DNA from: Variovorax sp. 54
GTDB lineage: Bacteria > Pseudomonadota > Gammaproteobacteria > Burkholderiales > Burkholderiaceae_C
DNA: 64,000 nucleotides
Assembly (NCBI RefSeq): GCF_002754375.1
Contig: NZ_PEFF01000001.1
Span: 2,996,501-3,060,500 of the forward strand
Direction: 5' to 3'
In this document: positions 1-64,000 of the stretch, one piece after another
Numbering within the stretch: position 1 is the first letter of the stretch
How the letters are laid out: each line of letters opens with the position of its first letter
Notes under the pieces: generated by a model
Database searches by the model: none
Seen by the model: only the letters and a program-made list of their open reading frames with translations
Told to the model about the DNA's origin: nothing
Program-made: the position numbers and the translations under genes

Positions 1-8
1 ACCTGCGG

Positions 9-1298
9 ATGTATTTGCACGCACCTGACGGCGGGCGGCGCGCCATCGGTTACCTCTCGCAGTACGGCGACATCCTGCGTGTGTCCTTCGACGAGGCCTA
101 CATCGCCGACCCGGGCCGGCCCACGCTGTCGCTGGCCTACCGCGGCGCCGACGAGGCGGCCACGCGCGCCATCCTGGCGTCGGCGCGCGACACCCGCGTG
201 TCGCGCAGCGACGGCCGCTGGCCCAGCTACTTCCAGAACCTGCTGCCCGAGGGCCACAACCGCGAGCGCCTGGCGCAGCAGCGCGGCTGCGCGGCCGACG
301 ACGAGTTCGAGCTGCTGGCCGCCGCCGGCCACGACCTGATGGGCGCGCTCGAGGTCGAGCCCGTGCCCACGTCCGAAGGCATTCCCGACACCGTGCGCCA
401 CTGGCACACGGCGCTGGGGCTCGATGTGCTCGAACCCGGCTTTGTCGAGATGCCGGTGGAAGACGCCGCCGCCATTCCCGGCGTGGTGACCAAGTTTTCG
501 GCGGTGCAGGACGGGCGGCGCTACGTGGTCAAGCGCCACGGCGCGGCGGGCTCGTTCATCCTCAAGCTGCCGAGCACGCGCCACCCCGACCTGGTCGCCA
601 ACGAATACACCGGCTACCGCCTGTGCGGCGCGCTCGGCCTCGACTGCGCGCAGGCCCACGTGATCGACCGCGCCGACGCCGACCTGCCCGAGCAGGTGCC
701 CTTCGCGCAGATCCTGGCGGTGCGCCGCTTCGACCGCACGCCCGAGGGCGGGCGCATTCACATGGAAGAGTTCGCGCAGGTGCTGCAGTACGAGCCGCGC
801 CAGAAGTACGGCCGCGGGCTGGCCACCGACTGGCCCGCCATGCTGCGCGTGCTCGACCGCCTGTCGCCGAACCCGGTGGCCGACGTGCGCGAGTGCGTGC
901 GCCGACTGGTCGCCTTCATCCTGCTGGGCAACAGCGACGCGCACCTGAAGAACTGGGCCCTGCGCTACCCCGACGGCGTGGCGCCAGTGCTCGCGCCGCT
1001 GTACGACCCGGTCTGCGTGGCCGCCTTCTTCGAGGACGTGCCGGCGCGCGACTACGGCGTCAACCGCGCCATCGACACCACGCTGCGCGCTTTCGACGGG
1101 CCCGCGCTGGAGGCGCTGCTGCGCGCGGCCGGGCTGCTGCGGCCGGCGCGCTTGATGGCCATTGCGCGCGACACCGTGCGCCAGGCCCAGGCCGAGTGGC
1201 CCGCGCTGCTGGCGCAGGACGGCACGCCCGCCAGCGTGCGCCGCTGTGTCGAGGCGCGCCTCGCGGGTGGCGTGGCGCTCGCGGCACTGGCGGCCTGA
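9..1298 (+). CDS. HipA-domain serine/threonine kinase (type II toxin family)
   Basis: This is a HipA-fold protein kinase, the toxin half of HipBA toxin-antitoxin modules; studied members phosphorylate cytoplasmic targets such as glutamyl-tRNA synthetase and induce dormancy. An N-terminal subdomain (about residues 1-110) precedes a kinase core with the catalytic loop NSDAHLKN near residue 308 and the metal-binding LYDPVC near 331. The 429-residue length fits the family. Only 8 bases precede the ATG and no ribosome binding site is visible, so the true start may lie left of the window. A HipB antitoxin, normally just upstream, is also outside. The family call is secure; whether it is toxic is unknown. 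Confidence 0.85.
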   Translation: MYLHAPDGGRRAIGYLSQYGDILRVSFDEAYIADPGRPTLSLAYRGADEAATRAILASARDTRVSRSDGRWPSYFQNLLPEGHNRERLAQQRGCAADDEFELLAAAGHDLMGALEVEPVPTSEGIPDTVRHWHTALGLDVLEPGFVEMPVEDAAAIPGVVTKFSAVQDGRRYVVKRHGAAGSFILKLPSTRHPDLVANEYTGYRLCGALGLDCAQAHVIDRADADLPEQVPFAQILAVRRFDRTPEGGRIHMEEFAQVLQYEPRQKYGRGLATDWPAMLRVLDRLSPNPVADVRECVRRLVAFILLGNSDAHLKNWALRYPDGVAPVLAPLYDPVCVAAFFEDVPARDYGVNRAIDTTLRAFDGPALEALLRAAGLLRPARLMAIARDTVRQAQAEWPALLAQDGTPASVRRCVEARLAGGVALAALAA

Positions 1299-1403
1299 AG
1301 AAGAAGCCCGGACGCGCCGACGGGCCTGTCTTCGCACCGGTCACGGCGTCGCATACGATGGCGCCGGTTTTAACTTGTTGCAGATTGAAAAGGAAAATTG
1401 GCC

Positions 1404-1847
1404 ATGCGTTCCTTCGCCCGCCGTACCGCGCTTTCCGCCATTGCCTCGGCCGCGCTGCTGCTGACCGCCCTGACCGGTTGCGGCAGCGGCATCAGCCTCG
1501 ACGAGCCGATCGAAGGGCCGGTGTGGCGCCTGGTGCAACTGGGCGACGAGCCCATCGCGCCGGGCGGCGATGCCCAGCTGCAGTTCGACCGCAACAGCGG
1601 ACGGGTCAGTGGGTCGGGCGGCTGCAACCGCGTCACGGGGTCGTTCACGCGCGCGGGCGTGTCGCTCAAGCTCGGCCAGATGGCCGCGACGCGCATGGCC
1701 TGCGCCGACCCGGTGCGCGGCGCCAACGAGGCGCAGTTCCTGTCGGCGCTGCAGAGCACGGCTAGCTATCGGCTGGCGCCGGGGCGGCTCGCGCTGCTCG
1801 ATGCGGGCGGCCGCACGGTCGCGCTGCTCAGCAGCGGCAACCGCTAG
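1404..1847 (+). CDS. META-domain (HslJ-like) lipoprotein
   Basis: A 147-residue envelope lipoprotein with a META domain. The N-terminus is a lipoprotein signal with lipobox LTGC, placing the lipidated cysteine at residue 26. The rest has the family pattern WRLVQL, then SGSGGCNR, then MAATRMAC, as in E. coli HslJ, a heat-inducible protein linked to novobiocin resistance. I chose the ATG at 1404 over an in-frame TTG at 1398 because AAGGA at 1390-1394 is well spaced for it. It stands alone between the HipA gene and the converging purC. Exact function is unknown. Confidence 0.8.
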   Translation: MRSFARRTALSAIASAALLLTALTGCGSGISLDEPIEGPVWRLVQLGDEPIAPGGDAQLQFDRNSGRVSGSGGCNRVTGSFTRAGVSLKLGQMAATRMACADPVRGANEAQFLSALQSTASYRLAPGRLALLDAGGRTVALLSSGNR

Positions 1848-1859
1848 GAAAAAAACAGA

Positions 1860-2768
1860 TCAGCCGTGGGTGAGGCGGTCCAGCGCCTCACGGTACTTGG
1901 CGGCCGTCTTTTCGATGACTTCGGCCGGCAGGCGCGGCGCCGGGGGCGTCTTGTCCCAGGGCTTGCCGTTGATCTTGGTGGCTTCGAGCCAGTCGCGCAC
2001 GAACTGCTTGTCGTAGCTCGGCGGGTTGGTGCCGGCGGCCAGCGCGGCTTCGTAGCCCTCGACCGGCCAGTAGCGCGAGCTGTCGGGCGTGAGCACTTCG
2101 TCCATCAGCACCAGCGCGTCGTTCTCGTCCAGGCCGAACTCGAACTTGGTGTCGGCAATGATCATGCCCTTGGTGAGCGCGATCTGGGCCGCCGCTTCGT
2201 AGATGGCGATGCTGATCTCGCGGATCTGCTGGGCCAGCTTGGGGCCGACGATCTCGACCACGCGCTCGTAGCTGATGTTCTCGTCGTGCTCGCCGGCCGC
2301 AGCCTTGGCGGCGGGCGTGAAGATCGGGCGCGGCAGCTTGCTCGCGTTGGTCAGGCCCTCGGGCAGCGGCACGCCGCAGACCGCGCGGTTGTCCTGGTAT
2401 TCCTTCCAGCCGCTGCCGGCCAGGTAGCCGCGTACCACGGCTTCGACCGGGATCGGGCGCAGGCGCTTGACCAGCATCGAGCGGCCCGTGACCTGCGCCA
2501 CCTCGTCGGACTGGACCACGCTCTCGGGCGCTTCGCCCGTCAGGTGGTTGGGGCACAGCGCGCCCAGGCGGTCGAACCACCACAGCGCCATCTTGGTGAG
2601 GATCTCGCCCTTGCCGGGGATGGGCTCGCCCATGATCACGTCGAAGGCGCTGAGCCGGTCGCTCGCGACCATCAGGATGCGGTCTTCGCCGACGGCGTAG
2701 TTGTCGCGCACCTTGCCGCGCGCAAGCAGGGGCAGGCTCTGGATGGAGGAGGTGTGAACGGTGGTCAT
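1860..2768 (-). CDS. purC: Phosphoribosylaminoimidazole-succinocarboxamide synthase
   Basis: SAICAR synthase of purine biosynthesis: ATP-dependent condensation of CAIR with L-aspartate in the cytoplasm. The N-terminus carries the nucleotide-binding ARGKVRDNY (residues 16-24), followed by SDRLSAFD, and later the SGWKEYQ and DTKFEFG segments typical of the enzyme. At 302 residues it is of the longer type common in betaproteobacteria rather than the roughly 240-residue E. coli form. It lies 100 bp downstream of fbaA on the same strand, but a terminator hairpin separates them, so it probably has its own promoter. Confidence 0.96.
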
Positions 2769-2821
2769 GGACGGATGCTCGGCTGGGAAACGGTGACGGG
2801 AAAAGCGGATTGTGCGCGCAG

Positions 2822-2845
2822 AAAAAAGCCACCGCGAGCGGTGGC
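2822..2845 (-). terminator. Rho-independent terminator of fbaA
   Basis: A perfect 8-bp stem (GCCACCGC at 2828-2835, GCGGTGGC at 2838-2845), read on the minus strand, is followed directly by six T residues (2827-2822). It lies 23 bp past the fbaA stop codon and before purC, so it should end fbaA transcription. Confidence 0.8.
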
Positions 2846-2868
2846 CTGCGGCGCGCAGTCTGTCTTCG

Positions 2869-3933
2869 TTAGATGACTTGCTGCGCCAGGTCGCCCTTGG
2901 CGTACTTGGCAGCGACGACCTGCAGCGTGTCGCCCTTGATCTTGGCGCCCTGGCCTTCGCAGCCGAACTCGATGTAGCGCTGCTTGCAGATCTGCTTGGC
3001 GGCTTCGCGCGCGGGCTTGAGCCACTCGCGGGCGTCGAACTTCTCGGGGTTCTCGGCCAGGAACTTGCGCACGGCGCCGGTCATCGCCAGGCGGATGTCG
3101 GTGTCGATGTTGATCTTGCGCACGCCGTACTTGATGGCTTCCTGGATTTCCTCGACGGGCACGCCGTAGGTTTCCTTCATGTTGCCGCCGTACTTGCGGA
3201 TGATTTCCAGCAGGTCTTGCGGCACCGACGACGAGCCGTGCATCACCAGGTGGGTGTTGGGCAGGCGGGCGTGGATTTCCTTCACGCGCTGGATCGACAG
3301 GATGTCGCCCGTGGGCTTGCGCGTGAACTTGTAGGCGCCGTGGCTGGTGCCGATGGCGATGGCCAGTGCGTCGAGTTGCGTGGCCTTGACGAACTGGGCG
3401 GCTTCTTCGGGGTCGGTGAGCAGCGAGGCGTGGTCGAGCACGCCTTCGGCGCCGATGCCGTCTTCTTCACCGGCCAGGCCGGTTTCGAGCGAGCCCAGGC
3501 AGCCCAGTTCGCCTTCGACGGTGACGCCGACCTTGTGGGCCAGTTCGACCACCTTGCGGGTCACGTCGACGTTGTAGTCGAACGAAGCGGGCGTCTTGCC
3601 GTCTTCGTGCAGCGAGCCGTCCATCATCACGGACGAGAAGCCCAGGTCGATCGCGCCCTGGCAGATGGCCGGGCTCTGGCCGTGGTCCTGGTGCATCACC
3701 AGCGGGATGTTCGGGTACTGCTCGATGGCGGCCTGGATCAGGTGCTTGATGAAGGCTTCACCCGCGTACTTGCGGGCGCCGGCGCTGGCTTGCAGGATGA
3801 CGGGCGCACCGGTTTCCTTGGCGGCCTCCATGACAGCCTGGACCTGTTCGAGGTTGTTGACGTTGAAGGCCGGAATGCCGTAGCCGTTGGCGGCGGCGTG
3901 GTCCAGCAGTTCGCGCATCGAGACGAGTGCCAT
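2869..3933 (-). CDS. fbaA: Class II fructose-1,6-bisphosphate aldolase
   Basis: Zinc-dependent aldolase interconverting fructose-1,6-bisphosphate with DHAP and glyceraldehyde-3-phosphate (glycolysis, gluconeogenesis; named cbbA when linked to the Calvin cycle). Residues 81-84 are HQDH, with the catalytic Asp83 and zinc ligand His84; further family signatures are GSLETG near residue 150, MHGSSS near 230 and INIDTD near 280. The 354-residue length suits the class IIB enzymes of betaproteobacteria. No Calvin-cycle genes surround it. Other glycolytic genes on this strand, pyk and pgk, lie 3-5 kb away. Confidence 0.95.
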
Positions 3934-4027
3934 GGGAAATACCTCGTGGGAATAGAAAAAGACGGGAAAAAGAGAAGGCGGAAAGTCGGGAGAAAACTCC
4001 CCCGATTCTACCGAGCCACCCCCAACC

Positions 4028-4912
4028 CTATCTGTGGGACGGCACCGCCCCCAGCCCGAGGAAATCCATGACAGGCGGCAGCACCGGCCCGCCCAGCCAC
4101 CGCAGGGGCTTGCCGAAGGCGGCGATCAGCGTGACGTGGCTCAGGTTGTCGAACGTCCGCACCTCCACCGGCACCCCTGCGGCGCGCAGGGCGTCGGCCA
4201 TCCGGCGGGTGTTGCGGTCGGGGTCGACGAGCGTGTCTGTCGAGGCCGCCATGAGCAGCGCCGGCGGCGACGCAGCGCTGACGTGCGCCAGCGGCTGCGA
4301 ATCGCGCGGCGTGTCCGGCCAGCGGAAGGCGCGTTGCGCCTGCGGATCGCCGATGGGCAGGAAGTCGTACGGGCCGGCAAGGCCGATCCAGCCTGCGAGT
4401 TGCTGCGGGCTGGCGCCCACCTCGCCAAGCCAGCGCGCATCGAGCGCCACCATCGCGGCGTTGTAGCCACCCGAGCTGTGGCCCATCACGTAGACCTGCT
4501 TCGGGTCGGCGCCCAGGCGGTCGGCGTTGTCGAGCGCCCATTTGACGGCCAGCGCGCTGTCGCGCACGAACGCCGGGTAGGTGAAGGCGGGCGACAGCCC
4601 GTAGTCGGGCACCACCACCGCCGCACCCCGCGCGGCCAGCGCCTCGCCGACGAAGCGGTAGCTGGCGCGGTCACCGCTGCTCCAGGTGCCGCCGAAGAAG
4701 AACACCACCAGCGGGCGGGCGCCCCGGACCGGCGACACGATCGCCAACGGCTGGTACACATCGAGCCGCTGGTGCGGCGCATTGCCGTAGGCGATGCCGC
4801 CCTGGAACCGGTAGGTGTCGGTGGGCACCAGCCCGTTGAGTACCTGGACCGGCGCACAGGCCGAAAGGGCAGCGACGGCTGTGAAGGCAGCGGCGAAAGG
4901 GCGCAAGGTCAT
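4028..4912 (-). CDS. Alpha/beta-hydrolase (esterase) lipoprotein
   Basis: A 294-residue carboxylesterase-like hydrolase anchored in the envelope. The signal peptide ends in lipobox LSAC (Cys19). The hydrolase core shows an FFFGGTW oxyanion-loop segment where HGG-type esterases sit, and nucleophile elbow GHSSGG near residue 146, with a likely acid in [10 protein letters not shown] and a histidine in NLSHVTL near the end. This pattern fits BD-FAE/kynurenine-formamidase-like esterases. An open frame extends far upstream, but the ATG at 4912 begins the signal peptide. It follows acdR by 35 bp and could be cotranscribed with it. Substrate unknown. Confidence 0.85.
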
Positions 4913-4947
4913 TGCGCCAGTACGCACGCCGCCGGCCGCCGGTTTCG

Positions 4948-5433
4948 TCAGATGGGCAACTGTGTGGTCGACAGCACCTGCTTGAGCACCACGAAGGTCC
5001 GGATCTGCCGCACGCCCGGCAGGTACAGCAGCTGCTCGGCGTGCAGGCGGTTGAAGCTGTCGTTGTCGCGGGTGCGCACGAGCATGAAGTAGTCGAATTC
5101 GCCCGTGACGACGTGGCATTCGAGGCAGCCCGACACCTTCTGCGCCGCCTTCTCGAAATCGGCAAAGGAGTCGGGCGTGGAGCGGTCGAGCACCACGCCG
5201 ATCATCACGAGCATGCCGACCTCGAGCGCGTCGGGGTCGAGCAGCGCGACCACGCCCTTGATGAGCCCGCCGGCCTTGAGCCGCTCGACCCGCCGCAGGC
5301 AGGCCGGTGCGCTGAGGTTCACCTTGGCGGCCAGCGCCACGTTCGACACCGAGGCGTCGCGCTGAAGGGCGCGCAGGATCGCGCGGTCGGTGCGATCGAG
5401 CTCGGTCGGGGCACGCAACTTTGTTGTGCTCAT
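4948..5433 (-). CDS. acdR: Lrp/AsnC-family regulator of ACC deaminase
   Basis: A 161-residue Lrp-family regulator: a winged HTH at about residues 15-65 (containing DRTDRAILRAL and APACLRRVERL) followed by the RAM effector-sensing domain. It is transcribed divergently from acdS, the arrangement of acdR in Pseudomonas and other ACC-deaminase producers, where the protein activates acdS. The ATG at 5433 is chosen over an upstream in-frame codon at 5517 because alignable Lrp sequence starts shortly after it and the longer form would cover the shared promoter. Regulation of acdS is inferred from position and family. Confidence 0.88.
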   Translation of the reverse strand: MSTTKLRAPTELDRTDRAILRALQRDASVSNVALAAKVNLSAPACLRRVERLKAGGLIKGVVALLDPDALEVGMLVMIGVVLDRSTPDSFADFEKAAQKVSGCLECHVVTGEFDYFMLVRTRDNDSFNRLHAEQLLYLPGVRQIRTFVVLKQVLSTTQLPI

Positions 5434-5504
5434 GGCTTCCTTGTCGGATGAAAAGCTGTCTTCTTGGCCATCCTGCCTTCTTTTGAGCAGCGAATCCAGC
5501 GAAC

Positions 5505-5523
5505 TTCGCAAGCACATTGCAAA
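5505..5523. promoter_or_regulatory. Candidate AcdR operator in the acdR-acdS intergenic region
   Basis: TTCGCAA-GCACA-TTGCAAA forms a near-perfect inverted repeat (one mismatch) 46 bp upstream of the acdS start. Lrp-family proteins bind degenerate inverted repeats, and this is the clearest one in the 135-bp divergent promoter region. Assignment is inference. Confidence 0.4.
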
Positions 5524-5568
5524 CCCTTCTTCCTACGATCGACAGCTTCAACCCTCGGAGCTGCGTCG

Positions 5569-6585
5569 ATGAACCTGAAGAAATTCCCCCGTCACGTCCT
5601 GACCTTCGGCCCCTCGCCGATCCAGCCGCTGAAGCGCCTGAGCGCCCACCTCGGCGGCAAGGTCGATCTCTACGCCAAGCGCGAGGACTGCAACAGCGGC
5701 CTGGCCTTCGGCGGCAACAAGACGCGCAAGCTGGAGTACCTGATTCCCGAGGCGCTCGAAGGCGGCTACGACACGCTGGTGTCGATCGGCGGCATCCAGT
5801 CGAACCAGACGCGGCAGGTGGCCGCGGTGGCCGCGCACCTGGGCCTGAAGTGCGTGCTGGTGCAGGAGAACTGGGTCAACTACTCCGACGCGGTGTACGA
5901 CCGGGTCGGCAACATCGAGATGTCGCGCATCCTCGGCGCCGATGTGCGACTGGACGCGGCCGGCTTCGACATCGGCATCCGCCAGAGCTGGGAACAGGCC
6001 ATGGCCGACGTGCGCGCGGCCGGCGGCAAGCCCTTCCCGATTCCGGCGGGCTGCTCCGAGCACCCGCGCGGCGGACTGGGCTTCGTGGGATTTGCCGAAG
6101 AAGTGCGCCAGCAGGAGGCCGAACTCGGGTTCAAGTTCGACTACATCGTGGTCTGCTCGGTCACGGGCAGCACGCAGGCCGGCATGGTGGTGGGCTTCGC
6201 GGCCGACGGCCGCGCCGACCGCGTGATCGGCATCGACGCCTCGGCCAAGCCGCAGCAGACCTATGACCAGATCCTGCGCATCGCAAAGAACACGGCCGAG
6301 CTGGTCGAGCTGGGCCGCGACATCACCGAAAAAGACGTGGTGCTCGACCGCCGCTTCGGCGGGCCCGAGTACGGGCTGCCGAACGAAGGCACGCTCGAAG
6401 CGATTCGTTTGAGCGCGCGCTTCGAAGGCATGCTGACCGACCCGGTGTACGAGGGCAAGTCGATGCACGGGATGATCGAGAAGGTGCGGCTCGGGGAGTT
6501 TCCGGCGGGCTCGAAGGTGCTGTATGCGCACCTGGGCGGCGTGCCGGCGCTGAACGCCTACAGCTTCCTGTTCCGCAACGGCTGA
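5569..6585 (+). CDS. acdS: 1-aminocyclopropane-1-carboxylate deaminase
   Basis: PLP enzyme cleaving ACC, the plant ethylene precursor, to 2-oxobutyrate and ammonia; it underlies plant-growth promotion by Variovorax and similar bacteria. From the ATG at 5569 the protein is 338 residues, the canonical length. The PLP lysine is Lys51 in GGNKTRK, and Tyr294, Glu295 and Leu322 are all present; these residues separate true ACC deaminases from D-cysteine desulfhydrases. GGAG at 5557-5560 supports this start over an upstream in-frame codon at 5464. It is monocistronic with acdR divergent upstream. Confidence 0.97.
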
Positions 6586-6600
6586 ACGGGGCGACGCAAT

Positions 6601-6630
6601 GACAAAGGCCGGCATGTGCCGGCCTTTGTC
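6601..6630. terminator. Bidirectional terminator between acdS and pyk
   Basis: A perfect 14-bp inverted repeat (GACAAAGGCCGGCA at 6601-6614 and its complement at 6617-6630) sits between the two converging genes, with AT-rich outer arms acting as short T-runs in both directions. Confidence 0.75.
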
Positions 6631-6645
6631 TTGCTGCGAATGTGC

Positions 6646-8094
6646 TCAGCTCGCGCGGCAAATTTTCAGCATGTTGGTGCCGCCGGGCGCGCCCATCGGC
6701 TCGCCGCAGGTGATGGCATACACGTCACCGCTTTGCACGATGCCGCGCTTCTTCAGATGGGCTTCCGCCTGTTCGAGCGCGGTGTCGCGGTCGGTCTGCG
6801 AGTCCATCAGCAGCGGGCGCACGTTGCGGTACAGCGCCAGCTTGCGCTGCGTGGACAGGCGCGAGGTCAGGGCGTACATGGGAATGTGCGCGCGGTGGCG
6901 GCTCATCCACAGGATGGTGGAGCCCGACTCGGTCAGCGCCACGATGGCCTTGGCGCCCAGGTGGTGCGCCGTGAACAGCGCGCCCATGGCGATCGACTGG
7001 TCGATGCGGCTGTAGGTCTTGCCGCTGAAGTCGGCGTCGAGCGTCTGGTCTTCGGCGCCTTCGGCGGCTTCGCAGATGCGGCTCATTTCCTGCACGGTCT
7101 CGAGCGGGTAGCGGCCCGAGGCGGTTTCGGCGGAGAGCATCACGGCGTCGGTGCCGTCGAGCACGGCGTTGGCCACGTCGCTCACCTCGGCGCGGGTGGG
7201 CACGGGGTTGGTGATCATCGACTCCATCATCTGGGTCGCGGTGATGACCACCTTGTCCATGTCGCGCGCCATGCGGATCATCTTTTTCTGCAGCGCCGGC
7301 ACGGCGGCGTTGCCGACTTCCACCGCCAGGTCGCCGCGGGCGACCATGATGCCGTCGCTGGCACGCAGGATTTCTTCCAGCTTCGGAATGGCTTCGGCGC
7401 GCTCGATCTTGGCGATCATGCCGGGCTTGTGGCCGTACTCGGCGGCCGCCACGTTGCACAGCTGGCGCGCCATTTCCATGTCGGTGGCGTTCTTGGGGAA
7501 GCTCACGGCCACGTAGTCGGCCTGGAAGCTCATCGCGGTCTTGATGTCTTCCATGTCCTTGGCGGTCAGCGCGGGCGCCGTGAGGCCGCCGCCCTGCTTG
7601 TTGATGCCCTTGTTGTTCGACAGCTCGCCGCCCAGCTTGACGGTGGTGTGCACCGCCTGGCCGCGCACGCCGTCGACCGTGAGCACGATCAGGCCGTCGT
7701 TCAGCAGCAGCTTGTCGCCGGGCTTCACGTCGCGCGGCAGGTCCTTGTAGTCGAGGCCCACGGCGTCGATGTCGCCCAGCTCGGTGCGCGAGGCGTCGAG
7801 CACGAACTTGGCGCCCGGTTCCAGCCAGATCTTGCCCTGCGCGAACTTGCCGACGCGGATCTTCGGGCCCTGCAGGTCGGCCATGATGGCCACTTCGCGG
7901 CCCACCTTGCGGGCCGCTTCGCGCACCATGGCGGCGCGATCGATGTGGTCTTGCGCCGTGCCGTGGCTGAAGTTCAGCCGCACCACGCTGACCTTGGCCA
8001 GGATCATCTGCTCCAGCAATTCGGGCGTGTTGGAGGCCGGGCCGAGGGTGGCGACGATCTTGGTGGCGTGGCGGGGGATGCGGTCCGAGCTCAT
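6646..8094 (-). CDS. pyk: Pyruvate kinase
   Basis: Final ATP-forming step of glycolysis: phosphoenolpyruvate plus ADP to pyruvate. The TIM-barrel core begins with TKIVATLGP and contains NFSHG near residue 40, LQGPKIR near 74 and the signature segment MIAKIERAEAIP near 230, with ARGDLAVEVG after it. A B-domain (about 75-170) and C-terminal regulatory domain follow, giving 482 residues. CGGAGA lies just ahead of the ATG. Two further glycolytic genes share the strand: pgk 105 bp upstream and fbaA further downstream. Confidence 0.96.
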   Translation of the reverse strand: MSSDRIPRHATKIVATLGPASNTPELLEQMILAKVSVVRLNFSHGTAQDHIDRAAMVREAARKVGREVAIMADLQGPKIRVGKFAQGKIWLEPGAKFVLDASRTELGDIDAVGLDYKDLPRDVKPGDKLLLNDGLIVLTVDGVRGQAVHTTVKLGGELSNNKGINKQGGGLTAPALTAKDMEDIKTAMSFQADYVAVSFPKNATDMEMARQLCNVAAAEYGHKPGMIAKIERAEAIPKLEEILRASDGIMVARGDLAVEVGNAAVPALQKKMIRMARDMDKVVITATQMMESMITNPVPTRAEVSDVANAVLDGTDAVMLSAETASGRYPLETVQEMSRICEAAEGAEDQTLDADFSGKTYSRIDQSIAMGALFTAHHLGAKAIVALTESGSTILWMSRHRAHIPMYALTSRLSTQRKLALYRNVRPLLMDSQTDRDTALEQAEAHLKKRGIVQSGDVYAITCGEPMGAPGGTNMLKICRAS

Positions 8095-8199
8095 GAAGGG
8101 GGTCTCCGTTTTGTATTCGCTACTGTATACACTTTGTGTGTCGAACGGAAGTCAGGCGCCACAGGGGGTTTCCCTCCCGTGGCCGGACCGCCGGGGGAA

Positions 8200-9393
8200 T
8201 CAGCCGGCCGCGCGCTTGGCCAGGATCTCGAAGGCCGGCAGGGTCTTGCCCTCCAGCACCTCGAGGAAGGCACCGCCGCCGGTCGAGATGTAGCCGACCT
8301 GCTTTTCGATGCCGTACTTGGCGATGGCCGCCAGGGTGTCGCCACCGCCGGCGATCGAGAAGGCGCTGCTCTCGGCAATCGCCTGCGCGATGGCCTGGGT
8401 GCCGCCCGCGAAGGCGTCGAACTCGAACACGCCGACCGGGCCGTTCCAGACGATGGTGCCGGCTTCGCGCAGCTGCGCGGCCAGGATGGCCGAGGTCTTG
8501 GGGCCGATGTCCAGGATCAGGTCGTCGTCGGCCACGTCGGTGGCGGCCTTGACGGTGGCGGGCGCATCGGCCGCGAAGGTCTTGGCCGTGACCACGTCGA
8601 CCGGAATCGGCACGTCGGCGCCGCGCGCGCGCATGGCGTCGATCACGGCCTTGGCCTGGTCGAGCAGGTCGGGCTCGGCCAGCGACTTGCCGATCGAAAG
8701 GCCCGCGGCCAGCATGAAGGTGTTGGCGATGCCGCCGCCGACGATCAGCTGGTCGACGTTGGCCGACAGGCTCTTGAGGATGGTGAGCTTGGTGCTGACC
8801 TTCGAGCCCGCCACGATGGCGACCAGCGGCCGCTTGGGCTGGGCCAGCGCCTTGGAGATGGCGTCCATTTCGGCCGCCAGCAGCGGGCCGGCCGCGGCCA
8901 CCTTGGCGAACTGGGCGATGCCGTAGGTGGTGGCTTCGGCGCGGTGGGCGGTGCCGAAGGCGTCGTTCACGTAGATGTCGGTGAGCGCAGCCAGCTTGCG
9001 GGCCAGCGCTTCGTCGTTCTTCTTCTCGCCCTTGTTGACGCGGCAGTTCTCGAGCAGCACGACCTGGCCGGGCTTCACGTCGACGCCGTCGACCCAGTTG
9101 GCCACGAGCGGAACGTCACGGCCCAGCAGCTCGCCCAGGCGCTTGGCGACGGGGGCCAGCGAGTCTTCGGGCTTGAATTCGCCTTCGGTCGGGCGGCCCA
9201 GGTGCGAGGTGACCATCACGGCCGCGCCGGCGTCGAGCGCCAGCTGGATGCAGGGCACCGAGGCGCGGATGCGCGTGTCTTCGGTGATGCGGCCGGTGTC
9301 ATCCTGCGGCACGTTGAGGTCGGCACGGATGAAGACGCGCTGGCCGGCGGCCTTGCCTTGCGCACAGAGGTCGGTGAATCGAATGACGTTCAT
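8200..9393 (-). CDS. pgk: Phosphoglycerate kinase
   Basis: Reversible phosphoryl transfer between 1,3-bisphosphoglycerate and ADP. The protein is 397 residues from the ATG at 9393. Signatures are FIRADLNVP near residue 21, SHLGRP near 62 and, in the C-terminal nucleotide-binding lobe, NGPVGVFE and GGGDTLAAI. The open frame continues upstream, but homology begins exactly at MNVIRFTDL. It precedes pyk on the same strand with a 105-bp gap, so the two may be cotranscribed. Confidence 0.96.
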
Positions 9394-9485
9394 GGGTCTG
9401 AGGATGGTGAAAGACGGGACTGCGCGCATTGTAGTTTTCACCCCCCGGCGCCCCTGCGCGTCTCTTGCGGGGCGCTGATGCTTTT

Positions 9486-10394
9486 TCAGGCCTTCGGCTG
9501 CGCGGTCGCGAACTGCTCGAGGATGCCGACAAAACTCGCCGCCGCGGGCGACAGCGAGCGCCGCGCCGCGCTGTACACGCACACCTCGCGGTGGAAGTCG
9601 GGCGACTCGAGCCGCACCATCTGCAGCCCGTGCGCCCGCACCAGCGACGCCGAGTACGTCGGGCACACGGTCAGCCCCAGCCCCGAGGCCACCATGCCAA
9701 GCGCGGTGGTCATGTACGACACCTCCTGCGTGCCGGGCCGCATCAGGAAGGCGCGCTCCTCGGGCCCCAGCTCGGGCAGCACGCGCTGGCGAAAGTCGCG
9801 CGTGGGGGCGATGAAGGTGTAGGGCCCCAGCTCGTGCCAGCGCACCTTGCGGCGCTTGGCAAAGGCGTGGCCCGGCGGGCAGATCAGCCAGTGGCGGTCG
9901 CGGAACAGCGTGCGGCGCTCGATGGCGGCGGCATCCACCGCCACGTCCTGGCCCACGGCCAGCTCGACGTCGCCGGCCGCCACGCCCAGCAGCAGGTGCT
10001 CGGGCAGCGTGTCGGCCAGGCGCACGTCCACGTCGGGGTACGCCTCGCGGTAGGCGGCGATCACGCGCGGCATCAGCGTGCAGGCCATGAGCTGCGGCGC
10101 TGCAAGCCGCAACAGCCCTTTCTTCTTGTCACGCAGATCGGTCACACCGGCTACCGCGCTCGAGAGGTCGCCGAGCAGGCGGTGCACCGACGGCAGGAAC
10201 TCGCGCCCTGCCTCCGACAGCTGCACGCGGCGCGTGTTGCGGTCGAGCAGCTGCACGCCCATCTCGCGCTCGAGCTCGCGCACCAGCACGCTGAGCGCCG
10301 ACTGCGTGAGGTGCAGCTGCCCGGCCGCGGTGGTGAAGCTGCCGGTTTCGGCCACGGCGGCAAAGGCGCGCAGCTGGCGCAGGGTGAGGTTCAT
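9486..10394 (-). CDS. LysR-family transcriptional regulator
   Basis: A 302-residue LysR-type regulator with an N-terminal winged HTH (residues about 1-60, [20 protein letters not shown] onward) and a periplasmic-binding-protein-like effector domain (about 90-300). It is divergently transcribed from the VOC/monooxygenase operon with 89 bp between starts, so it most likely controls that operon in response to a pathway metabolite. The ATG at 10394 gives the standard N-terminus; the frame extends further but would cross the operator region. The effector is unknown. Confidence 0.92.
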
Positions 10395-10406
10395 ATATAT
10401 GGTTAT

Positions 10407-10422
10407 TTCATCAATCGATGAA
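10407..10422. promoter_or_regulatory. Candidate LysR operator
   Basis: TTCATC-AATC-GATGAA is a perfect 6-bp inverted repeat in an AT-rich patch between the LysR gene and the divergent operon. LysR-type regulators bind interrupted palindromes at such positions. Assignment is inference. Confidence 0.45.
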
Positions 10423-10483
10423 TTAATTTCGATTGCATCATAAGACGCGGCATTGCCCAATCGCGGCCTCAACGGAGACACGC

Positions 10484-11038
10484 ATGCCGACGACGACCGC
10501 CCCCACGTTCGCGCCCCCCATTCGCGGGCTGCACCATTTCGCCTGGCGCTGCCGCGACAGCGAGGAAACCCGCCACTTCTACGAAGACCTGCTGGGCTTG
10601 CCGCTGGCCCACGTCATCAAGAACGACCACGTGCCGAGCACGGGCGAGTACTGCCCCTACGTGCACATCTTTTTCCAGATGCGCGATGGCGCGTACATCG
10701 CCTTCTTCGACCTGGGCGACGACACCGCCGCGCTGCCCTCGCCCAACACACCCTCATGGGTGAACCACATCGCGCTGCGCGTCGACTCGGGGGACGACCT
10801 GCTGGCCGCCAAGGCGCGGCTCGAAGGCGCCGGCATCGAGGTGCTGGGCGTGACCGACCACCACATCATCGAGTCGATCTACTTCTTCGACCCCAACGGC
10901 ATCCGCGTGGAACTCACCACGCCGACCGTGCCGCAGGCCGAGATGGACGCGCACGCGCGCCACGCCCATGCCGACCTCGACGCGTGGACCGCGCGCAAGG
11001 CCGCGCTGCGTGCCGCCGGAGGCGCTTCGCATGTCTGA
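10484..11038 (+). CDS. VOC-family (glyoxalase/extradiol dioxygenase fold) protein
   Basis: A 184-residue single vicinal-oxygen-chelate domain protein. It begins the fold with LHHFAWRCRD, where His17/His18 can supply a metal ligand, and ends it with FFDPNGIRVEL, where the final Glu is another typical ligand. Such proteins include extradiol dioxygenases, glyoxalases and epimerases. It is the first gene of the operon under the divergent LysR regulator and overlaps the next gene by 8 bases. Start at 10484 is supported by ACGGAGA upstream. In this setting a ring-cleavage or isomerase role is plausible but unproven. Confidence 0.85.
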   Translation: MPTTTAPTFAPPIRGLHHFAWRCRDSEETRHFYEDLLGLPLAHVIKNDHVPSTGEYCPYVHIFFQMRDGAYIAFFDLGDDTAALPSPNTPSWVNHIALRVDSGDDLLAAKARLEGAGIEVLGVTDHHIIESIYFFDPNGIRVELTTPTVPQAEMDAHARHAHADLDAWTARKAALRAAGGASHV

Positions 11039-12152
11039 GCTGCAACTTGCCGTCATCGACGTGAAGCCCGGTGCGGCCATGGACAGCCAGTCGGGCCTGC
11101 AGTTGCTGCGCCCGCGCATCTACGGCGCCTTCCGCGCGCCGCCGGGCCCGAAAAAGATCGCGGCCATCGTGATGCACCCGACCAGCAACTTCATGGGCCA
11201 CTACCTCATCGGCCCGCTGGCCGAGCGCGGCATCTGCTGCATGGGCCTGAACTCGCGCTTCGTCGGCAACGACACGGTGCTGCTGATGGAGCGCGCGATT
11301 CAAGACCTGGGCGCCGGCGTGCAGTACCTGCGCGCGGCCGGCTACGAGAAGGTGTTCCTGGTCGGCAACTCGGGCGGCGCGGCGCTCGCGGCCTTCTACC
11401 AGGCGCAGGCCGAACAGCTCACTGCCACGCACCTGCCCGACGGCGATCCGACGCACCTGCACGCCAGCGATCTGCCGCCCGTGGACGGCCTCGCGCTGTG
11501 CGCCGCGCACCTGGGCCGCACGCGGCTCATGCGCGACTGGATCGACCCCTCGGTCACCGACGAGCACGACCCGCTCTCCGTCGACCCCGACCTCGACATG
11601 TACGACCCGCGCCACCGCGTGCCCTACGAGGCCGACTTTCTCGCGCGCTTCAGCGCAGCACAGAAGGCGCGGCTGGACCGCATCGAGCAGGGGTGCCTCG
11701 ACCGCCTCGCGCTGCTGCGCAGCACGCCGGGCGCGCCGCGCGACCAGACCTTCGTCGTCTACCGCACGCACGCCGACCCGCGCTGCGTCGACCTGTCGCT
11801 CGACGCGAACGCGCGCCTGCCCGGCAGCGTCTGGGGCGATGCGCGGCAGGTGAACTATTCGGCCAACGCGATGGGCCGCACCACCTCGCTGACCGCGTTC
11901 CTCTCGCAGTGGTCGTCGCGCTCGCAGGCCGACGGGCCCACCAACCTCGCGCGCACCACCGTGCCGAAGCTGCTGCTGACCTACACCGGCGACCAGTCGA
12001 CCTTCCCGAGCACGCGCGACGCCTGGATGGCCGCGGGCGGCGCGCGCATCCGCAACGTCGACATCGTCGGCGGCAACCACTACCTGGCGGGCCAGCCCGA
12101 GCTGATCCCGCAAGCGGCGGATGCCATCGCCGAATTCGCCCACGCGCTGTGA
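11031..12152 (+). CDS. Alpha/beta-hydrolase of the monooxygenase operon
   Basis: A 373-residue alpha/beta-hydrolase without a signal peptide, hence cytoplasmic. The nucleophile elbow is GNSGGA (near residue 112) and a C-terminal GGNHYL could contain the catalytic His. The ATG at 11031 overlaps the end of the VOC gene, indicating translational coupling. It is followed 11 bp later by the flavin monooxygenase gene. In aromatic degradation such enzymes hydrolyse C-C bonds, esters or lactones after ring attack; the real substrate is not evident. Confidence 0.85.
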   Translation: MSELQLAVIDVKPGAAMDSQSGLQLLRPRIYGAFRAPPGPKKIAAIVMHPTSNFMGHYLIGPLAERGICCMGLNSRFVGNDTVLLMERAIQDLGAGVQYLRAAGYEKVFLVGNSGGAALAAFYQAQAEQLTATHLPDGDPTHLHASDLPPVDGLALCAAHLGRTRLMRDWIDPSVTDEHDPLSVDPDLDMYDPRHRVPYEADFLARFSAAQKARLDRIEQGCLDRLALLRSTPGAPRDQTFVVYRTHADPRCVDLSLDANARLPGSVWGDARQVNYSANAMGRTTSLTAFLSQWSSRSQADGPTNLARTTVPKLLLTYTGDQSTFPSTRDAWMAAGGARIRNVDIVGGNHYLAGQPELIPQAADAIAEFAHAL

Positions 12153-12163
12153 CGCACGACACC

Positions 12164-13819
12164 ATGGAAAGCTTTGCATTCGCACCGGCCTACGAACTGC
12201 CGGTCTGGCCCTTCACGCCGCCGCCCGAACTCGGCAGCGCGCAGGTCGTGCGCCACCCGGTCGTGATCGTCGGCGCCGGCCCCTCGGGCCTCACGCTGGC
12301 CTGCGACCTCGCGCAACGCGGCGTGCGCGCCGTGCTGCTCGACGAAGACGACACCGTCGGCGTGCGCGGCGCCTCGTCGCGCGGCATCTGCTACGCGCAG
12401 AAGAGCCTGGAGATCTTCGAGCGCCTGGGCATCTATGAGCGCATCGCGGCCAAGGGCATCACCTGGTCGTTCGGGCGCACCTTCTCGGGCGACGAAGAGG
12501 TCTACAACTTCAACCTGCAGGCCACGAGCGTCTCGAAGCAGCCGCCCTTCGTGAACCTGCAGCAGTTCTACATCGAGTGGTTCCTGGTCGATCGCATTCT
12601 CGAACTCGGCGTGACCGACCTGCGCTGGAAGAGCCGCGTGACGCGCGTCGAGCCGCTGGCCGACGGCGTGCGCATCGACATCGAGACACCCGCCGGCAGC
12701 TACACGATCGAGGCCGACCACCTGATCGACGCCACGGGCGCGAACAGCCCGATCCGCACGCAGCTCGGCGTCGAGTCGCATGCCTCGCGCAGCACCGACC
12801 GCTGGTGCATCTCCGACGTGCGCTTCGAGAAGCCGCTGCCCACCGAGCGCTGGACCTGGGTCGACGCGCCCTTCAACGAAGGCCGCGGCGTGTGGCAGCA
12901 TCTGATGGCCGACGGTGTGTGGCGCATCGACTACCAGATGCCCGAGGACTGCGACCCGGCCGAGATCAGCCGCCCCGAGGTGGCCGGCGCGCGGCTGCGC
13001 GAACAGCTCGGGCCCGACGTGGCTTTCGAGTTCGTGTGGATCGGCCCGTACGGCTACCGCGACCACCTGCTCGAGCGCTTCCGCCACGGCCGCGTGTGCT
13101 TCATCGGCGACGCCGCGCACGTGGTGAGCCCCTTCGGCGCGCGCGGCGGCAACACCGGCATCCAGGACGCGGCCAACCTCGGCTGGAAGCTCGCGCTGGT
13201 CGCGCAAGGGCAGGCCGGCGATGCGCTGCTCGACAGCTACGACGCCGAGCGCCGCCCGGCCGCGCAGGAGAATCTGACGGTCACGAGCCGCTCGGCGCGC
13301 TTCCTTGCACCGCGCACGCCGGCCGAGCACACGCTGCGCCGCGCCGTGGTGGCGCTGGCCAAGCGCCACACCTTCGCGCGTGCGCTGGTCAACACGGGCC
13401 GCATGTCGGTTGCCAACGACTACCCCGCCGCGCCGCAGCTGCCCGAGGGCGGGCGCACGGTGCAGAACCTGCCGCTGCAGTGGGCCGACGGGCGCGAGAC
13501 CACGCTGATGCAGCTGCTGGCCGAGGGCACGCAGTGCCTCGGCCTGTGGTTCGCACCGACGCGCGCGCAGGCGCAAGCGGCGCAGGACGCCACGGCCGGA
13601 TTGCCGCTGCGCCTGCTGGCCGTGGGCGGTGAGAGCGGCCTGCCGACCTTGCAGGCCGACGAGACGCTCGCACGCCACCTCGGCATCGACACCAACGCGG
13701 GCGGCTTCGTGCTCGTGCGTCCCGACGCCTACCGCGCTGCGCTCCTTGCGCAGGCCACCCCCGACACGATCGCCGCCGCCGTCCGCACGGCGCTCGCTCT
13801 CACCGCTTCGTCCTCATGA
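12164..13819 (+). CDS. Group A FAD-dependent aromatic monooxygenase (MhpA/PheA-like)
   Basis: A 551-residue NAD(P)H-dependent flavoprotein hydroxylase. The FAD-binding GAGPSG lies near residue 36, and the second dinucleotide motif CFIGDAAHVVSPFGARGG near residue 311 is typical of p-hydroxybenzoate-hydroxylase-type enzymes. The C-terminal ~150 residues fit the thioredoxin-like domain of phenol hydroxylase and MhpA relatives. It is presumably the initiating enzyme of the operon, hydroxylating an aromatic ring. It overlaps the downstream DUF2783 gene by 4 bases. The substrate cannot be read from sequence. Confidence 0.9.
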   Translation: MESFAFAPAYELPVWPFTPPPELGSAQVVRHPVVIVGAGPSGLTLACDLAQRGVRAVLLDEDDTVGVRGASSRGICYAQKSLEIFERLGIYERIAAKGITWSFGRTFSGDEEVYNFNLQATSVSKQPPFVNLQQFYIEWFLVDRILELGVTDLRWKSRVTRVEPLADGVRIDIETPAGSYTIEADHLIDATGANSPIRTQLGVESHASRSTDRWCISDVRFEKPLPTERWTWVDAPFNEGRGVWQHLMADGVWRIDYQMPEDCDPAEISRPEVAGARLREQLGPDVAFEFVWIGPYGYRDHLLERFRHGRVCFIGDAAHVVSPFGARGGNTGIQDAANLGWKLALVAQGQAGDALLDSYDAERRPAAQENLTVTSRSARFLAPRTPAEHTLRRAVVALAKRHTFARALVNTGRMSVANDYPAAPQLPEGGRTVQNLPLQWADGRETTLMQLLAEGTQCLGLWFAPTRAQAQAAQDATAGLPLRLLAVGGESGLPTLQADETLARHLGIDTNAGGFVLVRPDAYRAALLAQATPDTIAAAVRTALALTASSS

Positions 13820-14034
13820 TCACCGAGCCCCGCATCCCCGACCCCGACGGCTTCTACGCCGCCCTGCTGGCCGCGCACGAAGGCCGCACCGAGGCGCAGA
13901 GCGCCGACCTCAACGCCCGCCTCGTGCTGCTGCTGGCCAACCAGTGCGCCGACCAGGCCGTGCTGCTCGCGTGCATCCGCGCGGCGGCCGAGGCCGACGA
14001 AGACATCCCCACGACCACGACAACACCTCCATGA
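13816..14034 (+). CDS. DUF2783 small protein
   Basis: A 72-residue protein matching the DUF2783 pattern (an FYAALLAAHEG helix, then LNARLVLLLANQ). No enzyme motif, signal peptide or membrane segment is visible. It overlaps the monooxygenase stop (ATGA) and the next gene's start, so it is tightly coupled to both. In my recollection DUF2783 genes commonly sit beside flavin monooxygenases of this type, suggesting a small accessory subunit; this is inference. Confidence 0.8.
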   Translation: MITEPRIPDPDGFYAALLAAHEGRTEAQSADLNARLVLLLANQCADQAVLLACIRAAAEADEDIPTTTTTPP

Positions 14035-14996
14035 CCGCTACCGTCTCTTTCGCTTCCGCCTCCGACACCCGGGAGCAGAAGCCCCGGCTGCAGGAACTCG
14101 CGCCGGGCGCCTACGGCTACATCAGCGACTTCGATCCCAACTGCGGCTTCGTCGTCGGCGAGGAGCACGTGGTGCTGATCGACACCCGCCCCACGCCCCG
14201 CATGGCGCGCGACTTTCTGGCGGCGATCCGCAGCGTCACCGACAAGCCGATCCGCACCATCGTGCTCACGCACTATCACGCGGTGCGCGTGATGGGCGCG
14301 AGCGCCTTCGACGAAGTGCAGGAGATCGTCGCCAGCAACGGCACGCTCGACTGGATCCGCACGCGCGGCCAGGCCGACTTCGAATCGGAGGTGGGCCGCT
14401 TTCCGCGCCTGTTCGCGGGCGTGGAAGAGATTCCGGGCCTGACCTTCCCGACCACAGTCTTCGAACGCGAGATGACGCTGCCGCTCGGCGGCGACCGCGC
14501 GCTGCGGTTGATGGCATTGGGCCGCGGCCATTCGGGCGGCGACACCGTGGCCTGGCTGCCCGACTGCGGCGTGCTGTTCTCGGGCGACGTGGTCGAGAAC
14601 CACTGCGGCGTGTACGCGGGCGACGCCTACATCGGCGACTGGGCCGGCACGCTCGACGCGGTGCGCGCGCTGCAACCGCGCGTGCTGGTGCCGGGGCGCG
14701 GCGCGGTGCTGCAGGGCGAAGCGGCCTGCGCCGAAGCGATCGGGCTCACGAAGGACTTTCTCTCGACGCTGCTCGACAGCGTGCGCGCGGGCATCGCCGC
14801 GGGCGACACGCTCAAGGGCTGCTTCGCGCGCGCCGAGGCGGCCATGACGCCGCGCTTCGGCGGCTGGCCGGTGTTCCAGCACGTGCTGCCGTTCGACGTG
14901 TCGCGCGCGTATGACGAGCTGCGCGGCATCGAGCACCCGGTCGTGTGGACGGCCGAGCGCGACCAGGAACTCTGGCAGGTCCTGCGCGGGACCTGA
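14031..14996 (+). CDS. MBL-fold hydrolase-like protein with altered metal motif
   Basis: A 321-residue metallo-beta-lactamase-fold protein. The first metal motif reads HYHAVR at residues 81-86 rather than HxHxDH, so the Asp and third His are replaced by Val and Arg. The later GRGHSGGD and SGDVVENH segments retain the fold's other ligand positions. It overlaps the DUF2783 gene by 4 bases. Family relatives include glyoxalase II-like thioesterases and lactonases. Here it probably acts on a product of the monooxygenase, perhaps with one metal or a changed chemistry. Fold certain, activity unknown. Confidence 0.85.
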   Translation: MTATVSFASASDTREQKPRLQELAPGAYGYISDFDPNCGFVVGEEHVVLIDTRPTPRMARDFLAAIRSVTDKPIRTIVLTHYHAVRVMGASAFDEVQEIVASNGTLDWIRTRGQADFESEVGRFPRLFAGVEEIPGLTFPTTVFEREMTLPLGGDRALRLMALGRGHSGGDTVAWLPDCGVLFSGDVVENHCGVYAGDAYIGDWAGTLDAVRALQPRVLVPGRGAVLQGEAACAEAIGLTKDFLSTLLDSVRAGIAAGDTLKGCFARAEAAMTPRFGGWPVFQHVLPFDVSRAYDELRGIEHPVVWTAERDQELWQVLRGT

Positions 14997-15042
14997 GCCG
15001 ACCTTCACTGATTTTTTCAACAAAGCAACGGAGACAAAAACG

Positions 15043-16017
15043 ATGAAACGCTTCCTTCCCCTGCTGGCCGCAGCCCTTGCGCTCGCCACCAGCCCCTTCG
15101 CGTCGGCGCAGCCGGCGGCCTACCCGAGCCAGCCCGTGAAATGGATCGTGCCCTACGTGGCCGGCGGCGGCACCGACAACCTTGCACGCGCACTGGCCGA
15201 GGCCATGCAGCCGTCGCTCGGCCAGCCGCTGATCATCGACAACCGCCCCGGCGCGTCGACCAACATCGGCGTGTCCGTGATGATGCAGGCCAAGCCCGAC
15301 GGCTACACGATCATGCAGGCCGAGAACGCGGCGCTGCTGTTCAACGAGCACATGTTCGCCAAGCTGCCCTACAAGCCGGCGACCGACTTCACCTACATCG
15401 GCACCATCGGACGCTTTCCCGTGGCGCTGGTCGTGCACCCCGACTTTCCCGCGAAGAACGTGGCGGAGTTCGTGCGCTACGTGAAGGCCAACCCCGAGAA
15501 GGTGAGCTACGCCTCACCCGGCAACGGCTCGCCGCACCACATGGCGATGGAGCTGTTCAAGCAGAAGGCCGGCCTCACGATCACGCACGTGCCGTACAAG
15601 GGCGCCGCGCCCGCCATGACCGACGTGATGGGCGGTCAGGTGCCGACGATGATGCTCGACCTGGCCTCGGGCCTGCCGATCATCAAGTCGGGCAAGGTGC
15701 GCGTGCTGGCCATTGCGCTGCCGCAGCGCGCCAGCGCCCTGCCCGAGGTGCCGACCTTCGTCGAAGCCGGCTTCAGCGACGTCAACGCCTACGCCTTCCA
15801 CGGCCTGATCGGCCCGGCCGGCATGCCGCCCGAGGCCGTGGCGCGCATCAACACCGAGCTGCACAAGGCGATGAAGGCACCGAAGGTGGTGAAGCTGTTC
15901 TCGGAGTTCGGCTTCGAGGCGCTGCCCGGCACGCCGCAGGACTTCTACAAGCTCGCGCGCGCGGAGAGCGAGCGCTGGGGGAACATCATCAAGACCGCGG
16001 GCGTGAAACTCGATTGA
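15043..16017 (+). CDS. TctC/Bug-family solute-binding protein
   Basis: A 324-residue periplasmic binding protein of the tripartite tricarboxylate transporter family, greatly expanded in Burkholderiales. It has a signal peptide ending SAQPA near residue 24, then the family pattern YPSQPVKWIVPY, GGGTDNLAR and IIDNRPGAS. It binds small carboxylates or amides. No TctA/TctB membrane subunits are adjacent, as is usual for Bug proteins. It sits 46 bp after the MBL gene as the last gene of the LysR-controlled operon, so it may capture the operon's substrate. ACGGAGAC precedes the start. Confidence 0.92.
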   Translation: MKRFLPLLAAALALATSPFASAQPAAYPSQPVKWIVPYVAGGGTDNLARALAEAMQPSLGQPLIIDNRPGASTNIGVSVMMQAKPDGYTIMQAENAALLFNEHMFAKLPYKPATDFTYIGTIGRFPVALVVHPDFPAKNVAEFVRYVKANPEKVSYASPGNGSPHHMAMELFKQKAGLTITHVPYKGAAPAMTDVMGGQVPTMMLDLASGLPIIKSGKVRVLAIALPQRASALPEVPTFVEAGFSDVNAYAFHGLIGPAGMPPEAVARINTELHKAMKAPKVVKLFSEFGFEALPGTPQDFYKLARAESERWGNIIKTAGVKLD

Positions 16018-16027
16018 TCGAATCCGG

Positions 16028-16369
16028 TCACCAGCCCAGGCCGAGGTGCAGGGGCAGGTAGACCGCCATGCCGGCCAGCATCGTGCCGAGCACGCCGCGC
16101 CGCCAGAAGTAGTAGGCGCCGCCGACGACCGCCGCGTAGAGGCGGGCGTCGTGCAGCGTGGTGATCAGGTGGCCCTGGGTCATCACGATCTCGGGGGCGA
16201 TCACGCCGGCCAGCGCGGCGGCCGGCGCGTAGTGCAGCGCGCGGTGCGCCCACTCAGGCAGGCCCCAGGGCCGGTCGAGGATGAAGAAGAAGCAGCGCGT
16301 GAGCACGGTGATGCCGGCAAGGCCGACGATCACGGCCAGGGTCCACCAGTCGGTGCCGCTGCCGCTCAT
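16028..16369 (-). CDS. azlD: AzlD-family branched-chain amino acid export subunit
   Basis: A 113-residue membrane protein with three to four hydrophobic helices and the AzlD pattern (ITVLTRCFFF early, APAAALAGVIAPE mid-protein). AzlC and AzlD together form a two-component exporter (BrnFE type) for branched-chain amino acids or analogues. The start at 16369 overlaps the azlC stop by 4 bases. Its 3' end lies 10 bp from the converging TctC gene. Function is by family. Confidence 0.88.
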   Translation of the reverse strand: MSGSGTDWWTLAVIVGLAGITVLTRCFFFILDRPWGLPEWAHRALHYAPAAALAGVIAPEIVMTQGHLITTLHDARLYAAVVGGAYYFWRRGVLGTMLAGMAVYLPLHLGLGW

Positions 16370-17106
16370 TTGTCGTCCTCCGCGTCGGGGTCGAGCCCGA
16401 ACTGCTTTTCGAGCCAGAAGCACAGCAGCACCGCCACGCCGATCGCGACCACGATGTTGAGCTTGAGCGGCAGCGCATAGGCCGCGACCGCCGTGGCGCC
16501 CGCGATGAGCGCGGCCAGCACGCGCAGCCGCGTCGTCGCCATCGAGCAGACGATGGCCACCAGGCTCAGCACGCCGGCAAAGCCCAGGCCCCAGGTCTGC
16601 GGAATGAGGTTGGCCAGCGCAATGCCCAGCAGGCTCATGCCCATCCACGCGCACCAGGTCACGAAGTAGTTGCCGGTGAGGTAGGCCTCTTGCGACAGCC
16701 GCTCGGCGGGCGTCGTCGGTGGGGCCGTGTACTGCTTCGTGAAGAGCGCGTAGCTCAGGTCGGCCGTCAGGTAGCCGTGCAGCAGACGGCGCCAGCGCGG
16801 CATGTGCATGAGGTAGGGCCGCAGGTGCAGGCTGAACACCACGAAGCGCAGGTTGACGCAAAAGCCCGTCGCCAGGATCACCCAGGCCGGCGCGCCCGCG
16901 GCCAGCAGCGGGATGGCGGCGAGCTGCGAGCTGCCGGCGTAGACGAACAGGGTCATCGCCACGGCCTCGAGCACGCTCATGTCCGACTTGACCATGGCCA
17001 CGCCGGTCATCAGGCCCCAAGCGCCGATGCCGAGCGCGGCCGAGGCCATGTCGCGCATGCCGGTGCGGAACTCGGGCTGGCGGCGCAGCGTGGGCGAGAG
17101 AAACAT
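16366..17106 (-). CDS. azlC: AzlC-family branched-chain amino acid exporter subunit
   Basis: A 246-residue inner-membrane protein with several hydrophobic helices and the AzlC landmarks LFVYAGSSQLAA and FCVNLRFVVFS. It is the larger subunit of the AzlCD/BrnFE-type exporter. I place the start at the ATG at 17106, where homology begins; the longer open frame upstream is a shadow of fmt. Its ATG shares one base with the fmt stop (TGATG), so the genes form a translationally coupled def - lipoprotein - fmt - azlC - azlD run. Confidence 0.9.
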   Translation of the reverse strand: MFLSPTLRRQPEFRTGMRDMASAALGIGAWGLMTGVAMVKSDMSVLEAVAMTLFVYAGSSQLAAIPLLAAGAPAWVILATGFCVNLRFVVFSLHLRPYLMHMPRWRRLLHGYLTADLSYALFTKQYTAPPTTPAERLSQEAYLTGNYFVTWCAWMGMSLLGIALANLIPQTWGLGFAGVLSLVAIVCSMATTRLRVLAALIAGATAVAAYALPLKLNIVVAIGVAVLLCFWLEKQFGLDPDAEDDK

Positions 17107-18062
17107 CAGCCGAAGACCTGGCCGGGCTTCAGGTCGAAGCCACGCAGGAAGTCGGCCGCGGGCAGGCGCTTGCCGCCCGGGCGTTGCAGTTCGGTGAGCA
17201 CCACGGTCGCATCCGACGCCGCCACGGCGACGCCAGTGGCGTCGGCCGAGACGATGGTGCCGGGCGCGGCCCCCGTATGGCCGGTTGCCACGTGCGCAGC
17301 CCAGAGCTTGACGGTTTCGCCGCCGAGCGGGCTGTTGGCGCCGGGAAACGGATCGAAGGCCAGGACACGGCGCACGATGGCAGCGGCCGGCTGCGTCCAG
17401 TCGATCAGCGCTTCGTGCTTCTCGACCTTGTGGGCGTAGGTGATGCCTTCGGTGGGCTGCGGCGTGCGAACCAGTTGCCCGATCTGCGCCAGCGCCTCGA
17501 CCACCATGCGGCCGCCGAGCGCGGCCAGCCGGTCGTGCAGGCGGGCGGTGTTGTCGTCGGGGGCAATGTCGACCGACTCGCGCAGCAGCATGTCGCCGGT
17601 GTCCAGGCCCGCGTCCATCTGCATGATGGTGATGCCGGTCTGCGTGTCGCCGGCCTCGATGGCGCGGTGGATCGGCGCCGCGCCGCGCCAGCGCGGCAGC
17701 AGGCTGGCGTGGATGTTGAGGCAGCCGTGCAGCGGCAGGTCGAGCACCCACTGCGGCAGGATCAGCCCGTAGGCCGCGACCACCATCACGTCGGGCTGCC
17801 ACGCCAGCAGCGTGTCGCGCGCGGCGGTGGCCTCGTCGGGGTACTTGCCGTCGAGCCGCAGGCTGCGCGGCTGCGCCACGGGCCAGTGGTTGGCAACGGC
17901 GCACTGCTTGACGGGCGAGGCCTGCAGCTTCATGCCGCGACCGGCGGGCCGGTCGGGCTGGCTCATCACGCCAACGATGTCATGGCCGGCGGCGGCAATG
18001 GCCTCCAGGGCGACGCGCGCGAACTCGGGCGTGCCCGCAAAAACGACTTTCAACGCGCTCAA
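17106..18062 (-). CDS. fmt: Methionyl-tRNA formyltransferase
   Basis: Formylates initiator Met-tRNA for bacterial translation initiation, using 10-formyltetrahydrofolate. The 318-residue protein opens with [13 protein letters not shown], has the catalytic-domain segment [16 protein letters not shown] near residue 110 (with an Asn-His-Asp type active-site arrangement including NIHASLLP), and a C-terminal OB-like tRNA-binding domain. It overlaps the lipoprotein gene upstream and azlC downstream. Pairing with def, the enzyme that removes the formyl group, is the standard bacterial arrangement, here with one gene between. Confidence 0.97.
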
Positions 18063-18553
18063 TCCCGGTTCCGTTCGAATTCGAGGTCATCCCCCGTGTG
18101 GTACCGACGCACCACGCCAGTGGGGTCGATGTAGATATAGAGCATGCGGCGCTCGTTGACGGCCTTGTAGCGCCAGGTCCAGACGGCGCCGTCAAAGGAG
18201 CTGACGCGGCTGATTTCGTAGGGCTTGCCGTAGAAGGCCAGCACCTCGTTCTGGCGCCAGCGGTCGACCTGGATGTCGTGGCCGAAGCGCGCTTCGCTCA
18301 GCACCTGGGTCACCGAGACGACCTTGCCGGACGCGTCGAGGTCGATGTCGACCACCTCGAAGCCCGCCGGCATGCGCGAGTACTGCAGCCGCTCGCCACC
18401 GCCGTTGAGCGGGTAGCGGCCCGTGGGCGCGCCCAGGCGCTGCAGGGTGTCGGCGGCGGAGGTGCCGGGCTGGATGCGCGTGGGTTCGCTGACGCAACCC
18501 GCCAGGAACAACAGTCCGGCGGCAGCCAACGCGCTCGCAGCCCGTTGACTCAT
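18059..18553 (-). CDS. BamE/SmpA-like outer-membrane lipoprotein
   Basis: A 164-residue lipoprotein. The signal ends in lipobox LAGC (Cys19). The mature part has two repeats of the SmpA/BamE-type small fold: a G(T/K)-x-Y-x-L/LGxPxGR-like helix-turn ([14 protein letters not shown]) and [14 protein letters not shown], each followed by a strand pair ending in W-x-Y-like segments. Function unknown; it is not BamE itself, which lies elsewhere in related genomes. Its stop overlaps the fmt start (ATGA) and its start overlaps the def stop, so it is coexpressed with def and fmt. Confidence 0.72.
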
Positions 18554-19071
18554 ACCCGTGCGTCTTTCATGTCCTCGCGCCGTTGCTTGAGGAGCTTGCT
18601 CTTGATGCGGTTGCGCTTGAGTGGCGACAGGTATTCGACGAACACCTTGCCCAGGAGGTGGTCAAGCTCGTGCTGGATGCACACGGCCAGCAGGCCGTCG
18701 GCCTCGATCGTGTGGCTGTTGCCGTCGGCGTCGAGCGCCTGGACCTTCACCGAGGTGGAGCGCATCACGCCGTCGTAGATGCCGGGCACCGAGAGGCAGC
18801 CCTCTTCGTTGAGCACTTTTTCGTCGCTGGCCCAGGTGATTTCGGGGTTGATGAGCACGATCGGCTCGTTGCGCTCTTCGGAGACGTCGATCACGACCAC
18901 GCGCTCGTGCACGTCGATCTGGGTCGCGGCCAGGCCGATGCCGCTCGCGTCGTACATCGTTTCCAGCATGTCGGCCACCAGCGTCTTGATGCGCGCGTCC
19001 ACGCCCTGCACCGGCTTGGCCACCGTGTGCAGGCGCTTGTCGGGGTAACTCAGAATGATTCGTTTGGCCAT
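18550..19071 (-). CDS. def: Peptide deformylase
   Basis: Removes the N-formyl group from nascent proteins at the ribosome. All three metal-site motifs are present: GIGLAATQ (residues 44-51), EGCLS with the metal ligand Cys92, and HELDH (134-138) with the two His ligands and catalytic Glu135. At 173 residues it is a class I enzyme. It heads the def - lipoprotein - fmt - azlCD run with 4-base overlaps and is divergent from the LysM gene across 160 bp. Confidence 0.97.
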
Positions 19072-19231
19072 GAAATCGGGGGGAAGTTGTGGCTATTTTC
19101 GCCAATTCCGCGACGCGTCGCGGCGCATTGGCTCGAAAACGTTGCCCTTGCAAGGGCTTCGGGCGCAGAATTCGTAGCAAATTGTGAGATTCGTATGCGC
19201 CACGATACTTCGTGCGCTCACCCATCCAGAC

Positions 19232-20455
19232 ATGACACAGCCCAGCTCCACCGAACACCAGCGCCCGACCTTCTTTGCCTTCTGGACGGCCGCCCTGGCG
19301 GTGGCCGGCAGTTGCGGCGCCACGGCGGCCTGGGCGCAGACGACCTACCCGGTCACGCCCCAGCAGCGCGCCACCGCCCAGCAGACCGCCCAGGCGGGTG
19401 TGCCGCTGAGCGAGCTGTCGCCGAAGGCGCCCGACGAATACACGGTCAAGCCCGGTGACACGCTCTGGGCCATCTCTCGCCTGTACCTGCTGCGCCCCTG
19501 GCGCTGGCCGGAGCTCTGGGGCATGAACATCAATGACATCCAGGACCCGCACCGCATCTACCCGGGCCAGGTGCTGTACCTGGACAAGAGCGGCGGCCGC
19601 GCCCGCCTGACCACGCGCCGCGGCGTCTCTGGCGGCGACGGCGGCACCATCAAGCTGTCGCCGCGCACCCGCTTCGACTCGCTCGCGGGCATGGCCCTGC
19701 CCACGCTCAACCCGAGCCTGATCGAGCCCTTCCTCAGCGAGCCCATCGTGGTCGACGCCAACACGCTCGATGCCGCACCGCGCATCGTGGCCGGCAACGA
19801 CAGCCGCGTGCTGCTGTCGCGCGGCGACCGCGCCTATGCGCGCGGCAACGCCGAATCGCCGCTGGTCGAAAAGCCGGGCCCGGTGCAGCACTACCGCATC
19901 TTCCGCAGCGCCACGCCGCTGAAAGACCCCGGCACCGGCGAGATCCTCGGCTACGAGGCGCAGTACCTGGGCAAGGCGCAGCTGCAGCGCGGCGAATCGA
20001 CCACCATCGAGACGACCGGCGACAAGGACGTCATCACCGTCGTGCCGGCCAGCATCGACATCATTGCGTCGCGCGAAGAAATGCGCGCCGGCGACCGCCT
20101 GCTGCCCGAGCCGCCGCGTCAGCTGCTGAGCTATGCACCGCGCGCACCGTCCACGCAGGTCGACGGACGCATCATCTCGGTCTATGGCAATGCGGTGCAG
20201 TACGCGGCGCAGAACCAGGTCGTGGCCATCAACAAGGGCACGCGCGACGGCGTCGACAACGGCCACGTGCTGGCCATTCTGAAGAACGGCGAGACCATCC
20301 TCGACCGCACCGGCGCCCGCAAGGAAACGATCAAACTGCCGAACGAACGCATCGGCTTGCTGATGGTGTTCCGCACCTTCGAGAAAGTCTCGTACGCACT
20401 GGTGCTCGAAATCAACGACACTCCCCGCGCCGGCGACTTCCTCGTCAATCCCTGA
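19232..20455 (+). CDS. LysM-domain peptidoglycan-binding protein
   Basis: A 407-residue secreted or periplasmic protein. A signal peptide (hydrophobic AALAVAGS segment, cleavage near AWAQ at 36) is followed by one LysM domain at about residues 70-120 (YTVKPGDTLWAI, with WPELWG), which binds peptidoglycan glycan strands. The remaining ~290 residues have no motif I recognise. This protein is regularly found between def/fmt and dprA in Burkholderiales. The ATG at 19232 is preferred over one at 19184 because the signal peptide follows it closely. Confidence 0.88.
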   Translation: MTQPSSTEHQRPTFFAFWTAALAVAGSCGATAAWAQTTYPVTPQQRATAQQTAQAGVPLSELSPKAPDEYTVKPGDTLWAISRLYLLRPWRWPELWGMNINDIQDPHRIYPGQVLYLDKSGGRARLTTRRGVSGGDGGTIKLSPRTRFDSLAGMALPTLNPSLIEPFLSEPIVVDANTLDAAPRIVAGNDSRVLLSRGDRAYARGNAESPLVEKPGPVQHYRIFRSATPLKDPGTGEILGYEAQYLGKAQLQRGESTTIETTGDKDVITVVPASIDIIASREEMRAGDRLLPEPPRQLLSYAPRAPSTQVDGRIISVYGNAVQYAAQNQVVAINKGTRDGVDNGHVLAILKNGETILDRTGARKETIKLPNERIGLLMVFRTFEKVSYALVLEINDTPRAGDFLVNP

Positions 20456-20488
20456 CACGCGCCTGAGGCTTTTTTCTCGCACACTCGT

Positions 20489-21631
20489 TTGGAACGCGCA
20501 GAACTCGCAGGCTGGCTGCGACTTTCACTGACACCAGGCGTCGGCGACGGCGCCGCACGCCGTCTGCTCGCGGCCTTCGGGCTGCCTGACGCGATCTTCG
20601 CGCAGCCCGAGGCGACGCTGGGCGAAGTCGTCAGCGCCGCCCAGGCCGCCGCGCTGAAGCAGCCGCCCTCCGGCCTGCAGGCGCAGGTCGACCAGACATG
20701 GCAATGGCTGCACCCCGCAGACGACAACACCGGCGGCGCCGTCACGCGCCGCGTCGTGACGCTCGGCGATGCCGCCTATCCGGGTTCGCTGCTCGAAATG
20801 GTCGACCCGCCGCTGATGCTCTACGTGCTCGGCGCCGCCGCCTTCGACCTCACGCAACTCGGCCGCAGCCTCGCCGTGGTCGGCAGCCGCAACCCGACAC
20901 CGCAGGGCGCCAGCCACGCGCGCGCCTTCGCTCGGGCGCTGGGCGAAGCCGGCCTGCCCGTCGTCTCGGGACTGGCACTCGGCATCGACGGCGCGGCGCA
21001 CCTGGGCGCGCTCGACGCGGCCGGCGACGCCCCGGTGCTCGCCACGGTGGCCGTGGTCGGCACCGGCCTGGACCGTGTGTACCCCGCGCGGCACCGCGAC
21101 CTGGCGCACCGCATCACGCTGCAGGGGCTGATCGTGAGCGAGTTGCCGCTGGGCACGCCGCCGCTCACGCAGAACTTTCCCAAACGCAACCGCCTCATCG
21201 CGGGCCTGGCGCGCGGCACGCTGGTGGTCGAGGCAGCACTGGCGTCGGGCTCGCTCATCACCGCGCGCCTCACGTCGGAGCAGGGCAAGGAAGTGTTCGC
21301 GATCCCGGGCTCGATCCACTCGCCGCAATCGCGCGGCTGCCATGCACTGATCCGTCAGGGCGCGAAGCTGGTCGAGTCGGTGAACGACATCCTCGAAGAG
21401 CTGCCGCCGTTGGCCCCGGCCGCTCGCACGCCTTCCACCGACACGCCGTCGTCGGCCCCGGAACATCCGCTGCTCGACGCCCTCGGCTTCGACCCGGTGA
21501 GCCTCGACGCGCTGAGCGCGCGCACCGGCTGGAGCGCAGCCATGCTGCAGGCGAAGATGCTCGAGCTGGAGCTCGACGGGCATGTGGCGCGTTTGCCCGG
21601 CGGCCTGTTCCAAAGAGCAGCCGTCGGCTGA
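20489..21631 (+). CDS. dprA: DNA-processing protein DprA
   Basis: Loads RecA on incoming single-stranded DNA during natural transformation. The 380-residue protein has an N-terminal SAM-like region, a Rossmann core with GSRNPTPQG, SGLALGIDGAAH and TVAVVGTGLDRVYP, then ITARLTSEQGKEVFAIPGS, and a C-terminal winged helix from about residue 315. The start is TTG at 20489: homology begins there and no ATG/GTG fits. It lies 33 bp after the LysM gene and probably shares its transcript. Confidence 0.95.
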   Translation: MERAELAGWLRLSLTPGVGDGAARRLLAAFGLPDAIFAQPEATLGEVVSAAQAAALKQPPSGLQAQVDQTWQWLHPADDNTGGAVTRRVVTLGDAAYPGSLLEMVDPPLMLYVLGAAAFDLTQLGRSLAVVGSRNPTPQGASHARAFARALGEAGLPVVSGLALGIDGAAHLGALDAAGDAPVLATVAVVGTGLDRVYPARHRDLAHRITLQGLIVSELPLGTPPLTQNFPKRNRLIAGLARGTLVVEAALASGSLITARLTSEQGKEVFAIPGSIHSPQSRGCHALIRQGAKLVESVNDILEELPPLAPAARTPSTDTPSSAPEHPLLDALGFDPVSLDALSARTGWSAAMLQAKMLELELDGHVARLPGGLFQRAAVG

Positions 21632-21655
21632 TGCTCGGGGCCCGCGCCCGCTTTT

Positions 21656-21753
21656 CGTGGAACACCGCGGAACCGGCTTTGCCGGGCCGCAGGTGTTGCC
21701 CCCGGTAGGGGGAAGGCGCACGCGACACGAAGTGCGCGAAGACTGAGGGCGAG
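21656..21753 (-). repeat. Dispersed palindromic intergenic repeat, copy A
   Basis: About 98 bp in the dprA-smg gap, matching copies at 22320-22415 and 37696-37795 but inverted. On the minus strand it runs CTTCGCGCACTTCGTGTCGC, then the hairpin CCCCCTACCGGGGG, then CCGGCAAAGCCGG enclosed by AACACC and GGTGTT. It looks like a REP-type element that folds when transcribed. Confidence 0.8.
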
Positions 21754-21781
21754 CAACGGTTTCCTGGGCTATATTGAGCCC

Positions 21782-22318
21782 ATGTTCGAAGTGCTCGTGT
21801 TTGTGTATGAAAACTACTGGCGCGGCGATGCCTGCCCCGAACCCGAACAGCTGGGCCGCAAGCTCAGTGCGCACGGTTTCGAGGCGGAAGAAATTCGCGA
21901 CGCCCTGCAGTGGCTCGACGGCCTGAGCCTTGCCACGCAAGGCCTGCAGTTCGAACACCAGGCCAGTGAGGGCGATGACGACAACGCCATCACCACCGCC
22001 CGCGTCACGCTGGGCGGCGCGCCCGATGCGGCGCTGCCCCAGTCGAGCCAGTCGATGCGCGTGTACTCGCCGTCGGAGCAGGAACACCTCGGCGCCGAGT
22101 GCCTCGGCTTCATCCGTTTTCTTGAACTGTCGAACGTGCTGCCCTGCGGCCTGCGCGAGATCGTCGTCGAACGCGCGATGGCCGCGCCGGGCGACCCCGT
22201 GGCACTGGACGAACTCAAGATCATCGTGCTGATGGTGCACTGGAGCACCGGCATCGAGCCCGATGCGCTGGTGCTCGACGAACTCTGCGAGAGCCGCGAA
22301 GGCCGCACGGCGCACTGA
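21782..22318 (+). CDS. smg: Smg family protein (DUF494)
   Basis: A 178-residue cytoplasmic protein of the Smg/DUF494 family, opening with MFEVLVFVYENYW as family members do, with the ARDALQWL-type helix (RDALQWLDGL) and C-terminal LDELKIIVLMVHW. Biochemical role is unknown; smg is conserved next to dprA in beta- and gammaproteobacteria, as here. The gene is enclosed by two copies of the same palindromic repeat in opposite orientations, so it may be transcribed and terminated independently of dprA. Confidence 0.92.
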   Translation: MFEVLVFVYENYWRGDACPEPEQLGRKLSAHGFEAEEIRDALQWLDGLSLATQGLQFEHQASEGDDDNAITTARVTLGGAPDAALPQSSQSMRVYSPSEQEHLGAECLGFIRFLELSNVLPCGLREIVVERAMAAPGDPVALDELKIIVLMVHWSTGIEPDALVLDELCESREGRTAH

Positions 22319-22319
22319 G

Positions 22320-22415
22320 CTCGCCCCCAGTCTTCGCGCACTTCGTGTCGCTTCGCCAACCCCCTACCGGGGGCAACACCAACGGCCTGGCAAAGCCGGT
22401 TCCGTGGTGTTCCGC
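22320..22415 (+). repeat. Dispersed palindromic intergenic repeat, copy B
   Basis: Forward copy directly after the smg stop: CTTCGCGCACTTCGTGTCGC, hairpin CCCCCTACCGGGGG, then CCGG-CAAAG-CCGG-like stem inside AACACC/GGTGTT. Inverted relative to copy A on the other side of smg. Confidence 0.8.
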
Positions 22416-22443
22416 GAACAGAGAAAACAGCCGAAGCGGCTGA

Positions 22444-24840
22444 TCAGTTCAGCAGTCGCTCGGGATTCGCATCGAGCTTGGCCAGCGCCTCGCGCGTGGC
22501 GCGCACGGTGAGCGTCTCTTCCTCGGCCGGCACCAGCAGGCCGGCCTGCAGGTACATCGCCAGCCGCCCCGCCTGAATGAGGAAGCTGCGGCCGTCGGCC
22601 GAGGCGAACAGGTGCAGCCGCTTGCGGTCGCTGCGCCAGACGAACTGGACCTGGGTCACGCGGTCGTTGTGGTCCAGCATGAACCAGTTGCCGACCTGCA
22701 GCTCATGGGTCCATGCGAGCATGTCTTCAGCCACCTTGACGCCGGCGGTGTCGGAGATGACCTCGATGGCGGTGGCGTCCACGCCGAGCAGCAGCTCGAT
22801 GCTCTGCGCGTCGAGCGGCAGGCTGGAGGCGCTGCCGTCGTCGCTCACGAAATCTTCGAGGTGCGCCAGCCGCTCGGCCATGGCCTCGATCTTGGCCTGG
22901 GGAATGGCCTCGGTCTTCGACATGAAGGCGTCGGTCAGCGTGGCGCCGATGGTCTTGATGTGGCCCTCTTGCGGCTCGCCGACGATGCCCAGCAGGTCCA
23001 TGCCCTGACGCAGGCGTTGCAGCAGCTGCGGCAGGTCTTGAATCACGCGGGCGCGGTCGGCGCGGTTGGGCTTGGCGCTCGCGGCCCAGACCAGCTCGGA
23101 GGCCACGCGCTTGAGCATCACGGTGTGCTCGCCCTGTGCGCCGTAGCGCAGCGCGGCAATGGCCAGCACCTCGGCCCAGACCTTGAACAGGAACTCGCGG
23201 ATCTCGTCGCGCACCGGCATGTCGTTGAGCATCTTGCGCAACTCGATGGTGTACTGGATCGCCATCGTCTCCTTCTGCTCGACCTGCTGCGCCACGCTCA
23301 TTACGCGCTGCGTGGCGTCGCTCTGCGTGAGGTAGCGGCTGAGGAAGGCGACGAACTCGTCGAACACGAGCTTGAACACGCGCTGGCCGGTTTCGGGGTA
23401 CTGCTCGATCACCTGCACCACGCGCTTGATCTCGTTCTCGAGCGCGCTGCCGGTGATGGCGGCGGCGTCGAAGCCCATCACGCAGGAGCCCATGCGGTCG
23501 ATCAGCATGCGCGCGGGGTGCTGCAAGGTGCCGAAGAATTCGGGCTCGGCGATGGCCACGCGCAGCACGGGCATCTGCAGCCGTGCGAACCACACGCGAG
23601 CGGAGAACGGAATGCGCTCTTCCGCGAGGATGGCCTGGAACATCAGCGCCACGATCTCGACCGTGGCCTTGTCGGCCGTGGTGGGTGCGCGCTTCTTGAG
23701 TTCGGCCGTGCGCCGGCGCAGGTCGACCGCGGTCTGCTGGATCAGCGTGGCCTGCTCGCCGCCGCCGTCCATGTACTGCGTGGCCGCCATGCGGTAGGCG
23801 ACCTCGGCATCGGCGATGGCACCGGCAAAAGTGCGTGAGAACACGCGGGGCGCGGCCACGCCGCCGCCGGTGCCGGTCACCCCGCCCGGTTGCGAGGCAC
23901 CGGCCTCGCCGCCGATGCGCGCGGCAACAAAGCGCTTGAGGCTCAGCAGCGCGGTCTGCGCGCGTTGCCGCGCGAAGGCGAGCGGCGAGCTGCCCATCAT
24001 CGAGCTGGAGGCCGGCCCCGACGACGGCACCGACGCCTGGAAGCCGAAGCCCGGTCGCTGCGGTTGCGATGGCTGTGACGATGGCTGCTGGGCGTGCGAC
24101 ATCGCCGCACCGCCCGGCACGCCGTGGCCCATCGGCATGTTCGACGTCGCCGGCATGCCCATGGACGATGTGCTGCCGCCGCCCGAATCACCCGCGCGGC
24201 GCACGAAGCTCTTGAGGTCGATCTCCTGCATCACGCCCTGCGCGATCAGGAAGGCGTTGGCGTTTTCGTAGGCTTTCACGACCACGTCGGCCAGCGCCTG
24301 CTGCACGATGCTCTGCACGCGGCCCCAGGCCTCGCGGCTCAGGCCGGCGGCCAGCCACTGGTCCACCAGCAGCTGGGCCAGCGTCTCGGGTTTCAGCACG
24401 TCCCGGGCGTCGAGCTCGTGCGTGCCTTCGAGGTGCTGGATGCGCAGGCGCAGGTCGCTGAGCTCGAAGCTGGCCTTGTCGTGGATGGTTTGCGCCAGGC
24501 GCGAGGCGAGGATGTTGCTCTCGACCACCTCGTCGCCGATGAGCTCCAGCCGCAGCGCCGCGGGGGCCGACGAGGTCGTGCCCGTCGGGCCCGTGCCCAG
24601 CGCCTTGCGCCAGCCGGTCTGCGTGAGCGACACCCACTGCGAGGCGTGGCCCTGGAACGCCACGAGGTCGTCGCGGCTTTCCTGCATGGTGCGTGCGCTG
24701 CCGACATCGGACGCCACCGAGGTCAGCCGGTCGCGGATGGCCTGGGCTAAGGGAGCGATGGCGCCTTCCGTGGCCGCCACGAAACGCTCACGCGCCTCGC
24801 GTGCGAGCTGCAGGGAAGAGGCGGACCGCGCAGTGCTCAT
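22444..24840 (-). CDS. DUF1631 family protein
   Basis: A 798-residue protein of the DUF1631 family, restricted to beta/gammaproteobacteria and uncharacterised. It is mostly helical; residues of about 210-300 are a low-complexity Gly/Ser/Pro/Gln/Met linker that separates an N-terminal third from a larger C-terminal part. The last ~110 residues (VGNWFMLDHNDRVTQVQFVW) have a beta-rich pattern resembling a PilZ-like small barrel, though I see no clear RxxxR motif. No signal peptide or membrane helix. The frame extends upstream, but the ATG at 24840 starts the conserved region. Function unknown. Confidence 0.8.
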   Translation of the reverse strand: MSTARSASSLQLAREARERFVAATEGAIAPLAQAIRDRLTSVASDVGSARTMQESRDDLVAFQGHASQWVSLTQTGWRKALGTGPTGTTSSAPAALRLELIGDEVVESNILASRLAQTIHDKASFELSDLRLRIQHLEGTHELDARDVLKPETLAQLLVDQWLAAGLSREAWGRVQSIVQQALADVVVKAYENANAFLIAQGVMQEIDLKSFVRRAGDSGGGSTSSMGMPATSNMPMGHGVPGGAAMSHAQQPSSQPSQPQRPGFGFQASVPSSGPASSSMMGSSPLAFARQRAQTALLSLKRFVAARIGGEAGASQPGGVTGTGGGVAAPRVFSRTFAGAIADAEVAYRMAATQYMDGGGEQATLIQQTAVDLRRRTAELKKRAPTTADKATVEIVALMFQAILAEERIPFSARVWFARLQMPVLRVAIAEPEFFGTLQHPARMLIDRMGSCVMGFDAAAITGSALENEIKRVVQVIEQYPETGQRVFKLVFDEFVAFLSRYLTQSDATQRVMSVAQQVEQKETMAIQYTIELRKMLNDMPVRDEIREFLFKVWAEVLAIAALRYGAQGEHTVMLKRVASELVWAASAKPNRADRARVIQDLPQLLQRLRQGMDLLGIVGEPQEGHIKTIGATLTDAFMSKTEAIPQAKIEAMAERLAHLEDFVSDDGSASSLPLDAQSIELLLGVDATAIEVISDTAGVKVAEDMLAWTHELQVGNWFMLDHNDRVTQVQFVWRSDRKRLHLFASADGRSFLIQAGRLAMYLQAGLLVPAEEETLTVRATREALAKLDANPERLLN

Positions 24841-25000
24841 CGTGAAGGATCGGAAAGGCCAGAGGAAACGAAACGGTTCGTCGGCGACAGCCCCGAGCTT
24901 GCATCGGGATGCGTCGCCGCACAAGTGCGGCTGACGCGCAGCCGCGCCGAAGTATCCCTCAGAAGGTGTGAGCGGACACGGCGCGTGCGTTCACGTCTGC

Positions 25001-25960
25001 TCAGACCACGGCGCCGGCGTTCGGGTCGTCGCCACCCGGATCGCCGTCGCGCTTGACGGGGCCCTTGATCAGGTCTTCACGCTTCACGCCCAGCCACATC
25101 GCGATCGCGGCAGCCACGAAGCACGACGAGTAGATGCCGAAGCAGATGCCGATGGTCAGTGCCAGCGCAAAGTAGTGCAGCGTCGGGCCGCCGAAGAAGA
25201 ACATCGACAGCACCACGAGCTGCGTGGAGCCGTGGGTGATGATCGTGCGGCTGATGGTCGAGGTGATCGCGTTGTCGATGACTTCGGTGGTCGTCATCTT
25301 GCGGTAACGCCGGAAGTTCTCGCGCACGCGGTCGAAGATCACGACCGACTCGTTCACCGAGTAGCCCAGCACCGCCAGCACCGCCGCCAGCACCGCCAGC
25401 GAGAACTCCCACTGGAAGAAGGCGAAGAAGCCCAGGATGATCACCACGTCGTGCAGGTTGGCCAGCACGGTGGACAGCGCGAACTTCCATTCGAAGCGGA
25501 ACGCCAGGTAGATCATGATGCCGATCACCACCATGGCCAGCGCCTTGATGCCGTTGGTGGTCAGCTCCTCGCCGACCTGCGGCCCGACGACCTCGATGCC
25601 GCGCTGCGTGGCCGAGGGGTCGACCGACTTCAGCGCCTGCATGACCTGCGCGCTCTGCTGGTCGGAGCTCATGCCCTTCTGGGTGGGCAGACGGATCTGC
25701 ACGTCGCGCGAGGTGCCGTAGTTCTGCACCTGCACTTCGGGGTAGCCGAGCTTGTTGATCGCCTCACGCACCTTGCCGATGTCGGCCGATTGCTCGTAGG
25801 CCACTTCCATCACCGTGCCGCCGGTGAACTCCACCGACAGGTGCAGTCCGCGATGGAACAGGAAGAACAGCGCCAGCGCAAAGGTTGCGAAGGAGATGAT
25901 GTTCAGCACCAGGGCATGGCGCATGAACGGGATGGTCTTGTGGATGCGGAAGAATTCCAT
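25001..25960 (-). CDS. secF: Protein translocase subunit SecF
   Basis: Inner-membrane partner of SecD that uses the proton motive force to assist SecYEG-driven export. The 319-residue protein starts with FRIHKTIPFMRH and TM1, has a periplasmic domain with VEFTGGTVMEV, and five further helices containing LGYSVNESVVIFDRVREN near residue 195, the D4 signature for RND-like SecDF. It follows secD by 18 bp in the order yajC - secD - secF. Confidence 0.97.
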   Translation of the reverse strand: MEFFRIHKTIPFMRHALVLNIISFATFALALFFLFHRGLHLSVEFTGGTVMEVAYEQSADIGKVREAINKLGYPEVQVQNYGTSRDVQIRLPTQKGMSSDQQSAQVMQALKSVDPSATQRGIEVVGPQVGEELTTNGIKALAMVVIGIMIYLAFRFEWKFALSTVLANLHDVVIILGFFAFFQWEFSLAVLAAVLAVLGYSVNESVVIFDRVRENFRRYRKMTTTEVIDNAITSTISRTIITHGSTQLVVLSMFFFGGPTLHYFALALTIGICFGIYSSCFVAAAIAMWLGVKREDLIKGPVKRDGDPGGDDPNAGAVV

Positions 25961-25978
25961 GGCGATGGTCCTCGGCCG

Positions 25979-27862
25979 TTACTTGGTTTCGACCACGGCC
26001 GAGCCGTCGGTCTTCGGCCGCCAGACGGTGCCGATCGACACGGTCTTGAGCTTCTTCTTCTGGCCGTACCAGAAGTTCACGAGGCCGCGCGAGAAGAACA
26101 CGGCCGAGAACATCGAGGTGACGATGCCGATGCAGTGCACCACCGCGAAGCCGCGCACCGGGCCCGAGCCGAAGGCCAGCAGCGCGACACCCGCGATGAG
26201 CGTGGTCACGTTGGAGTCGAGAATCGTGCCCCAGGCGCGCTCGTAGCCCGCGTGGATGGCGGCCTGCGGCGAGGCCCCGTTGCGCAACTCTTCACGCACG
26301 CGCTCGTTGATCAGCACGTTGGAGTCGATGGCCACGCCGATGGCCAGCGCCATGGCCGCGATGCCGGGCAGCGTGAGCGTGGCCTGCAGCATCGACAGGA
26401 TGGCGACCAGCAGCATCAGGTTCACGGCCAGCGCGATCGACGAGAACAGGCCGAACAGCGCGTAGTAGGCACACATGAAGACCATGATGGCCAGGAAGCC
26501 GTACATCACGCTCTTGAAGCCTTTTTCGATGTTGTCGGCACCGAGCGTCGGGCCGATGGTGCGCTCCTGGATGATCTCCATGGGGGCGGCCAGCGAGCCG
26601 GCGCGCAGCAGCAGGGCGAGGTCGCTGGCCTCGGCCACCGTCATCGAGCCCGACACCTGGAAGCGGTTGCCCAGCTCGCCGTTGATCGAGGGGGCCGTGA
26701 GCACTTCGCCCTTGCCCTTCTCGAAGATCAGCATGGCCATGCGCTTCTTGTAGTTCTCGCGGCTGACGTCGCGCATGATGCGGCCGCCCTTGGCGTCCAT
26801 GGTCAGGTCGACCTTGGGCTGGTTGCTCTGCTGGTCGAAGCCGGGCTGGGCGTCGGTGAGGTTCTCGCCGGTGACGAGCACCTGCTTCTTCACGATCACC
26901 GGACGGCCGCTGCGGTCGAGGAATTTCTCGGAGCCGAAGGGCACGGGCGCGCCGCTCAGTTCGGCCGCGCGGCCTTCGGCGCTTTCGTCCACCATGCGCA
27001 TTTCGAGCGTGGCGGTGCGGCCCAGGATTTCCTTGGCCTTGGCCGTGTCCTGCACGCCGGGCAGCTGCACGACGATGCGGTCCAGGCCCTGCTGCTGGAT
27101 CACCGGCTCGGCCACGCCGAGTTCGTTGATCCGGTTGTGCAGGGTCGTGATGTTCTGCTTGAGCGCGGCGTCCTGCAGGCGGCGGGCCGCCTCGGGCTTG
27201 ATGGTGGCGGTCAGGCGCCAGTTGGTGCCGTCTTGCGTGTCGGTGGTGCTGAGGTCGGGGAACTGGTCCACGATCAGGCGCTTGGCGGTCTCGAGCGAGG
27301 CCGCGTCGCGGAACGTCACCTCGACGGTCTGGCCGTTGCGGCTGACCTGGGTGCCGCGGATGTTCTTGTCGCGGAAGGTGGTGCGCAGGTCGCTCGCGAA
27401 CGATTCGGCCTTCTTGTCGATGGCGCCCTTCATGTCGACCTGCAGCAGGAAGTCGACGCCGCCGCGCAGGTCGAGGCCCAGGTACATCGGGAACGCATGC
27501 AGCGACGTGAGCCACTTCGGCGAACGCGACAGCAGGTTCAGCGCCACCGTGTAGGGCGGGTCGCTGGCGTCGGGCACCAGGGCGCGCTGCACGACGTCGC
27601 GCGCCTTGAGCTGGTCGTCGGTGGTGGTGAAGCGGGCGCGCAGGGAGCCAGCGTCGAGTGTCACCAGGTCGGGCGTCAGGCCGGCGGTCTTCAGCGCCTC
27701 CTCGACCCGGGTCTGGGTGGCGGCATCGACCTTGACGGTCGTCTTGGCCGCGGACACCTGCACCGCGGGTGCCTCGCCGAAGAAATTGGGCAGGGCGTAA
27801 ATGAGCCCCACGAGTAGCACGATCACGATGATCGCGTACTTCCAGACCGGGTAACGGTTCAT
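25979..27862 (-). CDS. secD: Protein translocase subunit SecD
   Basis: Large subunit of the SecDF accessory complex. Of 627 residues, the first TM helix (IIVIVLLVGLIYALPNFFG) is followed by a large periplasmic region with LGLDLRGGVDFLLQVD near residue 128 and the P1 head, then five C-terminal helices with AIGVAIDSNVLINERVREE. It lies between yajC and secF on one strand; together they form the canonical holotranslocon auxiliary operon, cotranscribed. Confidence 0.97.
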   Translation of the reverse strand: MNRYPVWKYAIIVIVLLVGLIYALPNFFGEAPAVQVSAAKTTVKVDAATQTRVEEALKTAGLTPDLVTLDAGSLRARFTTTDDQLKARDVVQRALVPDASDPPYTVALNLLSRSPKWLTSLHAFPMYLGLDLRGGVDFLLQVDMKGAIDKKAESFASDLRTTFRDKNIRGTQVSRNGQTVEVTFRDAASLETAKRLIVDQFPDLSTTDTQDGTNWRLTATIKPEAARRLQDAALKQNITTLHNRINELGVAEPVIQQQGLDRIVVQLPGVQDTAKAKEILGRTATLEMRMVDESAEGRAAELSGAPVPFGSEKFLDRSGRPVIVKKQVLVTGENLTDAQPGFDQQSNQPKVDLTMDAKGGRIMRDVSRENYKKRMAMLIFEKGKGEVLTAPSINGELGNRFQVSGSMTVAEASDLALLLRAGSLAAPMEIIQERTIGPTLGADNIEKGFKSVMYGFLAIMVFMCAYYALFGLFSSIALAVNLMLLVAILSMLQATLTLPGIAAMALAIGVAIDSNVLINERVREELRNGASPQAAIHAGYERAWGTILDSNVTTLIAGVALLAFGSGPVRGFAVVHCIGIVTSMFSAVFFSRGLVNFWYGQKKKLKTVSIGTVWRPKTDGSAVVETK

Positions 27863-27951
27863 GAGAAGGCGCTTTTCACAAGCGTTTCAGAAATGGAACA
27901 CGGCGTGACTTGGGGCCCTGCGCCGTGAAGCGCAAGGTTCAGCTCACGCTT

Positions 27952-28287
27952 TTATTGCTTGACGGCGCCCTTGGGCAGCACCTGGACCACCGCGCTGCGC
28001 TGGATCTTGATCTCGATGCCGTTGGCGATCTCGAGGCCGAGGTACTGGTCGCTGATGGACGTGATCTTGCCGAGCACGCCGCCGGCCGTGGCGACTTCGT
28101 CACCCTTGGCCAGGGCTTCGATCATGGCGCGGGCTTCTTTCTGGCGCTTCATTTGCGGGCGGATCATGACGAAATACAGCACCACGAACATCAGCACCAG
28201 CGGCAGCATGCTGCCCAGCGAGGACAACATGTCGCCACCACCGGCGGCTGCGGGCGCGGTTTGAGCGAAAGCAGAGGAAATGAACAA
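27952..28287 (-). CDS. yajC: Preprotein translocase subunit YajC
   Basis: Small inner-membrane component of the SecDF-YajC complex. From a TTG at 28287 the protein is 111 residues, the usual size: a short N-terminus (FISSAFAQ), one TM helix (LPLVLMFVVLYFVMI) and the conserved IRPQMKRQKE, then a KGDEVATAGGVLGKI beta domain. GGAGA at 28293-28297 fits the TTG; the open frame reaches 28380, but that extension lacks family similarity. It is 89 bp upstream of secD. The usual upstream tgt/queA genes are absent. Confidence 0.93.
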   Translation of the reverse strand: MFISSAFAQTAPAAAGGGDMLSSLGSMLPLVLMFVVLYFVMIRPQMKRQKEARAMIEALAKGDEVATAGGVLGKITSISDQYLGLEIANGIEIKIQRSAVVQVLPKGAVKQ

Positions 28288-28496
28288 GAGAGTCTCCAGC
28301 AGAGGGAAGAGAGAAGAAAAAGACTTCAGATGCGCAGGCCGGGCCCGCGGTTCCGCGCCCACGAGGGATGCGGGCCGCAAGTCAGAGGCTCGGCGGGGGA
28401 GGCCGCGCGCAGTCGGGCATTGTATTCGTCGCGGATGGCCGTTTCGCGCCCTTATCCGGCGCGGTGCGGAGGGCTTTCAGCTATCGTTTAAATAGC

Positions 28497-28521
28497 AAAG
28501 AGCGCCGCAGGGGCGCTCTTT
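28497..28521. terminator. Rho-independent terminator of the oxidoreductase gene
   Basis: Perfect 10-bp stem AAAGAGCGCC (28497-28506) / GGCGCTCTTT (28512-28521), 23 bp past the stop of the minus-strand oxidoreductase gene. The remaining 257-bp gap to yajC shows no other gene. Confidence 0.75.
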
Positions 28522-28544
28522 GACGGGGAAACGGACCTGCGGAA

Positions 28545-31500
28545 TCAGGCCGCTGCGCGCTGTGCCTGCGGGTTGCGCCACTTGCCCAGCAACTCGTTCC
28601 AGCGGGTGCGGGCCGCCGCCAGGTTGCGCTCCTTCACGTGGCCGTAGCCGCGGATCTGCTCGGGCAGGCCCGCGATCTCCAGCGCCAGCGCGTGGTTGTC
28701 GGCGCGCAGGCCCTTGAGCACTTCCTCGATGCTGGCGCGGTACTCGCCGATGAGGGCGCGTTCGGTCTTGCGCTCTTCGGTGCGGCCGAAGACGTCGAGC
28801 GCCGTGCCGCGCAGGCCCTTGAGCTTCGCGAGGACGCGGAAGCCCGTGAGCATCCAGGGGCCGAACTTCTGCTTTTGCAGCTGGCCCTTGGCGTTCTTCT
28901 TGGCCATGAGCGGCGGCGCCAGGTGGTAGTTGAGCTTGTAGTCGCCTTCGAACATGCCCTCGACGCGGTCCAGGAACGTGCGGTCGGTGTGCAGGCGAGC
29001 GACTTCGTACTCGTCCTTGTAGGCCATGAGCTTGAACAGGTAGCGCGCCACCGTTTCGCTCAGGGCCGTGCTCTTGCTGCCGACGGCCGCCTCGGCCTGC
29101 TGCACGCGGCCGACGAAGGCCTTGTACTCCTCGGCATAGGCGGCGTTCTGGTAACCGGTCAGGAACTCGACGCGGCGAGCCACCAGGGCCTCGACCGTCT
29201 CGCGCTTCTTGAACTCGATGATCTGGCCCGGGCGCACGCGCTTTTGCAGCTCGTCGGGACGCACAGCGGCCTGGCGGCCCCACTCGAAGGCGGTCTTGTT
29301 GTTCTCGATGGCCACGGCGTTCAGCTCGATGGCGCGCATCAGCGACTCGTGCGCCAGCGGCACCCAGCCCTTTTGCCAGGCGTAGCCCAGGATCATCGGG
29401 TTGACGTAGATGGTGTCGCCCATCAGCGCGGTGGCGGCGGCATCGGCGTCGAAGGCGCCCAGGCCGTCGATGCCCACGGCGCGCGCAATTTCAGCGGCGC
29501 AGGCGTCTTCGGGGTTCTGCCAGTTGGCGTTGCGCACGAAGGCGGCGGTAGGCGCACTGTGGCTGTTGAGCGCCACGTGCGTGCGCCCTTCGCGCATGCG
29601 CGCCATGGTCTCGGCATTGATCGTGACGAGCGGGTCGCAGGCCAGGATCAGGTCGGCGGCGGCGGTGCCCACGCGGGTGGTGCGGATGTCGTCCTGCGTG
29701 TCGCCGATGAGCACGTGGCTCCAGGTGGCACCGCCCTTTTGCGCCAGGCCCGCCGCGTCCTGCGTGACGATGCCCTTGGCCTCGATGTGCGCGGCCATGC
29801 CCAAGAGCTGGCCGATGGTGATCACGCCGGTGCCGCCGACGCCCGCCACCACCACGCCCCAGACCTTGCCGCCGACCAGCGACGGAATGGCGGGCTCGGT
29901 CAGCAGGCCGAACTCGGCCGGCGTGGCCGCCTTGTTCTTGCCCTTCTTCTTGAGCTGGCCGCCTTCGACGGTCACGAAGCTCGGGCAGAAGCCCTTCAGG
30001 CAGCTCATGTCCTTGTTGCAGCTGCTCTGGTTGATGGTGCGCTTGCGGCCGAATTCGGTTTCCAGCGGCTCCACGCTCAGGCAGTTGCTCTGCACGCTGC
30101 AGTCGCCGCAGCCTTCGCAGACCAGCTCGTTGATGACCACGCGCTTGGCCGGATCGACGGCCGTGCCCCGCTTGCGGCGGCGGCGCTTTTCGGTGGCGCA
30201 GGTCTGGTCATAGATGATGGCCGTGGTGCCGGCCATGGCGCGGAACTCGCGCTGGATGTCGTCGAGCAGATCGCGGTGCTTCACCTGCACGTGGTCGCCC
30301 GGAATGGTCACGCCCTCGTACTTCTCGGGCTCGTCGGTGACGATCACGACCTTCTTCGCGCCTTCGGCGTGCAGGCTCTCGGCAATCTGCAGCACCGAGT
30401 GGCCCTCGGGGCGCTCGCCGACCTGCTGGCCGCCGGTCATGGCGACCGCGTCGTTGTAGAGGATCTTGTAGGTGATGTTCACGCCCGCCGCGATGCTCTG
30501 GCGAATTGCCAGCAGGCCGCTGTGGAAGTACGTGCCGTCGCCCAGGTTGGCGAAGATGTGCTGGTCGGTCGTGAAGGGCTGCTGGCCGACCCATGGCACG
30601 CCCTCGCCGCCCATCTGCGTGAAGCCGATGGTGGAGCGGTCCATCCAGGTCGCCATGAAGTGGCAGCCGATGCCGCCCATCGCGCGCGAACCTTCGGGCA
30701 CAACGGTGCTGGTGTTGTGCGGGCAGCCCGAGCAAAACCAGGGCTGGCGCGTGGCGTCGGCCACGCTGGTGGACGCCTGCTGCACCACCATCGCGCGTTC
30801 CTTCGCCTCGAGGATGGCCAGCTGCGCATCGATGCGGGCGGCCATGTCGGCGCCGGCGGCGGCCAAGAGGCCGGTCTTCTTCAGGCGCGCGGCGATGGCC
30901 TTGGCGATGAGCGCCGGGTTCAGGTCGGCGTTGGCACGCAGCAGCGTGTGCGAGGTCGGGTTGGGCATCGACCATTCGCCGCCGGAGTAGCCGTCGTCCG
31001 TGGAGCTGGCGCCTTCGTCGAACTTGCCGACCACGTTGGGGCGCACGTCGGAGCGCCAGTTGTAGAGCTCTTCCTTGAGCTGGTATTCGATGACCTGGCG
31101 CTTCTCCTCGACCACCAGAATCTCTTGCAGGCCGGTGGCGAAGTCACGCGTGAGCTGCGCCTCGAGCGGCCACACCACGCCCACCTTGTGCAGGCGGATG
31201 CCCAGCTGGCGGCAGGCCGCGTCGTCCAGGCCCAGGTCGATGAGCGCCTGGCGCGTGTCGTTGAAGGCCTTGCCGCTGGCCATGATGCCGAAGCGGTCGT
31301 TCGGGCCTTCGATCACGTTGTGGTTCAGGCGGTTGGCGCGGATGTAGGCCAGCGCGGCGTACCACTTGTAGTGCATGAGCCGGGCTTCCTGCTCCAGCGC
31401 ATGGTCGGGCCAGCGGATGTGCAGGCCGCCGGGCGGCATCTCGAAGTCGGTGGGAATGACGATGTCGACGCGCTCGGGGTCGATCATGGCCGTGGCGCTC

Positions 31501-32159
31501 GATTCGACGATCTCCTGGATCGTCTTCATGCCCGACCACACGCCCGAGAAGCGGCTCAGCGCGAAGGCGTGAATGCCCAGGTCCAGAATTTCCTGCACGT
31601 TGGCCGGGAAGAACACCGGCGTGCCGCAGGCCTTGAAGATGTGGTCGCTCTGGTGCGCGGCCGTGCTGCTCTTGGAGATGTGGTCGTCGCCGGCCACCGC
31701 GATCACGCCGCCGAATTCGGTGGTGCCCGCCATGTTGGCGTGCTTGAAGACGTCGGAGCAGCGGTCCACGCCCGGGCCCTTGCCGTACCAGATGCCGAAG
31801 ACGCCGTCGAACTTGTTGGTGCCTTGCGGCGAGAAGCCCAGTTGCTGCGTGCCCCACAGCGCCGTGGCCGCGAGCTCTTCGTTCACGCCGGGCTGGAAGA
31901 CGATGTTCTGTTCCTTGAGGAACTTGCTGGCCTTCCACAGCGCCTGGTCGTAGCCGCCGAGCGGGGAGCCGCGGTAGCCGCTGATGAAGCCGGCGGTGTT
32001 CTTGCCGACCTGCTTGTCGCGCAGGCGCTGCAGCATCGGCAGCTTGACCAGGGCCTGCACACCGCTCATGAAGGCGCGGCCGTAATCGAGACTGTATTTG
32101 TCGTCGAGCGTGACGGTTTCCAGGGCTTTGCGGATGTGCGCAGGCAGCGGGGCGTTCAT
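28545..32159 (-). CDS. Indolepyruvate:ferredoxin oxidoreductase, fused subunits
   Basis: A 1204-residue TPP- and iron-sulfur-dependent enzyme oxidatively decarboxylating aryl- or branched 2-oxo acids to acyl-CoA. Order: N-terminal pyrimidine/TPP-binding halves (to about residue 640; GGIGCHFMATWMD near 505 and GDGTYFHSG), a cysteine cluster CEGCGDC near residue 681 with further Cys to about 740, then the gamma-type domain starting GVVVAGVGGTGVITIGQLLG near residue 765. All subunits of archaeal IorAB-type enzymes are joined in one chain, as in other proteobacteria. An Lrp-family regulator is divergent upstream, fitting amino-acid catabolism. It overlaps a small upstream ORF (ATGA). Confidence 0.93.
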   Translation of the reverse strand: MNAPLPAHIRKALETVTLDDKYSLDYGRAFMSGVQALVKLPMLQRLRDKQVGKNTAGFISGYRGSPLGGYDQALWKASKFLKEQNIVFQPGVNEELAATALWGTQQLGFSPQGTNKFDGVFGIWYGKGPGVDRCSDVFKHANMAGTTEFGGVIAVAGDDHISKSSTAAHQSDHIFKACGTPVFFPANVQEILDLGIHAFALSRFSGVWSGMKTIQEIVESSATAMIDPERVDIVIPTDFEMPPGGLHIRWPDHALEQEARLMHYKWYAALAYIRANRLNHNVIEGPNDRFGIMASGKAFNDTRQALIDLGLDDAACRQLGIRLHKVGVVWPLEAQLTRDFATGLQEILVVEEKRQVIEYQLKEELYNWRSDVRPNVVGKFDEGASSTDDGYSGGEWSMPNPTSHTLLRANADLNPALIAKAIAARLKKTGLLAAAGADMAARIDAQLAILEAKERAMVVQQASTSVADATRQPWFCSGCPHNTSTVVPEGSRAMGGIGCHFMATWMDRSTIGFTQMGGEGVPWVGQQPFTTDQHIFANLGDGTYFHSGLLAIRQSIAAGVNITYKILYNDAVAMTGGQQVGERPEGHSVLQIAESLHAEGAKKVVIVTDEPEKYEGVTIPGDHVQVKHRDLLDDIQREFRAMAGTTAIIYDQTCATEKRRRRKRGTAVDPAKRVVINELVCEGCGDCSVQSNCLSVEPLETEFGRKRTINQSSCNKDMSCLKGFCPSFVTVEGGQLKKKGKNKAATPAEFGLLTEPAIPSLVGGKVWGVVVAGVGGTGVITIGQLLGMAAHIEAKGIVTQDAAGLAQKGGATWSHVLIGDTQDDIRTTRVGTAAADLILACDPLVTINAETMARMREGRTHVALNSHSAPTAAFVRNANWQNPEDACAAEIARAVGIDGLGAFDADAAATALMGDTIYVNPMILGYAWQKGWVPLAHESLMRAIELNAVAIENNKTAFEWGRQAAVRPDELQKRVRPGQIIEFKKRETVEALVARRVEFLTGYQNAAYAEEYKAFVGRVQQAEAAVGSKSTALSETVARYLFKLMAYKDEYEVARLHTDRTFLDRVEGMFEGDYKLNYHLAPPLMAKKNAKGQLQKQKFGPWMLTGFRVLAKLKGLRGTALDVFGRTEERKTERALIGEYRASIEEVLKGLRADNHALALEIAGLPEQIRGYGHVKERNLAAARTRWNELLGKWRNPQAQRAAA

Positions 32160-32320
32160 GCTGCACCTCCTTCGCAAGCAGGCTCGACGCCAAATCCAGT
32201 GCGGCCGACTGCGTCGCCCGCGTCATATTTGTGCCTACGGCGCAACCCGCGTTGCGGGTTGTCGTCGAGCGTGACGGTTTCTAGCGCGCGGCGAATGTGC
32301 TCGGGCAGCGGGGCGTTCAT
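32156..32320 (-). CDS. Small upstream ORF duplicating the oxidoreductase N-terminus
   Basis: Encodes 54 residues. The first 20 repeat the start of the downstream oxidoreductase with two substitutions (MNAPLPEHIRRAL versus MNAPLPAHIRKAL); the following 34 residues are unlike the enzyme. About 62 bp of DNA (32259-32320) duplicate 32098-32159. The stop TGA overlaps the downstream ATG, so ribosomes finishing the small ORF could reinitiate on the large one. It could be a decayed duplication or a leader peptide. Coding status is uncertain, but the duplication is directly visible. Confidence 0.55.
   Translation of the reverse strand: MNAPLPEHIRRALETVTLDDNPQRGLRRRHKYDAGDAVGRTGFGVEPACEGGAA
32243..32261. 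promoter_or_regulatory. Hairpin within the small leader ORF
   Basis: CAACCCGC (32243-32250) and GCGGGTTG (32254-32261) form a perfect 8-bp stem with a 3-base loop, placed just after the duplicated segment and about 85 bp before the oxidoreductase start. It could affect read-through or translation. No T-run follows. Inference only. Confidence 0.4.
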
Positions 32321-32499
32321 GTTGTCTGTCTCCGTGTGGCAGGGCCTTGTGGGCCTGGCTGAATTGGCGGTGGGTCTGTGCCCGGTAGGGCGCGAGCCCA
32401 TGATCACGCAAAGTGTATGCCGGGGTCCGCGACAGGTGTTTGCGTTTTTCGTCCCAAAAAAGCGGTGTACAGAAAGAATCTTGCTTAACATCCACCCCT

Positions 32500-32976
32500 A
32501 TGGAAAGCATTGACAAGTTCGACCTCGCTATCCTGCAAGAACTGCAGACCGATGGCCGCCTCACGAACGCCGAGCTTGCGCAGCGCGTGGGCCTGTCGGC
32601 GGCGCCCTGCTGGCGCCGCGTGCGCGCGCTCGAAGACGCCGGCTTCATCAAGGGCTACCGCGCCGAGATCGACCGCCACAAGATCGGGCTGGGCGTGCTC
32701 GCTTTCGTGCGCGTGGACACCGAGCGCGTCACCCACGAGGCCACGCGCAAACTCGAGGACGCGATCCGCAAGATGCCCGAGGTCGTGGCCTGCCACTACA
32801 TCAGCGGCACCGGCACCTTCGAGCTGCAGGTGGTCGCACAAGACCTGAACGGTTTCTCGGCCTTCGCGCGGCAGAACCTCATGAACCTGCCGAACGTGAA
32901 AGACCTGCACACCAGCTTCTCGCTGGGCGAGGTGAAGGCGAACAGCGCGCTGCCGCTGGCGCACCTGGCGAAGTAG
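32500..32976 (+). CDS. Lrp/AsnC-family regulator
   Basis: A 158-residue Lrp-type regulator: winged HTH (residues 5-60; DKFDLAILQELQ, APCWRRVRALEDAGFI) and RAM domain with HYISGTGTFELQV near 105. It is divergent from the leader ORF and oxidoreductase with 179 bp between start codons, so it likely controls them in response to an amino acid, and may regulate itself. Start chosen at 32500 because family sequence begins there; the frame is open further upstream. It resembles Lrp regulators of branched-chain/aromatic amino-acid catabolism (BkdR-like). Confidence 0.9.
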   Translation: MESIDKFDLAILQELQTDGRLTNAELAQRVGLSAAPCWRRVRALEDAGFIKGYRAEIDRHKIGLGVLAFVRVDTERVTHEATRKLEDAIRKMPEVVACHYISGTGTFELQVVAQDLNGFSAFARQNLMNLPNVKDLHTSFSLGEVKANSALPLAHLAK

Positions 32977-32990
32977 CCGCCCCCCAAAAG

Positions 32991-33021
32991 AAAAAGGCCG
33001 CCTCCCGCGAGGGAGCCGGCC
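32991..33021 (-). terminator. Rho-independent terminator of the Roadblock/GTPase operon
   Basis: GGCCGCCTCCC (32996-33006) pairs with GGGAGCCGGCC (33011-33021) around a GCGA loop with one mismatch. Read on the minus strand it is followed by TTTTT (32995-32991), 44 bp past the last operon gene. Confidence 0.75.
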
Positions 33022-33064
33022 CGTCCATCCGCCCGAGGGCGGTGCACCTTCTATCTGTATCTAG

Positions 33065-33424
33065 TTAGAAGGTGATTTCCTTCTCGACGTCCTGCAGCTT
33101 GCGGCGGGCCAGCGCCAGGTTCGACTTCGCCTTGTCGAGCACGAAGTAGATGAACACGCCTTCCTTCTGCGCCATCGGGCGCAGCAGGTGGTACTGCTTG
33201 CCCAGCGTGATCAGGATGTCTTCGATGGTGTCGCTCAGGCCCAGCGCGCGCATCGTCTTGAGCTTGGCACGCATCACTTCGGTGTTGCCGGCGGCGGCCA
33301 CTTCGAGGTCCACGCCGGAGCCGGCGGCGCCCAGCATCATGCCGCTGGCGGAATCGACCACGGCAGCGCACAGGGCGCCGTCGGCGGTCAGAAGGTTGTC
33401 GAGGCTGGTCTGGATCGAGGCCAT
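33065..33424 (-). CDS. Roadblock/LC7 domain protein (second of pair)
   Basis: A 119-residue single Roadblock/LC7 domain: a helix (MASIQTSLDNLL), strands with AAVVDSASGMMLG, a helix with LEVAAAGNTEVMRAK and a C-terminal strand HLLRPMAQKEGVFIYFVLDK. This family dimerises and binds small GTPases, acting as GAP or scaffold (MglB of Myxococcus; CvnB of actinobacterial conservons). It is the last gene of the four-gene operon, 99 bp after the other Roadblock gene, and is followed by a terminator. The partner is probably the GTPase encoded two genes upstream. Confidence 0.85.
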   Translation of the reverse strand: MASIQTSLDNLLTADGALCAAVVDSASGMMLGAAGSGVDLEVAAAGNTEVMRAKLKTMRALGLSDTIEDILITLGKQYHLLRPMAQKEGVFIYFVLDKAKSNLALARRKLQDVEKEITF

Positions 33425-33523
33425 GGGTCAGTGAGTCCTGTTGGTGAAGTTCATGCGAATGAAAGAAGAGGGTGGAGACGTCGCATGCCAAGTCGTCTCC
33501 GCACTAGAGTTCGTAGAGGGCGC

Positions 33524-33913
33524 CTATAGCTGCGGCGCCTCGAGCGCCTGCACGCAGGCCGCCGTGCGGTACATCGCCTGCGCGAGCACCGCATCCGCGT
33601 CGGCGATGACGTTCACGACCAGCGCGGTCTCGCCGTTGTGCACCGGGCTGACCAGCGCAAAGCCGTTGTCGGTCGCGACCGTGATGCAGGTGCAGCGGCC
33701 CAGGCCGGCCTCCTGCGACACCACGGCGCCGATGGCGGCGATCGAGCTGGCCATGGCGGCGATGCGCGCGGGCTCGACGTCGCGCCGGGCGACGCTCGCA
33801 ATCTCGAAGCCGTCGGGCGTGGCCACCACCACCGAGGCGACGCCGCTCACCTCGTCGAGCACGCGGCGGGCTTCGACCGCGGCGCGCAGCTTCAGGGCGT
33901 GGGGAATCCTCAT
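33524..33913 (-). CDS. Roadblock/LC7 domain protein (first of pair)
   Basis: A 129-residue Roadblock/LC7 protein with an amphipathic N-terminal helix (ALKLRAAVEARRVLDEV), the family strand pair SVVVATPDGFEIASV, a long central helix (ARIAAMASSIAAIGAVV) and CITVATDNGFALVSPV. It differs strongly from the other Roadblock protein downstream, so this is not a recent duplication. Its start overlaps the GTPase stop by 4 bases, giving coupled, near-stoichiometric synthesis, which supports a physical GTPase-Roadblock complex. Confidence 0.85.
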   Translation of the reverse strand: MRIPHALKLRAAVEARRVLDEVSGVASVVVATPDGFEIASVARRDVEPARIAAMASSIAAIGAVVSQEAGLGRCTCITVATDNGFALVSPVHNGETALVVNVIADADAVLAQAMYRTAACVQALEAPQL

Positions 33914-34452
33914 GGCGCGGCCTCCTCGTCGAGCACTTCGATCTGCATCAGCAGCGTTTCGATCAGCGCGACGACGTCGTCCTTGCAGCGCGGATCAACC
34001 GCCAGCAGCGGCAGCACCAGCCCGCGCGCGGCCAGCGCCTGCGCGTAGTCGTCGAGCGTGGGGGTGGGGTGCGACGGCAGGCGGCTCACGCCCACGGCGC
34101 AGGGCATGCGCTCGAGCGCGCCGGCAAAGCCGTCCAGGTACTGGGCCAGGTCGGCCATCGGGTCGGGCCGGCTGTTGTCCAGCAGGATCGCCAGGCCCAG
34201 CGCATCGCGCACCAGGATCTTCCACATGAAGTCGAAGCGGCTCTGGCCCGGCGTGCCGTACAGGCGCAGACGGTCGCCGTTGTCCAGCGTCACCTGACCG
34301 AAGTCGAGTCCCACCGTGGTGGTGGCCTTGGCGACCGAGGTGTCGGCGTTGGCGACCTCGGTGGCGATCGGCGCGGTGTCGCTGATGGCCGCGATGGCCG
34401 TGGTCTTGCCCACGCCCATGGGCCCTGTGAAGACGAGCTTGAAGTCCCTCAT
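33910..34452 (-). CDS. CvnD/MglA-like small GTP-binding protein
   Basis: A 180-residue Ras-like GTPase. P-loop GPMGVGKT at residues 10-17; switch I region KATTTVGLDFG (42-52) with candidate Thr; switch II GTPGQSRF (66-73), where the usual DxxG Asp is Gly, as in CvnD-type conservon proteins; FMWKILVRDA follows as in CvnD. The usual NKxD is replaced by GVSRLP (121-126). The nearest families I recognise are conservon CvnD and related bacterial Rup GTPases, with MglA more distant. It overlaps the first Roadblock gene and follows a 211-residue protein by 13 bp. Probable role: polarity, signalling or motility switch; unproven. Confidence 0.82.
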   Translation of the reverse strand: MRDFKLVFTGPMGVGKTTAIAAISDTAPIATEVANADTSVAKATTTVGLDFGQVTLDNGDRLRLYGTPGQSRFDFMWKILVRDALGLAILLDNSRPDPMADLAQYLDGFAGALERMPCAVGVSRLPSHPTPTLDDYAQALAARGLVLPLLAVDPRCKDDVVALIETLLMQIEVLDEEAAP

Positions 34453-34465
34453 GCCGGTGCCCTCT

Positions 34466-35101
34466 TCAAGCCAGCCCGAGGCGCCGGCGGATGCGCGAGA
34501 GCAGGCCGCGCTTGTGCTGCGCGGCCTCGCCGCCCGGGGACGGGCGCGGCTCGCGCGCCTCCTCGGTCCAGGTCAGCGCGCCTTCTTCCTCCAGCAGGCC
34601 GAGGAAGGTGCTGCACTCCTGCACGTCGATGCGGCCCAGCACGCTCAGGCTTTCGGCCGATTGCGCACTCTTCGACAGGGCCGCCGCCAGCCGCACGTAG
34701 ATCGGGTGGCGCTGCAGGGTCACCTGCGAGGGCCAGCGGATCAGCGAGGCACGCGCGCGGATCGAGCGCACCATGGCGCGCGCCGCCTCGCCCGAGGTCC
34801 CGCCCGGCGTGACCTGGTTGAGCAGCGCGACCAGCTCTTCCGCATAGATGGGACGCGCCAGCGTGCGGCGCGCGGGGGCTGCTGGCGCTGCATCGCCGCG
34901 CGCCACCATCGGCACCACGAAGCGTGCCGCCGGCGTCTGCCGCTCGGCTGCCGGCGTGTCGCCGTCCACCAGCAACAGGTCGCACGGTTGCGATTCGCTG
35001 ACGGTCCAGAGGGACCGGAGATTGGAGCTGAGGCGAACGATGATCCTCAGGAGCTCGACCTCGACCTGAGGGAGCCCCATGACGCCCAAAACCAATGGCA
35101 T
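34466..35101 (-). CDS. Unrecognised protein heading the Roadblock/GTPase operon
   Basis: A 211-residue cytoplasmic protein that I do not recognise. The first ~60 residues (LGVMGLPQVEVELLRIIVRL ... CDLLLVDGDTP) alternate strands and helices like a receiver-type domain without a clear phospho-acceptor. A Pro/Ala linker precedes a helical second half (SIRARASLIRWPSQV ... FLGLLEEEGALTW) suggestive of a winged helix, ending in a basic tail. It begins an operon with a CvnD-like GTPase and two Roadblock proteins, where conservons carry the winged-helix protein CvnC; equivalence is speculative. The ATG at 35101 with AAGAAGG ahead is preferred to TTG at 35119. Confidence 0.65.
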   Translation of the reverse strand: MPLVLGVMGLPQVEVELLRIIVRLSSNLRSLWTVSESQPCDLLLVDGDTPAAERQTPAARFVVPMVARGDAAPAAPARRTLARPIYAEELVALLNQVTPGGTSGEAARAMVRSIRARASLIRWPSQVTLQRHPIYVRLAAALSKSAQSAESLSVLGRIDVQECSTFLGLLEEEGALTWTEEAREPRPSPGGEAAQHKRGLLSRIRRRLGLA

Positions 35102-35261
35102 ACCTTCTTCCCTGACCAATTGTTTTTAATAGTTCCCTATTGTTATATGTGTTAACTAAATGATTCGCCATGTATCGAATCAATGCCCAAATTTGGACGC
35201 ACAGCGAGAAGTACCGCACACGGGGAGAGCACCGGAAAGCGCTCTGGGACACTCGGGCCGC

Positions 35262-35982
35262 ATGAACTCCGACGAAACCGGCCTGCGGGCCCTGTCGCAC
35301 CTGCACACCCTGGGCCTGCTGACCGACGCAGAACACGCGCAGGCGCTCGCGCACCCCGACCTGCCGAGCGCCGCGCTGCGCACCCCGAGCGAAGGGCTGG
35401 GCGGCCGCCAAGGACATCGTCGCGCCGGAGGCACTGCCCGGCCTGCGCGCCCGTGCCGCCCCCGGCGCGGAAGACGAGGCGCACCGCACCGTGGCGAACG
35501 CGGTGGCCATGGTCAGCGGGCAGGCGCCGGCCTGGGTGCTGCTCGAGATCAGCCTCATGGCGAACCGCCTGGAAGACGGCGTGACCGACAGCGCGCTCGA
35601 CCAGTTGCAGGCGCTGCAGCTGATCGACCCCACGCAGCACGCCCAGGCCCGCGCCCTGCTGCCCGAACAGGAACCCGAGTGGGCGGCGCCCGCTTCGCCA
35701 GCCGCCACGCTGGCCTGGGCCGTGCGCACCGGCGGGATGTCGCCCGCGCAACTGCAGACCCTCGCATCGCCGACGTCCGCGGTCTCGCCGGAAGGCCGGC
35801 AGGTCGCGGCCGACGCGCTCGCCCGCACGGAGCGCAGCAGCAGCGGCGGCAGCACGAAGACGGTGCACACCCGCACCGTGACGTGGCACAGCACGGGCGC
35901 GCCCCGTTCGTCGCGTGCCAGCAAGGTGATCGCCGTCGTGGCCGTGGTGGCCGTCGCGCTCTACTTCCTGTTCGCCCGATAG
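35262..35982 (+). pseudogene. Frameshifted gene for a C-terminally membrane-anchored protein
   Basis: Two adjacent frames read as one protein of about 240 residues. The first frame starts at 35262 (MNSDETGLRALSHLHTLGLL) and the second runs through to 35982, joining at the GGG run 35394-35396: removing one G gives a continuous SEGWAAAKDIV. The reconstructed protein has helical repeats (LHTLGLLTDAEHAQAL and LQLIDPTQHAQARALL look like two copies of one motif), a Ser/Thr-rich linker and a C-terminal TM helix VIAVVAVVAVALYFLF. Divergent from the GTPase operon. Either a real decayed gene or a one-base sequencing error. Function unknown. Confidence 0.7.
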
Positions 35983-36062
35983 GCGGCAAGGGGTCCCGAT
36001 AGCGACCGCCTAAAATGCTCGCCCACCGCTTCCCGCCGGGCGGCAAGACACAAGGACCCCGA

Positions 36063-36827
36063 ATGAACTCTCTACGCCGCGCCCTGGCCCTCGGCCTCGC
36101 TGCCGCCACGCTCGCCTTCGGTGCCCAGGCCCAAGCCCAGAATCGCGAACTCACCGTGGCCTCCAGCGCCACCTACGCGCCGTTTGCCTTCGAGAACAAG
36201 GACAAGCAGATCGTCGGCTTCGACATCGACATCATCAACGCCATCGCCAAGCAGCAAGGCCTGAAGATCAAGATCGTCAACACGCCCTTCACCGGCATCT
36301 TCGGCGCGCTGAACAACGGCGACGTCGACCTCGTGATCTCGGGCGTCACCATCAACGAGAAGCGCAAGCAGAGCTACGACTTCACGCCGCCCTACTTCGC
36401 GGCGCGCCAGCTCATCGCGCTGCCGAAGAACAGCACCGTGGCCTCGCTGAAGGACCTCACGGGCAAGAAGATCGCCGTGGTCAGCGCCTCCACCGCCGAC
36501 GACATCGCCTCGCGCGAGTTCGGCAAGACCAGCCCCAACATCCGCCGCTTCGAGAGCACGCCGCTCATCATTTCCGAACTGGCCGGCGGCGGCGTCGATG
36601 CCGCCATGGGCGACAACGGCGTGATCGCCTACCGCGTGTCGCAGCACGCCGAGCTGAAGACACTGGACGACAAGTCCTTCCCCGAAGAGGGCTTCGGCAT
36701 CGTCGTGAAGAAGGGCGACAAGGCGCTGCTCGACAAGCTCAGCGCCGGCCTGGCAGCCATCCGCGCCGACGGCAGCTACGCGACGATCTACAAGAAGTGG
36801 TTCAACAAGGACCCGAACGTGCGCTGA
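36063..36827 (+). CDS. Polar amino-acid ABC transporter substrate-binding protein
   Basis: A 254-residue periplasmic binding protein (SBP_bac_3 family). The signal peptide ends AQAQAQ near residue 26, then the family pattern TYAPFAFENKDKQIVGFDID, FTGIFGALNNGDVDLVISGVT (residues 75-95), and SYDFTPPYF. Such proteins deliver polar amino acids or opine-like ligands. The permease gene follows after a terminator; no ATPase gene is near, so the importer must share one encoded elsewhere. Start at 36063 begins the signal peptide. Confidence 0.92.
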   Translation: MNSLRRALALGLAAATLAFGAQAQAQNRELTVASSATYAPFAFENKDKQIVGFDIDIINAIAKQQGLKIKIVNTPFTGIFGALNNGDVDLVISGVTINEKRKQSYDFTPPYFAARQLIALPKNSTVASLKDLTGKKIAVVSASTADDIASREFGKTSPNIRRFESTPLIISELAGGGVDAAMGDNGVIAYRVSQHAELKTLDDKSFPEEGFGIVVKKGDKALLDKLSAGLAAIRADGSYATIYKKWFNKDPNVR

Positions 36828-36849
36828 GCCGCACGGCATTTTCCTGAAC

Positions 36850-36882
36850 ACGGCCGCCTTCACGCGGCCGTTTCGTTTTTTT
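36850..36882 (+). terminator. Terminator between binding protein and permease genes
   Basis: ACGGCCGC (36850-36857) and GCGGCCGT (36864-36871) form a perfect 8-bp stem with a 6-base loop, followed by a T-rich run. Partial termination here would keep the binding protein in excess over the permease. Confidence 0.8.
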
Positions 36883-36919
36883 CGCAGACAGACAGATAGA
36901 CAGAGTGGAGGACGCAGGC

Positions 36920-37690
36920 ATGGAACAACCAGTGCTGCTTTTTGGATGGTTCCGCTGGGACATCCTCGTGGAATACAAGGACCTGTTCTGGCAGGGCGCC
37001 TGGATGACGCTGCGCATGACCGTGGTCTGCGTGCTGCTCGGGTCGAGCTGGGGCTTGTGCCTGGCGCTGGCACGGCTGGCGCAGGCGCGCCATGCGCCGT
37101 GGACCTGGGTCACGCGCGTGCTGCTGCGCTGGCCCGCCACGGTGTACGTGAGCTTCTTCCGGGGCACGCCGCTGTTCGTGCAGATCCTGCTGATCCACTT
37201 CGCGGTGATGCCGGTGTTCATCCACCCGAGCACCGGCCTGCTCATCGACGGCGAACTGGCGCGCACGCTCAAGCAGGAGCACGGCGCGCTCATCTCCGGC
37301 GTGGTCGCGCTCACGTTGAACTCGGCGGCCTACATCTCCGAAGTGTTCCGCGCCGGCATCCAGTCGATCTCGCGCGGGCAGTTCGACGCCGGCCGCTCGC
37401 TGGGCCTGAGCCCCGCGCAGGTGATGCGCTACGTGGTGCTGCCGCAGGCCTTTCGCCGCATGCTGCCGCCGCTGGGCAACAACGCGATCGCGCTGCTCAA
37501 GGACACCTCGCTGGTGTCGGCCATCGGCCTGGCCGAGCTGGCCTACGCCGCGCGCACCGTGGCCGGCGCCTATGCACGCTACTGGGAGCCGTACCTCGCG
37601 ATCTCGGTGGTGTACTGGGTGATGACGCTCGTCCTCACGACCTTGCTGCGCCGACTGGAACACCGTCTCGCGCGCAGCGACAGAAGTTAG
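36920..37690 (+). CDS. Amino-acid ABC transporter permease
   Basis: A 256-residue inner-membrane permease of the His/Glu/Gln family, with five or so TM helices. The motif YVSFFRGTPLFVQI (residues 75-88) and the EAA-type loop AGRSLGLSPAQVMRYVVLPQAFRRMLPPLGN near residue 160 contact the ATPase. The ATG at 36920 has GGAGGA at 36908-36912 in front; an upstream GTG at 36905 would overlap that site. It works with the upstream binding protein. No ATPase follows. Confidence 0.93.
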   Translation: MEQPVLLFGWFRWDILVEYKDLFWQGAWMTLRMTVVCVLLGSSWGLCLALARLAQARHAPWTWVTRVLLRWPATVYVSFFRGTPLFVQILLIHFAVMPVFIHPSTGLLIDGELARTLKQEHGALISGVVALTLNSAAYISEVFRAGIQSISRGQFDAGRSLGLSPAQVMRYVVLPQAFRRMLPPLGNNAIALLKDTSLVSAIGLAELAYAARTVAGAYARYWEPYLAISVVYWVMTLVLTTLLRRLEHRLARSDRS

Positions 37691-37695
37691 GCACA

Positions 37696-37795
37696 CCCCC
37701 AGGCTTCGCGCACTTCGTGTCGCTACGCCAACCCCCTTGCAGGGGGCAACACCTGAGGCCCGGCAAAGCCGGTTCCTCGGTGTTCCTGGAAAGAG
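37696..37795 (+). repeat. Dispersed palindromic intergenic repeat, copy C
   Basis: Same orientation as copy B: CTTCGCGCACTTCGTGTCGC, hairpin CCCCCTTGCAGGGGG, then CCCGGCAAAGCCGG within AACACC/GGTGTT. The middle hairpin loop differs (TTGCA versus TACCG core) while pairing is kept, as expected if structure is selected. Fills the gap between the permease and MFS genes. Confidence 0.8.
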
Positions 37796-37845
37796 AAGAG
37801 CGTCTTGCCGATGCTCCGCTGTTGCCCGCGCCACAATAGCGCGAC

Positions 37846-39471
37846 ATGCCGCCCATATCCCCCGAAGAGACACCCCTCCCGCCGGCCAAGCCGCAGCCCT
37901 CGAACCTCGCGGCGCTCGAGCCGCTGAAGCTCCCCGTGTTCCGCATGCTGTGGAGCACCTGGCTCATCGCCAACATCTGCATGTGGATGAACGATGTGGC
38001 CGCGGCGTGGATGATGACCTCGCTCACCACCTCGCCGATCTGGGTCGCGCTGGTGCAGTCGGCCTCCACCTTGCCGGTGTTCCTGCTCGGCCTGCCCAGT
38101 GGCGCGCTGGCCGACATCCTCGATCGCCGGCGCTGGCTGGTGGCCACGCAGTTCTGGCTGGCCGGCACCGCCGTCGTGCTGTGCGCCGCCATCGCGCTCG
38201 ACGTGATGACCGCGCCGCTGCTGCTGGCGCTCACCTTCGCCAACGGCATCGGGCTGGCGCTGCGCTGGCCGGTGTTCTCGGCCATCGTGCCCGAGCTGGT
38301 GCCGCGCCAACAACTGCCCGCGGCGCTGGGCCTGAACGGCATCGCCATGAACGCCTCGCGCATCGTCGGCCCGCTCACGGCCGGCATGCTGATCGCGAGC
38401 GCGGGCAGCGTGTGGGTGTTTGCGCTCAACGCAGTGCTGTCGGTGGCGTCGGGCTTTGTGGTGCTGCGCTGGCGCCGCGAGCACACGCCCAACCCGCTGG
38501 GCCGCGAGAAGCTCATCAGCGCGATGCGCGTGGGCGTGCAGTTCGTGCGCCAGTCGCAGCGCATGCGGGCCGTGCTCACGCGCGTGTCGCTGTTCTTCTT
38601 CCACTCGACCGCACTGCTGGCGCTGCTGCCGCTCCTGGCGCGCAACCTCGAGGGCGGCGGCGCCGGCACCTTCACGCTGCTGCTGGCCGCGATGGGCACG
38701 GGCGCGATCATCGCGGTGCTCTTTCTGCCGCGGCTGCGCCAGGCGCTCGGCCGCGACCAGCTGGTGCTGCGTGGCGCCATGTTGCAGTCGGCCGCCACCG
38801 CCGTGATGGCCGTGGCGCCCAACGCCTGGGTCGCGGTGCCGGCGATGTTCTTCGGCGGCATGGCGTGGATCACGGTGGCCAACTCGCTGTCGGTGTCGGC
38901 CCAGCTGGCGCTGCCCGACTGGGTGCGCGCGCGCGGCATGTCGACCTACCAGATGGCGATCATGGGTGCGAGCGCGATCGGCGCGGCGCTGTGGGGCCAG
39001 GTGGCCACCGTCACGTCGCTCAAGCTGAGCCTGGCCATCGCCGCCGTGAGCGGCACGCTGCTGATGCTGGCGGCCATGCGCTGGGTGACCGACGTGAGCG
39101 GCGAAGACGACGTGCGCCCCGCCCAGGCCGGCTGGGCCACCGGCCCGCCCGCCGAGGCGCCGCAGGAAGACGGCCGCGTGGTGATCACGGTCGAGTACCT
39201 GATCGACCCGTCGCGCGCCGCGGCCTTCCACCTCGTGATGCAGCAGACCCGGCGCGCACGCCTGGGCCAGGGCGCGATCGGCTGGGAGCTGCTGCACGAC
39301 ATCGCGCAGCCCGAGCGCTACGTGGAGCAGATCGTCGACGAGTCGTGGACCGACCACCTGCGCCGCTTCAACCGCGCCACGGCCGCCGACATGGCGCTGC
39401 GCGAACGCCGGCTGGCGTTTCACCTCGGCGAAACGGCGCCGGTGATCACGCGCTTCGTGGTGCGGCGCTGA
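37846..39471 (+). CDS. MFS exporter (EntS-like) fused to an ABM-like domain
   Basis: A 541-residue protein. Residues of about 30-430 are a major-facilitator transporter of the MFS_3/enterobactin-exporter type (LPVFLLGLPSGALADILDRRR near residue 84 is the loop 2-3 motif, NASRIVGPLTAG near 165). A hydrophilic C-terminal domain from about residue 445 (VITVEYLIDP, ARLGQGAIGWELLHDI, DHLRRFNRATAAD) looks like a dimeric alpha+beta-barrel, antibiotic-biosynthesis-monooxygenase type. The DxxDRRR-type motif supports a proton antiporter. Stands alone, converging on the oxidase operon. Substrate unknown. Confidence 0.85.
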   Translation: MPPISPEETPLPPAKPQPSNLAALEPLKLPVFRMLWSTWLIANICMWMNDVAAAWMMTSLTTSPIWVALVQSASTLPVFLLGLPSGALADILDRRRWLVATQFWLAGTAVVLCAAIALDVMTAPLLLALTFANGIGLALRWPVFSAIVPELVPRQQLPAALGLNGIAMNASRIVGPLTAGMLIASAGSVWVFALNAVLSVASGFVVLRWRREHTPNPLGREKLISAMRVGVQFVRQSQRMRAVLTRVSLFFFHSTALLALLPLLARNLEGGGAGTFTLLLAAMGTGAIIAVLFLPRLRQALGRDQLVLRGAMLQSAATAVMAVAPNAWVAVPAMFFGGMAWITVANSLSVSAQLALPDWVRARGMSTYQMAIMGASAIGAALWGQVATVTSLKLSLAIAAVSGTLLMLAAMRWVTDVSGEDDVRPAQAGWATGPPAEAPQEDGRVVITVEYLIDPSRAAAFHLVMQQTRRARLGQGAIGWELLHDIAQPERYVEQIVDESWTDHLRRFNRATAADMALRERRLAFHLGETAPVITRFVVRR

Positions 39472-39480
39472 GCCCGCCCG

Positions 39481-39807
39481 TCAGCGGAAGAACAAGAGCC
39501 GCGTGAGGAAGGTGTGGTCGGCCTCCGCGGCCATCAGCCCGACCAGCACCAGCAGGCACAGCGGCGGCAGCAGGATGGCGAAGACCAGCGCCAGCCGCTC
39601 CCACGCCATGTGCATGAAGACCGCGACGATGAGCCCGGCCTTGAGCAGCATGAAGGCGAGGATCAGGCCCCAGCGCAGGTAGCCCTGCACGTGGAAGTAG
39701 TCGACCATGTACGACATCGCGCTGAGCACGAACAGGAGCCCCCAGATCTTCAGGTACAGGCCGATGGGGTGCTGCTGGCCGGTGGTGGTTGTGGGGGTTG
39801 TGTTCAT
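39481..39807 (-). CDS. Cytochrome c oxidase subunit IV family protein
   Basis: A 108-residue inner-membrane protein with three TM helices and the subunit IV/CyoD-like pattern (YLKIWGLLFVLSAMSYMVDY, LMLLKAGLIVAVFMH). It is the last gene of the oxidase operon, 11 bp after the subunit III gene. It probably stabilises the complex and has no cofactors. I place the start at 39807; the longer frame upstream is a shadow of subunit III. Confidence 0.85.
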   Translation of the reverse strand: MNTTPTTTTGQQHPIGLYLKIWGLLFVLSAMSYMVDYFHVQGYLRWGLILAFMLLKAGLIVAVFMHMAWERLALVFAILLPPLCLLVLVGLMAAEADHTFLTRLLFFR

Positions 39808-39818
39808 GGTCGTGGTCC

Positions 39819-40511
39819 TCACCAGAGATAGAACAGCGCGAAGATGAAGACCCACACCAGGTCCACGAAGTGCCAGTACAGGCCGACGATCTCGACCACC
39901 TGGTAGTTGCCGGCCTTGTCGTAGTCGCCGCGCATCAGCTTGAAGGCCACGGTGAACAGCAGCACCACGCCGGCCGACACGTGCAGCCCGTGGAAGCCCG
40001 TGATCATGAAGAAGGCCGCGCCGAACTGCGCCGCGCCCATCGGGTTGCCCCAGGGCCGCACGCCCTCCTCGAGGATCAGCTTGGACCACTCGAAGGCCTG
40101 CATGCCGACGAAGAGTTCGCCGAAGGTGGCGGTCACGAGCATCAGCGTGGCGGCGTTCACGCGGTCGCCGCGGTAGGCGAAGTTGACCGCCATCGCCATC
40201 GTGCCGCTGCTGCTGATGAGCACGAAGGTCATGATCGCGATCAGCAAGAGTGGCACGTCGGTCCCGCCCACGTGCAGCGCGAACACCTCGCTCGGGTTCG
40301 GCCACGCCGCCGTGGTCGACACGCGCACCGTCATGTAGCCCGTGAGGAAGCAGCTGAAGATGAAGATGTCGCTCAGCAGGAAGATCCACATCATCGCCTT
40401 GCCCCACGAGACGTGGAACGCCTGGCGGTCGGAGGACCAGTCGGCCACCAGTCCGCGCCAGCCGCCCGTGGCGACGGCAGGGCCGGTGAGTGTTGCGGTG
40501 GTGGGGTTCAT
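39819..40511 (-). CDS. coxP: Cytochrome c oxidase subunit III (CoxP-like)
   Basis: A 230-residue protein with the standard subunit III landmarks: GFHGLHVSAG near residue 175 and YWHFVDLVWVFIF at the C-terminus. It binds the catalytic subunit and helps maintain proton uptake. Seven TM helices are expected; about six to seven hydrophobic stretches are visible. It follows a second, divergent subunit III-like gene with 11 bp between. Symbol is by analogy to the coxMNOP cluster of Bradyrhizobium. Confidence 0.82.
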   Translation of the reverse strand: MNPTTATLTGPAVATGGWRGLVADWSSDRQAFHVSWGKAMMWIFLLSDIFIFSCFLTGYMTVRVSTTAAWPNPSEVFALHVGGTDVPLLLIAIMTFVLISSSGTMAMAVNFAYRGDRVNAATLMLVTATFGELFVGMQAFEWSKLILEEGVRPWGNPMGAAQFGAAFFMITGFHGLHVSAGVVLLFTVAFKLMRGDYDKAGNYQVVEIVGLYWHFVDLVWVFIFALFYLW

Positions 40512-40522
40512 GCGAAGCCTCC

Positions 40523-41149
40523 TCACGACGTGCCGCAGATGACGCGCGCCACCTCCGGCGTCACCCATCCCAGCAGTGCGAACAGTGCCAGCCACACGGC
40601 CAACATGAAGTGCCAGTAGCGTGCGCACAGCGCGATGCGCCATCCGGCCCGGGCGGGATCGGCCCACGCGACGCGCGCCGCCATCGCCCACCCGACCAGC
40701 CCGCCCGCCAGGTGCAGCCCGTGCATGGCGGTCAGCAGGTAGAAGAAGCTGCCCGACGGGTTGCCCGCCGGCATGACCTGCGCGTGCGCCATCGCACTCC
40801 AGGCCCACAGCTGGACGCACAGGAAACCCACGGCGCACAGGCCGCCGGCCAGCAGCAGGCGGCGCATGCGCGCCGGGTCGGAACGGTGCGATGCGCGCGC
40901 GGCGCCTTGCAACGCGACGCTGCCCGCCACCAGCAGCGCCGAGCTGAGCCACAGCTGCCACGGCAGCGCGAGCGCGATCGCATCGCCACTGCTCATGCGC
41001 ATCACGTAGGCGACGGTGAAGAGGGAGAACAGCGCGGTGACCACGCCCATGAAGACCCACAGGCCGATGCCGGCGGCGCTCGCGTGCGCGTCGCGCAGCC
41101 GGACGTCGCGCGGCAGGCCACGCATGCGCAGAGCCGCGTCGGCGTTCAT
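40523..41149 (-). CDS. coxO: Divergent cytochrome oxidase subunit III-like protein (CoxO-like)
   Basis: A 208-residue membrane protein with an HGLHLAGGLVGWA segment and a C-terminal ARYWHFMLAVWLALF, weaker versions of the subunit III motifs found in the neighbouring gene. Having two subunit III-like genes matches the coxO and coxP arrangement of alternative oxidase clusters. Its start overlaps the subunit I stop by 4 bases. Which of the two fills the usual subunit III position cannot be told from sequence. Confidence 0.75.
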   Translation of the reverse strand: MNADAALRMRGLPRDVRLRDAHASAAGIGLWVFMGVVTALFSLFTVAYVMRMSSGDAIALALPWQLWLSSALLVAGSVALQGAARASHRSDPARMRRLLLAGGLCAVGFLCVQLWAWSAMAHAQVMPAGNPSGSFFYLLTAMHGLHLAGGLVGWAMAARVAWADPARAGWRIALCARYWHFMLAVWLALFALLGWVTPEVARVICGTS

Positions 41150-42939
41150 GCCGGTGCTCCTCGCGCGCCGCTCACCGGCACGTCGTTCTCGTCGTCGCTG
41201 GCCTGCGGCGGCGCGTTCTGCGCAACGAAGTCTTCCGCCGCGCCCGGCACGCCGTAGGCGTAGGCCCAGCGGTAGGCCACGGGCAGCCGCGGCCCCCAGT
41301 TGCCGTGGCCGGGCGGCGTCTCGGGCGTCTGCCATTCGAGCGAGGCGGCGCGCCACGGGTTCGCGCCGGCCGGCCGGCCGCGCCAGGCACTCCAGGCCAG
41401 GTTGACGATGAAGAGCAGCTGCGCCGCACCGACCACCAGCGCCACCACGGTGATGAAGGTGTTGAGGCTGAAGGCCGACGGCGGAATGAATTTGTAGCCG
41501 TCGAAGTTGTAGTAGCGCCGCGGCATGCCCAGCACGCCCAGGTAGTGCATGGGAAAGTAGATCGCGTAGGTGCCCAGGAAGGTGATCCAGAAGTGCAGCC
41601 GGCCGATCCGGTCGTCGAGCATGCGGCCGGTGATCTTGGGGAACCAGTGGTAGATGCCGCCGAACACCACCAGCAGCGGCGCCACGCCCATCACCATGTG
41701 GAAGTGCGCCACCACGAAGTAGGTGCCCGACAGCGGAATGTCCACGCTCACGTTGCCCAGGAACAGGCCCGTGAGCCCGCCGATCACGAAGGTACACATG
41801 AAGGCCAGCGCGAACAGCATCGGCACCGACAGGTGGATGTCGCCGCGCCACAGCGTCAAGAGCCAGTTGTAGACCTTGATCGCCGTGGGCACGGCGATGA
41901 CCAGCGTGGTGGTCGCGAAGAAGAAGCCGAAGTAGGGGTTCATGCCGCTCACGAACATGTGGTGCGCCCAGACCACCACGCTGAGCCCGCCGATGGCCAC
42001 GATGGCCCACACCATCGTGCGGTAGCCGAAGATGCGCTTGCGCGCGTGCACGCTGATGAGGTCCGACACGATGCCGAAGGCCGGCAGCGCCACGATGTAG
42101 ACCTCGGGATGGCCGAAGAACCAGAACAGGTGCTGGAACAGCAGCGGGCTGCCGCCCTTGTAGCCCGTGACCTGCCCCATCGACACCAGCGCCGGCATGA
42201 AGAAGCTGGTGCCCATCGTGCGGTCGAGCAGCAGCATCACGCCGCTGACGAACAGCGCCGGAAAACCCAGCAGCGCCAGCACCGTGGCCACGAAGATGCC
42301 CCACACCGTGAGCGGCATGCGCAGCAGCGTCATGCCCCGGCAGCGCGCCTGCAGCACGGTGGTCGCGTAGTTCAGGCCGCCCATGGTGGTGGCCACGATG
42401 AAGATCAGCAACGACACCAGCATCAGCACGATGCCGCCGCCGTGGCCCGGCGTGCCGGGCAGGATCGACTGCGGCGGGTACAGCGTCCAGCCCGCGCCCG
42501 TGGGGCCGCCCGCGACGAAGAAGCTCGCCATGAGCACCACCACCGACAGCAGGTAGACCCAGAAGCTCAGCATGTTGAGGTAGGGGAACACCATGTCGCG
42601 TGCGCCCACCATGAGCGGGATGAGGTAGTTGCCGAAGCCGCCGAGGAACAGCGCCGTGAGCAGGTAGATCACCATGATCATTCCGTGCATGGTCACGAAC
42701 TGGTAGTAGCGCTCGGCGTTGATGAACTCGAACTGGCCCGGAAAGCCCAGCTGCAGCCGCATGAGGTTCGACAGCACGAGGCCGACCACGCCCACCGCGA
42801 TGGCGGTGCAGGCGTACTGCACGGCGATCACCTTGTGGTCCTGGCTCCAGACGTAGCGGCGCAGGAAGCTCTGCGGCGCCGGATGGCCGCCGTCGTCATC
42901 GTGTTCGTCGTCGGGGGTGAGCACAGCAGCGTCAGTCAT
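41146..42939 (-). CDS. coxN: Alternative cytochrome c oxidase subunit I (CoxN-like)
   Basis: The 597-residue catalytic subunit with 12 TM helices. Visible are the D-channel entry Asp in GARDMVF, WFFGHPEVYI with a CuB His, channel Glu and Tyr cross-link residue, a further His pair in VVWAHHMF, and the heme ligands in VVAHFHMVMG. The stretch before the latter reads LSGTYFVVAHFH where A-type oxidases have LHDTYYVVAHFH, so the Mg-site His and Asp are missing. It overlaps both the subunit II gene and the subunit III-like gene by 4 bases. Confidence 0.92.
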   Translation of the reverse strand: MTDAAVLTPDDEHDDDGGHPAPQSFLRRYVWSQDHKVIAVQYACTAIAVGVVGLVLSNLMRLQLGFPGQFEFINAERYYQFVTMHGMIMVIYLLTALFLGGFGNYLIPLMVGARDMVFPYLNMLSFWVYLLSVVVLMASFFVAGGPTGAGWTLYPPQSILPGTPGHGGGIVLMLVSLLIFIVATTMGGLNYATTVLQARCRGMTLLRMPLTVWGIFVATVLALLGFPALFVSGVMLLLDRTMGTSFFMPALVSMGQVTGYKGGSPLLFQHLFWFFGHPEVYIVALPAFGIVSDLISVHARKRIFGYRTMVWAIVAIGGLSVVVWAHHMFVSGMNPYFGFFFATTTLVIAVPTAIKVYNWLLTLWRGDIHLSVPMLFALAFMCTFVIGGLTGLFLGNVSVDIPLSGTYFVVAHFHMVMGVAPLLVVFGGIYHWFPKITGRMLDDRIGRLHFWITFLGTYAIYFPMHYLGVLGMPRRYYNFDGYKFIPPSAFSLNTFITVVALVVGAAQLLFIVNLAWSAWRGRPAGANPWRAASLEWQTPETPPGHGNWGPRLPVAYRWAYAYGVPGAAEDFVAQNAPPQASDDENDVPVSGARGAPA

Positions 42940-44111
42940 CGCGCGGCCTTCTGTTCGGTGGCAGCCTGCGCCGGCGGGCTGCCCAGACTCTGGATGTAGG
43001 CCACCAGCGCGGCCAGCTCCTCGTCGCTCAGGTCGATCTTCGGCATCACCGGCGGGAAGCCCTTCACATGGCGCGCCTGCGGGTCGCGGATGAAGCTGCG
43101 CAGATAGGCCTCGTCGACCCGCGCCGTGCTGCCGTCGGCCATCGACTCGTTCTTGCCGTACAGGCCCTTCCAGGTCGGCCCCACGCGTGCGCTGCCGTCG
43201 ACGGTGTGGCAGGCCACGCAGCCCTTGGCGTCGGCCAGCGCGCGGCCCTGGTCGACGCGTGCGCCACCGCCGCCACCAGCCGGTGCCTGGGTCGCCTGGG
43301 CTGCTCGGGCCGCATTTGCCAGCTGCATCGCGGCGAAGGTCGGCAACGCCGCACGCCACGCATCGTAGGCCGCGGTGTCTTCCACCACCACGAAGCCGCG
43401 CATGTTCGGATGGCCCACGCCGCACAACTGCGCGCACAGCGCCTCGTAGCGGCCCGCAACGGTCGGCGTGAACCAGAAGCGGCTCACCTGCCCCGGCACG
43501 ATGTTCATGCGCGCGCGGATGGGCGGCACGAAGAAGTCGTGCAGCACGTCGTGCGAGCGCATCAGCACCAGCACCGGCTGGCCGATCGGCAGGTGCACCT
43601 CGTCGCCGGGGACCAGCAGGTCGTCCTGCCCTGCCGGGTCGGCCGGGTCGAGCCCGAACGGATTGGCGGCGCTGACGAAGCGCGCATCGGTCGCGCCCAG
43701 CTTGCCGTCCGCGCCCGGCAGGCGAAAGCGCCACTGCCACTGCTGGCCCAGCACCTCGAGCACGCGCGCGTCATGCGGCGTGCGCACGTAGTTCGCGTAC
43801 ACCACGAGGCCGGGCGCCAGCAGCGCCATGATGCCGACGGTGGTGCCGCCGATCAGCCAGCGCTCGAGCGTCTTGTTCTCAGGCGCATGCGGCGCCACGC
43901 GGCGCCCCTCGCGGTGGCGAAAGCGCACCACGGTGTAGGCGAGGAACACGTTGATGACGACGAAGAACAGGCCCGTGATGACCAGCGTGATGGTCAGCGT
44001 GTCGTCCATGCGCTGCCAGTTGGAGGCCAGCGGCGTCGTCCACCACGGGTTGACGAAGTGGAACGCCACCGAGGCCCCCACGATGAGCAACAGGACGACG
44101 GCGATGGTCAT
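42936..44111 (-). CDS. coxM: Alternative oxidase subunit II with fused cytochrome c (CoxM-like)
   Basis: A 391-residue subunit II: two N-terminal TM helices, a periplasmic CuA domain with CAQLCGVGHPNM near residue 224 (the Cys, Cys, His, Met ligands present, but Gln in place of the Mg-binding Glu), and a C-terminal cytochrome c domain with CVACH near residue 297 and a distal Met in PPVMPKID. This is a caa3-type arrangement in which the fused cytochrome passes electrons to CuA. It is the first gene of the oxidase operon and is preceded by the DUF1269 gene. Confidence 0.93.
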   Translation of the reverse strand: MTIAVVLLLIVGASVAFHFVNPWWTTPLASNWQRMDDTLTITLVITGLFFVVINVFLAYTVVRFRHREGRRVAPHAPENKTLERWLIGGTTVGIMALLAPGLVVYANYVRTPHDARVLEVLGQQWQWRFRLPGADGKLGATDARFVSAANPFGLDPADPAGQDDLLVPGDEVHLPIGQPVLVLMRSHDVLHDFFVPPIRARMNIVPGQVSRFWFTPTVAGRYEALCAQLCGVGHPNMRGFVVVEDTAAYDAWRAALPTFAAMQLANAARAAQATQAPAGGGGGARVDQGRALADAKGCVACHTVDGSARVGPTWKGLYGKNESMADGSTARVDEAYLRSFIRDPQARHVKGFPPVMPKIDLSDEELAALVAYIQSLGSPPAQAATEQKAAR

Positions 44112-44168
44112 GTGCTGCGCTCGCTGGGGTGGCCATCGGGGGTTCCGGGCGTCGCATGCGCGGTGGCG

Positions 44169-44684
44169 TCAGCGGATCGCCGGGATGTGCGGCTCTTCGC
44201 CCTCGAAGCGGGCCTCGGGGTGCGTGGCTTCCAGCATCGCCTCGACCTCGCGCACGCGGGGCGGCGGCAGGTCGACCATCAGCAGGACCTGGCCCTGCGC
44301 GATGGCGCTCTCGAAGCGTTCCAGCCGCGGGCTCGGGATCGAAATGCCGACCATGCTGGCCGACCACGCGCCCACCACGCCGCCCAACAAGGCCAGGCCC
44401 ACGGCCACGGCCCATTCGGGCTCGTCGCCGAACACCGGGAACAGCAGCGCGGCCAGCAGGCCGGCGACGACACCGCAGGCGGTGCCGAGCACCCAGCCGG
44501 TCTTGGCCGCGTGAACAAGGTCGGAGGTCTGCCAGACGTTGGCCGCGTGGAGCCCGGCCATGTCCTGGCCTTCGCGGGCGGCGAAATGCAGGTGCGCGAT
44601 GTCGACACGCGCCCGCAGCAGATCGTGCATGGCCTGCCTGGCACTCGCCAGGTCGGGCAACAGCCAATAGATGCGTCTTTTCAT
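44169..44684 (-). CDS. DUF1269 family membrane protein
   Basis: A 171-residue protein with an N-terminal soluble segment (MKRRIYWLLPDLASARQAM), a central pair of Gly-rich hydrophobic helices (TGWVLGTACGVVAGLLAAL and AVGLALLGGVVGAWSASMVG) and a C-terminal segment. It matches the DUF1269 family; function unknown. AAAGGAGG directly precedes the ATG at 44684. It lies 57 bp upstream of coxM on the same strand, so it may be cotranscribed and assist the oxidase. A ~200-bp gap with no gene separates it from the autotransporter. Confidence 0.75.
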   Translation of the reverse strand: MKRRIYWLLPDLASARQAMHDLLRARVDIAHLHFAAREGQDMAGLHAANVWQTSDLVHAAKTGWVLGTACGVVAGLLAALLFPVFGDEPEWAVAVGLALLGGVVGAWSASMVGISIPSPRLERFESAIAQGQVLLMVDLPPPRVREVEAMLEATHPEARFEGEEPHIPAIR

Positions 44685-44885
44685 GGCGCCTCCTTTCCGT
44701 CTTGCGACGAGCAAGAGTCCATGCGTGATTTATAGGCTCAAGAGGGGCCGCATTCAAGTCGCCGCTCAATCGGGATCGACCCGGTGAATACGGAAGTTCG
44801 TCGGTTTCCAGATGGGAATTTGCACTGAATAATCCGTCGCGCCAGGCCCCCACGGCCTTATGAAAAACAAGAAGGAGCAGACAAC

Positions 44886-47477
44886 ATGCGCATGAAGCAA
44901 GGCCCCCGGTTTTCCCGTTCTTCCCGCCTCCCCTGGCTCGTGACCGCTCTCGCAGGGCTCGCGGGCGGCGCCGCGCACGCGGCCTGCGGTCCCACCGCCA
45001 CGCCGGGCACCGGCGACACGGTGGTCTGCGACGGCGCCACGACCGGCTCACCCAGCGTGATCGCCACGCCGGGCAGCACCGGCGTCACCCTCACCGTGAA
45101 CAGCGGCGCCACGCTGACCACCAACGCCACGCAGGTGCTGCTGGTGCGCGATGCCAGCACCATCACCAACAACGGCACGATCACCGTCTCGGGCGGTTCG
45201 GGCTCGGCGCGCGCCGCGATGGTCGCCACGGGCAACGACAACACGCTGACCAACAACGGCACCCTGCGCACCACAAGCAGCGGCACCTCGGGCATCCTCG
45301 TCACGTCGAACAGCAGCACGCGCACGCTCATCACCAACAACGGCAGCATCGGCACCACGGGCGGCAGCTCGCACGGCATCTCCTCGCTGGGCCCGGGCAA
45401 CACGGTGATCAACAACGGCAGCATCTCGGCCAGCGGCACCTCGGCCAAGGGCGTGTACCTGCAGGGCGGCAACCTCGTGGCGAACCTGCTGGTCAACACC
45501 GGCAGCATCGCCACCACCGGCGCCAACTCGCCGTCGGGCGGCGCCGACGCAGTGCATGCGAACACGCTCGGCAGCACCTTCTTCTCGCGCGTGGAAAACC
45601 GCGCCGGCGCCTCGTTCTCGAGCGCCAACGGCTACGGCTACCGCGGCCAGAACGGCAACGACACACTGGTCAACGCCGGCACCATCGAAGGCCATGGCGG
45701 CGCCGCCAACACCGACGCGATCTACATGGGCGCACTCGGCAACGGCATGCTGATCCTGCAGACCGGCTCGGTCATCAAGGGCGGCGCCGACGGCGGCGTC
45801 GGCAAGACGGCCAGCACTTTTCTCGAAGGCAACGGCACGGTCGACAACGCCTTCCGCAACTTCCAGAACCTCACGATGCGCGGCACCGCGTGGTCGTGGC
45901 AGACGGACGCGAGCTTCTCGGAGTCGATCCGCGTCGAGTCCGGCCGCTTCACCTTGCCCGCCACGCTGACCAGCCCGGTCATCACGGTGCTGCCCGGCAC
46001 CACCGTGGCCGGTACCGGCACCTTCGCGGGCAACGTCACCAACCAGGGCACGCTGCTGCCCGGTCCGAACGACGGCGTCGGCTTCGGCGCCTTCACGGTG
46101 CGCGGCAACTACTTCGGCGGCAGCGGCGCGCTGGTGCAGGTCAACACGGTGCTGGCGGGCGACAACGCGCCGTCGGACAAGCTGGTGATCGACGGCGGCG
46201 CCGCCACGGGTTCCACCGGCCTGCGCGTGGTCAACCGCGGCGGCCTGGGCGCGCCCACGCTGGCCGACGGCATTTTGGTGGTGCAGGCGGTGAACGGCGG
46301 CACCACGGCCGACAAGGCGTTCTCGCTGACCCAGGCGGTGGAGGCCGGCGCCTACAACTACCGGCTGTTCCGCGGCGGCGCGACGGGCGGCAACCCCGAC
46401 AACTGGTACCTGCGCAACAACGGCTACCTGGTCGGCGGCACCGTGGTCGGCTCGCTGGAGGAAGCCGCCGAGGTGATCGCCGGGTCGGGCGGCCCGGCGA
46501 CGGTGGAACAGGTCAAGCTCTACCGGCCCGAGGTGCCGCTGTACAGCGCCCTGCCGATCGCCGTGCGCCGCCTCGGGCTGGCGCAACTGGGCACCTTCCA
46601 CGACCGGCAGGGCGATCAGCAACTGCTCGCAGACGGTGAAGGCGGAGGCCGGCAGGCCTCGTGGGGCCGCGTGTTCGGCGAAAGCACGCGGCAGCGCCTG
46701 CGGGGCGATGCCAACCCGCAGTTCGACGGCAGCGTCAGCGGCCTGCAGCTGGGCCACGACTTCCTGGCGGCCACCGACAGCGCGGGCGGACGTCACCGCG
46801 TCGGCGTGCTGGGCGGCTACACGCGGGCCAGCGGCCGCGCGAGCGGCCTCGCCGGCGGCGCCACCAACGAGGCGGCCGGCCGGCTCACCGTCGAGGGCTA
46901 CAGCCTCGGCGCCTACTGGACCCGCGTCGCGAGCAGCGGCTGGTACAGCGACGCCGTGCTGCTGGCCACGCGCTACAAGGCCGATGCGCGCTCCACTTTG
47001 GGGCGCGGCGGCCGCCCGCACGGCACCCACGTGACCGCATCGCTCGAGGCCGGCTACCCGCTGGCGCTGAGCGACACCGTGACGCTGCAGCCGCAGGTGC
47101 AGCTGATCTGGCAGCGCAGCTCGCTCGACGACTTCGACGACGGCCTCTCGACCGTGCGCTTCCAGCGCGACAACGCCGTCACCGGCCGGCTGGGCGCGCG
47201 GCTCGAAGGCCGCTTCGACGCGGCCGGCGGCGTCTGGAAGCCCTACCTGAAGGTCAACCTGTGGCACACCTTCAGCGGCAGCAACGCCATCTACTTCGGG
47301 CCGACCGACCAGGTCGTCAACCGCCGCAACGCGAGCGCGCTCGAGGTCGGCGGCGGCATCGTCGGGCAGCTGAACCAGACGCTGTCGGTCTACGGCGGCC
47401 TGGCCTACACCAGCGCCATCGGCATCACCGAGCAGACCGGCGTGCAAGGGCAACTGGGGCTGCGCATGCGCTGGTGA
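44886..47477 (+). CDS. Autotransporter with NNG-repeat passenger and beta-barrel
   Basis: An 863-residue type V secreted protein. The signal peptide ends AHA at residue 32. The passenger (about 35-590) is Gly/Thr/Ser/Asn-rich with repeating strands such as TITNNGTI, TLTNNGTL, LITNNGSIG, TVINNGSI and TLVNAGTIEG (residues 93-270), predicting a right-handed beta-helix. The C-terminal ~265 residues, from WGRVFGE, form an autotransporter barrel ending in the expected aromatic Trp. No protease triad is evident, so it may be an adhesin displayed on the outer membrane. It stands alone. Confidence 0.9.
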   Translation: MRMKQGPRFSRSSRLPWLVTALAGLAGGAAHAACGPTATPGTGDTVVCDGATTGSPSVIATPGSTGVTLTVNSGATLTTNATQVLLVRDASTITNNGTITVSGGSGSARAAMVATGNDNTLTNNGTLRTTSSGTSGILVTSNSSTRTLITNNGSIGTTGGSSHGISSLGPGNTVINNGSISASGTSAKGVYLQGGNLVANLLVNTGSIATTGANSPSGGADAVHANTLGSTFFSRVENRAGASFSSANGYGYRGQNGNDTLVNAGTIEGHGGAANTDAIYMGALGNGMLILQTGSVIKGGADGGVGKTASTFLEGNGTVDNAFRNFQNLTMRGTAWSWQTDASFSESIRVESGRFTLPATLTSPVITVLPGTTVAGTGTFAGNVTNQGTLLPGPNDGVGFGAFTVRGNYFGGSGALVQVNTVLAGDNAPSDKLVIDGGAATGSTGLRVVNRGGLGAPTLADGILVVQAVNGGTTADKAFSLTQAVEAGAYNYRLFRGGATGGNPDNWYLRNNGYLVGGTVVGSLEEAAEVIAGSGGPATVEQVKLYRPEVPLYSALPIAVRRLGLAQLGTFHDRQGDQQLLADGEGGGRQASWGRVFGESTRQRLRGDANPQFDGSVSGLQLGHDFLAATDSAGGRHRVGVLGGYTRASGRASGLAGGATNEAAGRLTVEGYSLGAYWTRVASSGWYSDAVLLATRYKADARSTLGRGGRPHGTHVTASLEAGYPLALSDTVTLQPQVQLIWQRSSLDDFDDGLSTVRFQRDNAVTGRLGARLEGRFDAAGGVWKPYLKVNLWHTFSGSNAIYFGPTDQVVNRRNASALEVGGGIVGQLNQTLSVYGGLAYTSAIGITEQTGVQGQLGLRMRW

Positions 47478-47495
47478 ACCCCGGGGCGCCGGACA

Positions 47496-47523
47496 CCGGG
47501 CGGATCGACTTTTGACCGCCCGG
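47496..47523 (+). terminator. Hairpin after the autotransporter gene
   Basis: CCGGGCGG (47496-47503) and CCGCCCGG (47516-47523) form a perfect 8-bp stem with a 12-base loop, 18 bp past the stop and followed by GCAAATTT. The T-run is weak. Confidence 0.5.
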
Positions 47524-47548
47524 GCAAATTTGATGGCATGCGGCTTGC

Positions 47549-47562
47549 TTGATAAAGATCAA
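47549..47562. promoter_or_regulatory. FNR/Anr-type binding site
   Basis: TTGAT-AAAG-ATCAA matches the consensus TTGATnnnnATCAA exactly, on both strands. It lies 85 bp upstream of the creatininase gene that begins the ABC/oxidoreductase operon. Members of the FNR family sense oxygen or redox state. Motif is certain; use in vivo is inference. Confidence 0.6.
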
Positions 47563-47563
47563 C

Positions 47564-47581
47564 GGGTATCCACGGATAGCC
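47564..47581. promoter_or_regulatory. Near-palindrome next to the FNR box
   Basis: GGGTATCC-AC-GGATAGCC, an 18-bp inverted repeat with one mismatch, begins one base after the FNR-type box. It could be a repressor site, for example for the TetR-family regulator at the operon's end. Inference. Confidence 0.35.
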
Positions 47582-47647
47582 AGTCTTTTTTGACCGTATG
47601 GATAATTTAGCTCATCATCCTGTCCGCCCGCCCCGAGGAACACCCCG

Positions 47648-48469
47648 ATGAATCACCCCCCCTTGCGCAGCCGCTTCTGGTCCGACCTGACCAGTGAAGA
47701 GTTCTCCCGCCTCGACCGCGAACGGCTCATCGCCGTGCTGCCGGTGGGCGCGACCGAACAGCACGGCCCCCATCTGCCGATGTCGACCGACACCGCCACC
47801 ATCGACGGCATGGTGCAGGCCTGCCTGCCCTACCTGCCCGACGACCTGCCGGTGCTGTTCCTGCCCACCGTGCCCTACGGCAAGAGCAACGAGCACTCGC
47901 GCTACCCGGGCACGCTCACGGTGTCGGCGAACACGCTGATCTCGCTGTGGAAAGACGTCGGCGCCTGCGTCGCCAAGGCCGGCGTGCGCAAGCTGGTGCT
48001 CTACAACAGCCACGGCGGGCAGATGAGCGTCATGGACATCGTGGCGCGCGACCTGCGCGAAGAGCACGACATGATGGTCGTCGCCGCCAACTGGTACACG
48101 CTGGGCCTGCCCGAGGGCCTGTTCACCGCGCACGAAGGCAAGCACGGCATCCACGCGGGCGACCTCGAAAGCTCGGTGATGCTGCACCTCACGCCCGATT
48201 ACGTGCGCCGTGACCAATTCCAGAACTTCGGCTCCCTGACTGAGCAGATGGCGGCCGAAAACAAGTTCCTGTCGATCACGCCCAGCGGCAAACTCGGCTG
48301 GCAGATGCACGACATCAACCCGGCCGGCGCCGCCGGCGACGCCACGCGCGCCACGGCCGAGAAGGGCGCCGCGGTGCTCGACCACGTGGGCCAACGCTTC
48401 GTCGAGCTGCTGCACGAGATCGACCGCTTCCCGCTGGAGCGGCTGGCCAACGTTCCCGCCTGGCGCTGA
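47648..48469 (+). CDS. Creatininase-family amidohydrolase
   Basis: A 273-residue metal-dependent hydrolase of the creatininase fold. Metal ligands are in TEQHGPHLPMSTDT (residues 37-50: Glu, His, Asp), NSHGGQ near residue 120 and HAGDLESS near 174. Family members open cyclic or linear amides, such as creatinine, or cleave formamides in riboflavin and mycofactocin biosynthesis. It is first in the ABC/oxidoreductase operon, so it probably opens a ring or amide of the imported compound. It is not evidently creatininase itself; no creatinase or sarcosine enzymes are nearby. Confidence 0.88.
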   Translation: MNHPPLRSRFWSDLTSEEFSRLDRERLIAVLPVGATEQHGPHLPMSTDTATIDGMVQACLPYLPDDLPVLFLPTVPYGKSNEHSRYPGTLTVSANTLISLWKDVGACVAKAGVRKLVLYNSHGGQMSVMDIVARDLREEHDMMVVAANWYTLGLPEGLFTAHEGKHGIHAGDLESSVMLHLTPDYVRRDQFQNFGSLTEQMAAENKFLSITPSGKLGWQMHDINPAGAAGDATRATAEKGAAVLDHVGQRFVELLHEIDRFPLERLANVPAWR

Positions 48470-48492
48470 GCCCCGGCTGCACAAGGAGTCCC

Positions 48493-49302
48493 ATGGAAAG
48501 CACCACGCCATCCACGCCACCCCTGGTCCGACTGCGCAACGTCGGCAAGCGTTTTGCCAACGGCACGCTCGCCCTGCAGGGCATGACGCTCGACATCGGC
48601 GAGCACGACTTCGTCAGCTTCCTCGGCCCCTCGGGCTGCGGCAAGAGCACCGCGCTGCGGCTGATTGCCGGGCTCACCCGCATCAGCTCGGGCGACATGC
48701 AATGGTCGGGCGCCAACACGGGCGTGGCCAAGAACAGCAAGAGCGACCGCGACCTGGGCTTCGTGTTCCAGGAACCCACGCTCATGCCCTGGACCAAGGT
48801 GTTCGACAACGTCTGGCTGCCGCTCAAGCTGGCGGGCATGGGCCGCGACGAAGCCGCGCCGGTGGTGCAGCAGGTGCTGGAGCTGGTGGGCCTGTCGCGC
48901 TTTGCCGATGTGTACCCGCGCGAGCTCTCGGGCGGCATGAAGATGCGCGTGTCGATTGCGCGCGCGCTGGTCACGCACCCGCGCCTGCTGCTCATGGACG
49001 AGCCCTTTGCCGCGCTCGACGAAATGACGCGCATCAAGCTCAACAACGACCTGCTGGCCATCTGGCGCGAGCACCGCTTCTCGATCGTGTTCGTCACGCA
49101 CAGCGTGTACGAGTCGGTCTACCTGTCGAACCGCATCGTCGTGATGGCGGCGCGCCCGGGCCGCGTGATCGACGAGATCGCCATCGACGAGCCCTACCCG
49201 CGCGGCGAAGCCTTCCGCACCTCCAGCCGCTACAACGCGCACTGCACGGCTGTTTCGCAATCTCTGCACGGAGCACTCCATGGCCTCGACATCGACCATT
49301 GA
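48493..49302 (+). CDS. NitT/TauT-type ABC transporter ATPase
   Basis: A 269-residue ATP-binding subunit with Walker A GPSGCGKST (residues about 46-54), Q-loop VFQEPTLMPW, signature LSGGMKMR near residue 150 and Walker B LLMDEPFAALDE. This subfamily (SsuB/TauC type) imports sulfonates, nitrate, pyrimidine precursors or thiamine intermediates. It is preceded by the creatininase gene and overlaps the permease gene by 23 bases. Confidence 0.95.
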   Translation: MESTTPSTPPLVRLRNVGKRFANGTLALQGMTLDIGEHDFVSFLGPSGCGKSTALRLIAGLTRISSGDMQWSGANTGVAKNSKSDRDLGFVFQEPTLMPWTKVFDNVWLPLKLAGMGRDEAAPVVQQVLELVGLSRFADVYPRELSGGMKMRVSIARALVTHPRLLLMDEPFAALDEMTRIKLNNDLLAIWREHRFSIVFVTHSVYESVYLSNRIVVMAARPGRVIDEIAIDEPYPRGEAFRTSSRYNAHCTAVSQSLHGALHGLDIDH

Positions 49303-50176
49303 AACCGTGATGCCCCTCGACACCACCACCGCCACCCACGAAGCCACGCCGTCCGCCGAGACGCTGCGCGCGCACGAAGACAAGCTGCGCCGGCGCGAGT
49401 CGACGCTGCGCGTCGTCGTGCCGGTCGTCATCGTTGCGGCGCTGCTGCTGGTGTGGGAGTGGATGGTGCGTGCCAACGACATCCCGCACTACATCCTGCC
49501 CGCGCCCTCGCTCATCCTGCGCACGCTGTTCGACAACTGGGGTTCGCTCTCGGGCGCGCTGTGGTTCACGGTGAAGCTCACGCTGCTCGCGCTGGGCGCC
49601 GCCATCGTCGGCGGCGTGCTGCTGGCGATTGCGTTCGCGCTGTTCAAGTGGGTGGAAATCGGCCTGTTCCCGATCGCCGTGATCCTGCAGGTGACGCCGA
49701 TCATCGCGATCGCACCGCTGATCTTGATCTACGTGTCGAGCACCACCGCGGCGCTGTTGCTGTGCGCGTGGATCGTGGCCTTCTTTCCCATCCTGTCGAA
49801 CACCGTCATCGGCCTGAAGAGCGCCGACAGCAACCTGCGCGACCTGTTCCAGCTGTACAAGGCCTCGCCCTGGCAGACCTTCCGCTACCTGCTCGCACCC
49901 AGCGCGCTGCCGTACTTCATGGCGGGCCTGAAGATCGCAGGCGGCCTGAGCCTCATCGGCGCGGTGGTGGCCGAGTTCACGGCCGGCACGGCGGGCAAGG
50001 AAACGGGGCTGGCCTCGCGCATCCTCGAATCGAGCTTCCGCACCGAGATCCCGATGATGTTCGCGGCGCTGCTGCTGGTGTCCTTGCTGGGCATCGTGAT
50101 CTTCATCGTGTTCGCCGCCCTGTCGCGGCTGGTGCTCGGCCACTGGCACGAGAGCGAGATGCGCCGTGAACGCTAG
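49280..50176 (+). CDS. NitT/TauT-type ABC transporter permease
   Basis: A 298-residue permease of the SsuC/TauC family: a hydrophilic ~40-residue N-terminus, then six TM helices, and the ATPase-contact loop near residues 190-205 (LYKASPWQTFRYLLAPSALP). It forms the importer with the preceding ATPase and the binding protein encoded downstream. It overlaps both neighbours (23 bases with the ATPase, 11 with the oxidoreductase), marking a single transcript. Confidence 0.94.
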   Translation: MASTSTIETVMPLDTTTATHEATPSAETLRAHEDKLRRRESTLRVVVPVVIVAALLLVWEWMVRANDIPHYILPAPSLILRTLFDNWGSLSGALWFTVKLTLLALGAAIVGGVLLAIAFALFKWVEIGLFPIAVILQVTPIIAIAPLILIYVSSTTAALLLCAWIVAFFPILSNTVIGLKSADSNLRDLFQLYKASPWQTFRYLLAPSALPYFMAGLKIAGGLSLIGAVVAEFTAGTAGKETGLASRILESSFRTEIPMMFAALLLVSLLGIVIFIVFAALSRLVLGHWHESEMRRER

Positions 50177-51545
50177 AACCCCGCTGTCCACGGTCGACTG
50201 GGACGCCGTGCGCGAGGACCTGCGCGGCCTGAACGTGATCGCCACGCCCGCCCAGCGCAAGCAGCTGTCCAAAGACTTCTACTGGTACAGCCCGATCCTC
50301 ACGGCGCAACTTGCGGGCTGCGTGGCCGACCTCGTGGTCAAGGTCAGCACCGAAGACGACGTGCGCCAGGCCGCGGCCGTGGCCGCGAAGTGGAAGCTGC
50401 CGCTCACCGTGCGCGCGGGCGGCACCGGCAACTACGGCCAGTGCGTGCCGCTCGAAGGCGGGCTCGTGCTCGACGTGACGCAGATGTGCCGCGTGCTCGA
50501 CCTGGCCGACGGCCGCATCCGCGTCGAAGCGGGCGCGCGCATGCACGACATCGACCTGGCCGCGCGCGAAACCGGACAGGCGCTGCGCATGTGGCCCTCG
50601 ACCTGGCACGTGGCCAGCATCGGCGGCTTCATCGCGGGCGGCTTCGGCGGCATCGGCTCGTTCCGACACGGCATCCTGCGCGACCCCGGCAACCTGCTGC
50701 GCGCGCGCGTGATGACGGTGGAGCGCGAGCCGCGCGTCATCGAGCTGGTGGGCGACGAGATCCAGCAGGTGCACCATGCCTACGGCACCAACGGCGTGAT
50801 CCTCGACGTCGAAGTGGCGCTGAGCCCGGCGGTCGACTGGGTGCACTGCACGGCGCTGTTCGAGACCTACCGCGGCGCGCTCGACTTCGGCATTGCCGCG
50901 CAGGCGCCGTCGCTCGACATCTTCCTGCTCTCGACCGTGGAGGCGCGCTTCTCGCCCTACTACACGGCCATGGGCGAGCACTTTCCGCCCGACCGGCACG
51001 CGGTGTTCACCATGGTCTCGCCCGAATCGATGGCCGAGTTCCGCGCGCTGGCGGCGGCGCACGACGGCACCCTCTCGGTGGCCGGCACCGAAGACGAGCT
51101 GCTGGCCGCCGGCCTGCCGCCGGCCTACGAGTGCGCCTTCAACCACACGACGCTGCAGGCGCTGAAGGCCGACCGCAGCTGGACGTATCTGCAGGTGGCC
51201 TACGCCCAGCCCTTCGATCCGGCCGTGGTCGAGCGGCATCTGCAAATCTTCGGCGACGACGTGCTGCAGCACCAGGACTTCGCGCGCGCCAACGGCGAAT
51301 GCGGCACCTTCGGCATCCTGCTCGTGCGCTGGAAGGGCGAGGCCCACCAGTACGAGGTGATGCGCGAGATCGAGTCGCAGGGCGGCGCGCAGATCTTCAA
51401 CCCGCACGTCTTCACCATCGAGGACGGCGGCATGAAGACCATCGACACGCAGCAGATCGAGTTCAAGAAGCGCAGCGACCCGATGGGGCTGATGAACCCC
51501 GGAAAAACGCGCGGCTGGACGCCCGACATGGCCGTCGAGCGCTGA
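50166..51545 (+). CDS. FAD-binding oxidoreductase (FAD_binding_4 type)
   Basis: A 459-residue flavoenzyme of the PCMH/glycolate-oxidase type. The FAD-binding part is seen as PLTVRAGGTGNYGQCVPLEG near residue 80, then FGGIGSFRHG and YGTNGVILDVEV near residue 200; the C-terminal domain is diverged. Members oxidise alpha-hydroxy acids or similar CH-OH compounds. Start is GTG at 50166, inside the permease end. It is sited between permease and binding-protein genes, so it probably acts on the imported substrate after the creatininase-like step. Substrate unknown. Confidence 0.87.
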   Translation: MNARTPLSTVDWDAVREDLRGLNVIATPAQRKQLSKDFYWYSPILTAQLAGCVADLVVKVSTEDDVRQAAAVAAKWKLPLTVRAGGTGNYGQCVPLEGGLVLDVTQMCRVLDLADGRIRVEAGARMHDIDLAARETGQALRMWPSTWHVASIGGFIAGGFGGIGSFRHGILRDPGNLLRARVMTVEREPRVIELVGDEIQQVHHAYGTNGVILDVEVALSPAVDWVHCTALFETYRGALDFGIAAQAPSLDIFLLSTVEARFSPYYTAMGEHFPPDRHAVFTMVSPESMAEFRALAAAHDGTLSVAGTEDELLAAGLPPAYECAFNHTTLQALKADRSWTYLQVAYAQPFDPAVVERHLQIFGDDVLQHQDFARANGECGTFGILLVRWKGEAHQYEVMREIESQGGAQIFNPHVFTIEDGGMKTIDTQQIEFKKRSDPMGLMNPGKTRGWTPDMAVER

Positions 51546-51602
51546 AAAAACATTAGTCTTCGCATCCCGTCCCCACCCCAACCTCCACAGGAGTCCGTCC
51601 CC

Positions 51603-52631
51603 ATGCGCATCCCCGCTTTCTCTCTCCGGCCGCTGGCCTTCGGCCTGGCCCTCGCAGGTGCTGCCTTCGCCGCGCACGCCCAGGAAAAAGTGGTGTTCGC
51701 CACCAACTGGAAGGCGCAGGCCGGCCACGGCGGCTTCTACCAGGCGCTGGTGGACGGCACCTACAAGAAGTACGGCCTCGACGTGGAAATCATGCAGGGC
51801 GGCCCGATGGTCAACAACCGGCCCATGCTGCCGGCCGGCAAGGTCGACTTCCTCATGACCGGCAACCTGCTGCAGTCGTTCGACAACGTGAAGAACGGCG
51901 TGCCCACCGTGGTGGTCGCGGCCATCTTCCAGAAAGACCCGCAGGCCATGTTCGCCCACCCGGGCCAGGGCTACGACACCTTCAAGGACATGACCAAGGC
52001 GCCCGTGGCCTTCATCGGCAAGGACGGCCAGTTCAGCTTCTGGCAGTGGATGAAGTCGGAGCACGGCTTCAAGGATGCGCAGCTCAAGCCCTACACCTTC
52101 AACGTCGGCCCGTTCCTGGCCGACAAGAAGTCCATTCAACAGGGCTACGCCATCTCGGAGCCGCTGTCGATCAAGGCGCAGGCCGGCTTCGACCCCGTGG
52201 TGCACCTGCTGGCCGACCACGGCTTCTCGACCTACGCCACCACCATCGAGACCCGCGCCGACCTCATCAAGACCAAGCCCGAGACGGTGCGCAAGTTCAT
52301 CGAGGCTTCGATCGTCGGCTGGAACAACTACCTCTACGGCGACAACAAGGCCGCCAACGAGCTCATGGCCAAGACCAACCCCGACGCCACGCCGGCCGCG
52401 CTGCAGGGCTCCATCGATCTCATCAAGAAGATGGGCATCGTGGACAGCGGCGACTCGCTCACCAAGGGCATCGGCGCGATGGACGAAGCGCGCGTGAAGG
52501 ACTTCTACGACAAGATGGTCAAGGCCGGCCTGTACAAGCCCGGCGAGATCGACCTGTCGAAGGTTGTGAACACGCAGTTCGTCAACAAGGGCGTCGGTGT
52601 CGACGTTCGCAAGAAGCTCACCGGCAAGTAA
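51603..52631 (+). CDS. NMT1/THI5-like ABC substrate-binding protein
   Basis: A 342-residue periplasmic binding protein. Signal peptide cleavage is near AHAQ (residue 26), then VVFATNWKAQAGHGGFYQAL and VDFLMTGN, the pattern of NMT1-type proteins that bind pyrimidine-like or sulfonate ligands. ACAGGAG precedes the start. It completes the NitT/TauT importer with the ATPase and permease upstream. The pyrimidine-like family preference fits a heterocyclic substrate, though it does not define it. Confidence 0.93.
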   Translation: MRIPAFSLRPLAFGLALAGAAFAAHAQEKVVFATNWKAQAGHGGFYQALVDGTYKKYGLDVEIMQGGPMVNNRPMLPAGKVDFLMTGNLLQSFDNVKNGVPTVVVAAIFQKDPQAMFAHPGQGYDTFKDMTKAPVAFIGKDGQFSFWQWMKSEHGFKDAQLKPYTFNVGPFLADKKSIQQGYAISEPLSIKAQAGFDPVVHLLADHGFSTYATTIETRADLIKTKPETVRKFIEASIVGWNNYLYGDNKAANELMAKTNPDATPAALQGSIDLIKKMGIVDSGDSLTKGIGAMDEARVKDFYDKMVKAGLYKPGEIDLSKVVNTQFVNKGVGVDVRKKLTGK

Positions 52632-52672
52632 TTCGCTTCGTTTTTTCCCGTGGGTCGCGCGGGGCTTGCGCC

Positions 52673-52740
52673 GGGGTCAGATGCCGGCGCCTGGGTTGCC
52701 ATAAGGCACGCGCGGCCTTTTATCTCTGGGCTCTGACCCC
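52673..52740. repeat. REP-like inverted repeat (GGGGTCAGA / TCTGACCCC)
   Basis: A perfect 9-bp inverted repeat spaced by 50 bp, with an internal TGCCGGCGCC/GGCACG partial stem, in the 140-bp gap before the quinone-reductase-like gene. GGGGTCAGA termini occur on REP elements tied to RAYT (Y1-type) transposases; no transposase gene is present. Confidence 0.55.
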
Positions 52741-52771
52741 GTCTCGCCGAACAGGCGAACCGGCCCGAACC

Positions 52772-53362
52772 ATGAAAACGCTCGTCGTCCATTGCCATCC
52801 GAATCCTGACAGCTTCAACCACGCGCTCTACCGCACCGCCCTCGAAGCGCTGCAGCCTCGCCATCCCGTGCGGGCCATCGACCTGTACGCCGAGGGCTTC
52901 GACCCGACGCTGACACGCGAAGAGCGCATCGCCTATCTCGACAACCCCGAACTGATCCGCGAACGCGTGAAACCCCACGTCGAAGCGCTGCTGTGGGCCG
53001 AGCACCTGGTGTTCGTCTACCCCACCTGGTTCCATGGACCGCCGTCCATGCTCAAGGGCTGGCTCGAACGCGTGTGGCTGCCGGGCGTGGCCTTCCTGCC
53101 CGCGGAGCGCAAGGGGCAGCTGGCGAAGTCGGGCATGCGGCACATCCGCAGGCTGACGGTGGTGACCACGGGCGGCTCGCCGCGCTGGTTCGTGATGGCC
53201 ATCGGCGACCCGGGGCGGCGGCTGTTCACGCGCGCGCTGCGGGCGCTGTTCGCGTGGCGCTGCAAGGTCACGTGGCTGCAGCTGCACGACATGAACGCCG
53301 TCACCGACCGCGACCGCAGCCATTTCATCGCGCGCGTGGCGCGCACGCTGCACAACATCTAG
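52772..53362 (+). CDS. NAD(P)H:quinone oxidoreductase-like flavodoxin-fold protein
   Basis: A 196-residue flavodoxin_2-type protein. The FMN phosphate loop is HCHPNPDSFNHAL (residues 6-18), then FVYPTWFHGPPSMLKGWLERV near 85, as in NQO1/MdaB and KefF-type proteins. It likely reduces quinones or nitro/azo compounds with NAD(P)H. It follows a REP-like repeat and lies 36 bp before the VanB-type reductase gene. It may belong to the same regulon; its role there is unclear. Confidence 0.88.
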   Translation: MKTLVVHCHPNPDSFNHALYRTALEALQPRHPVRAIDLYAEGFDPTLTREERIAYLDNPELIRERVKPHVEALLWAEHLVFVYPTWFHGPPSMLKGWLERVWLPGVAFLPAERKGQLAKSGMRHIRRLTVVTTGGSPRWFVMAIGDPGRRLFTRALRALFAWRCKVTWLQLHDMNAVTDRDRSHFIARVARTLHNI

Positions 53363-53398
53363 CCCACAAACAAGCAAGCAAGCAGGGAGACAGACACC

Positions 53399-54361
53399 AT
53401 GAGCCTCGAACGCACCCTGACCGTCCGCGTCGAACGCATCTCGCGCCAGACGCCGGAAATTTTGGCCTTCGAGCTGACGCATCCGTGGGGCCGCGCGCTG
53501 CCCGGCTACGAGGCCGGCGCGCACATCGACGTGCACATGCCCGGCGGCTTCTCGCGCCAGTACTCGCTGGCGCGCGCGCCGTCAGGCACCGGCTCTTACG
53601 TGATCGGCGTGAAGCGCGAGCACGCGAGCCGCGGCGGCTCGGCCTCGATGCACGAGCGCGTGCGCGAGGGCGACCTGATCGCGATCAGCGCACCGCGCAA
53701 CACCTTCCCGCTGCGCGCCGAAGCCCGTCGCCACCTGCTGCTGGCCGGCGGCATCGGCATGACGCCGCTGCTGGCCATGGCGCAGGCGCTGGCCGCGCGC
53801 GGTGCCGACTTCACGCTGTGCGTGTTCGCGCGCAGCGAGGAGCACCTGGCCTTCGCCGAGGCACTGCACGCGCCCGCGCTGGCGCCGCACCTGAAGCTGC
53901 ACCTGGACCAGGGCGACGCATCGCAGCGCATCGACCTGCGCGCCCTGCTGGCCGAACGCGCGCCCGACACGCACCTGTACGTCTGCGGCCCCGGCGGCTT
54001 CATGCAAGCGGTGCGCGAGGCCGCCGCGCACTGGCCCGAAGATGCGCTGCACACCGAGTACTTCGCCGCGCCCACCGGCACGGCCGCCGCCACCACGGGC
54101 CTGCCCTTCACGCTGAAGCTGGCGCGGCGCGGCATCGAGGTGCCGGTGGCAGCCGACCAGACCGCGGTTGACGCCTTGCACGAGGTCGGCATCGACATCC
54201 CCGTGTCGTGCCAGCAAGGCCTGTGCGGCACCTGCGTGGTCGAGGGCGACGGCGAAGGCGCCGAGCACCGCGACTTCTGCCTCACGGGCACCGAGCGGCG
54301 CACCAAGGTGGCACTGTGCTGCTCGCGCGCCAAGGGCCTCGACCTGGTGCTGCAGCTGTGA
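53399..54361 (+). CDS. VanB/PDR-type flavin and [2Fe-2S] reductase
   Basis: A 320-residue electron-transfer protein in phthalate-dioxygenase-reductase order: FMN-binding domain (residues 1-105, RQYSLARAPS near 58), NAD-binding domain (105-225, LAGGIGMTPLLAMAQ, CGPGGFM), and a C-terminal plant-type ferredoxin with CQQGLCGTC and a fourth Cys near residue 293. It normally supplies electrons to a Rieske oxygenase, but none is in the window. The final codons overlap the TetR gene's GTG start (GTGA). Confidence 0.92.
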   Translation: MSLERTLTVRVERISRQTPEILAFELTHPWGRALPGYEAGAHIDVHMPGGFSRQYSLARAPSGTGSYVIGVKREHASRGGSASMHERVREGDLIAISAPRNTFPLRAEARRHLLLAGGIGMTPLLAMAQALAARGADFTLCVFARSEEHLAFAEALHAPALAPHLKLHLDQGDASQRIDLRALLAERAPDTHLYVCGPGGFMQAVREAAAHWPEDALHTEYFAAPTGTAAATTGLPFTLKLARRGIEVPVAADQTAVDALHEVGIDIPVSCQQGLCGTCVVEGDGEGAEHRDFCLTGTERRTKVALCCSRAKGLDLVLQL

Positions 54362-55008
54362 GCGTGACGGACACCGACAGCGAAGCACCCGCCACGCGCG
54401 GGCGTTCGCGCAAGTACACGCAGGTGCTGGGCCTCATCAACCAGGCCGCGATCGAGGTGTTCGCGAGCGAAGGCCTGGCCGGCGCGTCGACGCAGGCCAT
54501 CGCCGACAAGGCCGGCCTGTCGAAGGCGCAGCTGCACTACTACATCGAGAGCAAGGAAGCGCTGTACCGGCAGGTGCTGCAGGACATCCTGACCGACTGG
54601 ATCGTGGTGTTCGGCTTCAGCGACGAGGCCTTCGGCCCGCGCAAGGTGCTGGGCGATCTCATCCAGCGCAAGATGATGTTCTCGTTCGAGCACCCGCTGC
54701 GCTCGCGCATCTTCACCGCCGAGATGATGCGCGGCGCGCCCGTCATCAACAGCATGATGGACACGAGCAAGCAGCGCACCGACCAGGCCGCCGCCGTGAT
54801 CCAGAACTGGATGAACCAGGGTCTGATGGACACAGCCGACCCGATGCTGGTGCTGTTCCACATCTGGGCCGTGACGCAGTTCTACGCCGACCACGCCACG
54901 CAGGCGGCCTACTACCGCAGCGCCGCGTCCCAGGGGGAAGACAAGGACCGCCGCTACCTGATCGAACAGGTGACGGAGTTTTTGCTCAAGGGCGCGGGCG
55001 TCAAGTAG
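54358..55008 (+). CDS. RutR-like TetR-family regulator
   Basis: A 216-residue TetR-family regulator with an N-terminal HTH (AIADKAGLSKAQLHYYIESKEALY, given here in pieces AIADKAGLSKAQ and HYYIESKEAL near residue 45) and a YcdC/RutR-type ligand domain. RutR in E. coli senses uracil and controls pyrimidine and purine breakdown. The GTG at 54358 overlaps the reductase stop, so it is the last gene of the run. It probably controls this cluster, and possibly the RidA/amidohydrolase genes whose 3' ends overlap its own by 8 bases. Confidence 0.85.
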   Translation: MSVTDTDSEAPATRGRSRKYTQVLGLINQAAIEVFASEGLAGASTQAIADKAGLSKAQLHYYIESKEALYRQVLQDILTDWIVVFGFSDEAFGPRKVLGDLIQRKMMFSFEHPLRSRIFTAEMMRGAPVINSMMDTSKQRTDQAAAVIQNWMNQGLMDTADPMLVLFHIWAVTQFYADHATQAAYYRSAASQGEDKDRRYLIEQVTEFLLKGAGVK

Positions 55009-55468
55009 CGCTGCGCAGGGGCAGGAACATGGTGGCTTCGACTTCCACCAGCACCTCGTCGCCCGGTAGAAAACGCGACACCTCGACCACCGTGCTCACC
55101 GGCGGCTCGCCCGGATAAAACAGGCCGCGCACGCGGTTGTAGAACGCGTAGTGCGGCAGGTGGCGGAAGTACTGCACCAGCTTCACCACGTCTTCCATGG
55201 TGCCGCCGTGCTCCGCCGCGATCTGGCGGATGCGCTCCAGCACGAACCAGCTCTGCGCCACGATGGGCGCCTCGAAGATGTCGACCGACATCTGGCCCGT
55301 GGCGTAGCCCACGCCCTGCAGCGCGGTGCGCGCTTCTTCGGGAATGGCGTCGTAGCCCGCCACCGCGCGGCGCGTGGCCGGGTCGACGGCGACCACGCCG
55401 CTCATGAAAACGAAATCGCCGACGCGCTTGGCGGCGGCATAGTTGGCCATCGGCTTGCCCATGCTCAT
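55001..55468 (-). CDS. RidA-family protein
   Basis: A 155-residue YjgF/YER057c/UK114 protein. It has the family endings EVSRFLPGDEVLVEVEATMF near residue 140 with the conserved Glu. The usual catalytic Arg before it (PxARxTV) is not found: here the segment reads PPVSTVVEV, so imine deaminase activity of the RidA type is doubtful. Start overlaps the amidohydrolase stop. As the last gene of the threonate operon it may process an amine intermediate made by the amidohydrolase. Confidence 0.85.
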   Translation of the reverse strand: MSMGKPMANYAAAKRVGDFVFMSGVVAVDPATRRAVAGYDAIPEEARTALQGVGYATGQMSVDIFEAPIVAQSWFVLERIRQIAAEHGGTMEDVVKLVQYFRHLPHYAFYNRVRGLFYPGEPPVSTVVEVSRFLPGDEVLVEVEATMFLPLRSAT

Positions 55469-56670
55469 GGTGTGTTCGGCTCCAGAAGTTGACCCGCGCG
55501 GTAGACGCTGCGCAGGCGGCCGCGCGGGCCGATGAGTTCGTGTTCGTCGGTGGCGGCCAGCACCACCAGGTCGGCCGGGCAGCCCGGCGCGATGCGGCCG
55601 TCCCACGCGAGCCCCAGCGCCTTCGCGGGGTTCACGGTGATGGTGTCGAGCCAGTCGGCGGCGGGCGCGAGGTGCGCCATCTGCACGCCCAGGCCGAAGG
55701 TCTCGAGCAGGTCGTAGCTGCCGTAGGGATAGAAGGCGTCCTGCACGTTGTCGGTGGCCAGGCTCGCGCGCAGGCCGTGCGCGGCGGCCTCGCGGATGCG
55801 CGTGATGCCGCGCGCCACGGGCGTGCGATCCCACGCGCCCTGCAGGTAGAGGTTGGTGGTCGGCAGCGCGACCAGGTGCAGCCCGGCACCGGCGCACAGC
55901 GTGAGTGTTTCGGCGGCCACCGCATCGTCCTGCACCGAGAGTGAGCAGGCGTGGCCGCAGACCACGCGGCCCTTGAAGTCGCGCGCGCGCACCAGCTGCG
56001 CAATGCTGCGCAGGCCGCTGGCGTCGGTGTCCAGGCCTTCGTCGACATGGAAGTCGAGCGTCAACCCGTGCTGCTGCGCGAGGTCGAACACGCGGCCCAG
56101 CTTGGGGACCAGGCCTTCGTTGCGGTAGACGAAAGCGCCCAGCGCTCCGCCCGCGCGCTTCACGTCGCGTGCGATGCGCTCGCCGGCCGCGAGGTCGGCG
56201 AACACGTCGAGCGGCACGAGGGCGACGAACTGCAGCGCGATGCGCCCGGCCCATTCTTCGCGCAGCGCCTCGAACACGGCCAGCGCGGCCGGCGGCTCGG
56301 GCTCGACCCAGTCCAGGTGCGTGCGCAGCGCGCGCGTGCCGGCGCGCCAGGCCTCGTGCAGCGCGCGCTCCATGCGCAGGCGCAGCGATGCACCGGTCCA
56401 GCTCGCGCGGTGGCGGCCCATGCGCTCGATGGCGGTGAACAGGTCGCCCTGCGCAGCGCCGACGTCCTGCACGGTGAAGTTCTTGTCGATGTGCGCGTGC
56501 GCCTCGACGAGCGCGCTCAGCAGCGTGCCGCGCGCTTGCGTCTGCGACGCGCTGGGCACGATGGACGCGATCTTGTCGCCGTCGATCGTGACGTCGAAGA
56601 CCTGCGCATCGCCCGCTGCTGCAAAACCTCGCAGCGGCATCGGGATGCGCAGCGCTTCGAGCGTCGTCAT
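55465..56670 (-). CDS. Cytosine-deaminase-like amidohydrolase
   Basis: A 401-residue metal-dependent deaminase of the CodA/amidohydrolase superfamily. Landmarks are the HAHIDK metal pair near residue 74, FHVDEGLD near 215, [10 protein letters not shown] near 250 and [12 protein letters not shown] near 320, which fits cytosine deaminase and related N-heterocycle deaminases. It overlaps otnI and the RidA gene by 4 bases. Deaminase substrates of this group include cytosine, isocytosine and creatinine analogues; the actual one is not known. Its link to sugar-acid genes is unusual. Confidence 0.88.
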
Positions 56671-57485
56671 GCGCGCTGGCGCCAGTCGCGCAGCCAGCCC
56701 AGGCCGGCCGAGGTGCCGCCGGGCTCCATGCCGCGGCGCGGGCGGTATTCGCAACCGACCCAGCCTTGCCAGCCGCATTGCGCTGCCACCTCGTCGATCA
56801 CGCCGAAGAGGTAGTCGTAGTTCTGCTCGCCGACATCGGGCTCGTGGCGCTCGGGCACGCCCGCGATCTGCAGGTGGCCGACGCGGCCGGTCGGCAGGTA
56901 CTGGCGCAGCTTCATCGCCACGTCGCCCTCGCCGATCTGGCAGTGGTACAGGTCCATCTGCACCTTGAGGTTGGCGGCACCGACGGTCTCGACGATCTGG
57001 TGCGCGTGGTCCTGCCGGTTGAGAAAGAAGCGCGGGATGTCGCGCGTGTTGATCGGCTCGATCAGCACATCGCGCCCGGCCTTCGCGGCCTCGGCCGCGG
57101 CCCAGCGCAGGTTCTCGACATAGACGGCTTGCGCCGCCTCGCGTGCGAGGCCTTCGGGCACCAGGCCGGCCATGACGTGGATGCGCGGGCAGTCGAGCGC
57201 CACGGCGTAGTCGATGGCCTTGGCAATGCCCTCGCGGAACTCGCCCTCGCGCCCCGGCAGGCAGGCCAGGCCGCGTTCGCCGCCGGCCCAGTCGCCGGGC
57301 GGACCGTTGAACAGCACCTGCTGCAGGCCGTTGTGCTTCAGGCGGGCAACGATCTCTTCTTTGCTGAAGTCGTAGGGAAAGAGGTACTCGACGGCCTGGA
57401 AGCCGTCTTTCGCGGCGGCGTCGAAGCGGTCGAGAAATGCGAGCTCCGGGTAGAGCATCGAGAGGTTGGCGGCGAATTGAGGCAT
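56667..57485 (-). CDS. otnI: 2-oxo-tetronate isomerase (Hyi family)
   Basis: A 272-residue TIM-barrel isomerase related to hydroxypyruvate isomerase. In the threonate/erythronate pathway OtnI converts 2-oxo-tetronate to 3-oxo-tetronate. Family sequence includes [11 protein letters not shown] at the start, [16 protein letters not shown] near residue 58, and metal ligand regions IEPINTRD near 145 and MDLYHCQI near 185. It overlaps the amidohydrolase gene and lies 12 bp after otnC. The name OtnI over Hyi follows from the neighbours otnC, otnK, denD and ltnD. Confidence 0.9.
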
Positions 57486-57497
57486 GGGGTGTTTGTA

Positions 57498-58163
57498 CTA
57501 CCAGCGCGCACCGAAGGTGCGGCGCAGTTCATCGATCTGATCGGGGGCGAGCGGTGCGGGCCGGGTGGCCTGCGTGAGCATCTGCAGGCGTGCGGTTTCT
57601 TCCAGCTCTTCGAGCACGGCCATCGCGGCGGCCGGCGTCTCGTGCCAGACGTTGGGGCCCAGGCGCGCGAGCATCGCCGCGCGGATCGGCGTGCCGGCCG
57701 CGCCGTAGCGCGCGATGGTGTGTGCCACCTGCTCGGCCGCCTCGGGCGCGCCGGGGCGGTGGTACGGGATGACCGGCACATGGCCGACCTTCATCACGAA
57801 GTAGGGCGTGAGCGCGGGCAGCAGTTCGGCCTGCGGATTGCCCAAGGTCAGGGCGACGCAGTGCGTGCTGTGCGTGTGGATCACGCAGGCCGTGCCCGCA
57901 TCGAACGCGCGCGCGGCGGCGTAGATGCGCGTGTGCAGCGCGATGGTCTTGCTGGCGCGGTCGCCGCCCGTCTGCTGGCCTTGTGCATCGAGCCGTGCGA
58001 GCCGCGCGGGGTCGAGAAAGCCCAGGCAGGCATCGGTCGGCGTGATGAGGAACCCGTCGTCCAGCCGCACGCTGATGTTGCCGGCCGTGGCATGCACGTA
58101 GCCGCGCTCGAACAGGCTGCGGCCGACGCGGCAGATTTCTTCTCTGGCTTGGGTTTCGGTCAT
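57498..58163 (-). CDS. otnC: 3-oxo-tetronate 4-phosphate decarboxylase
   Basis: A 221-residue class II aldolase-family enzyme. It decarboxylates 3-oxo-tetronate 4-phosphate to dihydroxyacetone phosphate. GNISVRLDDGFLITPT near residue 28 and the zinc-binding HTHSTH near residue 95 are clear, with a further His in HVPVIPYHRPG. It sits between the REP-like repeat and otnI. The product feeds into glycolysis through fructose-bisphosphate aldolase and triose phosphate enzymes. Confidence 0.92.
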   Translation of the reverse strand: MTETQAREEICRVGRSLFERGYVHATAGNISVRLDDGFLITPTDACLGFLDPARLARLDAQGQQTGGDRASKTIALHTRIYAAARAFDAGTACVIHTHSTHCVALTLGNPQAELLPALTPYFVMKVGHVPVIPYHRPGAPEAAEQVAHTIARYGAAGTPIRAAMLARLGPNVWHETPAAAMAVLEELEETARLQMLTQATRPAPLAPDQIDELRRTFGARW

Positions 58164-58197
58164 GTCGGATGTCGATGCACGTTGTTCCGGTGTTGCT

Positions 58198-58313
58198 CCC
58201 TCTCCCGCTGGCGGGAGAGGGCTGGGGTGAGGGCTGCGAGCGATGGAAGGTGCGGTGCAAGTGCAAAGGCCGCGGGGCCCTCACCCTAACCCTCTCCCCC
58301 AGGGGGAGAGGGG
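58198..58313. repeat. REP/MITE-like double-hairpin element in the otn operon
   Basis: Two hairpins, CCCTCTCCCGC/GCGGGAGAGGG (58198-58221) and CCCTCTCCCCC/GGGGGAGAGGG (58290-58312), are linked by inverted GGGGTGAGGG and CCCTCACCC segments so the whole 116 bp is an imperfect palindrome. Similar sequence is scattered in many proteobacterial genomes. It lies between otnK and otnC. Confidence 0.8.
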
Positions 58314-58330
58314 ACCACACGAACACAGCG

Positions 58331-59614
58331 CTATGCGAGCACTGTAAAAGCTTTGGTGAAGAAATCGTCGCTGCCGAAGTTGCCCGACTTCAGCGTGATG
58401 TGCAGCCCGGCTTCGGGCGCCGCGTCGGAACGCGCATGGCACCACGGCACGCCGGGGTCGATCTGCGGACCGATCTGCATCTGCGCGATGCCCAGCGCCT
58501 GCACGCAGGCGCCCGAGGTCTCACCGCCGGCCACCACCAGCTGGTGCACGCCGCGCTCGACCAGGCCGCGCGCGATGGCGGCGATGGTGCGTTCGACCAT
58601 GGCGCCGGCCTCTTCCACGCCGAGCCGTCCCTGCACCGACTTCACGGCGCCGGCTTCGGCGGTCGAGTAGACGAGCACAGAACCCTTGTCGATCAGCGGT
58701 GCGGCCCAGGCCAGCACTTCGGCGGCCACGTCCACGCCCGCCGCGATGCGCAGCGGGTCGATGGCCATCGCCGCGCCGCCGCGCTGGATGAAGTCGAGCA
58801 CCTGCCGGTTGGTGGCGAGCGAGCAGCTGCCCGACACCACCGCGGTCTTGCCGCCGGCCTTCGGCAAGGCGCTGGCCTGCGACGACGGCGCGAGGCCGAA
58901 GTTGGCCGGCAGGCCGATGGCCACGCCCGAGCCCGCCGTGAGCAGCGGCAGCTTCGCGAGCGCCGGGCCCATGCGCAGCAGGTCGTCGTTCGAGACCGCG
59001 TCGACGATGGCGATGGTCACGCCCTCGGCCTTCAATTGCGCGATGCGTTCTTCGATGGCCGCTGCGCCGCGTGCCACCACCGCGTGGTCGATGAGGCCCA
59101 CCTTGCGCGTGCACTGCGCCTGCAGCACGCGCACGAGGTTCGGGTCGGTCATCGGCGTGAGCGGATGGTTCTGCATGCCGCTCTCGTTGAGCAGCACGTC
59201 GCCCGCGAACAGGTAGCCCTTGAACACGGTGCGCTTGTTGTCGGGGAAGGCGGGCGTGGCGATGGTGAAGTCGCAATGCAGCGCGTCCATCAGCGCCTCG
59301 GTCACGGGGCCGATGTTGCCCCTGACCTCGCCGGTGAAGGTGCTGTCGAAGGTGGAGCAGTACTTGAAGTAGATCTGCTGCGCGCCCTGCGCCTGCAGCC
59401 AGCGCAGCGCCTCGAGCGACTGCGCGATGGCCTCGGCCGGCGCGATGGTGCGCGACTTGAGCGCGACCACCACCGCATCGACGTCGGCATCGAGTGGCCC
59501 TTCGGGCACGCCGATGGTCTGCACCACGCGCATGCCGGCGCGCACGAGGTTGTTGGCCAGGTCGGTGGCGCCGGTGAAGTCGTCGGCGATGCAGCCGAGC
59601 ACAAGCTTCGCCAT
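58331..59614 (-). CDS. otnK: 3-oxo-tetronate kinase (four-carbon acid sugar kinase)
   Basis: A 427-residue kinase of the DUF1537 family, phosphorylating 3-oxo-tetronate at C4. Domain I starts CIADDFTGATDLANNLV (residues 8-24), the family's DDxTG signature; the C-terminal nucleotide domain contains VVAGGETSGACVQAL near residue 365. It lies 4 bp from denD (both on the minus strand) and is separated from otnC by the REP-like repeat. Confidence 0.93.
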   Translation of the reverse strand: MAKLVLGCIADDFTGATDLANNLVRAGMRVVQTIGVPEGPLDADVDAVVVALKSRTIAPAEAIAQSLEALRWLQAQGAQQIYFKYCSTFDSTFTGEVRGNIGPVTEALMDALHCDFTIATPAFPDNKRTVFKGYLFAGDVLLNESGMQNHPLTPMTDPNLVRVLQAQCTRKVGLIDHAVVARGAAAIEERIAQLKAEGVTIAIVDAVSNDDLLRMGPALAKLPLLTAGSGVAIGLPANFGLAPSSQASALPKAGGKTAVVSGSCSLATNRQVLDFIQRGGAAMAIDPLRIAAGVDVAAEVLAWAAPLIDKGSVLVYSTAEAGAVKSVQGRLGVEEAGAMVERTIAAIARGLVERGVHQLVVAGGETSGACVQALGIAQMQIGPQIDPGVPWCHARSDAAPEAGLHITLKSGNFGSDDFFTKAFTVLA

Positions 59615-59617
59615 CGC

Positions 59618-60631
59618 TCAGCCCTTCAGCGGCAGCGTGACCGCCTGTGCGTTCTCGCGCACGTAGTCGCGCAGGATGGCGTCGAAGCTGGCGTCGGCCT
59701 TCAGGCCCAGCGCCTCGGCGCGCGCGGCATGGATGCGGCTGGGCCAGCTGGTGACGATCTTCGCGATGGCGGTGTCGGGCTCCCAGTCGATGAGGGCGGT
59801 GGCCTCGGTGCCGGCGATGCGCTCGAGCGCCTGCGCCATCTCGCGCACGGTGGTGGTCAGCGCGGGCAGGTTGATCGCGGTGCGTGCGCCCCATTCGGCA
59901 GCGCCGGCGGTGGCCGCGCGCACGATGCCGGCGACGGTGTTGCCGGGCGAGGCCAGTGCGACCGGCGTCTCGGGCGCCACGGGGCAGCGTGCGCGCACGC
60001 CGGCCAGCGGCTCGCGCAGCATGCCGCTCAGGAAGCTGGAGGCCGCGCCGTTCGGGCGGCCCGGGCGCACCGACACCGTCATGAGCCGCACGTTGCGGCC
60101 CTGCACGAAGCCCTTGCGCGTGTAGTCGGCCACGAGCTGCTCGCCGATGAACTTCTGGATGCCGTAGCTGTTCTGCGGCGTGGGCAGCGTCGTGTCTTCG
60201 ATCACCGCGGGCAGGCGCTGCTCGGGCGAATCGCCGAACACGGCGACGGAGCTGGAGAACACGAACACGGGCGCATGACCGGCGCTGCGGCAGGCGTCGA
60301 GCAGGGCGCGCGTGGTGTCGAGGTTGCTGCGCATGCCGAGGTCGAAGTCGGCCTCGCACTCGCCGCTCACGGCGGCGGCGAGGTGGAACACGGCGTCGGT
60401 GTCGGCCAGCGGCAGCGCGCCATTGGCGGCCTGTTCGTAGAGGTCGCCCTGCACGAACTGGATGCGCGCGTCGGCGGCGAGGTCGGCGGGCGGCGGCACA
60501 CGGTCGGCGAGCGTGATGCGTGCGATGTCCTGGGGCTGGCCGCCGGCCAGTGCGAGCGGGCCGCCTGCGAGCAGGGTGCGGGCGAGGCGGGCGCCGAGGA
60601 AGCCGCAGCCGCCGGTGATGAGAACGTTCAT
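59618..60631 (-). CDS. denD: D-erythronate dehydrogenase
   Basis: A 337-residue SDR-extended/NAD-dependent epimerase-fold enzyme. It oxidises D-erythronate to 3-oxo-tetronate with NAD+. The Rossmann motif GGCGFLGARLA is at residues 7-17, and the Tyr/Lys pair is in SYGIQKFIGEQL near 145-156. Its start at 60631 is inside a longer open frame; homology begins at MNVLITGG. It lies 41 bp after ltnD and directly before otnK in the operon. Confidence 0.92.
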   Translation of the reverse strand: MNVLITGGCGFLGARLARTLLAGGPLALAGGQPQDIARITLADRVPPPADLAADARIQFVQGDLYEQAANGALPLADTDAVFHLAAAVSGECEADFDLGMRSNLDTTRALLDACRSAGHAPVFVFSSSVAVFGDSPEQRLPAVIEDTTLPTPQNSYGIQKFIGEQLVADYTRKGFVQGRNVRLMTVSVRPGRPNGAASSFLSGMLREPLAGVRARCPVAPETPVALASPGNTVAGIVRAATAGAAEWGARTAINLPALTTTVREMAQALERIAGTEATALIDWEPDTAIAKIVTSWPSRIHAARAEALGLKADASFDAILRDYVRENAQAVTLPLKG

Positions 60632-60672
60632 GGTGTGTGTCTTTCCTGATCGGTGGAGCGCAACGCTCAATG

Positions 60673-61602
60673 CTATTTCTTCGATTCTTTCGCAGCAGGC
60701 AATTCGATGCCCGGGAAGATCTTGATGACCGCGCTGTCGTCTTCGCGCGCGAAGCCGGCCGTGGAGGCCTGCATGAACATCTGGTGCGCGGTGGACGACA
60801 GCGGCAGCGGAAACTTGCTGGCGCGCGCCACGTCGAGCACCAGGCCCAGGTCCTTCACGAAGATGTCGACGGCCGACAGCGGCGTGTAGTCGCCCGCGAG
60901 CACGTGGGCCATGCGGTTCTCGAACATCCAGCTGTTGCCGGCGCTGTGGGTGATGACCTCGTACAGCGCGTCGGGGTTCACGCCCTCGCGCAGGCCCAGT
61001 GCCATGGCTTCGGCCGCAGCGGCGATGTGCACGCCGGCCAGCAGCTGGTTGATGACCTTCACCTTGCTGCCCGCGCCGGCCGAATCGCCCAGGCGGTAGA
61101 CCTTGGCGGCCATCGCGTCGAGCATGGCGCCGGCTTTCTCGTACGCCGCGGGCGTGCCGGCGGTCATCATCGTCATCTGGCCGCTCGCGGCCTTGGCGGC
61201 GCCGCCGGAGATCGGTGCGTCGAGGTACAGGATGCCCTGCTGTGCGAGGCGCGCTTCGAGCGCGACGGACCAGTTCGGGTCGACGGTGGAGCACATCACG
61301 AACAGGCTGCCGGGCTTCATCGACGCCGCGCAGCCGGGCGTGGTGCCGTCGCCGAACAGCACCGACTCGGTCTGCGCCGCGTTGACGACCACGCTGACCA
61401 CGATGTCGCACTGCGCGCCGAGCGCAGCCAGCGTGTCGCAGGCCGTGCCGCCGTCGCGCGCGAAGGCTTCGGCGACGCCGGGGCGCACGTCGAACACATG
61501 CGGCGCATGGCCCGCGCGGCGCAGCGATTGCGCCATGCCGCTGCCCATGGCGCCCAGGCCCACGAGGCCGACGACGGGGGTGTTGGTGGAAGAAGAAGTC
61601 AT
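60673..61602 (-). CDS. ltnD: L-threonate dehydrogenase
   Basis: A 309-residue beta-hydroxyacid dehydrogenase oxidising L-threonate to 2-oxo-tetronate with NAD+. N-terminal GLVGLGAMGSGMA nucleotide motif near residue 12, DAPISGGAAKAASGQ substrate segment near 120, and catalytic Lys in GSKVKVINQLLAG near 170. Start placed at 61602, where the family begins. First of the catabolic genes after the MFS gene, 16 bp downstream. It feeds OtnI. Confidence 0.92.
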   Translation of the reverse strand: MTSSSTNTPVVGLVGLGAMGSGMAQSLRRAGHAPHVFDVRPGVAEAFARDGGTACDTLAALGAQCDIVVSVVVNAAQTESVLFGDGTTPGCAASMKPGSLFVMCSTVDPNWSVALEARLAQQGILYLDAPISGGAAKAASGQMTMMTAGTPAAYEKAGAMLDAMAAKVYRLGDSAGAGSKVKVINQLLAGVHIAAAAEAMALGLREGVNPDALYEVITHSAGNSWMFENRMAHVLAGDYTPLSAVDIFVKDLGLVLDVARASKFPLPLSSTAHQMFMQASTAGFAREDDSAVIKIFPGIELPAAKESKK

Positions 61603-61618
61603 GTCGTGCGTCCTTCGA

Positions 61619-62950
61619 TCAACGGTTGACGAGTTGCTTGGGCGTGAGCCACACGCCGATGGCACCGAGCACCAGCGCGCCGGCCAGCACGTACATGCCG
61701 ATCTGCGTGCTGCCCGTGAGGTCCTTCAGGTAGCCGATGAGGTACGGGCTCACGAAGCCCGCGAGGTTGCCCACCGAGTTGATGACCGCGATGCCCGCCG
61801 CCGCCGCCGTGCCCGAGAGGAAGGCGGTGGGCAGCGACCAGAACAGCGGCGCGCAGGTGAGCACGCCGGCGGCCGCGAGCGACAGGAAGGTCAGCGACAC
61901 GACCGTGTTCTGCGTGTACGAGGCCGCGACCGTGAAGCCCACGGCGCCCATCATCGCGGGAATGATCAGGTGCCAGCGACGTTCGCGGCGCGCGTCGGCG
62001 CTGCGGCCGAAGAGGTTCATCGCGACGATCGCGCAGAGGAACGGAATGGCGCTCAGCAGGCCGATGTTGAAGTTGCCCTGCACGCCTGTGGCTTTCACCA
62101 GCGTCGGCAGCCAGAAGGTCAGCGCGTACTGGCCCATGACGAAGGCGAAGTAGATCAGCGCCATCCACCACACGCGCGCGTCGCGGAACATCGCGCCCAC
62201 CGAGTGCGGGCCCTTGGCGCCGTGCGCCTGGTCACGCGCGACCTCGCGTTGCAGCAGCTGCTTTTCTTCAGGCGAGAGCCAGCGTGCGTGCTGGATGCCG
62301 TTGTCCAGGTAGAGCAGCACCATCACGCCCACCAGCACGGCGGGAATGGCTTCGATGATGAACATCCACTGCCAGCCGTGCATCGACGACACGCCGTGGA
62401 AGGCGTCCATGATCCAGCCCGACAGCGGGTTGCCGAAGATGCCCGCCACGGGAATCGCCGACATGAACACCGCGATGATCCGCGCGCGCCGGTGCGACGG
62501 GTACCAATGCGTCAGGTACAGGATCACGCCGGGGTAGAAGCCGGCCTCGGCCACGCCGAGCAGGAAGCGCAGGATGTAGAAGCTGGTCGGCGTTTCCACG
62601 AACACGAAGCAGGCCGACAGCAGGCCCCAGGTGATCATGATCCGCGCGATCCACACGCGGGCACCCACGCGGTTGAGCAGCAGGTTGCTCGGCACCTCGA
62701 ACAGGAAGTAGCCCAGGAAGAAGATGCCGGCGCCCAGGCCGAACACGGTTTCGCTGAAACCGAGGTCCGCGCCCATCTGCAGCTTGGCGAAGCCGACGTT
62801 CACGCGGTCGAGGTACGCGACCACGTAGCAAAGCATCAGGAAGGGCACGAGGCGCCAGAACACCTTGGCGTAGGCGCGTTTCTCGAGCGCGGCATCGACG
62901 GGCAGGTCGGCCATGGCCGAAGGCGCGCCGGCCTGGAGGGTGGAAGTCAT
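61619..62950 (-). CDS. MFS sugar-acid transporter (ACS family)
   Basis: A 443-residue 12-helix transporter of the anion:cation symporter type, related to galactonate and tartrate permeases. The loop 2-3 region shows YLDRVNVGFAKLQMGADLG near residue 45 and PSNLLLNRVGARVWIARI near 110. First gene of the threonate/erythronate operon and very likely its proton-coupled importer. It is divergent from nothing: the GntR gene upstream reads the same way, with 157 bp between. Confidence 0.92.
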   Translation of the reverse strand: MTSTLQAGAPSAMADLPVDAALEKRAYAKVFWRLVPFLMLCYVVAYLDRVNVGFAKLQMGADLGFSETVFGLGAGIFFLGYFLFEVPSNLLLNRVGARVWIARIMITWGLLSACFVFVETPTSFYILRFLLGVAEAGFYPGVILYLTHWYPSHRRARIIAVFMSAIPVAGIFGNPLSGWIMDAFHGVSSMHGWQWMFIIEAIPAVLVGVMVLLYLDNGIQHARWLSPEEKQLLQREVARDQAHGAKGPHSVGAMFRDARVWWMALIYFAFVMGQYALTFWLPTLVKATGVQGNFNIGLLSAIPFLCAIVAMNLFGRSADARRERRWHLIIPAMMGAVGFTVAASYTQNTVVSLTFLSLAAAGVLTCAPLFWSLPTAFLSGTAAAAGIAVINSVGNLAGFVSPYLIGYLKDLTGSTQIGMYVLAGALVLGAIGVWLTPKQLVNR

Positions 62951-63016
62951 TGGGAGGGAGTCCGCTGGATGAAAAAACGGGGCCGTCCCGTCACCCTGCG
63001 GCGCGGTCGCCCCTTA

Positions 63017-63048
63017 CTTGTCAGGTCATCATACAAATTTAAGACAAG
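63017..63048. promoter_or_regulatory. Candidate GntR operator upstream of the otn operon
   Basis: CTTGTC (63017-63022) and GACAAG (63043-63048) form an inverted repeat enclosing TTTGTATGATGA on the minus strand, which resembles a half-conserved FadR-type site and could also hold the -10 region. It lies 67-98 bp upstream of the MFS start, next to the GntR gene. Assignment is inference. Confidence 0.4.
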
Positions 63049-63107
63049 CTCTCGGATACGGGATAACCCGCACATCCAGACCCCTTCAGAAAATTGTGAG
63101 CGTGGGC

Positions 63108-63884
63108 TTACTTGCCCTCTGGCCAGCCTTCGACCAGGGGTCGGGCGAGCTGGGCGCCTTCCTGCTGCCAGAAGGCCGGGTCGGCCTGCTCGATGCGGCG
63201 GATGGCGTTGTCCATGTGCGCCTTGGCGGCTTCGCGCGCGGCCAGCGGGTCGCCGGCGTCGATCGCCTCGACGATGCGCGCGTGCTCCTGCGCCACTTCG
63301 CGCACGAAGTCGGCACGGCGCGCCTCGTTGGCGCGCGTGACGCGGGTGGCGCCATGCAGGAACTGCCGCAGGTACTGCAGCGTGCCGATGAGGAACGGGT
63401 TGCGCGCGGCCTCGGCGATGGCGCGGTGAAAGCGCACGTCCTCGTCGGCCCCGTTGCCGCCCATCGACACCGCCGCCTGCAGCGCATCGATGGCGTCGCG
63501 GATGCGCAGCATGTCCTCGGGCGTGCGGCGCTCGGCCGCGAGCGCGGCCACCTCGGCCTCGAGCGCGCGGCGCAGCTCGACCATCTGCACCACCGCTTCG
63601 CGCGACGCGACATGCGGCATCTCGAAGCGCAAAGGCTCCACGCCGGCAGCGCGCACGAACATGCCGCTGCCCTGTCGCGAATCGACCAGCCCGAGCGACT
63701 TGAGCCGCGACACCGCCTCGCGCACCACGGTGCGGCTCACGCCGAACTGGGTGGCCAACGCGGTCTCGGTGGGCAGCCGGTCGCCTTCCGACAAGCGCCC
63801 GCTGCGCACCTCGGCCACGAGCGCATCCGCCACCTGGTCGGCCAGGCGGACGGCGGGAGCGAGGGACTGGAAACGGGGGGTCAT
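63108..63884 (-). CDS. GntR-family (FadR subfamily) regulator of the otn operon
   Basis: A 258-residue regulator with N-terminal winged HTH (residues 10-75; LPTETALATQFGVSRTVVREAVSRL given in parts: ALATQFGVSRTV and REAVSRLKSLGL) and a C-terminal FCD domain (90-225) with metal-binding His residues (RFHRAIAEAA near 155). FCD proteins sense sugar acids and other carboxylates. It lies upstream of the MFS gene on the same strand, with the only clear operator-like site between them. It probably represses the operon until threonate or erythronate is present. Substrate match is inferred. Confidence 0.92.
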   Translation of the reverse strand: MTPRFQSLAPAVRLADQVADALVAEVRSGRLSEGDRLPTETALATQFGVSRTVVREAVSRLKSLGLVDSRQGSGMFVRAAGVEPLRFEMPHVASREAVVQMVELRRALEAEVAALAAERRTPEDMLRIRDAIDALQAAVSMGGNGADEDVRFHRAIAEAARNPFLIGTLQYLRQFLHGATRVTRANEARRADFVREVAQEHARIVEAIDAGDPLAAREAAKAHMDNAIRRIEQADPAFWQQEGAQLARPLVEGWPEGK

Positions 63885-64000
63885 GGGCGCGGGGAGGCGG
63901 TGGGGTCTGCGACTCTAACGCAGGCACCGCACCGTCACGCCGCATGGCCGCGTCTGCGCCTTCGCCTGTGTCAGAGGCCGAGCGCGTGGCGCGCAGCCCG

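Follow-up and report, generated by a model that had tools for sequence, protein, structure and literature searches.

The window analysed here, a stretch of 64,000 nucleotides from Variovorax sp. 54, contains an operon of four genes on the minus strand, which read in the order of transcription, from position 35101 down to 33065, as U, GTPase, RB2, and RB1 (Table 1). The GTPase and RB2 genes share 4 bp. A leader of its own precedes RB1, since a gap of 47–110 bp between RB2 and RB1 was present in all 18 operons compared; at the two other junctions of these operons, the median distance was 5 bp (range −4 to 100) and 13 bp (−4 to 80). The output of a consensus terminator scan did not contain the hairpin distal to RB1 that is listed in Table 1, and the single terminator-like site that it did list, upstream of U, was discarded, as chance alone predicts one. 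A promoter scan of the locus found none.

Table 1. Genes and other features of the operon
Feature	Position in the window	Strand	Length	Basis and remarks
U	34466..35101	(-)	211 aa	AF2 model, fold comparison, tail pattern; no Pfam match
MglA-family small GTPase	33910..34452	(-)	180 aa	Pfam, motif alignment, tree
RB2, Roadblock/LC7 protein	33524..33913	(-)	129 aa	Pfam (32 bits), alignment
Intergenic gap RB2-RB1	33425..33523	(-)	99 bp	
RB1, second Roadblock protein	33065..33424	(-)	119 aa	AF2, Foldseek, VIA, conservation
Probable intrinsic terminator after RB1	32986..33022	(-)		Imperfect G+C-rich stem, then TTTTTCTTTT; by eye

The flanking genes that were scanned encode an AsnC/Lrp regulator and an ABC transporter for small solutes; there was no histidine kinase and no pilus gene among them, and the operon itself consists of the four genes alone. 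The original prediction had described a GTPase encoded together with two different Roadblock proteins, a 211-residue protein in the place of CvnC, and no CvnA. These elements were all borne out: RB2 was identified by Pfam and RB1 by its fold, no CvnA accompanies the operon, and U, which is encoded upstream of the GTPase, has a winged helix and thereby belongs to the broad fold class of CvnC/DUF742 (the two CvnCs scanned give sub-threshold HTH matches). The GTPase and the Roadblocks also fall in the families that had been expected. On the plus strand, at 35491-35982, there is a 163-aa open reading frame with a C-terminal hydrophobic stretch and no Pfam match, which was not found by tblastn in the loci of G016 and G017, where the operon occupies the same site.

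The GTPase carries the motifs GPMGVGKTT, TTVGLDFG, and GTPGQ and is without NKxD. In an alignment of 14 sequences, T45, T46, G66, P68, G69, and Q70 are invariant. At G2, there is a threonine where Group 1 proteins have an arginine; G4 reads VSRLPSH, deviating from NKxD, and G5 reads DPR, one change away from the DAR of Group 3 proteins with its conserved arginine. A paralogous GTPase encoded elsewhere in the same genome (type C) reads NVTD and has no G5 arginine. RB2 matches the Pfam model Robl_LC7, and its profile retrieves the solved structure of cvnB5 (3leq; E 2.5e-9), which marks it as a CvnB-type Roadblock. Residues D34 and G35 of RB2, invariant in 11 aligned sequences, correspond to the Asp-Gly pair of Group 2–5 MglB proteins. 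The conservon Roadblock MfpD (CvnB) is described as a GAP (PMC9769811), and RB2 is likely to be the GAP of the window GTPase.

A sequence-based classification from 2014 splits MglA GTPases into five groups, with Group 3 found in beta- and gamma-proteobacteria (Wuichet and Sogaard-Andersen 2014, PMC4316618). Judged by its sequence, the window operon belongs to the MglA-type G-protein modules of Group 3 and fits the decidable points of their definition. Group 3 systems share with the window an uncharacterised protein, an MglA-type GTPase with one or two Roadblocks, the GTPGQ motif, the missing NKxD lysine, and a winged-helix C-terminal domain (PMC4316618). The coupling to one or two MglB homologues is present (RB2 by Pfam, RB1 by fold), as is, in the model of U, the partner protein with a C-terminal winged helix. 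The operon was originally thought to be undescribed, but systems of its kind had thus already been reported. RB1 is invisible to Robl_LC7, so like systems may have been counted among the published ones with a single MglB. In the Neisseria-type layout of Group 3, a protein of about 209–219 aa lies between the GTPase and RB2, unlike in the window; two of three such proteins scanned gave a weak Roadblock match. In the literature searched, we found functional work on Group 3 systems only for a bee symbiont, and no biochemistry for this subtype.

The conservons (CvnA-D; mfp) also combine a GTPase and a GAP-type Roadblock with a winged-helix-like partner encoded directly upstream of the GTPase, and one could imagine that an actinobacterial conservon was acquired and then lost its CvnA. 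The GTPGQ and TTxGxDFG-type motifs, the 34–39% identity of the window GTPase to six plasmid-borne CvnDs, and the cvnB5 match of RB2 would all be expected on that account. However, in a tree of 60 rows, which included these six CvnDs and three Deinococcota GTPases and contained no Group 1 or 4 reference, the nine sequences formed a single branch (support 99/94), with the window GTPase outside it. Instead, the latter fell in a beta/gamma clade apart from Group 2, among mostly proteobacterial sequences, with copies from three congeners as its neighbors (100/99). In the annotation of the six plasmid conservons, the genes run from a protein in the CvnA position (“nitrate- and nitrite sensing” or “ATP-binding”) through a Roadblock and a DUF742 protein to a GTPase. 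By comparison, the window has the order U-GTPase-RB2-RB1 rather than CvnA-B-C-D, two Roadblocks, no adjacent CvnA, and no DUF742 match, and modules like it are widespread in beta- and gamma-proteobacteria. Acquisition from a conservon is therefore very improbable. We rejected membership of the conservon family, which the term “conservon-like” had implied; the likeness to CvnD that had been seen by eye stands as kinship of the parts.

A 6.5-kb contig labelled “Parafrankia” (L093) was ruled out as a source of a CvnD-group member by the position of its GTPase, which clusters with those of Pseudomonadota, and the contig is probably a contaminant. The record of a conjugative plasmid of Acinetobacter wuhouensis (L111) opens with a frame for an MglA-family GTPase, close to insertion sequences and an EAL-domain gene.

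The AF2 model of U comprises an N-terminal alpha/beta domain of low confidence (block pLDDT 37-75), which reads as receiver-like, a confident winged helix at residues about 114–183, a variable linker, and then a basic C-terminal helix at about 200–207. A receiver-like N-terminal domain in the partner protein is also part of the Group 3 definition. A Pfam scan of the window U gave no match, and none of 14 U members matched Response_reg at E ≤ 10. DUF742 was absent from the four families matched by these 14 members, and from the listed 25 of the 36 families matched by 50 U proteins. Two plasmid CvnCs matched DUF742 at 90.5 and 116.7 bits and showed the sub-threshold HTH matches beside it. The U and CvnC profiles aligned weakly over the winged helix (hhalign probability 31%, CvnC being the sole winged-helix profile compared), and there was a weak profile similarity of U to ArsR/SmtB-type repressors (best E 0.006).

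Given the confident winged helix in the model and fold comparison, and the similarity to repressors, U might be a DNA-binding, response regulator-like protein that is gated by the GTPase, so that the module controls transcription. A Phyre2 result and a transcriptional output have indeed been put forward for Group 3 (PMC4316618), and a DNA-binding CvnD-CvnC complex has been proposed for conservons (PMC8510531). However, the recognition helix of U is not basic: its net charge is ≤0 in 34 of the 50 proteins and ≥2 in a single one (U proteins alone were measured). This argues against the published guess, and we consider this reading doubtful.

The C-terminal tail of U was followed with a sequence pattern, written after the tails had been viewed, that occurred in 75 of 93 distinct tails, compared with a mean of 1.6 and a maximum of 7 upon shuffling; it also occurred elsewhere in the protein in 14 of 94 U proteins. 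The hydrophobic moment did not set the tail apart: z > 1.65 was obtained for 16 of 94 U tails (0.1 for the window U) and for 43 of 93 RB2 control tails. A looser regular expression was dropped because, besides 83 of 94 U tails, it hit 79 of 101 tails of the GTPase.

RB1 was missed by the Pfam model, and a profile-profile comparison with RB2 found no relation (probability 0.4%). Despite this, the idea that RB1 is some other kind of protein was rejected on its predicted Roadblock fold (AF2 model, Foldseek, VIA). It does not have the Asp-Gly pair and has Ser-Gly instead (S27 and G28, invariant in 12). RB1, the least visible partner, is the best-conserved part of the operon: in 18 operons, RB1 had a median pairwise identity of 74%, compared with 63% (GTPase), 37% (RB2), and 29% (U), and between the two copies in the genome of strain 54 the values were 73%, 60%, 32%, and 29%, respectively. 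Since the two Roadblocks evolve at very different speeds, RB1 should have an unchanging partner, which is probably encoded outside the operon or common to paralogues.

In the order sample, 10 of 16 RB1 matches lay ≤1 kb from a GTPase match, and two of the six that did not are the C-terminal domains of sensor proteins. The first is a single frame (L128, genome G211, 3277-4515, plus strand) with Response_reg, DUF4388 (PATAN), and C-terminal RB1; going by its domain matches, this protein couples a two-component receiver to a Roadblock. The second is likewise a single frame (L125, genome G074, 3003-4604, plus strand), in which a BLUF blue-light domain stands at the N terminus and RB1 at the C terminus, and its host also carries a GTPase-RB1 pair. 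Long RB1 frames were treated with caution, as many are mere overlapping open frames in G+C-rich DNA, and only the above two of the four longer frames among the six orphans were counted as fusions. L124 was rejected for want of a recognised domain, and L126 because its receiver-like start was seen by eye only. No GTPase was detected in two genomes that have RB1, G188 and G211 (the latter being 89% complete). A class-wide sample of 369 genomes, including that of strain 54, gave 29 RB1 matches in 16 genomes, and 21 of the 29 had a GTPase or U within the 1.5-kb flank. Of the remaining frames there, the longest ones inspected proved not to be fusions; in L132, L151, and L157, what lies upstream of an ordinary RB1 looks, by eye, like out-of-gene sequence. 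Among the listed matches of a title and abstract search, none dealt with fusions of BLUF, or of PATAN and response regulator domains, to a Roadblock. The strong conservation of RB1 and its fusion to receiver-PATAN and BLUF domains point to a shared input interface.

A search of 61 genomes found the GTPase in 14, of which 12 belong to the 37 genomes of the genus (strain 54 included). The survey of gene order suggested with the original prediction found the four genes conserved together: 18 of the 19 GTPase matches in the genus are in operons with all four genes in identical order, and the 19th (G005) is divergent but is accompanied by RB2, RB1, and, by profile, U. In the genome of strain 54, a further such operon lies at 1534.3 kb, and in one congener (G016) the GTPase search gave three matches; the subtype of the window (≥79% identity) is present in 4 of the 37 genomes. 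The site was compared in a sample of 37 genomes, 23 of them from the genus, and in 14 genus genomes the AsnC gene lies near the solute-binding gene. In eight of these 14, the two matches are separated by about 54–205 bp only; in three (strain 54, G016, and G017) the operon lies at the junction, and in another three (G007, G009, and G014) it holds other content. The site of the window operon thus looks like an insertion. In G014 (L114), genes for VgrG and for an M23 peptidase take the place of the GTPase operon, and the junction is variable in the genus.

At E ≤ 1e-10, the GTPase profile matched 19 genomes of an order-wide sample of 200, and at E ≤ 1e-8 the RB1 profile matched 11 of them. Relatives of the GTPase are widespread in beta- and gamma-proteobacteria among the matches listed by a pattern scan. 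Our named loci are the best 80 of at least 131 such relatives; of these best 80, 74 have a detected U and 67 a Roadblock of the second type, either RB1-like or the Neisseria-type protein of about 209–219 aa. The operon is real and conserved, and it is an accessory representative of a class that has been described but barely studied. Two actinobacterial records (Schumannella; L091 and L097) have U, GTPase, RB2, and RB1 together, which suggests that Actinomycetota received the module from proteobacteria. Three Group 3-like loci (L067, L079, and L089) encode, between the GTPase and the Roadblocks, a protein of 444–448 aa that by eye is an ABC-type ATPase joined to a cysteine phosphatase signature (HCxAGxGRTG).

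We favor a model, with a probability of roughly 0.6 for the model as a whole, in which the operon encodes a Group 3 switch with RB2 as GAP, RB1 as input Roadblock, and U as exchange factor or scaffold. The GTPase would cycle between its GDP and GTP forms, and RB2, with its Asp-Gly pair, would act as an MglB/CvnB-like GAP. The non-canonical RB1 would most likely bind RB2 (or the GTPase), as MglC of M. xanthus binds MglB, and as an adaptor would connect the switch to sensory inputs. MglC is not known to be part of a four-gene operon of the kind found in the window. The M. xanthus proteins likewise comprise an MglA-family GTPase and two dissimilar Roadblocks, MglC being <9% identical to MglB (PMC7949163), and by analogy RB1 would resemble MglC in its role; M. 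xanthus MglA differs in belonging to Group 1, with an intrinsic arginine and TVPGQ (PMC4316618). U would most likely serve the GTPase through protein contacts of its winged helix and may be tethered to the membrane through its basic C-terminal helix. We assign it the likely role of exchange factor or scaffold because it is encoded directly upstream of the GTPase, like CvnC/MfpC; MfpC (CvnC) “likely functions as a GEF” (PMC13343842), an activity that “remains to be explored” (PMC9769811).

Along with these bacterial systems, the eukaryotic Rag-Ragulator-GATOR1 system is among the closest known, the trait compared being an Npr2/Nprl-type winged helix; the matched PDB chains are presumably those of Npr2/Nprl and LAMTOR2. 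In a bolder version, which we think quite unlikely, RB1 would be an exchangeable, near-invariant signal-input hub of one family of MglA switches, fed by an operon-specific partner, by phosphorylated receiver-PATAN proteins, or by blue-light BLUF proteins, and U would be a membrane-touching winged-helix regulator with the role that CvnC has in conservons and GATOR1/Ragulator subunits have for Rag GTPases. If so, bacterial and eukaryotic systems would share a layout of GTPase, Roadblock pair, and winged-helix regulator, and there would be a light-controlled bacterial G protein. As a hidden but strongly conserved protein that is fused to known sensor domains, RB1 supplies specific partners and an input side that lends itself to testing; the second Roadblock with its sensor fusions is the part of the operon worth following.

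As for the output of the proposed Group 3 switch, type IV pilus activity or polarity would be our best guess. A link to pili is suggested by the co-occurrence of PilM and by work on Snodgrassella, in which mgl and type IV pili have been studied (PMC11112851). All 19 GTPase-bearing genomes of the 200 gave a PilM match (E ≤ 6e-47; 18 printed over the cut-off), and 156 of the 200 were over the cut-off overall. When all 19 are counted, Fisher's test gives p 0.007, a value that ignores kinship. Together with the membership of the GTPase in the MglA family, this would also be compatible with a switch that acts on polarity or type IV pili in the manner of M. xanthus MglA, with U as a polar landmark. 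However, the scanned flanking genes are without a pilus gene, the GTPase is patchy while PilM is general, and G2 is without the Group 1 arginine, so that we entertain this more specific reading only tentatively. PilM lies about 8 and 13 kb from the operon in G094 and G166, from which we drew no claim of proximity to pilus genes.
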